DNA of 20,998 nt from IMG/VR virus record IMGVR_UViG_3300010883_000623, positions 1 through 20,998 of that record, one strand, 5' to 3'. Source of the stretch: a virus. Positions within the stretch are counted from its first letter, which is position 1. Each line of letters opens with the position of its first letter. The notes below the pieces were generated by a model that saw nothing but the letters and a program-made list of their open reading frames with translations, was not told where the DNA came from and ran no database searches. The position numbers and the translations under genes are program-made. This document shows positions 1 to 20,998 of the stretch, piece after piece.

Positions 1-171
1 AATTGTGTAGCCCGACCTGATCCGCACAAGCCGGAAGTCATCCAAGTGCAAGATGGCTTTGCGGGCTGTTCCCACACTCACACCAGCGGCACGGGCGAGA
101 TCCTCAACACGGTATCCGCCGGGTCTGTGGTTGTCTACAAGGTGGGTCAGGATTCTTTCGTGGGTTTTCAT
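1..171 (-). CDS. Helix-turn-helix DNA-binding protein, C-terminus cut by window edge
   Basis: An open frame of 57 codons runs leftward from an ATG at 171 and off the left edge with no stop, so only the N-terminus is seen. Residues 22-30 (VEDLARAAG) and 33-43 (VGTARKAILHL) form a good helix-turn-helix, and FRLVRIRSGYTI looks like a following wing strand. This suggests a winged-helix DNA-binding protein of GntR or DeoR-like build, possibly a phage transcription regulator. The start was chosen because GGAGCAAG sits 3 bases before the ATG, as in the four neighbouring leftward genes. An in-frame upstream ATG at 240, with GGGAGAGA before it, would add 23 residues. Family assignment from 57 residues is inference; the missing part could carry a ligand or oligomerisation domain. 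Confidence 0.7.
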   Translation of the reverse strand, partial: MKTHERILTHLVDNHRPGGYRVEDLARAAGVSVGTARKAILHLDDFRLVRIRSGYTI

Positions 172-315
172 GGTCTTGCTCCGGGTTGTGCTGGATTCTC
201 GGCTGAGTTTTCCTGATGCGTCTGTTAGCTTTCTAATCATCGTCTCTCTCCCGTTGGTGTTGGTTGTCTCAGAAGCTCAGGTAGAGTCCGGTCTTGCTCC
301 AAGTAAGTGTGGTGG
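172..315. other. Intergenic spacer with an orphan start-associated box
   Basis: No complete gene is seen. A minus-strand GGAGCAAG box lies at 293-300 in the same orientation as the ribosome sites of the neighbouring genes, but no start codon follows it closely. The alternative start of the HTH gene (ATG at 240) lies in this spacer. The orphan box may be a relic of a lost gene or part of a leader. Confidence 0.4.
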
Positions 316-495
316 TTACTTTGAATCGCGGATGCTCTTCAGCAGAGCGTGGTAGGCTACAGCCTCTTCAACCAGTTCAGTGATGCCCAGTGCCTTGGCT
401 GCATGAACTGCCGTGGCAGCAGACAAGATTCCAAGGTGTTTGCCGTTGGCGTGCAGGTTGTTCAGGGCTTTGGTTGTCGTTGTTTTGGTGGACAT
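316..495 (-). CDS. Hypothetical small protein (59 aa)
   Basis: This is a short leftward gene of unknown function. The start is the ATG at 495, with GGAGCAAG a few bases upstream; an in-frame ATG at 549 is rejected because it lies at the predicted transcription start of the promoter at 541-568. The product begins with a Thr/Lys-rich stretch, followed by a likely helical, Ala-rich body with alternating hydrophobics (AATAVHAAKALGITELVEEAVAYH) and a basic end. There is no membrane segment or known motif. It has its own promoter and is probably cotranscribed with the HTH gene to its left. It is best read as a small early phage protein; the coding call rests on the ribosome site and promoter rather than on homology. 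Confidence 0.6.
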   Translation of the reverse strand: MSTKTTTTKALNNLHANGKHLGILSAATAVHAAKALGITELVEEAVAYHALLKSIRDSK

Positions 496-601
496 GGTCT
501 TGCTCCGGGTTTGTGGTGTAGTTGGTGTTTCCATACCCCTGTTATACACAGCCCTGAGAACAGCACAAGGCTGATTCCTTGATTTTTGCCAGTTTCTTTC
601 C
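493..601 (-). repeat. Promoter-leader cassette, copy 1 of 2
   Basis: This stretch aligns base for base, with substitutions and small gaps only in the leader, to 1634-1739. Shared blocks are GTTATACACAGC at 541-552 and TTTCTTTCC at 593-601, both with the same 52-base offset as in copy 2, plus the ATACCCCTG block and the CTTGCTCCGGGT block near the start codon. Each copy holds a leftward sigma70-like promoter, a short leader and a GGAGCAAG ribosome site. The coding sequences they drive are unrelated, so the control cassette itself was duplicated or exchanged. Confidence 0.7.
541..568 (-). promoter_or_regulatory. Leftward sigma70-like promoter
   Basis: On the minus strand, a -35 element TTGTGC (563-568) and a -10 element TATAAC (541-546) are separated by 16 bases. 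The identical geometry recurs at 1679-1706, with flanking sequence conserved around the -10, which argues for function. It would drive the gene at 316-495 and probably the partial HTH gene beyond it. Confidence 0.65.
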
Positions 602-633
602 TGGCTAGGTTAGGCTGGTGTTGGTTGGTGGTC

Positions 634-951
634 TCAGATGCGTACCCGTATGACACTGACCGAGCAATCCTCGGTATCGCACTCAAAAGCCTGCTCGCAT
701 GGAAACGCAGGCCAGTTCAATCTAAACATCGGGTGCCCACACCCGTTGCACAACCTGCGACCATGGCTGCGGATTGGTTCCTCAAGCCCGCAAGCCTCAA
801 GGAATCTTGACCGTTTGAATTTTGGGTTGTCCTTCGCATAGTAGTTTGCGAGATCTGTGGCGATATCGTAGCAGGCATCTCGCCCAGCCTTGGGGACGTG
901 CTTCTTGATGACGGCTGCTGCTTGTGCTTCGTAAACTTTTCGTGACAGCAT
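634..951 (-). CDS. Small phage protein with C-terminal zinc-ribbon-like cysteines (105 aa)
   Basis: This leftward gene starts at the ATG at 951, chosen for its GGAGCAAG box; an ORF start at 1050 has none. The N-terminal half is helical, with the pattern ARDACYDIATDLANYYAKDN followed by RSRFLEACGL, an arrangement I associate with small early proteins of tailed phages. The C-terminal part has a CNGCGHPM motif and further cysteines (CEQAFECDTEDC), consistent with a zinc ribbon. The function is unknown; nucleic-acid or protein binding is inferred from the ribbon alone. The next gene upstream on the same strand (992-1330) ends in a similar CxxCGxPM ribbon, and both probably lie on one transcript. 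Confidence 0.7.
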   Translation of the reverse strand: MLSRKVYEAQAAAVIKKHVPKAGRDACYDIATDLANYYAKDNPKFKRSRFLEACGLEEPIRSHGRRLCNGCGHPMFRLNWPAFPCEQAFECDTEDCSVSVIRVRI

Positions 952-991
952 GTGCTTGCTCCTGATAGTGAATGGTGAGTAGTGAGGTGTA

Positions 992-1330
992 CTAGCAGTC
1001 CGAACCAATCGTGGGGCAGCAGTGAGCAGAGTTGCAACGGTAACCGCCAACCACTTTGGTCATCGGGTCGCCGCACTCACCGCATGACCGGCGGGGGCTG
1101 GTGACCTTGGCCAGCCTCTCCGGCAGTGTTGTGCCGTCAATGATGTTGTAAGCGGCTTGGAGTAGGCTGATCTGTGCAGCCCTTTCCTCTTTGGTCTGGA
1201 CCCACTCTTGCGTCGGCCAGTTGTCACTACCGGTGCGGTAGTGAATATGACACAGGGCGTCCAGGTCTTTGTTGTTGATGGCAGTGGCAAGGGCGGTGTT
1301 GAAGTCAGTCGTGTTTCTGATGGGGTCCAT
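992..1330 (-). CDS. Small phage protein with C-terminal zinc ribbon (112 aa)
   Basis: The start is the ATG at 1330, with GGAGCAAG directly upstream. The N-terminal 80 residues are predicted mostly helical and show no known motif. The C-terminus has CGECGDPM followed by CNSAHCC, a four-cysteine ribbon resembling that of the neighbour at 634-951 (both have CxxCGxPM). The paired ribbons suggest a shared ancestry or shared partner for the C-terminal modules even though the N-terminal halves differ. It ends 40 bases before the next leftward start at 951, so cotranscription from the promoters at 1679-1706 and 1829-1856 is likely. No specific function can be given. Confidence 0.7.
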   Translation of the reverse strand: MDPIRNTTDFNTALATAINNKDLDALCHIHYRTGSDNWPTQEWVQTKEERAAQISLLQAAYNIIDGTTLPERLAKVTSPRRSCGECGDPMTKVVGGYRCNSAHCCPTIGSDC

Positions 1331-1387
1331 GTGCTTGCTCCATCTGGGCCAAGGGGCTAGGTGCCCCCCGGCGGGTGTGGTTGTCGG

Positions 1388-1636
1388 TTACTTCACGGTG
1401 CAGGGAACAGCTTGCACGTTTAGGAAGCCATGCTTCTTGTCAGTGGCGACCCGCTTGGCAGCTAACTCTGGAGAACCGACCCAGCCCAACACTTCGCATG
1501 TTTCGTATTGCACAGTCTCGTTGGTTGCTGGGTGGTGGATGCCGCTGGCCAGTATGCAGTGGGTGTAGGTGCGGGCCGTAGTGCGGGTGTGGACCGTGCC
1601 ATCTTGGGCGGTTACGGTGTAGGTGTGCTTGGCCAT
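1388..1636 (-). CDS. Hypothetical small phage protein (82 aa)
   Basis: The start is the ATG at 1636, preceded by GGAGCAAG; the longer frame to 1687 would begin inside the promoter and is rejected. The product starts MAKHTYTVTAQDGT, is rich in Thr and beta-branched residues, and contains VLGWVGSPELAAKRVATDK, a pattern I associate with short early phage proteins. No catalytic motif, membrane segment or signal peptide is seen. It is the first gene of the leftward operon, just after the promoter at 1679-1706. The function is unknown. Confidence 0.65.
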   Translation of the reverse strand: MAKHTYTVTAQDGTVHTRTTARTYTHCILASGIHHPATNETVQYETCEVLGWVGSPELAAKRVATDKKHGFLNVQAVPCTVK

Positions 1637-1739
1637 CTGCTTGCTCCGGGTCTGGGGTGAAGTGATTTCCATACCCCTGTTATACACAGCTCAGGAACTG
1701 GTACAAGCCTGAAGCTCCAGTTTTGGAAGGTTTCTTTCC
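1634..1739 (-). repeat. Promoter-leader cassette, copy 2 of 2
   Basis: This is the counterpart of 493-601: the same -35/-10 pair, the same 16-base spacer, the same ATACCCCTG block after the -10 and the same CCCGGAGCAAG ribosome site. Upstream of the -35 the similarity continues to the TTTCTTTCC block at 1731-1739. It drives the leftward operon beginning at 1636. Confidence 0.7.
1679..1706 (-). promoter_or_regulatory. Leftward sigma70-like promoter
   Basis: On the minus strand, TTGTAC (1701-1706) and TATAAC (1679-1684) lie 16 bases apart, matching the promoter at 541-568 in spacing and flanks. The predicted transcript begins just before the gene at 1636. Confidence 0.65.
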
Positions 1740-1758
1740 GCTTTCCAAAAGTTTTTTT
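1721..1758 (+). terminator. Intrinsic-terminator-like hairpin, rightward
   Basis: A 10-base-pair stem (1721-1730 with 1741-1750, including one G-T pair) and a 10-base loop are followed by seven T residues on the plus strand (1752-1758). Read leftward, no T run follows, so it would act on rightward transcripts entering from the left arm. The stem outer half is AT-only, so strength is uncertain. No gene ends just before it, so an insulating role is inferred. Confidence 0.4.
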
Positions 1759-1779
1759 GGGCTTCCTCACGGGGCTTTA

Positions 1780-1803
1780 CCGCTACTACTGTGGTAGTAG
1801 TGG
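1780..1803. repeat. Inverted repeat, possible operator or hairpin
   Basis: The arms CCGCTACTAC (1780-1789) and GTAGTAGTGG (1794-1803) are complementary at nine of ten positions, the other being a G-T pair, with a 4-base loop. It lies between the two leftward promoters. It could be a regulator binding site or a leader-RNA hairpin in a transcript starting near 1822. Confidence 0.5.
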
Positions 1804-1828
1804 CAAACACACCCACCCGTAATACGAC

Positions 1829-1856
1829 AGTATACTGCTGGTTTACCCGTTTGCAA
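1829..1856 (-). promoter_or_regulatory. Second leftward sigma70-like promoter with dyad over its -10
   Basis: On the minus strand, TTGCAA (1851-1856) and TATACT (1829-1834) are 16 bases apart, the same spacer as the other two leftward promoters. The -10 lies inside the perfect palindrome CAGTATACTG (1828-1837), so binding of a dimeric regulator there would block it. The regulator is unknown; the partial HTH protein at 1-171 is one possible candidate. Confidence 0.5.
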
Positions 1857-1880
1857 CAATTGTTTTTTTGTGTCCCCCTT

Positions 1881-1969
1881 GCCCTGCACCGGGGTAGCCG
1901 TGCTACCATGGGGTTATGGGGTTGCAGGGCTTTACAGGCCAGCAGGTAGCCCCGTAGGGTACCCCGGTG
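1881..1969. other. GC-rich multi-stem structured stretch
   Basis: Several perfect inverted repeats interlock. GCCCTGCA (1881-1888) pairs with TGCAGGGC (1923-1930). CACCGGGGTA (1887-1896) pairs with TACCCCGGTG (1960-1969). GGTAGC (1893-1898) pairs with GCTACC (1902-1907), and GGTA/CCC pairs with GGG/TACC around 1945-1963. The first two pairings cross each other, so the stretch could form alternative structures or a pseudoknot. It lies ahead of the rightward operon. No known RNA family was recognised. Confidence 0.45.
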
Positions 1970-2185
1970 TGCCCGTACTTAGATTACCTTCCCCGGGTGC
2001 CACCACCGAAACCCAGTTTTCCTCCTCGCCCCCTTATGTGTGTTATGTGTTACTACGGTTCGCCCGGCTGTCCGCTTGCTCCGGCTAGTAGGTTGGACTG
2101 TGGTTTGCGTGGCGTACTTGGGGGCTAGTGCGGTTAGTAGGTGGTGGTACTTTTTTATACCTCCAGAATGTAGAGACTATCTACC

Positions 2186-2566
2186 ATGGCTAATGAAGCC
2201 CGAGTGCTCAGTAACCTGACCATCACTAAAGGTAATCTGGACTACGCTAGCCGACCCACCAGTTTTACTGGTGATGTAGCTACAGCTAATCCTACTGGGC
2301 CTACTCCGGGTAGCATACTGGTAGCAACTGCTGGCACGGATATCAGCCTGACCCAGCTAACTCTCCCAGGCTATGTGATAGTGAAGAACTACGATAATAC
2401 CAATTTCGTAGAGTACGGTATCTGGGATGGTGCAACGTTCCACGAGTTGGGTGAGCTCCAAGCTGGAGAGCAATACGTTTTCAGGTTCAGTCGTAACCTG
2501 AGTGGCTTCCGGCTTAAAGCGGATACGGCTGTGTGTGAATGTAGTGTGGAAGCTTTTGAAGCATAG
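2186..2566 (+). CDS. Hypothetical phage protein, first gene of the virion operon (126 aa)
   Basis: This is the first rightward gene, ahead of the terminase genes. The start is the ATG at 2186; no strong ribosome site is seen, only a weak GTAGAG about 13 bases upstream. The protein is beta-rich. It contains LTLPGYVIVKNYDNTNFVEYGIWDGATFHELGELQAGEQYVFRF, the kind of short jelly-roll-like or Ig-like pattern I associate with small phage structural proteins that report position-specific beta strands. There is no signal peptide and no catalytic motif. Its place before terS is unusual for a structural protein, so its role is open. It could be a minor head or fibre protein. Confidence 0.7.
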   Translation: MANEARVLSNLTITKGNLDYASRPTSFTGDVATANPTGPTPGSILVATAGTDISLTQLTLPGYVIVKNYDNTNFVEYGIWDGATFHELGELQAGEQYVFRFSRNLSGFRLKADTAVCECSVEAFEA

Positions 2567-2607
2567 GGTGTTCTTTGTGATACCTTATAGGTACTGAGGT
2601 AACTTAG

Positions 2608-3204
2608 ATGGCCAGCACTGGTATTAAGCCTAGGAAACGAGGCATTGATCCATCAAGGCTTAGCGATCAACAGCTAGTGTTCGTCAATGAACTGGCAGCC
2701 GATGGTAACTTCAACGCAAGTGAAGCAGCCCGCAAGGCAGGCTATAAGCGTCCCGGCACTACAGCGGGTAAGCTACTCAAGCAGCCCAAGATATCCGCAG
2801 CACTGGGTAAGGTGTTGTATGACCGCCTGGAGCGGTGCCGTCTAACACAGGATGATGTGCTGGGCTACCTACAGTCCGCCTTGTTCTTTAACCCACTGCA
2901 CTACTTCAAGCCTACCGATGATGGACACTGGTTAGTGTCTGACCTGGAAAGCCTACCTGAAGAGGTGGGTATGCTAATAGATACCTTGGAGGTGCAGCGG
3001 CAGTACGACCGGGACGGTAACCCTACTGAGGACGTGTTTAAGGTGAAGCTGGTTAGTAAGGCCACGGCACTGGGCTTAGCTATGCGGCATGTGGGCGTGG
3101 AGAAGCACGAGGTAACGCACACCCTAGATTGGGACAGCCTAGTGGGCCAAGGTAACACCAAGGCCATAGACGTTATAGAGACCCGTATAAGTGAGGGAAG
3201 CTAA
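2608..3204 (+). CDS. terS: Terminase small subunit
   Basis: The small terminase recognises phage DNA and loads it into the packaging motor. The 198-residue product opens with a basic stretch. Residues 17-75 (LSDQQLVFVNELAADGNFNASEAARKAGY, then a short linker and LLKQPKISAAL) match the helix-turn-helix region of the Terminase_2 type small subunits. A central helical oligomerisation region and an acidic tail follow. Length fits the family. A GAGGTA ribosome site lies about 6 bases before the ATG. The large subunit gene follows after one short zinc-ribbon gene, which supports the call. The family call is from motif recognition. Confidence 0.85.
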   Translation: MASTGIKPRKRGIDPSRLSDQQLVFVNELAADGNFNASEAARKAGYKRPGTTAGKLLKQPKISAALGKVLYDRLERCRLTQDDVLGYLQSALFFNPLHYFKPTDDGHWLVSDLESLPEEVGMLIDTLEVQRQYDRDGNPTEDVFKVKLVSKATALGLAMRHVGVEKHEVTHTLDWDSLVGQGNTKAIDVIETRISEGS

Positions 3205-3206
3205 GT

Positions 3207-3428
3207 ATGGTAGCTGTCACTACCCCCCTGTGTCCTAGCTGCCAACTGGGCCTAACCGAGCAGGTGGCGGTTACCACGGCAGTTACTCTGTACTGGTGTC
3301 CGTACTGTGGTACCTTGCTGGGGGCACGTACCAGTAACGTGTCTAGCTCAGCAGGTGCCCCCAAGGTACCTCAGATGAGTGCCTACTTTAGTAACCTTCC
3401 AGGGGGTCAGCCCCGTGGCAAGCCTTAG
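3207..3428 (+). CDS. Zinc-ribbon protein between terminase subunits (73 aa)
   Basis: The gene starts two bases after the small terminase stop, with GAGGGAAG upstream, and overlaps the large terminase start by 50 bases. The product has CPSCQ near residue 9 and WCPYCGTLLG near residue 31, a classic two-knuckle zinc ribbon, followed by a Ser/Pro/Gly-rich tail. It may bind DNA or help bring the terminase subunits together, but this is inferred only from position and fold. The overlap region is used in two frames. There is no sign of truncation. Confidence 0.7.
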   Translation: MVAVTTPLCPSCQLGLTEQVAVTTAVTLYWCPYCGTLLGARTSNVSSSAGAPKVPQMSAYFSNLPGGQPRGKP

Positions 3429-4953
3429 CCCCGGTCCTGGTGGTGTTATAGACCCGGTGCAGTTCCAGGAGTTGTGCTGGCCAGACATAACCCTATACGA
3501 CAAGCAACGGGAAATACTATATAGCGTCCGTGATAACGATGAGACGTTTGTGCCAGCGGGTAACATGCTAGGTAAGGACTTTGTAGCTGCCCTATGTACG
3601 CTGTGGTTCTTTATATCCAGGCACCCTTGCCGCATCATCACCACCAGTGTAGACGGTACCCAGTTGGAAAGCGTACTGTGGGGTGAGATCCGCAGGTTCA
3701 TCCAGAGCAGTCGCCATAGTTTACCGTTGGTGGTTAACCACTTGCACCTTCGTAAGACCGTAGGTGGCAGCGTGGACGGGCTTAGCTATGTGCTGGGCCG
3801 TGTGGCTGCCAAGGGCGAGGGAATGTTAGGCCACCACGTAGCCCGCGTGGGTGACGGTATACCCCGTACCTTGTTTGTGGCAGACGAAGCCAGCGGTGTA
3901 GACAACACCAGCTATGAACGTGCTGATACATGGGCTGACCGAAAACTAGTAATAGGAAACCCGTACCCATGCACCAACTTCTTTAAGAAGGGGGTACAGG
4001 AGGGTAACGTGCAGGCACCCGACAACGACCACCTGTACCGCAACGTAATAAAGATACGGGCCGAGGATAGTCCTAACGTCCGTCTAGCTACAGCCCAGCA
4101 GCAGGCTGGTAACCCGGTAACAGGGGAGATGTTAATACCCGGTGTTATGGACCATGACACATACACCAAGCGACGCAGCACGTGGGACAACATACGCCAG
4201 TGTATAGGCTTGGATGCAGAGTTCTATGAGGGGGCGGAAGTGCTGCTGTATCCGCCTGAGTGGCTAAACCGTGCCGAAGCCCTAGCCGCTCAACTGCAAG
4301 GACGTAGCCGGATAGCTCGTGCCATAGGCGTGGACCCAGCCGAAGGCGGAGATAACACCTGCTGGGCTGTGGTAGATGAACTGGGGCTAATAGACCTGAT
4401 TAGTAAGAAGACTCCAGATACCACTGTTATAACTGGTAACACCCTAGCCCTAATGAAGCAGTACCGGGTAACAGCTAACAACGTGCTCCTGGATGCCGGT
4501 GGTGGGGGTAAGCAGCACGCTGACCGGTTACGTAGCCAAGGCTATTCAGTACGGACTGTGGCGTTTGGTGAGAGTGCTACCCCTGCTCCAGAACGCAGAC
4601 TAAAGACTTTGGATGAACGTGCTATAGACCGGGAAGAGCGGTATGTATATAAGAACCGACGTGCTGAAATGTACGGGATACTAAGAGAGCTACTAGACCC
4701 AGCCGAAGAACAGGGCTTTGCCCTACCTGCCCAATACACAGCCTTACGGCACCAGCTAAGCCCTATACCACTGGTGTACGATGGTGAGGGGCGTCTGGAG
4801 CTACCCCCTAAAACTAAGCCCAACCCCACTAGCACCAAGGTGACCCTGACCGAGTTAATAGGCCACAGCCCCGACGAAGCCGACGCCCTTGCTCTAGCCG
4901 TATATGGTATGAGGAGTAAGTCTGCCCGACCGGTAGCTGGTGCTGTGGTGTAG
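3379..4953 (+). CDS. terL: Terminase large subunit
   Basis: This is the packaging motor ATPase and headful nuclease (524 residues). Residue 43 lies in an adenine-binding Q-like motif (YDKQREIL). PAGNMLGKD at 59-67 is the terminase-type Walker A and LFVADEA at 165-171 is Walker B with the catalytic Glu. IGNPYP at 192-197 fits the coupling motif. The C-terminal RNase H-like nuclease has Asp319 (IGVDPAEGGD), Asp372 (LLDAGGGG) and the DEADALALAV block around 499-508. The start is a GTG at 3379 with AAGGT about 11 bases upstream; it overlaps the zinc-ribbon gene. Most Ile codons here are ATA. The product acts at the portal vertex. Confidence 0.93.
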   Translation: MPTLVTFQGVSPVASLSPGPGGVIDPVQFQELCWPDITLYDKQREILYSVRDNDETFVPAGNMLGKDFVAALCTLWFFISRHPCRIITTSVDGTQLESVLWGEIRRFIQSSRHSLPLVVNHLHLRKTVGGSVDGLSYVLGRVAAKGEGMLGHHVARVGDGIPRTLFVADEASGVDNTSYERADTWADRKLVIGNPYPCTNFFKKGVQEGNVQAPDNDHLYRNVIKIRAEDSPNVRLATAQQQAGNPVTGEMLIPGVMDHDTYTKRRSTWDNIRQCIGLDAEFYEGAEVLLYPPEWLNRAEALAAQLQGRSRIARAIGVDPAEGGDNTCWAVVDELGLIDLISKKTPDTTVITGNTLALMKQYRVTANNVLLDAGGGGKQHADRLRSQGYSVRTVAFGESATPAPERRLKTLDERAIDREERYVYKNRRAEMYGILRELLDPAEEQGFALPAQYTALRHQLSPIPLVYDGEGRLELPPKTKPNPTSTKVTLTELIGHSPDEADALALAVYGMRSKSARPVAGAVV

Positions 4954-4970
4954 CCAAAGGAGCGAACCCT

Positions 4971-5174
4971 GTGGTACAACAGACGACAATCAACCTTAAG
5001 AATTTACGGCTAGGATCCTACAGCAATGAGGGTAACCGGTCCTACACTATGATACTCACCAACACCGGCCACGCTGTAGGTAAGTTTGTGACCGTGGGAC
5101 ATGGATACCGGGAACACCTTCGTAGGTTGAAGGCTGTAATTAAGAAGGATGTTAAGGATGACACAACACCATGA
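4971..5174 (+). CDS. Hypothetical protein (67 aa), GTG start
   Basis: This short gene follows the large terminase by 17 bases. The GTG start at 4971 is set by AAAGGAGCGA eight bases upstream, the same ribosome motif used by several other genes here. The product begins VQQTTINLKNLRLGSYSNEG, has a central beta-like segment (YTMILTNTGHAVGKFVTVGHG) and ends in a basic helix (REHLRRLKAVIKKDVKDD). The 3' end overlaps the nuclease gene, suggesting translational coupling. No known family is recognised. A DNA- or RNA-binding accessory is possible given the basic tail. Confidence 0.6.
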   Translation: MVQQTTINLKNLRLGSYSNEGNRSYTMILTNTGHAVGKFVTVGHGYREHLRRLKAVIKKDVKDDTTP

Positions 5175-5532
5175 CCCGTACCTGTACCATGCGGTAGTTA
5201 AACCCGCAGACGTGTACGACGGGGACAGTGTAACAGCCCGTATAGACTTAGGCTTTGGTGTATGGCTACATAGGCAGAAGATACGTTTGTGGGGCATTAA
5301 CACACCAGAACTACGTGGAGCCACCCGCCGGAAAGGCCAAGCAGCCCGTGACCACCTGCGTGACCTATTGCCAGAGGATGGACTAATCTACATACGCAGC
5401 TACAAAGACCGAAAAGGTAAGTATGGAAGATGGTTGGCTGAGCTAATTATTACTAAGCCCGACGGAACAGCTATCAACGCTAATACGAATTTAGTGGCTA
5501 CCGGCCACGCAGTGGAATACATGAGGAGATAA
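5158..5532 (+). CDS. Staphylococcal-nuclease-like (SNase) endonuclease
   Basis: A 124-residue enzyme of the thermonuclease fold that hydrolyses DNA or RNA with Ca2+. YDGDSV at 20-25 supplies the metal-binding Asp pair. IRLWGINTPE at 42-51 carries the equivalents of catalytic Arg35 and Glu43, and YGRWLAEL at 89-96 the equivalent of Arg87. All key residues are therefore present and the enzyme is probably active. No signal peptide is seen, so it acts in the cytoplasm. The ATG at 5158 is preferred over the one at 5149 because AAGAAGG lies nine bases before it and directly abuts the earlier ATG. It sits between terL and the portal, which suggests a role at packaging or in host DNA breakdown. The role is inferred. 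Confidence 0.88.
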   Translation: MTQHHDPYLYHAVVKPADVYDGDSVTARIDLGFGVWLHRQKIRLWGINTPELRGATRRKGQAARDHLRDLLPEDGLIYIRSYKDRKGKYGRWLAELIITKPDGTAINANTNLVATGHAVEYMRR

Positions 5533-5536
5533 CCCC

Positions 5537-7093
5537 ATGCCAACACCGGCACGTAAAACCGCAGGCCAAACCGTACGCAATGGTAACAGTAAGCCATTAA
5601 CTAAGGCCCAGGAGCGGTATGAAGAACGGGAGCTAATTGGCAATGTGCTAATGAGTCGCCGGGATCTTATCAAGGGTTTTCTAGACCCACGTAAGGACAT
5701 TGATGATGAGTGTGGTTATAAGAAAACCAACGAGATAACTGGCGACCACTACCGTATGCTATATGACCGTGAGGCGGTGGCTGCTCGCGTAGTGGAGGTG
5801 ATGCCCCAGGAAAGTTGGCAGGTCCAGCCAAGTGTATATGAGACGGAAGACGCAGGGGAGATAACCCCGTTTGAACAGGCATGGAAAGACCTGGACAACA
5901 ACCTGCGGGGCGAGAGCTTTTACCAGGACGAAGAGGGTAGCCCAGTATGGGAACACTTACTACGGGCTGACGTATTGAGCGGTGTCGGTTCCTATGGTGT
6001 AATACTGCTGGGCATAGATGACGGGCGTGACCTATGGCACCCGGTTAAAGCACGTGAGGGGGCTAAGCTCGTATTCCTGCGTAGCTTTGACTCAGCACTA
6101 GTAGCTATCACCCGGTACGAAGACGACATACATAGCCCCCGCTTTGGACAGCCGGTCCAGTACAGCATCACCTTTAATGATCCCCGTGATAAAAGCCAAA
6201 GCGGGGTGGGCCTGCCTCTTTCCACCATGAAGGTACATTGGACCCGTGTGGTACACCTAGCCGACAACCTTGGCAGTAGCGAGGTCTTTGGTGTGCCCCG
6301 TATGCAGCCTGTGTATAACCGCCTGATGGATCTGCGTAAGCTGTACGCAGGTAGTGCGGAAATGTATTGGCGTGGTGCCTTCCCCGGCTTTGCTTTGGAA
6401 ACCCACCCGCAACTGGGCGGTGATGTTAGCATTGATAAGACCGTGCTGCGTGACGAGATGGAAAACTATATGAACGGGCTGCAACGCTACATGGCCCTAA
6501 TGGGCATGAGTGCTAAAAGCCTAGCCCCACAGGTGGTGGACCCCAGCCCGCAGATTAATATCCAACTGGATGCTATATGTATCCGGCTAGGTATACCCAA
6601 GCGTATATTCGTGGGTAGTGAACGAGGGGAGCTGGCCAGCAGTCAGGATGCCGGTACCTGGAATGGACGCCTACGGTACCGTCAGCACAACTACATAACA
6701 CCACGTATTATCGTGCCATTCTGCGACCGGCTTATACAGATGGGTGTGTTGCCTAAGCCAACCGGGTACAGCGTAGTGTGGCCAGACCTGGACAGCCTGA
6801 CTGATGAAGAGCAGGCTAACATAGCCAGCAAGCGTACCGAGGCTATGGCTAAGTATGTGGGTGGTGACGTGGAAGCCCTGATGACACCCATGGACTACCT
6901 GACCCGTATACTGGGTTTAACCGCCGAAGCCGCTATGGATGTACTGGACAACAGCATGGCAGCTATAACAGAGGAAGATGAGGAGGAACTGCTTTCTGAA
7001 CCTGTGCAACCCACGTCTTATCACGAAGAGGCTACATATGGCGAAGCCAAAGAAACTAAAGAAGACGAAGAAGAAGGCAAAGAAGAAAAGTAG
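5537..7093 (+). CDS. Portal protein (DUF1073-like)
   Basis: The portal forms the dodecameric ring through which DNA enters the head. The 518-residue protein has the layout I associate with the DUF1073 portal group. An early Asp/Glu-rich region contains YRMLYDREAVAARVVEVMP. A central part contains DVLSGVGSYGVILLGIDDG, and a C-terminal clip/stem region reads IFVGSERGELASSQDAGTWN, then ITPRIIVPFCDRL. It ends in a very acidic tail. GAGGAG lies 8 bases before the ATG. It lies four bases after the nuclease stop and overlaps the next gene by 56 bases. Length and position between terL and the MuF gene agree with the call. Confidence 0.88.
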   Translation: MPTPARKTAGQTVRNGNSKPLTKAQERYEERELIGNVLMSRRDLIKGFLDPRKDIDDECGYKKTNEITGDHYRMLYDREAVAARVVEVMPQESWQVQPSVYETEDAGEITPFEQAWKDLDNNLRGESFYQDEEGSPVWEHLLRADVLSGVGSYGVILLGIDDGRDLWHPVKAREGAKLVFLRSFDSALVAITRYEDDIHSPRFGQPVQYSITFNDPRDKSQSGVGLPLSTMKVHWTRVVHLADNLGSSEVFGVPRMQPVYNRLMDLRKLYAGSAEMYWRGAFPGFALETHPQLGGDVSIDKTVLRDEMENYMNGLQRYMALMGMSAKSLAPQVVDPSPQINIQLDAICIRLGIPKRIFVGSERGELASSQDAGTWNGRLRYRQHNYITPRIIVPFCDRLIQMGVLPKPTGYSVVWPDLDSLTDEEQANIASKRTEAMAKYVGGDVEALMTPMDYLTRILGLTAEAAMDVLDNSMAAITEEDEEELLSEPVQPTSYHEEATYGEAKETKEDEEEGKEEK

Positions 7094-7277
7094 CCGTAGT
7101 GGCCATCCGCCCTATTTACCTACCCCAGAGCAGATAGCCGAGGAGACTGCTCTAATACGGGCAGAACGTCTGGATACCTCACTGCCCCCCACCCGGATAC
7201 AAGGCATACCCAACAAACCACGGGACCCCAAGGTGACGCACCGGGTACACATAGGCACGTCCGGTATAGACTACTAA
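7038..7277 (+). CDS. Lysine-rich small phage protein (79 aa)
   Basis: The ATG at 7038 is preferred because GAAGAGG lies upstream; the longer frame from 6978 lacks a ribosome site and runs far into the portal gene. The N-terminus is a strongly basic stretch (residues 2-20, mainly Lys). The rest has PTPEQIAEETALIRAERL and PPTRIQGIPNKPRDP, a pattern I associate with short proteins next to portals. Its first 56 bases are also portal codons in another frame, so the same A/G-rich DNA gives an acidic portal tail and a basic start here. It may bind nucleic acid or the portal tail; this is inferred from charge only. Confidence 0.65.
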   Translation: MAKPKKLKKTKKKAKKKSSRSGHPPYLPTPEQIAEETALIRAERLDTSLPPTRIQGIPNKPRDPKVTHRVHIGTSGIDY

Positions 7278-7301
7278 CCCCCATCCCAGGCCACGCAAAC
7301 T

Positions 7302-10300
7302 ATGCCAGTCACACAGTGCTACCATGAAGGCACCCCCGGCTACCGCTGGGGGCAACAGGGCACGTGCTACACGGGCTTGGGGGCCAAGGCTAAGGCAATT
7401 AAGCAGGGGCGTGCTGCAAGGGCACAGGGGGCCACACAGGGGGCCACCACGCACAACGCCAAACAAGCAGCACGCAAGGTAGCCAGTCCTTTAAGGGCTG
7501 ACCCTACCCGCACCACCACGCTCCGCCGTAGGTTTGAGACCGAAATGCGTAAGCGGTTCAACCGGCTAAAGGCAAAGATCAAACACCTATTAGTTGTGGA
7601 GGACGTGTTTGGACTACGACCTAAAAACCTTAACCCACTGGGCATCGGTAATACACTGGGGAGCCCCAGCAATGAGGCAACGGGGGTGGTTAATGTTGGG
7701 CCTCCTGGCCACGCTGAGAGTATCTCGGCCTCCCCAGTATATAACCAGCGGTGGCGGTTCTTAACAGACGATGCCAAGGTGGACCAGTTTGGTCAGTGGC
7801 TAGGTACCCAGTACTCGGATATAGTACCCGGCGAACTGGGTAACGTGGACGACGCGTGGTTTACAGCCTACACTGAGGAGGGCTACCGCAAGGGGGCAGG
7901 TCGTGCGTTTGACGATGTACGTAAGCCCATGTTAGCTAGCGGCAATGAGGGGAACATGAGTTGGTTTGCTGGCAGCCGCGATGAGTTTCTTAGGCAGAGC
8001 TTTGCTCACCCCGTAGCTATAGGCAAGGTAAAGCTATTAGCTGGACGGGTGTTCACAGAGTTAAGGGGTGTGACCCAGACTATGAGCCAGCAGCTTACCC
8101 GTGAACTAGCGGACGGGCTGGTACAGGGTATGAGTCCCCGTGAGATAGCCCGTAGAATGGCCAAGCGGGTGGACAACCTTACCCGCACCCGTGCTAATGT
8201 TATTGCCCGTACAGAAATAATACGTACTCACGGTGAAGGCCAACTGGATGCCTTAGAGACCCTAGGCGTTGACAAGGTGGGTGTTATGGCTGAGTGGTCA
8301 ACCACTGGAGATGACCGGGTGTGTCAACTATGCCTACCCCTGGAAGGCACGGTCCTAAGTGTTAAGGAAGCCCGTGGTTTGTTACCACGCCATCCTAACT
8401 GCCGCTGTGCCTATGTTCCTGCCATGCCTGACTGGCTAGAGAAACCACCACCCACCCAGCTACGTACCAAGGCCAAGGTGGATAAGGCTTTCGGGAAAAG
8501 TATAAGGGGGGAGATCCCTAAGGGGCAACTTCGTAAGCGTAGCCTAGCCCAGCAGAAAGCACGCAGCCCGTGGGCAGGTGCAGATAGGAAGATACTTAAA
8601 CGGAAACGCAAGCTGCCACTTCAACCCGATGGCCGTACTGGCACCACCCCAGTAAACTGGCCTGAGTTAAGTGCTGCCGAGAAGAAAGAGTTTGAAGGGT
8701 ATATCAAGGATCGGGTACGGCTTAACAAGCTAAAGAAAACCGTAGGTCTGAGTGCTGAAGACCAAGTTGCACTAGACCATGCCCTGCTACGTATTAAAGA
8801 TCTTACGGAGCTAATGAAGAAGCGGGCTGCCGACAAGGGTGTGCTACACGTACCTAAGAGCAAAAAAAGTAAAGCTAAGGCCAAGGACACACCAAAGGAA
8901 AAAGCTCACCCAGCTAGCCTAGTAGAGCCACCGGCACCTATTAGAAGCGGCGACATCCTAGATGACATTGCTAACAACCAATACCTGGACGACCTACAGC
9001 GGCAGGTTGTTGCCGCAGGGGATGATCCTTGGATATATAAAACAGAGAAAGCCTTGTCTGATAAAGTAGAAGACTCCGTAGAGGCCATATCTCAGTTATC
9101 CGACGAGGTGCTAAAGGCCAAACAAAAGTGGATAAACGCCAACCAGGAAGGCATCGTAGGCTTCGAACCCATCTACGACGTAGACGGCAGCAGAGTGTAC
9201 GGCTTTTTTGACACAGTGGAGGGTAAGCAGTTTTTGAAGCTAGCCAGTGACCTGGGAGACGCTGTAGCAGCGAATAAGAAGGCTCTACTAAAACACCTCA
9301 CAACAGGTAGGAATAAGGACATATATAGGATACTAGAAGTGCTGCCAGAGGACCGAGCACCAATAACTTGGACACGGGTAAAGACTACCCACACCGAGCA
9401 CGGTTATGGTGGTAAGACAATCACCTATAAAAACAAGACCGATCTCATTGTTAGAGATAAAGCCGATGAAGCTTCCGAGTGGTTAACTAGGTTCACTAGG
9501 AAACGGCACAAGGGGCTAAGTCCTGTGGAGGTGGAATATATTGCCGATGATATTAAGTTTAATATCGAACTTCTAACTGACAGAAAGAAACGACTAGTAG
9601 AGTTCCAAGTTGAGTTGGATGATCTTAAGGCCATCCGTAAAGAGTGGCGGGGGCCAGTTAAGAAAGACGGGTATCATGATCCAAAACCACTAGACGAGTT
9701 TGGGCGGATACCTGACCCTAGACCGGGACATGGAAATCTTTGGAAGCCCACTGAGTTGAGGCATAGGATTGATGATCTTGAGGCACAGTTTGTTAAGCTC
9801 ACTCAGAAGGCAGAAGCCACCACGAAAAAACTAGCCAACTTGGAAGGTAAGTATAAAGTCGCACAGTCGGGGGGTAAGATTGCAGAGTTCGACGGCTTCG
9901 ATATGCAGTTGCACCGGATAAGGACAAAGGGGAGAGCTTTCCACCGGCCGAACTCCCACACTAATCCCGGTATTTATTGTAGTGATACTAGCGATGTTAG
10001 CACGTTCATACACGAGTTCATGCACCGGTACGAGCAGGAGATGCCGGGTATGCTTCAGCAGGCTAGACAGTTTAAGGATATGCGTATAGCCAGGAGCGGA
10101 AAGCCGGTTGCCAACTTTAAAAAGAAATGGCCAAACAGCAACTATAAGCCGTATGAGGAAGGTAGTCCAGACGACTTTGAAAAGGTGTATAAGGCTGTCG
10201 GGCGTGGTGACTCTGCAGCAGAGAGGGCTGCTATGTATGTGGGTAAGAACTACGACGACGCTACAGAGGTCTTAACTATGGGCATCCAGCTGATATATGA

Positions 10301-10376
10301 AAACCCGGCTGAGTTTGCGAAGGCTGACCCGGAGTGGTTTAAGTTTATTGTAGGTGTGCTAAAGGGGACTCTTTAA
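7302..10376 (+). CDS. MuF/gp7-type head morphogenesis protein with C-terminal HEFMH metallopeptidase-like module
   Basis: A 1024-residue fusion, far longer than typical gp7/MuF proteins of about 250-450 residues. The N-terminus (residues 6-45) has the Cys/Gly motif CYHEGTPGYRWGQQGTCY. Residues 265-375 are the MuF core, with ANVIARTEIIRTHGEG, the CQLC pair at 341-344 and HPNCRC at 364-369, a likely zinc site. Residues 380-870 are long, charged and helical. Residues 900-908 contain IHEFMH, an HExxH zinc-protease motif; Glu989 in ATEVLTMGIQ is a candidate third ligand, as in gluzincins. The DNA looks more AT-rich from about 9,000. Known MuF proteins can carry C-terminal toxin domains delivered with the virion. 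The start at 7302 has only a weak ribosome site. Confidence 0.85.
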   Translation: MPVTQCYHEGTPGYRWGQQGTCYTGLGAKAKAIKQGRAARAQGATQGATTHNAKQAARKVASPLRADPTRTTTLRRRFETEMRKRFNRLKAKIKHLLVVEDVFGLRPKNLNPLGIGNTLGSPSNEATGVVNVGPPGHAESISASPVYNQRWRFLTDDAKVDQFGQWLGTQYSDIVPGELGNVDDAWFTAYTEEGYRKGAGRAFDDVRKPMLASGNEGNMSWFAGSRDEFLRQSFAHPVAIGKVKLLAGRVFTELRGVTQTMSQQLTRELADGLVQGMSPREIARRMAKRVDNLTRTRANVIARTEIIRTHGEGQLDALETLGVDKVGVMAEWSTTGDDRVCQLCLPLEGTVLSVKEARGLLPRHPNCRCAYVPAMPDWLEKPPPTQLRTKAKVDKAFGKSIRGEIPKGQLRKRSLAQQKARSPWAGADRKILKRKRKLPLQPDGRTGTTPVNWPELSAAEKKEFEGYIKDRVRLNKLKKTVGLSAEDQVALDHALLRIKDLTELMKKRAADKGVLHVPKSKKSKAKAKDTPKEKAHPASLVEPPAPIRSGDILDDIANNQYLDDLQRQVVAAGDDPWIYKTEKALSDKVEDSVEAISQLSDEVLKAKQKWINANQEGIVGFEPIYDVDGSRVYGFFDTVEGKQFLKLASDLGDAVAANKKALLKHLTTGRNKDIYRILEVLPEDRAPITWTRVKTTHTEHGYGGKTITYKNKTDLIVRDKADEASEWLTRFTRKRHKGLSPVEVEYIADDIKFNIELLTDRKKRLVEFQVELDDLKAIRKEWRGPVKKDGYHDPKPLDEFGRIPDPRPGHGNLWKPTELRHRIDDLEAQFVKLTQKAEATTKKLANLEGKYKVAQSGGKIAEFDGFDMQLHRIRTKGRAFHRPNSHTNPGIYCSDTSDVSTFIHEFMHRYEQEMPGMLQQARQFKDMRIARSGKPVANFKKKWPNSNYKPYEEGSPDDFEKVYKAVGRGDSAAERAAMYVGKNYDDATEVLTMGIQLIYENPAEFAKADPEWFKFIVGVLKGTL

Positions 10377-10663
10377 TGCCAGAAGCGTACCGCATGGTCG
10401 CCACCGTGAATGATCTTACCTGCGAACTTGAACCGGATAGAGGTACTTGGCAGTGTACCGATAAATACGGTTTACCGGACCCATTCACGGAGTTACTACT
10501 TAGGAATGAGTTTGAGTGGTGGATTACGCAGGCTAGCCCGGAAGTGGGTGGGCCAGTGGACTTTGCATTTGAGGAAACTATTAGAGTCTTTAAGGGTAAG
10601 GTAACTATACACACGGACAATCCTGAAGATGATGAGGGCAGCGATCGCACGAGAATATTTTAA
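10376..10663 (+). CDS. Small acidic protein overlapping the MuF fusion (95 aa)
   Basis: The ATG overlaps the stop of the MuF gene by one base, and AAAGGGGA lies about seven bases upstream, so the two are translationally coupled. The product is acidic, with four Trp and a Cys pair near its start (LTCELEPDRGTWQC). It has no signal peptide or membrane segment. No family is recognised. Position directly after a toxin-like fusion makes it a candidate partner or immunity protein for the metallopeptidase module. Alternatively it is an ordinary small head protein. The partner idea is inference from synteny and coupling only. Confidence 0.65.
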   Translation: MPEAYRMVATVNDLTCELEPDRGTWQCTDKYGLPDPFTELLLRNEFEWWITQASPEVGGPVDFAFEETIRVFKGKVTIHTDNPEDDEGSDRTRIF

Positions 10664-10693
10664 CACCCTTACTAAACTAGGAAGGAGCTGAGC

Positions 10694-10864
10694 ATGTATA
10701 AGATTGAAGCACTGCTGCGTAGCCGTAGGTTCTGGCTGGCTGTACTGGGCACCGTGGCTGTAGTAGCCGACGAAGCCTTTGACCTGGACCACACACAAGT
10801 AATGACCATCGGGGGAATTATAGTGGCCTGGATAGTAGGCGACGCTTTACGTAAAACGGAATAA
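10694..10864 (+). CDS. Holin-like small membrane protein (56 aa)
   Basis: A gene of 56 codons with AAGGAG six bases before the ATG. The product starts MYKIEALLRSRRFWLAVLGT and has two hydrophobic segments, roughly residues 14-27 and 37-51, separated by a short acidic turn (DEAFDLDHTQ). It ends in a basic, charged tail. The basic N-terminus followed by FW and two membrane spans is typical of small phage holin-like proteins. No endolysin lies nearby, so function in lysis is uncertain. It could instead anchor or pass the upstream MuF-related protein. Recognised by hydropathy only. Confidence 0.7.
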   Translation: MYKIEALLRSRRFWLAVLGTVAVVADEAFDLDHTQVMTIGGIIVAWIVGDALRKTE

Positions 10865-10868
10865 CAGG

Positions 10869-11105
10869 ATGCGAGTGGTTACGGAGATACCTAAAGTCAA
10901 CGGCCTACGGGCTACGTACCTAACACTAGAAGCGGAGAGCCTAACCGATGAGCGAATACTAGGTGCCCTAACTGCCCTAACCTATTATGGTGGTGTGGGC
11001 ACAGTCAACATTCCTCACAGGGAATGGGGATTTAGTTTTACTCTGGAAGCTGACCCTTCCGATCCAACAGAGGAACCATATGATGAACTCACTGACGATG
11101 ACTAA
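10869..11105 (+). CDS. Hypothetical acidic protein (78 aa)
   Basis: This gene starts four bases after the membrane protein stop, with only a weak GGA-type ribosome site, so coupling is likely. The product starts RVVTEIPKVNGLRATYLTLEAESL, contains a likely beta strand region (GVGTVNIPHREWGFSFTLEAD) and ends in a very acidic tail (DPTEEPYDELTDDD). There is no recognised family. It overlaps the start of the winged-helix-like gene. It may be a small capsid-associated or regulatory protein; nothing decides between these. Confidence 0.6.
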   Translation: MRVVTEIPKVNGLRATYLTLEAESLTDERILGALTALTYYGGVGTVNIPHREWGFSFTLEADPSDPTEEPYDELTDDD

Positions 11106-11349
11106 CGGCTATACTCCCACACAGCAGGCTATGCTAGATGTGCTGTCTGATGGGCAGGCCCATACCCGTCAGGAGCTGCACGCCTGTCTGCCGGACGAGC
11201 TAGGTCCGCTCAGTAATATAAACGCTCACCTGTGTAACACCCGTAAACACCTACGGCCCATAGGTCAAGATATTGTGTGCGAACTGGTTAACCGTCGGAT
11301 ATGCTACCGGCATGTACGGCTACTAGCCAGCACGTACACAGGTAAATAG
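11080..11349 (+). CDS. Small winged-helix-like DNA-binding protein (89 aa)
   Basis: The ATG at 11080 was chosen because AGAGGA lies about six bases before it; the frame to 10987 lacks a ribosome site, and an ATG at 11098 is another option. The body reads TPTQQAMLDVLSDGQAHTRQELHACL, then LGPLSNINAHLCNTRKHLRP, then VCELVNRRICYRHVRLL. This is a helix-turn-helix followed by a recognition-type helix and wing, similar in build to the OmpR C-terminal domain and to small phage HTH proteins I have seen. It could regulate late genes or a packaging step. Overlap with the preceding gene (11105) suggests coupled translation. Family is inferred from pattern. Confidence 0.65.
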   Translation: MMNSLTMTNGYTPTQQAMLDVLSDGQAHTRQELHACLPDELGPLSNINAHLCNTRKHLRPIGQDIVCELVNRRICYRHVRLLASTYTGK

Positions 11350-11415
11350 TAAGCGTGTATAACTGGACACGTCCCATTGCTTGTCTCAGCTAAAAGACCA
11401 TACCCTAGGTAACCT

Positions 11416-12687
11416 ATGGAACAAGTAATAGTCAATCTGATTGGCAGCACACGTAGAGAAACATTAAACGGACGGGAGCACATTGTTGCCCCACTTAGTT
11501 TAATAGTTCCAGGTGTGCTGAACGGTAGCCGTGGTCCGCTGTACTACCCACCAGAGGAGGTAGCCAAGGACCCGTCTATATGGAATCACGTGCCTATTGT
11601 GGTGTACCACCCAATAGTAGATGGACAGCAGGTCAGTGCCCGGGACCCTGATGTACTCAATGCCCAAGGTATAGGCGTGGTCCTACGGGCTACTATAAGC
11701 AACGGTAAACTAAAGGCCGAAGGCTGGTTTGATATAGAGCGGACCAACAAGGTGGACCCCCGCATACTAACCGCCCTGGAGCAAGGCCAGCAGATTGAAC
11801 TAAGCACAGGCTTATTCACTGACAACACCCCAGCCCCCGAAGGGGCTGCCCACAACGGTACAGCGTATGACCGTATAGCCCGTAACTACCGTCCCGACCA
11901 CCTAGCCATACTGCCCGACCAACAAGGGGCGTGCAGCATAGCCGACGGCTGTGGCGTGCTAGTTAATGATGCAGAAACCGAAACAGCCACTAACACTAAA
12001 GGATCTACCAGCATGGCTACAAAGCTGAACGATGAAGATAAGGCAGCCGTTGTAAACAGTTTGATTAGTAACTGCGACTGCTGGGATGAAAAGGACCGTG
12101 AGGTACTTAACACCTTTAACGATGGTAAGCTGCAAGCCTTACAGCAGCGGGCTGAACAGGATCAACAGACCCTCCTGGTAGCTAATGCAGCGACCACAGG
12201 GTTTAAAGACGAGGCCGGTAACAGTCACACTTATAATTCCGACACAGGTAATTGGGACAGCACCATGGCAGAAGTTAAAACCCCAGAACCGAAAGCCGTC
12301 GAGGAAGAAGAAACGGCTATTGAACCACGGCCTCCTCAGACCACTAACGAGTGGATGGCTACAGCCCCGGTGGAAATCCAGAGTGCTGTACGTAATGCGA
12401 TGGAAATTGAAGCCCGTGAAAAGGCACAGGTTATATACCATATGACGGCAAACGTCTCGGAAGAGGCTAGGCCCGGTTTGGTAGAAGCCCTGCAAGGTAA
12501 GGAGCTGAGTGAGTTGCGTACCTTGTCAGCACTGACTCCGGCAGCCCCAGCCGCTTCCCAGGAGCCTACTGCTAGCTATGCTGGTGCAGCCGCACCCGTG
12601 GGTAACGCACAGGCTAGCGACTTTGATAAGGATGACCTGTTGCCCCTGCCCACTATTAACTGGGCCAAAGAAAACTCTTCCAAATAA
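11416..12687 (+). CDS. Prohead protease (DUF2213-like) with scaffold-like C-terminus
   Basis: A 423-residue maturation protease that cleaves capsid and scaffold during head assembly. The N-terminal 180 residues have the DUF2213 pattern: VVYHP at 63-67 (His65), ELSTGLF at 128-134 (Ser130) and RPDHLAILPDQQGACSIADGCG at 159-180 (His162). His65 and Ser130 are the likely catalytic pair, by analogy with the HK97-type protease fold. Residues 200-423 are helical and Gln/Glu/Ala-rich, as in scaffolds. A probable internal start at 12013 would give the scaffold alone. The ribosome site is AGGTAA. The gene is followed by the decoration and capsid genes, which is the expected order. Confidence 0.85.
   Translation: MEQVIVNLIGSTRRETLNGREHIVAPLSLIVPGVLNGSRGPLYYPPEEVAKDPSIWNHVPIVVYHPIVDGQQVSARDPDVLNAQGIGVVLRATISNGKLKAEGWFDIERTNKVDPRILTALEQGQQIELSTGLFTDNTPAPEGAAHNGTAYDRIARNYRPDHLAILPDQQGACSIADGCGVLVNDAETETATNTKGSTSMATKLNDEDKAAVVNSLISNCDCWDEKDREVLNTFNDGKLQALQQRAEQDQQTLLVANAATTGFKDEAGNSHTYNSDTGNWDSTMAEVKTPEPKAVEEEETAIEPRPPQTTNEWMATAPVEIQSAVRNAMEIEAREKAQVIYHMTANVSEEARPGLVEALQGKELSELRTLSALTPAAPAASQEPTASYAGAAAPVGNAQASDFDKDDLLPLPTINWAKENSSK
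12013..12687 (+). CDS. Internal in-frame start: candidate scaffold protein (224 aa)
   Basis: Met200 of the protease is preceded by AAAGGA at nine bases, a good ribosome site inside a coding region. Translation from it would make a separate 224-residue protein, starting MATKLNDEDKAAVV, with an Ala/Glu/Gln-rich helical body. The split point lies right after the protease domain. Lambda makes its scaffold Nu3 from an internal start in the protease gene C, and this arrangement is the same. Expression of the short form is predicted, not shown. Confidence 0.45.
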   Translation: MATKLNDEDKAAVVNSLISNCDCWDEKDREVLNTFNDGKLQALQQRAEQDQQTLLVANAATTGFKDEAGNSHTYNSDTGNWDSTMAEVKTPEPKAVEEEETAIEPRPPQTTNEWMATAPVEIQSAVRNAMEIEAREKAQVIYHMTANVSEEARPGLVEALQGKELSELRTLSALTPAAPAASQEPTASYAGAAAPVGNAQASDFDKDDLLPLPTINWAKENSSK

Positions 12688-12736
12688 TCTTAGCGTTTTA
12701 ACTAACGCACCCCACTAATCTACGGAGATAAGACTC

Positions 12737-13210
12737 ATGGCCATTGGAAATGAAATCGTTGTTAGCGGTAACCCGAAGGGGGTGTTCCTCGAGGGTACTG
12801 TGGATGGCACACCCAAGCCGGGTACTGTCATGCAGATTAACGCACAAGAACCCGCCAATGGACGCCACGACTGGACTGCCTTTAACGCAGATGCAGACGG
12901 TGACCAGCGGTTGATTGCTGTGTTAAACATCGACCACCTGCAAGGTAAAATATCTACGGATGCCTATGTTGATGGTGACAGATGTTTCCTGTATGTGCCA
13001 GCAGCAGGCGAAGAGATTAACGTGCTCGTAGCGAACATTGCCGGTACGTCCGACTCCTTTGCAATTGGTGATCTGCTTATGGTCAATGACGGTGATGGTA
13101 AACTTATTGCCACCACTGGCAGCCCGGAGAGTGAGCCGTTTATTGTCCTGGAAACCCAGTCTGCAATTACAGCGGACACACTTATCCACTGTATGTATAC
13201 TGGACGCTAG
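12737..13210 (+). CDS. Probable capsid decoration protein
   Basis: A 157-residue protein placed between the protease and the capsid gene, where decoration or cement proteins usually lie. It is beta-rich, with GTPKPGTVMQINAQEPANGRHDWTAF near residue 25 and a long beta-strand second half. There is no signal or membrane segment. Codon use is like the capsid: by my count only one Ile codon of about thirteen is ATA. That fits a highly expressed virion protein. GGAGA lies about nine bases before the ATG. No specific family (such as gpD) is claimed; the role follows from position and codon use. Confidence 0.6.
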   Translation: MAIGNEIVVSGNPKGVFLEGTVDGTPKPGTVMQINAQEPANGRHDWTAFNADADGDQRLIAVLNIDHLQGKISTDAYVDGDRCFLYVPAAGEEINVLVANIAGTSDSFAIGDLLMVNDGDGKLIATTGSPESEPFIVLETQSAITADTLIHCMYTGR

Positions 13211-13260
13211 GAACCTTCTAACCCTCTCCCTACACTTATAAGATCTACAGGAGTACTACA

Positions 13261-14406
13261 ATGTTCGTCGACTACATTCTTAACGGGCAAGGGCACGGAA
13301 ACGTGGCCGAGCAGCTTGCTGGTACTGGGTTCGACCCCGGCTTGCTTCGCCCCTATATTGACGGTGGTGGTAACAAGTGTGTGACTGTTAATACAGGACG
13401 CACCGAATACGACGCCGACAGTGGCCAGTATAAGCCCCTCTTCGAGAAGAGGCTGGTTAGTGAGTGTGTTGCCAACGGGATTAATAGCCCGGTGTTCAAC
13501 GCCACCAGCCTGCGAAAGCAGGAATGGCTCCAGCTTGATTCTGTGGTGCTGCGTGCAGCCCGCGAGCGGCTGCGTGCCTGGAGTGACTTGGCTGGTGTTA
13601 ATAGCTTTGGCGGGTTTAACGGCATGTCCAAGATGATTCTTGAACATGAAACCATGTCCGACCCCGGCGAAGCCGTGGTTGATATGGACGGGCTGACTGA
13701 AGGGCGTACAGACACCCCTCGGTTCCAGCTTGAAGGTTTGCCGCTGCCTATTACTCACAGCGACTTCTGGTTTAGTAGCCGACGGTTGGCTGTTAGCCGT
13801 AACACAGGTACCCCGCTTGATACCACCATGGGTGAAGCGGCTGGTCGACGTGTTGCTGAGCAGATCGAGAAGACGCTGATCGGTACTGTTACTGGTGCTA
13901 GCTACGGTGTGGCTGGTGACTATAGCAATGCACCCACGGTGTACGGCTATACCAACCATCCGGACCGTAACACTAAGACAGACCTGACGGTGCCAGATGG
14001 TACCAACGGAGCCACTACGGTGGACGAGGTGTTGTCTATGATCGAAACCCTTATGGGTGACAAGTTCTTCGGTCCCTACATGGTGTACCATAGCACCGAC
14101 TGGGATAAGTACTTGGATGATGACTACCGTACGAATGATGACCGTACCCTGCGTGCCCGACTGCGGGAGATAGAGCAGGTGCAGGATGTTCGGCGGTTGG
14201 ACTTCCTTTCTAATACCTTTACCCTGCTGCTGGTGCAGATGACCAGCGACGTGGCCCGTGCTGTTAACGGCATGGACATTACCACTGTGCAGTGGGATAG
14301 TGTTGGTGGGATGCGTGTTAACTTCAAGGTTATGGCTATCCAGGTGCCACAGATTCGCAGTGACTTTAATGGTAACTGCGGTATCTTGCACGCCACCACG
14401 GCGTAA
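13261..14406 (+). CDS. Major capsid protein (HK97-like fold)
   Basis: A 381-residue major head protein. It follows the protease/scaffold and decoration genes, has AGGAG nine bases before its ATG, and uses preferred codons (one ATA in about thirteen Ile codons). The protein starts MFVDYILNGQGHGNVAEQL and contains RKQEWLQLDSVVLRAARERLRAW (long helix), then FNGMSKMILEHETMS, and a P-domain like segment. The C-terminal beta region carries TLLLVQMTSDVARAV and GMRVNFKVMAIQVPQIRSDF. It belongs to the HK97-fold capsid group by context and general pattern; the exact family is not claimed. The DNA also gives a 394-codon antisense open frame, which is a codon-bias artefact. Confidence 0.85.
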   Translation: MFVDYILNGQGHGNVAEQLAGTGFDPGLLRPYIDGGGNKCVTVNTGRTEYDADSGQYKPLFEKRLVSECVANGINSPVFNATSLRKQEWLQLDSVVLRAARERLRAWSDLAGVNSFGGFNGMSKMILEHETMSDPGEAVVDMDGLTEGRTDTPRFQLEGLPLPITHSDFWFSSRRLAVSRNTGTPLDTTMGEAAGRRVAEQIEKTLIGTVTGASYGVAGDYSNAPTVYGYTNHPDRNTKTDLTVPDGTNGATTVDEVLSMIETLMGDKFFGPYMVYHSTDWDKYLDDDYRTNDDRTLRARLREIEQVQDVRRLDFLSNTFTLLLVQMTSDVARAVNGMDITTVQWDSVGGMRVNFKVMAIQVPQIRSDFNGNCGILHATTA

Positions 14407-14422
14407 TTTTTAGGGGAACCTG

Positions 14423-14459
14423 CTACCCGGCAATCGTGGCCTATACGGTTGCCGGGTAG
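14423..14459 (+). terminator. Strong hairpin after the capsid gene
   Basis: CTACCCGGCAATCG (14423-14436) pairs with 14446-14459 in a 14-base-pair stem with one G-T pair and a nine-base loop. No long T run follows on either strand, so a canonical terminator is not supported. It may instead slow exit from, or protect, the abundant capsid transcript and lower expression of the neck genes. Confidence 0.55.
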
Positions 14460-14508
14460 TTGGGCCTGCCCCGTTTACTACCTAACACCTCACCCCAGGA
14501 GCGAGACC

Positions 14509-14895
14509 ATGGCAGCCACCTACCGACTCAAGCGGGGCAAGCACCAGCAGACTATTAATGGTCGCACTGTGGTATATAGTGCTCTGGATCCAGCAGGTAA
14601 CGCACGACCCGGTTTTAGTAAGGGTGACGAATACGTTAGCAGCGACCAAGACTTGGTTGACCTATTCGGTCCTCAAAAGTTTGAACGGGTGCCAGATGAC
14701 CAAGTGCCTTCGGCTATTAGTAGCCCCGAGCAGCCAGAAGCGGCAGCAGTTAACAACCTGGAAGGGCTTGACACCTTGACTGTTGCCGAGCTACGTACCC
14801 TAGCTGACGAAGAAGAAATTGACTTGGATGGTGCTAAGCTAAAGGGCGATATTATATCTGTCTTAGAGGAAGCTGGTATATCCGCCAGCTTGTAA
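14509..14895 (+). CDS. Phage head protein with C-terminal SAP/HeH-like domain (128 aa)
   Basis: The ATG at 14509 is preferred, with AGGAGCGA upstream; a longer frame from 14449 would start inside the hairpin. The N-terminal part starts MAATYRLKRGKHQQTINGRTVVY, likely beta-stranded. Residues 88-127 read LEGLDTLTVAELRTLADEEEIDLDGAKLKGDIISVLEEA, a helix-extended-helix pattern like SAP/HeH or Rho-N domains that bind nucleic acid. Such domains recur in small phage genes after the capsid. It may help DNA retention or head completion; the domain call is by pattern, the role is inferred. Confidence 0.7.
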   Translation: MAATYRLKRGKHQQTINGRTVVYSALDPAGNARPGFSKGDEYVSSDQDLVDLFGPQKFERVPDDQVPSAISSPEQPEAAAVNNLEGLDTLTVAELRTLADEEEIDLDGAKLKGDIISVLEEAGISASL

Positions 14896-14916
14896 CCTAT
14901 ACCGGAGTGTCCAGCT

Positions 14917-15324
14917 ATGGCACGTGCCACCGACGCAGACGTTAGGGCTATCTTAGATGACGCCAGCGGTATAAGTACCAGTGTACCTATACGTGCTGCT
15001 GGTACGCTGGTGGACTGGTTAACTACCACCTGTGACAACGCTAGCCTATTAACCACTGCACAGCTTAAAGAAATTGAGACGTGGTTAGCTGCCCACTTTT
15101 ACGCTCACGCTGATCCTCAGTTTGCTGCTAAGGCCACAGGTGGGGCCAATGCTACATTCCAGGGGCAAACGGCAATGAACCTATCCAGCACTACATGGGG
15201 CCAAACCGCCATGATGCTGGATGTTACTGGTTGCTTATCAGCCAGGAGCAAGGGCGGTAACGTGGGCATGGCGTGGTTAGGCAAGCCACCCAGTAGCCAG
15301 ATAGACTACGAACAGCGAGATTAG
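14917..15324 (+). CDS. Head-tail connector / adaptor (DUF4054-like)
   Basis: A 135-residue protein with a ribosome site GGAGTG about seven bases before the ATG. The helical start MARATDADVRAILDDAS and the pattern LTTAQLKEIETWLAAHFYAHADP, followed by GQTAMNLSSTTWGQTAMMLDVTGCL, resemble head-completion proteins that bind the portal ring. It lies right after the capsid block and before other neck genes, as expected. It fills the seam between portal and tail. The specific family is not proven here. Confidence 0.6.
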   Translation: MARATDADVRAILDDASGISTSVPIRAAGTLVDWLTTTCDNASLLTTAQLKEIETWLAAHFYAHADPQFAAKATGGANATFQGQTAMNLSSTTWGQTAMMLDVTGCLSARSKGGNVGMAWLGKPPSSQIDYEQRD

Positions 15325-15328
15325 TACG

Positions 15329-15694
15329 TTGGCAACTTTAGAAACCACAGCCCTACATCAGAAAGCCGTACTATATACGGCTAACGGATTTGACGATTAC
15401 GGTGAACCTAAAGTGGATGCGGCTGTTGAGATAGATGTGCGTTGGGAGATAGGCAAGCACGAGGGCATAAGCCCCACGGGTGCTCCTATAGCTCTGGATA
15501 GTACCGTGGTGGTAGACCGTGAGATAGCTATAGGTAGTGCAATGTGGTTAGGGGCACTGGCGGACTTACCCAGCCCTGTAACTAACCTTCGTACAGTTAT
15601 TGACTACGCTGAGATCCCAGATATAAAGGGTAGGCAGGTATATCGGACGGTTAGCTTAATGAAGCTGAGCGACGAGATACCCGCTAGTGCATAA
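15329..15694 (+). CDS. Probable neck protein, TTG start (121 aa)
   Basis: The frame starts at a TTG (15329), four bases after the previous stop; no ATG or GTG fits near the start and the ribosome site is weak, so coupling is likely. The protein is beta-rich, with KAVLYTANGFDDYGEPKVDAAVEIDVRWEIGKHE and a C-terminal IPDIKGRQVYRTVSLMKLSDE. This resembles short head-closure or stopper-like neck proteins, though I cannot name a family. Position between the connector and the accessory block fits a neck function. Confidence 0.5.
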   Translation: MATLETTALHQKAVLYTANGFDDYGEPKVDAAVEIDVRWEIGKHEGISPTGAPIALDSTVVVDREIAIGSAMWLGALADLPSPVTNLRTVIDYAEIPDIKGRQVYRTVSLMKLSDEIPASA

Positions 15695-15699
15695 CTACA

Positions 15700-15951
15700 A
15701 TGGAGGAAGATAGAATAGTAGAGTTGGTTACAAGTCTAAAAGCACAGGTATCGCAACTACGAGAACAGGTAGGTAAAATAGAGGAAGCTATGGAAGTCTA
15801 CCAAACAGAAATATCAGGGAACGGTAATAACATGGGCATTCGTACGCGGGTGGCTATTATCTGGCGTACTTATGTGTGGATCCTGTGCAGTGCTAGTGCC
15901 GTTAGTGGCAGTTTCATAACCTGGATGGTCATGCGGCACCTACAGAATTAA
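15700..15951 (+). CDS. Coiled-coil protein with one membrane span (83 aa)
   Basis: The ATG is five bases after the preceding stop, with no clear ribosome site, so it is likely coupled. Residues 5-35 form a coiled coil (EDRIVELVTSLKAQVSQLREQVGKIEEAM). After NNMGIRTR there is one hydrophobic span near residues 52-72 (IIWRTYVWILCSASAVSGSF), then a basic end. The build is like XhlA-type or other small membrane phage proteins. It lies next to the secreted protease gene, so it may anchor it or act in lysis; both ideas are inference. Confidence 0.6.
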   Translation: MEEDRIVELVTSLKAQVSQLREQVGKIEEAMEVYQTEISGNGNNMGIRTRVAIIWRTYVWILCSASAVSGSFITWMVMRHLQN

Positions 15952-15960
15952 GAGGATAGG

Positions 15961-16974
15961 ATGAAACACCCCGTTGCTCACTCCCTACTGTACCTGTTGC
16001 TGCTGGTATCTAACCGGCAGGCAATAGCCCAGGAAGTCCACCCAGCCAGTGTACGTATAGCCAGTAACAAGACCACCTGTAGCGGTACACTAATTTCCAA
16101 GGACGTTACCACGGGCATGGTGCAGGGGCTTAGTGCAGCCCACTGTTTTAAGAAGGGCAAATCCCTAACCGTATACTTGCCCAGTGGTAGGACCGCTACA
16201 GCCAACATACTTAAACGCTCTGAAGGTGTCGACCTGTTGCTGTTTGCTTTCAAGGTAGACCAAGAACAGGTGTCCCGTATCAAAGTAGCCCCAGTTGCTA
16301 AGGGCCGTACACCGGGCGACAGATACTATGCAGTGGGGTTCCCAGGTGGGCAAGCTACGCCAGCACGGGTTGACTTAAAGCTGGACACCCCAGGAGGGGC
16401 AGAGTCATGGACGTGGTACAACGTAGTAGGTGGGAAGTTTAGTTGGGGCAGTAGCGGGGGTGGTGTCTTTAACACCCGTGGTCAACTGGTGGGCACTATA
16501 GCCCGCACCAACACCGGCGAGAGCTTTACCCGGTTGGGTGCCAACAGCATAACGGACGTACGTACGTTCGCAGGGGTTGCCCCAGCACAGCCAGCCACAA
16601 TACCAGTGGCCGGACTGTTCGGTGGGAATAGCAGCGGGGATACGTACCCTGACCGAGTAGCCAGCGAAATGATACGGCAGCTACAGCAACAGGTGGCCGA
16701 GCTAAGCCGTCTGGTAGCCGATCTGAGGGCCGTAAAGCCCCCAGCCGTAGTAACTGGCCCCCAAGGCCCAGCAGGGCCACAGGGGTCCGCAGGGGCTGCC
16801 GCAGGGGGGCTACCGGGTGTACCGGGTAAACCGGGGCCAGCAGGGCCAGCGGGTACCCCCGGTACCACAGGTGTCATACGTATAGAGGTGTACCGCCAAG
16901 GACGGCTAAATAAAACTATAGAGGATCTACGCACGGGAAGTACCGTGCGGTTAACTATTTCGGATAAGGAGTGA
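15961..16974 (+). CDS. Secreted trypsin-like serine protease with coiled coil and collagen-like repeats
   Basis: A 337-residue protein in a virion operon. Residues 1-23 form a signal peptide, with a hydrophobic core and an AIA cleavage site before QE. Residues 28-205 are a chymotrypsin-fold domain. TCSGTLIS with Cys40, SAAHCF with His61 and Cys62 match the histidine loop; Asp91 (GVDLLLF) and Ser165 (GSSGGGVF) complete the triad, so the enzyme looks active. Residues 231-258 are a coiled coil (ASEMIRQLQQQVAELSRLV). Residues 266-304 have Gly-X-Y triplets (GPQGPAGPQGSA, then GLPGVPGKPGPAGPAGTPG), which trimerise in other proteins. A beta C-terminal end follows. GAGGAT lies five bases before the ATG. 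ATA is frequent, so expression need not be as high as that of capsid. Confidence 0.9.
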   Translation: MKHPVAHSLLYLLLLVSNRQAIAQEVHPASVRIASNKTTCSGTLISKDVTTGMVQGLSAAHCFKKGKSLTVYLPSGRTATANILKRSEGVDLLLFAFKVDQEQVSRIKVAPVAKGRTPGDRYYAVGFPGGQATPARVDLKLDTPGGAESWTWYNVVGGKFSWGSSGGGVFNTRGQLVGTIARTNTGESFTRLGANSITDVRTFAGVAPAQPATIPVAGLFGGNSSGDTYPDRVASEMIRQLQQQVAELSRLVADLRAVKPPAVVTGPQGPAGPQGSAGAAAGGLPGVPGKPGPAGPAGTPGTTGVIRIEVYRQGRLNKTIEDLRTGSTVRLTISDKE

Positions 16975-16981
16975 GACTACC

Positions 16982-17215
16982 ATGGCAGACAGTACACACG
17001 CAGGAGAAGGACATTCGGTTAACTTCAATGAAGTTATTGCACGCAGCCAAGCGACTACCTTGGACGGCATGGGTAAGATGTTCGGTTTGGCGACTGACTT
17101 GCAACGGGGTATCTTCGCTAAGAAGATGGATGAGATTGACCCGGTGCAGGCAGCAGCTATTAGGCAGGTGAGCCACCGTGAAGCACCAATTGGTATCATC
17201 GCACCATCTGCCTAA
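16982..17215 (+). CDS. Hypothetical protein with capsid-like codon use (77 aa)
   Basis: AAGGAG lies about ten bases before the ATG at 16982. The protein starts MADSTHAGEGHSVNFNEVIARSQ, is mostly helical with TTLDGMGKMFGLATDLQRGIF, and ends APIGIIAPSA. No family is recognised. All seven Ile codons are ATT or ATC by my count, while the neighbouring protease gene uses ATA often. This is the pattern of the capsid and decoration genes, so the product is probably abundant. It might be a virion component or an assembly aid; the role is not known. Confidence 0.65.
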   Translation: MADSTHAGEGHSVNFNEVIARSQATTLDGMGKMFGLATDLQRGIFAKKMDEIDPVQAAAIRQVSHREAPIGIIAPSA

Positions 17216-17253
17216 GCAGGCTATTAACACCGAGGCCGTAAGAGGAGCGAGGG

Positions 17254-17502
17254 ATGACTACCACCACGTTACGGTCTGAACAACTATATAGTCTGGCCAA
17301 ACGTGTTGAGCAGGGTAAACCTATAGACGGTCCTGCCCTGCTCAACGCTATGGCTATAACACAGGTGGCCCATGATGCCGAGTATACAGAACGCATCAAC
17401 GAGCGATGGCAACAACGTGCCAAACGACTACAGTCGCAACTGGATGAACTTCACAGAGTCGATACTGGAGGATCAGCGGCTGAACCGGGTAGCAGTGTGT
17501 AA
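17254..17502 (+). CDS. Hypothetical helical protein (82 aa)
   Basis: GAGGAGCGAG lies a few bases before the ATG, the strong ribosome site shared by other genes here. The protein reads as helical throughout: LRSEQLYSLAKRVEQGKPIDGPALLNAM, then EYTERINERWQQRAKRLQSQLDELHRV, then a flexible Gly/Ser end. There is no membrane span or lipobox. Its 3' end overlaps the next gene. It may be a tail or neck assembly factor; no family is recognised. Confidence 0.6.
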   Translation: MTTTTLRSEQLYSLAKRVEQGKPIDGPALLNAMAITQVAHDAEYTERINERWQQRAKRLQSQLDELHRVDTGGSAAEPGSSV

Positions 17503-17770
17503 AGCCTTAGATATTCCGGTGGAACCTGTGCGTGACTTAACCGTAACCAACACCAGTAAAGGTATTAGTGGCTGGGCCACGGCTGCTGTGGCTGGGTCTA
17601 TGCTGATGGGTGGACTAGGTGGTGGCATGGGGCTGACCAGCCTGCTTAACAACATACCGCAACTACCACCAGCTATTACACCTATCACACCTATAGACCC
17701 GCAGCCTCCACAGGTTATATACCGAGACAAGCAAGTGGATGTAGAAGTTATCCCTCCACCAGGAAACTAA
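17444..17770 (+). CDS. Hypothetical protein with hydrophobic Gly-rich segment (108 aa)
   Basis: This frame overlaps the end of the previous gene by 59 bases. The ATG at 17444 is a guess, as the ribosome site is weak; a longer frame goes back to 17372. The protein starts MNFTESILEDQRLNRVAVCKALD. A hydrophobic Gly-rich stretch follows near residues 50-70 (TAAVAGSMLMGGLGGGMGL), then a Pro-rich end (LPPAITPITPIDPQPPQVIY) and VDVEVIPPPGN. The hydrophobic part could be a membrane span or a pore-type segment. The Pro-rich tail is typical of flexible linkers. No family is recognised. Confidence 0.55.
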   Translation: MNFTESILEDQRLNRVAVCKALDIPVEPVRDLTVTNTSKGISGWATAAVAGSMLMGGLGGGMGLTSLLNNIPQLPPAITPITPIDPQPPQVIYRDKQVDVEVIPPPGN

Positions 17771-17776
17771 ACCTTT

Positions 17777-18130
17777 ATGCCCATAATCACAGGCATTAAT
17801 AGACTACGCAGAAAGTTAAAAGCCATGGAGCTTTTAGCTGAGAAGCAGGACGCCGTTGACGTGGTGGTGGGCTACACCACTAAGTATGCCGTGTACGTGC
17901 ATGAGAATATGGAGTCCCACCACACCGTGGGCCAAGCCAAGTACCTGGAACAGCCTGCCCGTGAAATGGCAGATGAACTAGGTACTATCGTGGCCAAAGC
18001 TGCTAAGCGTGGGCTACCATTGGATACGGGACTACTACTTGCTGGATTAAAGCTACAGGCAGCAAGTCAGAAGCTGGTACCAGTAGACACAGGCAACCTT
18101 AAAGGTAGTGCCTTCACGAGGAAGGAATAA
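17777..18130 (+). CDS. Tail completion protein (HK97 gp10-like)
   Basis: A 117-residue protein with VDVVVGYTTKYAVYVHENMESHH near residue 27, GQAKYLEQPARE near residue 52 and LVPVDTGNLKGSAF near residue 99. These match the HK97-gp10-like group, which joins head and tail. The last motif (VDTGNLKGS) is diagnostic of the family. AGGAAAC lies about 12 bases before the ATG. The next gene starts two bases after its stop. It acts at the head-tail interface during joining. Confidence 0.8.
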   Translation: MPIITGINRLRRKLKAMELLAEKQDAVDVVVGYTTKYAVYVHENMESHHTVGQAKYLEQPAREMADELGTIVAKAAKRGLPLDTGLLLAGLKLQAASQKLVPVDTGNLKGSAFTRKE

Positions 18131-18132
18131 CT

Positions 18133-18579
18133 ATGACGGGTACCCTAGTACACTCACCAGCAGACATCGTTCGTAACCTTTTAGTGGACCTAGGCTACGG
18201 CACGGTACCCAGTGCTGCTAGTACGTGGCCTGTGTTTGTCGGTAACGAACCTGACAGCCCTGATGACGCTATAACCGTGTACGACACCACCAGCCGTATG
18301 GATGGGCGTACACAGGTAGACGGTCAACAGCACGAGCACCACGGGGTGCAAATCCGGATACGTAACGGTAACCACGTAGACGGTTACACCAAAGCCCGAG
18401 CTATAGCTGTGGCTCTGGACGAAACGGCTTATCAAAATACTGTCACTATTAGTAGCACAAGCTATACGGTACAGTGCGTGAGCCGCGTAGGTGGAGTGAT
18501 TGCTCTAGGTAAAGACGTTCCTAATACTAAACGAAACCTATTTACTATCAACGCACTAGTGTCAGTGCGTAAAGACTAG
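18133..18579 (+). CDS. Tail terminator / minor capsid-like protein
   Basis: A 148-residue protein, with GGAAGGA before the ATG. It begins with SPADIVRNLLVDLGYG, then WPVFVGNEPDSPDDAITVYDT, then QHEHHGVQIRIRNGNHVDGYTKARAIAVAL, then VIALGKDVPNTKRNLFTINALVSVR. That series fits the tail terminator group (minor capsid family, Phage_tail_terminator type) that stops tail tube growth and binds the neck. The position between the gp10-like gene and the tube gene fits. The family is from pattern recognition. Confidence 0.75.
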   Translation: MTGTLVHSPADIVRNLLVDLGYGTVPSAASTWPVFVGNEPDSPDDAITVYDTTSRMDGRTQVDGQQHEHHGVQIRIRNGNHVDGYTKARAIAVALDETAYQNTVTISSTSYTVQCVSRVGGVIALGKDVPNTKRNLFTINALVSVRKD

Positions 18580-18609
18580 CCACCTACACCACATTAAAGG
18601 AACCACGAA

Positions 18610-19086
18610 ATGGCTGCACCAACACTGACCGCACGAAGCACCCCGCTGGGCATTGCACTGGCAGACGGGTATTCAACAAAGATAGCTTTCGCGGCTGACG
18701 TAGATATTAGTTTCTGGGAAAAGTCTGTGTCACCACCTAGCTTGGATGGTGGGGATGCTATTGAAACCAGCACGATGCACAACTCCACGTATCGGACCTT
18801 CCTTGCCCGATCTCTTATTACGTTGGGTGAGACCAGCATAACCGTAGCCTATGATCCAGATGTGTATGACGAGATCATTGGGATCATTAATGTTAATACC
18901 TCAATCAGTGTTCACTTTCCAGACGGTAGTACGTTGACGTTCTACGGCTACCTGCGAACCTTTGAACCCGGTGACAACACTGAAGGCGAGCAGCCCGAGG
19001 CTACCATTACCGTGCAGCCCACCAACTACGACCCGGCTAACAACCTGGAAGCTGGACCGGTTATGGTTGAGGCGACTGGCACATAA
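18610..19086 (+). CDS. Major tail tube protein
   Basis: A 158-residue protein just before the tail chaperones, where the tube gene lies in siphoviruses. It has GGDAIETSTMHNSTYRTFLARSLI followed by ISVHFPDGSTLTFYGYLRTFEPGDNTEGEQPEATITVQPTNYDP, a beta-barrel tube pattern. AAAGGAAC lies before the ATG. Ile codons are mainly ATT/ATC (two ATA in about twelve), in line with high expression. Hexamers stack to form the tail tube around the tape measure. Confidence 0.8.
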   Translation: MAAPTLTARSTPLGIALADGYSTKIAFAADVDISFWEKSVSPPSLDGGDAIETSTMHNSTYRTFLARSLITLGETSITVAYDPDVYDEIIGIINVNTSISVHFPDGSTLTFYGYLRTFEPGDNTEGEQPEATITVQPTNYDPANNLEAGPVMVEATGT

Positions 19087-19123
19087 CACTACGGGTAAAC
19101 CCTAACCTGGAGGAGCGAGTACG

Positions 19124-19573
19124 ATGAGTAGTAGCGACAACGGTTTAAACTTTTCCAACATTGAACCTATAGAGCTACCGGTAACGGTGGGTAGCCAGGA
19201 GTACACTCTACGAGAAGCCAGCGGTGGGGCAGCCTGCCGCTATAGAAATGCTCTCATAGAGTGTACTAGGCTGGGACCCGAGGGTAAGCCTACGCACCTT
19301 AAAGGCATAGCCAGCATCGAGCCGCTGTTGGTTAGCTTGTGTCTGTTTGATAGTAATAACAAACGTGTACCCGTGCAGGTAATTGAGGGTTGGCCTGCAC
19401 GGGTGCAGAAGGCACTGTTTAACAAAGCCCAAGAAATTAGTGAGCTAAACGAAGATGATACGGAAGAAACTGTTGAACAGCTCGAACAGAAACTACAGGC
19501 AGCCCGCACTAAGGACGATGATCAGTCAGCGGCAAAAAACGAGCTCAGCGGCATACAGGATGGTTCCGATTAG
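19124..19573 (+). CDS. Tail assembly chaperone, gpG-like
   Basis: A 149-residue protein, with GGAGGAGCGAG before the ATG, between the tube gene and the tape measure. It starts SSSDNGLNFSNIEPIELPVTVG and has SQEYTLREASGGAACRYRNAL, then a helical end rich in Glu/Asp/Gln. Like lambda gpG, it should chaperone the tape measure. The slippery A AAA AAC at 19534-19540 lies near its end, so part of the ribosomes shift to the -1 frame and make the longer GT fusion. The zero-frame product ends 33 bases downstream of the slip. Confidence 0.8.
   Translation: MSSSDNGLNFSNIEPIELPVTVGSQEYTLREASGGAACRYRNALIECTRLGPEGKPTHLKGIASIEPLLVSLCLFDSNNKRVPVQVIEGWPARVQKALFNKAQEISELNEDDTEETVEQLEQKLQAARTKDDDQSAAKNELSGIQDGSD
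19534..19540 (+). promoter_or_regulatory. Programmed -1 frameshift site A AAA AAC
   Basis: In the gpG reading frame the codons read GCA AAA AAC, giving the slippery heptamer A AAA AAC. The -1 frame is closed by TGA at 19519-19521 but is open from 19522 to 19884, exactly as needed. Slipping here joins the two chaperone frames. A weak downstream stem (GATGG near 19560 with CCATC near 19580) might aid it. Confidence 0.8.
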
Positions 19574-19884
19574 CCAGCCATCTAGGCATGTCGATACAAC
19601 AGTGTATGGACACCCACACCCACAGACAGTACCTTACTTGGTTGGCGTGGCTGGATCATCGAGACGCTACCCCAGATCCAACCCAATACTACCTCATGCA
19701 GATAGCAGCCGAGGTACGTCGTGTGCTGGCCAAGCAACCAAACAGCATAAAGCTGGACCACTTCGAACTACAGTTTGGTCCAGTTGCCCCACAGATAGCC
19801 GATCCTGAACTGGAGCTCAAGCAGTCTAAACACCGGTGGAATGCGTTGCTAGGAATGGGATCAAACGATGGCAGCAGAAACTGA
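19540..19884 (+). CDS. Tail assembly chaperone T part, made by -1 frameshift
   Basis: The T part is read in the -1 frame after the slip at 19534-19540, giving a fusion of 139 gpG residues plus 114 more (253 in all). The residues before the first ATG (19588) are meaningful: GWFRLASHLGMSIQQC, which resembles the start of T domains that read as (R)LA(x)HLGM. This is why I place the start at the shift, not at the 19588 ATG, which has no ribosome site. The GT fusion is expected to bind the tape measure and the tube. The end overlaps the tape measure gene by 17 bases. Confidence 0.75.
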   Translation, partial: RAQRHTGWFRLASHLGMSIQQCMDTHTHRQYLTWLAWLDHRDATPDPTQYYLMQIAAEVRRVLAKQPNSIKLDHFELQFGPVAPQIADPELELKQSKHRWNALLGMGSNDGSRN

Positions 19885-20998
19885 AGTTGATAGGTTGGTA
19901 GTACGCCTAACAGGCGACAGCACCAGCTACCAGCGTATGCTCCGCACAGCAGGAGTAGCTACCAAACAAGCCACAGCCGGTTTCGCTAGGGCGGGTAAGG
20001 CTATAACTGCTTTGGGTGTAAAGTTGAAGGCACTCGGAGTTAAGATGGCAGTGGTAGGAAAGGGCATGCGGAGCATGGGTGCCAAGATGGCTGGTGCCTT
20101 TACCCTGCCTATAGCAGTCATTGGCGGAGCAGGGGTATTAGCCTTCGCTAAGTTTGACAAGGCTATGACTGAGTCCACTGCTATAATGAAGGTGACGGGA
20201 GAACAGGCTGAGAGGATGCGGCAGACCGCCCTATCCTTAAGCACAGCAGGGGGTGGCACACAGGGGGCAACAGAACTAGCCGAGTCCTATTACTTCCTAG
20301 CCTCGGCAGGTAAAAACGCCGAGCAGTCTATGGCCCTGCTGCCAGCGGTTGCCCAGTTTGCTACGGCTGGTGCTTTTGATATGGCCAAGGCTACCGACCT
20401 GCTAACCGATGCTCAGAGTGCATTGGGTTTGAGCAGTAAGGACGCAGCCAAGGATACGGAAAACCTGACTAGGGTTAGTGATGCACTGGTTAAGTCTGGC
20501 ACGCTAGCTAATGCCAGTGTGCAGCAGTTTGCCGAAGCCCTAACATCGGACGCAGCAACTGCGTCCCGTGCCTTGGGGCAAACCCTAGAAAGTACCTTAG
20601 CTGTGCTGGCTCTGTATGCTGATAAGGGTAAGAAGGCAGCCGAAGCCGGTAACCTGTATGGTCGTGCTACTAGGCTGTTAACTAAGGCTTCCCGTGCTAA
20701 TGCTGACCAGTTTAAAAAGCACAACGTCAACGTCATAGATAAAGCTACCGGAGAGTACAGGAATTTTATAGATATCCTGGACGATATGAATGTAGCGTTT
20801 AAGGGTATGACCGGCCCTCAACGGGCTGCTGCCCTGGAGCAGATGGGCTTCGCCGCACTGGCCCAGAAATCTATACTGCCACTGCTAGATTCCACCGTAG
20901 CACTTAAGGATTATGAGAAGGCACTACAGGGTGCAGGAGGCCAAACTTCTCAGACTGCTGCCAAGCAGATGAAGTCCTTTTCCAACCAGCTAAAGGTG
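19868..20998 (+). CDS. Tail tape measure protein, N-terminal part, cut by window edge
   Basis: The frame runs 377 codons from the ATG at 19868 to the right edge without a stop. The protein begins MAAETEVDRLVVRLTGDSTSYQRML, has repeated short hydrophobic helices (ALGVKLKALGVKMAVVGKGM), then MAGAFTLPIAVIGGAGVLAF, a hydrophobic segment typical near the start of tape measures. Residues about 90-250 match the phage tail tape measure core region (FDKAMTESTAIMKVTGE, ATELAESYYFLASAGKN, VQQFAEALTSDAATASRALG). Its full length sets the tail length, which cannot be read here. A siphovirus-type tail follows from this and the absence of a sheath gene. Confidence 0.88.
   Translation, partial: MAAETEVDRLVVRLTGDSTSYQRMLRTAGVATKQATAGFARAGKAITALGVKLKALGVKMAVVGKGMRSMGAKMAGAFTLPIAVIGGAGVLAFAKFDKAMTESTAIMKVTGEQAERMRQTALSLSTAGGGTQGATELAESYYFLASAGKNAEQSMALLPAVAQFATAGAFDMAKATDLLTDAQSALGLSSKDAAKDTENLTRVSDALVKSGTLANASVQQFAEALTSDAATASRALGQTLESTLAVLALYADKGKKAAEAGNLYGRATRLLTKASRANADQFKKHNVNVIDKATGEYRNFIDILDDMNVAFKGMTGPQRAAALEQMGFAALAQKSILPLLDSTVALKDYEKALQGAGGQTSQTAAKQMKSFSNQLKV

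Follow-up and report, generated by a model that had tools for sequence, protein, structure and literature searches.

A putative exported protease with a collagen-like stalk, encoded in a phage virion operon at a site where peptidases recur

The window, the whole 20,998-nucleotide stretch of viral DNA analyzed here (IMG/VR record IMGVR_UViG_3300010883_000623), encodes a 337-residue protein in which a predicted clan PA protease domain is followed by a predicted coiled coil and a collagen-like segment (Table 1). This layout joins known modules in a new way, at a slot that repeatedly holds peptidases; the open-access papers found on phage proteases, collagen or lysis do not describe it, which is not in itself proof of novelty. 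The protein may be an exported, trimeric serine protease that digests the host envelope as part of a swappable lysis or egress cassette, a reading to which we give somewhat less than an even chance. The computed evidence comprises the ORF, the protein fold, the triad residues, selection on the glycine register, the position of the cassette, the unrelated peptidases of relatives, and searches in which endolysin families were not found.

Table 1. Genes of the cassette, its boundaries, and the parts of the protease-collagen protein (positions in the window)
Feature	Position	Strand	Basis or remark
Connector/adaptor-like gene, upstream boundary	15329..15694	+	HMM-traced in 64/81 loci; function by position only
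83-aa protein, coiled coil then C-terminal hydrophobic segment (59-77)	15700..15951	+	Hydropathy
Putative exported protease-collagen protein, 337 aa	15961..16974	+	ORF, Pfam, dN/dS, alignment, AlphaFold2, Foldseek
Signal-peptide-like N-terminus, residues 1-23	15961..16029	+	Sequence; analogous N-termini elsewhere
Chymotrypsin-fold protease domain, residues ~24-205	16030..16575	+	Pfam, alignment, AlphaFold2, Foldseek, dN/dS
Predicted helix/coiled coil, residues 233-257	16657..16731	+	AlphaFold2; a/d hydrophobic spacing in sequence
Collagen-like segment, residues 266-304, two Gly-X-Y runs	16756..16872	+	Pfam, shuffles
C-terminal domain, residues 305-337, possibly docking or trimer-nucleating	16873..16971	+	dN 0 vs G001
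77-aa protein	16982..17215	+	99% identical in G001, 92% in L050
132-aa protein, Gly/Ala-rich hydrophobic segment (70-88), Pro-rich tail	17372..17770	+	Hydropathy
Tail-completion/connector-like gene, downstream boundary	17777..18130	+	PHROGs weak match; traced in 52/81 loci

The ORF fits its coordinates exactly and starts with an ATG that has AAGAGGATAGG immediately 5' to it. Its product is ordered from the N- to the C-terminus as a signal-like segment, the protease domain, a linker, the helix, the Gly-X-Y repeats and a C-terminal domain. The N-terminus has a basic n-region, a hydrophobic core at about residues 8-16 and the motif A21-I22-A23, and was judged to be signal-peptide-like, in line with the original prediction. 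This segment evolves fast in comparison with the nearest relative, G001 (dN 0.15), and signal-like N-termini are also present on the proteases of L050, L013, L030 and L097. In a single-chain AlphaFold2 prediction the mean pLDDT of the whole chain was 61.7; the barrel domain was confident (mostly 80-90 over residues 30-205), a helix was predicted at 233-257, and the remainder was disordered.

Pfam Trypsin_2 matches residues 40-178 (E 3e-14, over its cut-off), and the best PDB matches of the model found with Foldseek are DegP, DegQ and HtrA (E 3.5e-11); Foldseek also finds viral trypsin-like proteins, which include the BFVD entry A0A516LES5 (E 8e-15). The protein is therefore modelled as a clan PA serine peptidase (Trypsin_2/S1) with a double beta-barrel. 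The catalytic residues occur in the order His, Asp, Ser, with the GxSGG motif present as G163-S-S-G-G167. H61, D91 and S165, the full triad claimed in the original prediction, are invariant in an alignment with the two closest homologues, as are C40 and C62, which probably form the predicted disulfide, since they are conserved at positions usual for the fold. The description as trypsin-like holds for the fold only. Trypsin proper has Asp189 and cuts after Lys or Arg; here the residue six before the catalytic Ser, which by counting is chymotrypsin position 189, is K159 and not Asp, so that trypsin-like specificity is not indicated. The same Lys is found at the counted position in L050. The Pfam scan of the whole protein returned Trypsin_2 and Collagen alone, with no match to PDZ or to a peptidoglycan-hydrolase domain. 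We reject a role as capsid-maturation protease, given that the protein has a signal peptide and that peptidase class is exchanged between relatives.

The 12 or so Gly-X-Y triplets of the original prediction were found as 12 triplets in two runs, one of five (266-280) and one of seven plus a further Gly (283-304). Pfam Collagen matches residues 266-304 with E 1.5e-4, slightly under Pfam's own cut-off. None of 20,000 shuffles of the whole protein reached the Gly-X-Y pattern, and when only the Gly/Pro-rich segment was shuffled, 2 of 20,000 reached its longest run. Relative to G001, Gly was kept at 13 of 13 positions of the register and the X and Y residues at 13 of 26 (dN/dS 0.22/0.29 over residues 263-304), a pattern expected of a triple-helix segment under selection. 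The predicted coiled coil corresponds to the AlphaFold2 helix with its a/d hydrophobic spacing. By analogy, the coiled coil and the collagen segment may join three chains into a trimer; the phage protein EPclA, in which a coiled coil also lies beside collagen, is trimeric by experiment (PMC3368898). The C-terminal 33 residues are unchanged in G001 (dN 0), and this domain shows weak similarity to the end of an unfused coiled coil-collagen ORF in G016 (E 3e-4).

In G001, a 61.3-kb contig, the protein is 89% identical and lies in the same place, and its protease domain is under purifying selection (dN/dS 0.022/0.285, ratio about 0.08). A tblastn search of 50,697 phage records with the protease-collagen protein gave no match. 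Related loci, 80 in all, were gathered via the capsid protein; scans with three other cassette proteins added few new loci, and a wider protease search with the alignment returned solely the two known homologues. L050 carries the same protease-collagen fusion (46-47% identity) in the same four-gene order. L030 and L016 have a 477-aa protease-collagen fusion with a different C-terminal domain, and in L013 the protease and the stalk are encoded separately by adjacent genes, the second of which shares 42% identity with the C-terminal half of the L030 fusion (199 aligned positions, E 9e-51) and encodes the stalk. A split protease/stalk pair lies between terminase and portal in G016. G076 and G077 encode a trypsin-domain protein of 550 aa that begins with a signal-like segment; genes for a membrane protein and an alpha/beta-hydrolase-like protein lie ahead of it. 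The fused and split versions tie the protease and stalk modules together. Since the layout recurs at the homologous slot in other phage contigs, the idea of a common host gene carried by chance is not supported. Among annotated phage proteins, the trypsin-like phrog_9683 ('protease') matches the protease part only (residues 57-179, E 3.6e-9); A0A516LES5 matches the protease domain and may have a similar stalk.

The protease gene is one of a four-gene cassette between two connector genes, and its predicted place inside a virion operon is supported. Counterparts of the two connector genes are adjacent to each other in most relatives, and the isolate MaInes has no insert after the capsid gene, the correspondence being drawn by gene order. 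Small genes with one hydrophobic segment flank the protease on both sides; the segments are modest and match no holin family. The 83-aa protein (hydropathy 1.58 in the window, 1.61 in G001) matches no Pfam or PHROGs family and is possibly a holin-like or other lysis-related membrane protein. The 132-aa protein has a hydropathy of only 1.18 in the window, 1.54 in G001 and >1.6 in L050, and is possibly a membrane protein. Membrane or coiled-coil genes precede peptidases in several relatives; the upstream membrane protein of L050 has no detectable kinship to the 83-aa protein. The 77-aa gene is an unusually conserved small gene, being 92% identical in L050 though the neighbouring protease is only about 46% identical.

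Relatives hold unrelated peptidase classes in this or a nearby site, namely S1, matrixin/astacin zincins, papain-like C1 and S53. Among the M10/M12-like zincins, those of L009 and L011 have an MMP-like cysteine-switch motif, of which L010 carries a variant. These phage zincins (L009 11802-12659, L011 10929-11975, L010 9588-10479) have a matrix metalloproteinase layout with a peptidoglycan-binding-like prodomain, a PRCGxxD cysteine-switch motif and HExxHxxGxxH; that of L010 is in two parts in two overlapping frames. An astacin-like protein is found in L041/L042, papain-like C1 enzymes in L018, L035 and L037 (in L021 and L086 by Cys/His motif only), S53/S8-type peptidases in L032 and L033, a Nal1-type trypsin fold in L012, and further Trypsin_2 proteins in other relatives. 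The non-S1 peptidases are mostly without signal peptides. On the capsid-protein tree, the window's clade (SH-aLRT 100 by the quick method) has a peptidase near the virion genes in 23 of its 41 rows and the sister clade in 2 of its 39, and class must have changed at least eight times. These figures are approximate: motifs underlie some labels, a few pairs of rows are identical, a contig cut short could account for an absent label, not every peptidase sits in the slot, and S1 was sought in whole records and other classes only near the capsid gene. Within the window's clade the peptidase often occupies this slot, beside a small membrane-protein gene. In a Pfam scan of 94 non-core proteins of the region, the best 25 of 40 families include Trypsin_2 (six proteins), M12-type (four) and M10 (two), together with astacin, C1, S8, lipase and CAP, and no peptidoglycan hydrolase.

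Other genes are found in the same regions. Further hydrolase- or effector-like genes (L014 11569-12330, L028 9616-10038, L032 5574-6227, L097 761-1366) comprise class 3 lipase, phospholipase-A2-like with a CNIHD motif, CAP-domain and alpha/beta-hydrolase-like types, some recognized by motif only. In the sister clade (L052, L056, L063, L067, L071 and others) a repeated 'VIGGGPSLK'-type gene of about 215 aa is inserted between the first connector and the adaptor gene.

In the textbook view, phages lyse their hosts with endolysins. Among 35 long relatives, on contigs that may be incomplete, Amidase_2, Phage_lysozyme, SLT and Amidase_3 were each found in 0, and M15_3 only in G052, a member of the sister clade; in a search for GH108 the controls themselves gave no match. 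In G001 no endolysin is among the best 25 of 42 Pfam families or the best 25 of 28 PHROGs families, and the best small membrane-protein candidates are the two cassette genes. The endolysin and peptidase data give moderate support to a lysis or egress cassette in which peptidases act in place of or beside endolysins. That relatives carry unrelated proteases in the gene slot suggests that these viruses use protein-cutting, not the usual wall-cutting, enzymes on the host envelope. The signal peptide would direct export via Sec, the coiled coil and collagen segment would join three chains so that protease heads are borne on a stalk, and the invariant C-terminal domain might dock the trimer to an envelope component. 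Digestion of host envelope proteins, with the adjacent small membrane proteins, would then aid the release of progeny, and the cassette would serve lysis or egress, with unrelated classes of peptidase replacing endolysins or working alongside them. Holin-endolysin cassettes with exported endolysins are similar in having a late hydrolase of exchangeable class beside small membrane proteins; here, in contrast, the enzyme has a protease fold and is not a peptidoglycan hydrolase, and a lysis role is our interpretation. A review proposes holins and proteolytic enzymes for the lysis of S-layer hosts, for which tailor-made proteases would be needed (PMC4456609); that proposal concerns archaeal viruses, with no enzyme known.

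A stronger form of the argument seems to us unlikely: that in one clade of uncultured tailed phages host lysis relies on exchangeable serine, metallo-, papain-like and sedolisin-type peptidases and not on endolysins, as the release-limiting envelope layer is protein. The collagen-stalked protease would then be one version of these enzymes. If the peptidases prove to be lysis enzymes, they would form a new kind of lysis system, a protease-based egress route in a phage group without recognized common endolysins of the families tested, and would supply sets of proteases suited to the envelopes of hosts about which little is known. Even if they do not act in lysis, the recurrent peptidase slot marks a place in a virion operon to seek exported phage effectors, and the arrangement of protease, coiled coil and collagen is an unusual natural design for an enzyme with several heads.

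The main rival is that the slot is a general site for secreted, moron-like cargo, because lipase, CAP, thioredoxin-like and cytochrome-like (PSCyt1-like) genes share the peptidase regions of relatives. The protease would then be a host-modifying or competition factor, either exposed on the infected cell or set free by it, that removes receptors, blocks superinfection or acts on neighbouring cells or matrix. We hold this to be possible, if on the unlikely side. The same secreted genes count against the lysis reading, as do the modest hydrophobic segments, the missing holin family match, the peptidases outside the slot and the scarcity of signal peptides on non-S1 peptidases. Differences in the cassette between close relatives also speak for cargo. 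Against it speak the over-representation of peptidases among the recognized functions of these regions, the recurrence of several unrelated peptidase classes, the small membrane-protein genes adjoining them, and a clade in which the common endolysins searched were not found. Of the functions originally listed, an exported host-modifying or envelope-targeting enzyme remains the best fit, the role itself being conjectural.

The original prediction also allowed for a virion protein, here a trimeric fibre or spike whose protease would cut host surface proteins at adsorption or entry. The gene lies within the virion operon, the PHROGs tail matches fall in the collagen part only, and stalks of collagen and coiled coil are known from phage fibres such as EPclA, which resemble the present protein in the coiled coil beside collagen and in a C-terminal domain (PMC3368898). 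Unlike those fibres, the protease lacks a fibre N-terminal domain, as well as a receptor-binding domain, and carries an enzyme and a signal peptide; a Sec signal would take it from the cytoplasm before assembly, and we do not favour this role, which appears improbable. The gene is, moreover, placed between connector genes outside the tail-fibre region, and most other versions of the peptidase are without collagen (P-rich runs occur in a few ORFs). The collagen segment is also much shorter than in typical tail fibres. Least probable, and in our view very unlikely, is a periplasmic HtrA-like protease for quality control or counter-defence, active during infection and not at its end. The closest solved folds are those of DegP, DegQ and HtrA, which act as periplasmic trimers, and bacterial proteases of the HtrA/Deg and Trypsin_2 types share with the phage protein the double-barrel fold, the His-Asp-Ser order, export and the best Foldseek matches. 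Identity is only about 20%, however; the phage protein has no PDZ domain and has its own coiled coil, a new C-terminal domain and a collagen stalk without counterpart in HtrA, and a Deg-like role is hard to reconcile with the unrelated peptidase classes of relatives. The envelope-digesting egress protease remains our preferred, if tentative, reading.

The window itself gives no pointer to the host. Signs in relatives point weakly to Planctomycetota: PSCyt1, 'Planctomycete cytochrome C', is over its cut-off in G025 and under it in G037, and L014 contains the sequence LEPLEERNLLS, which has no Pfam match and which we take to be typical of planctomycete secreted proteins. Planctomycetes have peptidoglycan (PMC4432640), and an endolysin would therefore still be expected; a protein layer as sole barrier is not implied. 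A capsid-protein search of genome contigs gave four MAG contigs only, of mixed taxa. The nearest isolate capsid proteins, from Brevundimonas, haloarchaeal, enterobacterial and Mannheimia phages, are 24-37% identical, too distant to assign a host.

Several other features were observed. The DNA of the G001 phage may be hypermodified: its locus L006 has thymine-hypermodification-type genes at about 11081-18095, with a 5-hmdU DNA kinase helical domain (two members), an amino acid:DNA transferase (ADDT) and a thymidylate-synthase-like protein, and G001 also carries tRNA-Met. Matches to DUF7660, Epimerase_2 and Pertussis_S2S3 were under cut-off and were disregarded. A 394-aa frame antisense to the capsid gene (window 13207-14391, minus strand), open in G001 too (14206-15390, minus strand), is most likely a shadow ORF from codon bias. 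A 1024-aa MuF-type protein (window 7302-10376) has a C-terminal HEFMH zincin-like motif (STFIHEFMHRYEQE), so that this head-morphogenesis gene may carry a second, metallopeptidase-like domain. Small genes resembling thermonucleases (SNase-type) recur in the window (5149-5532), L013/L088, L030 (13187-13561) and L028 (10038-10394), and that of L088 is preceded by a hydrophobic, signal-like N-terminus.
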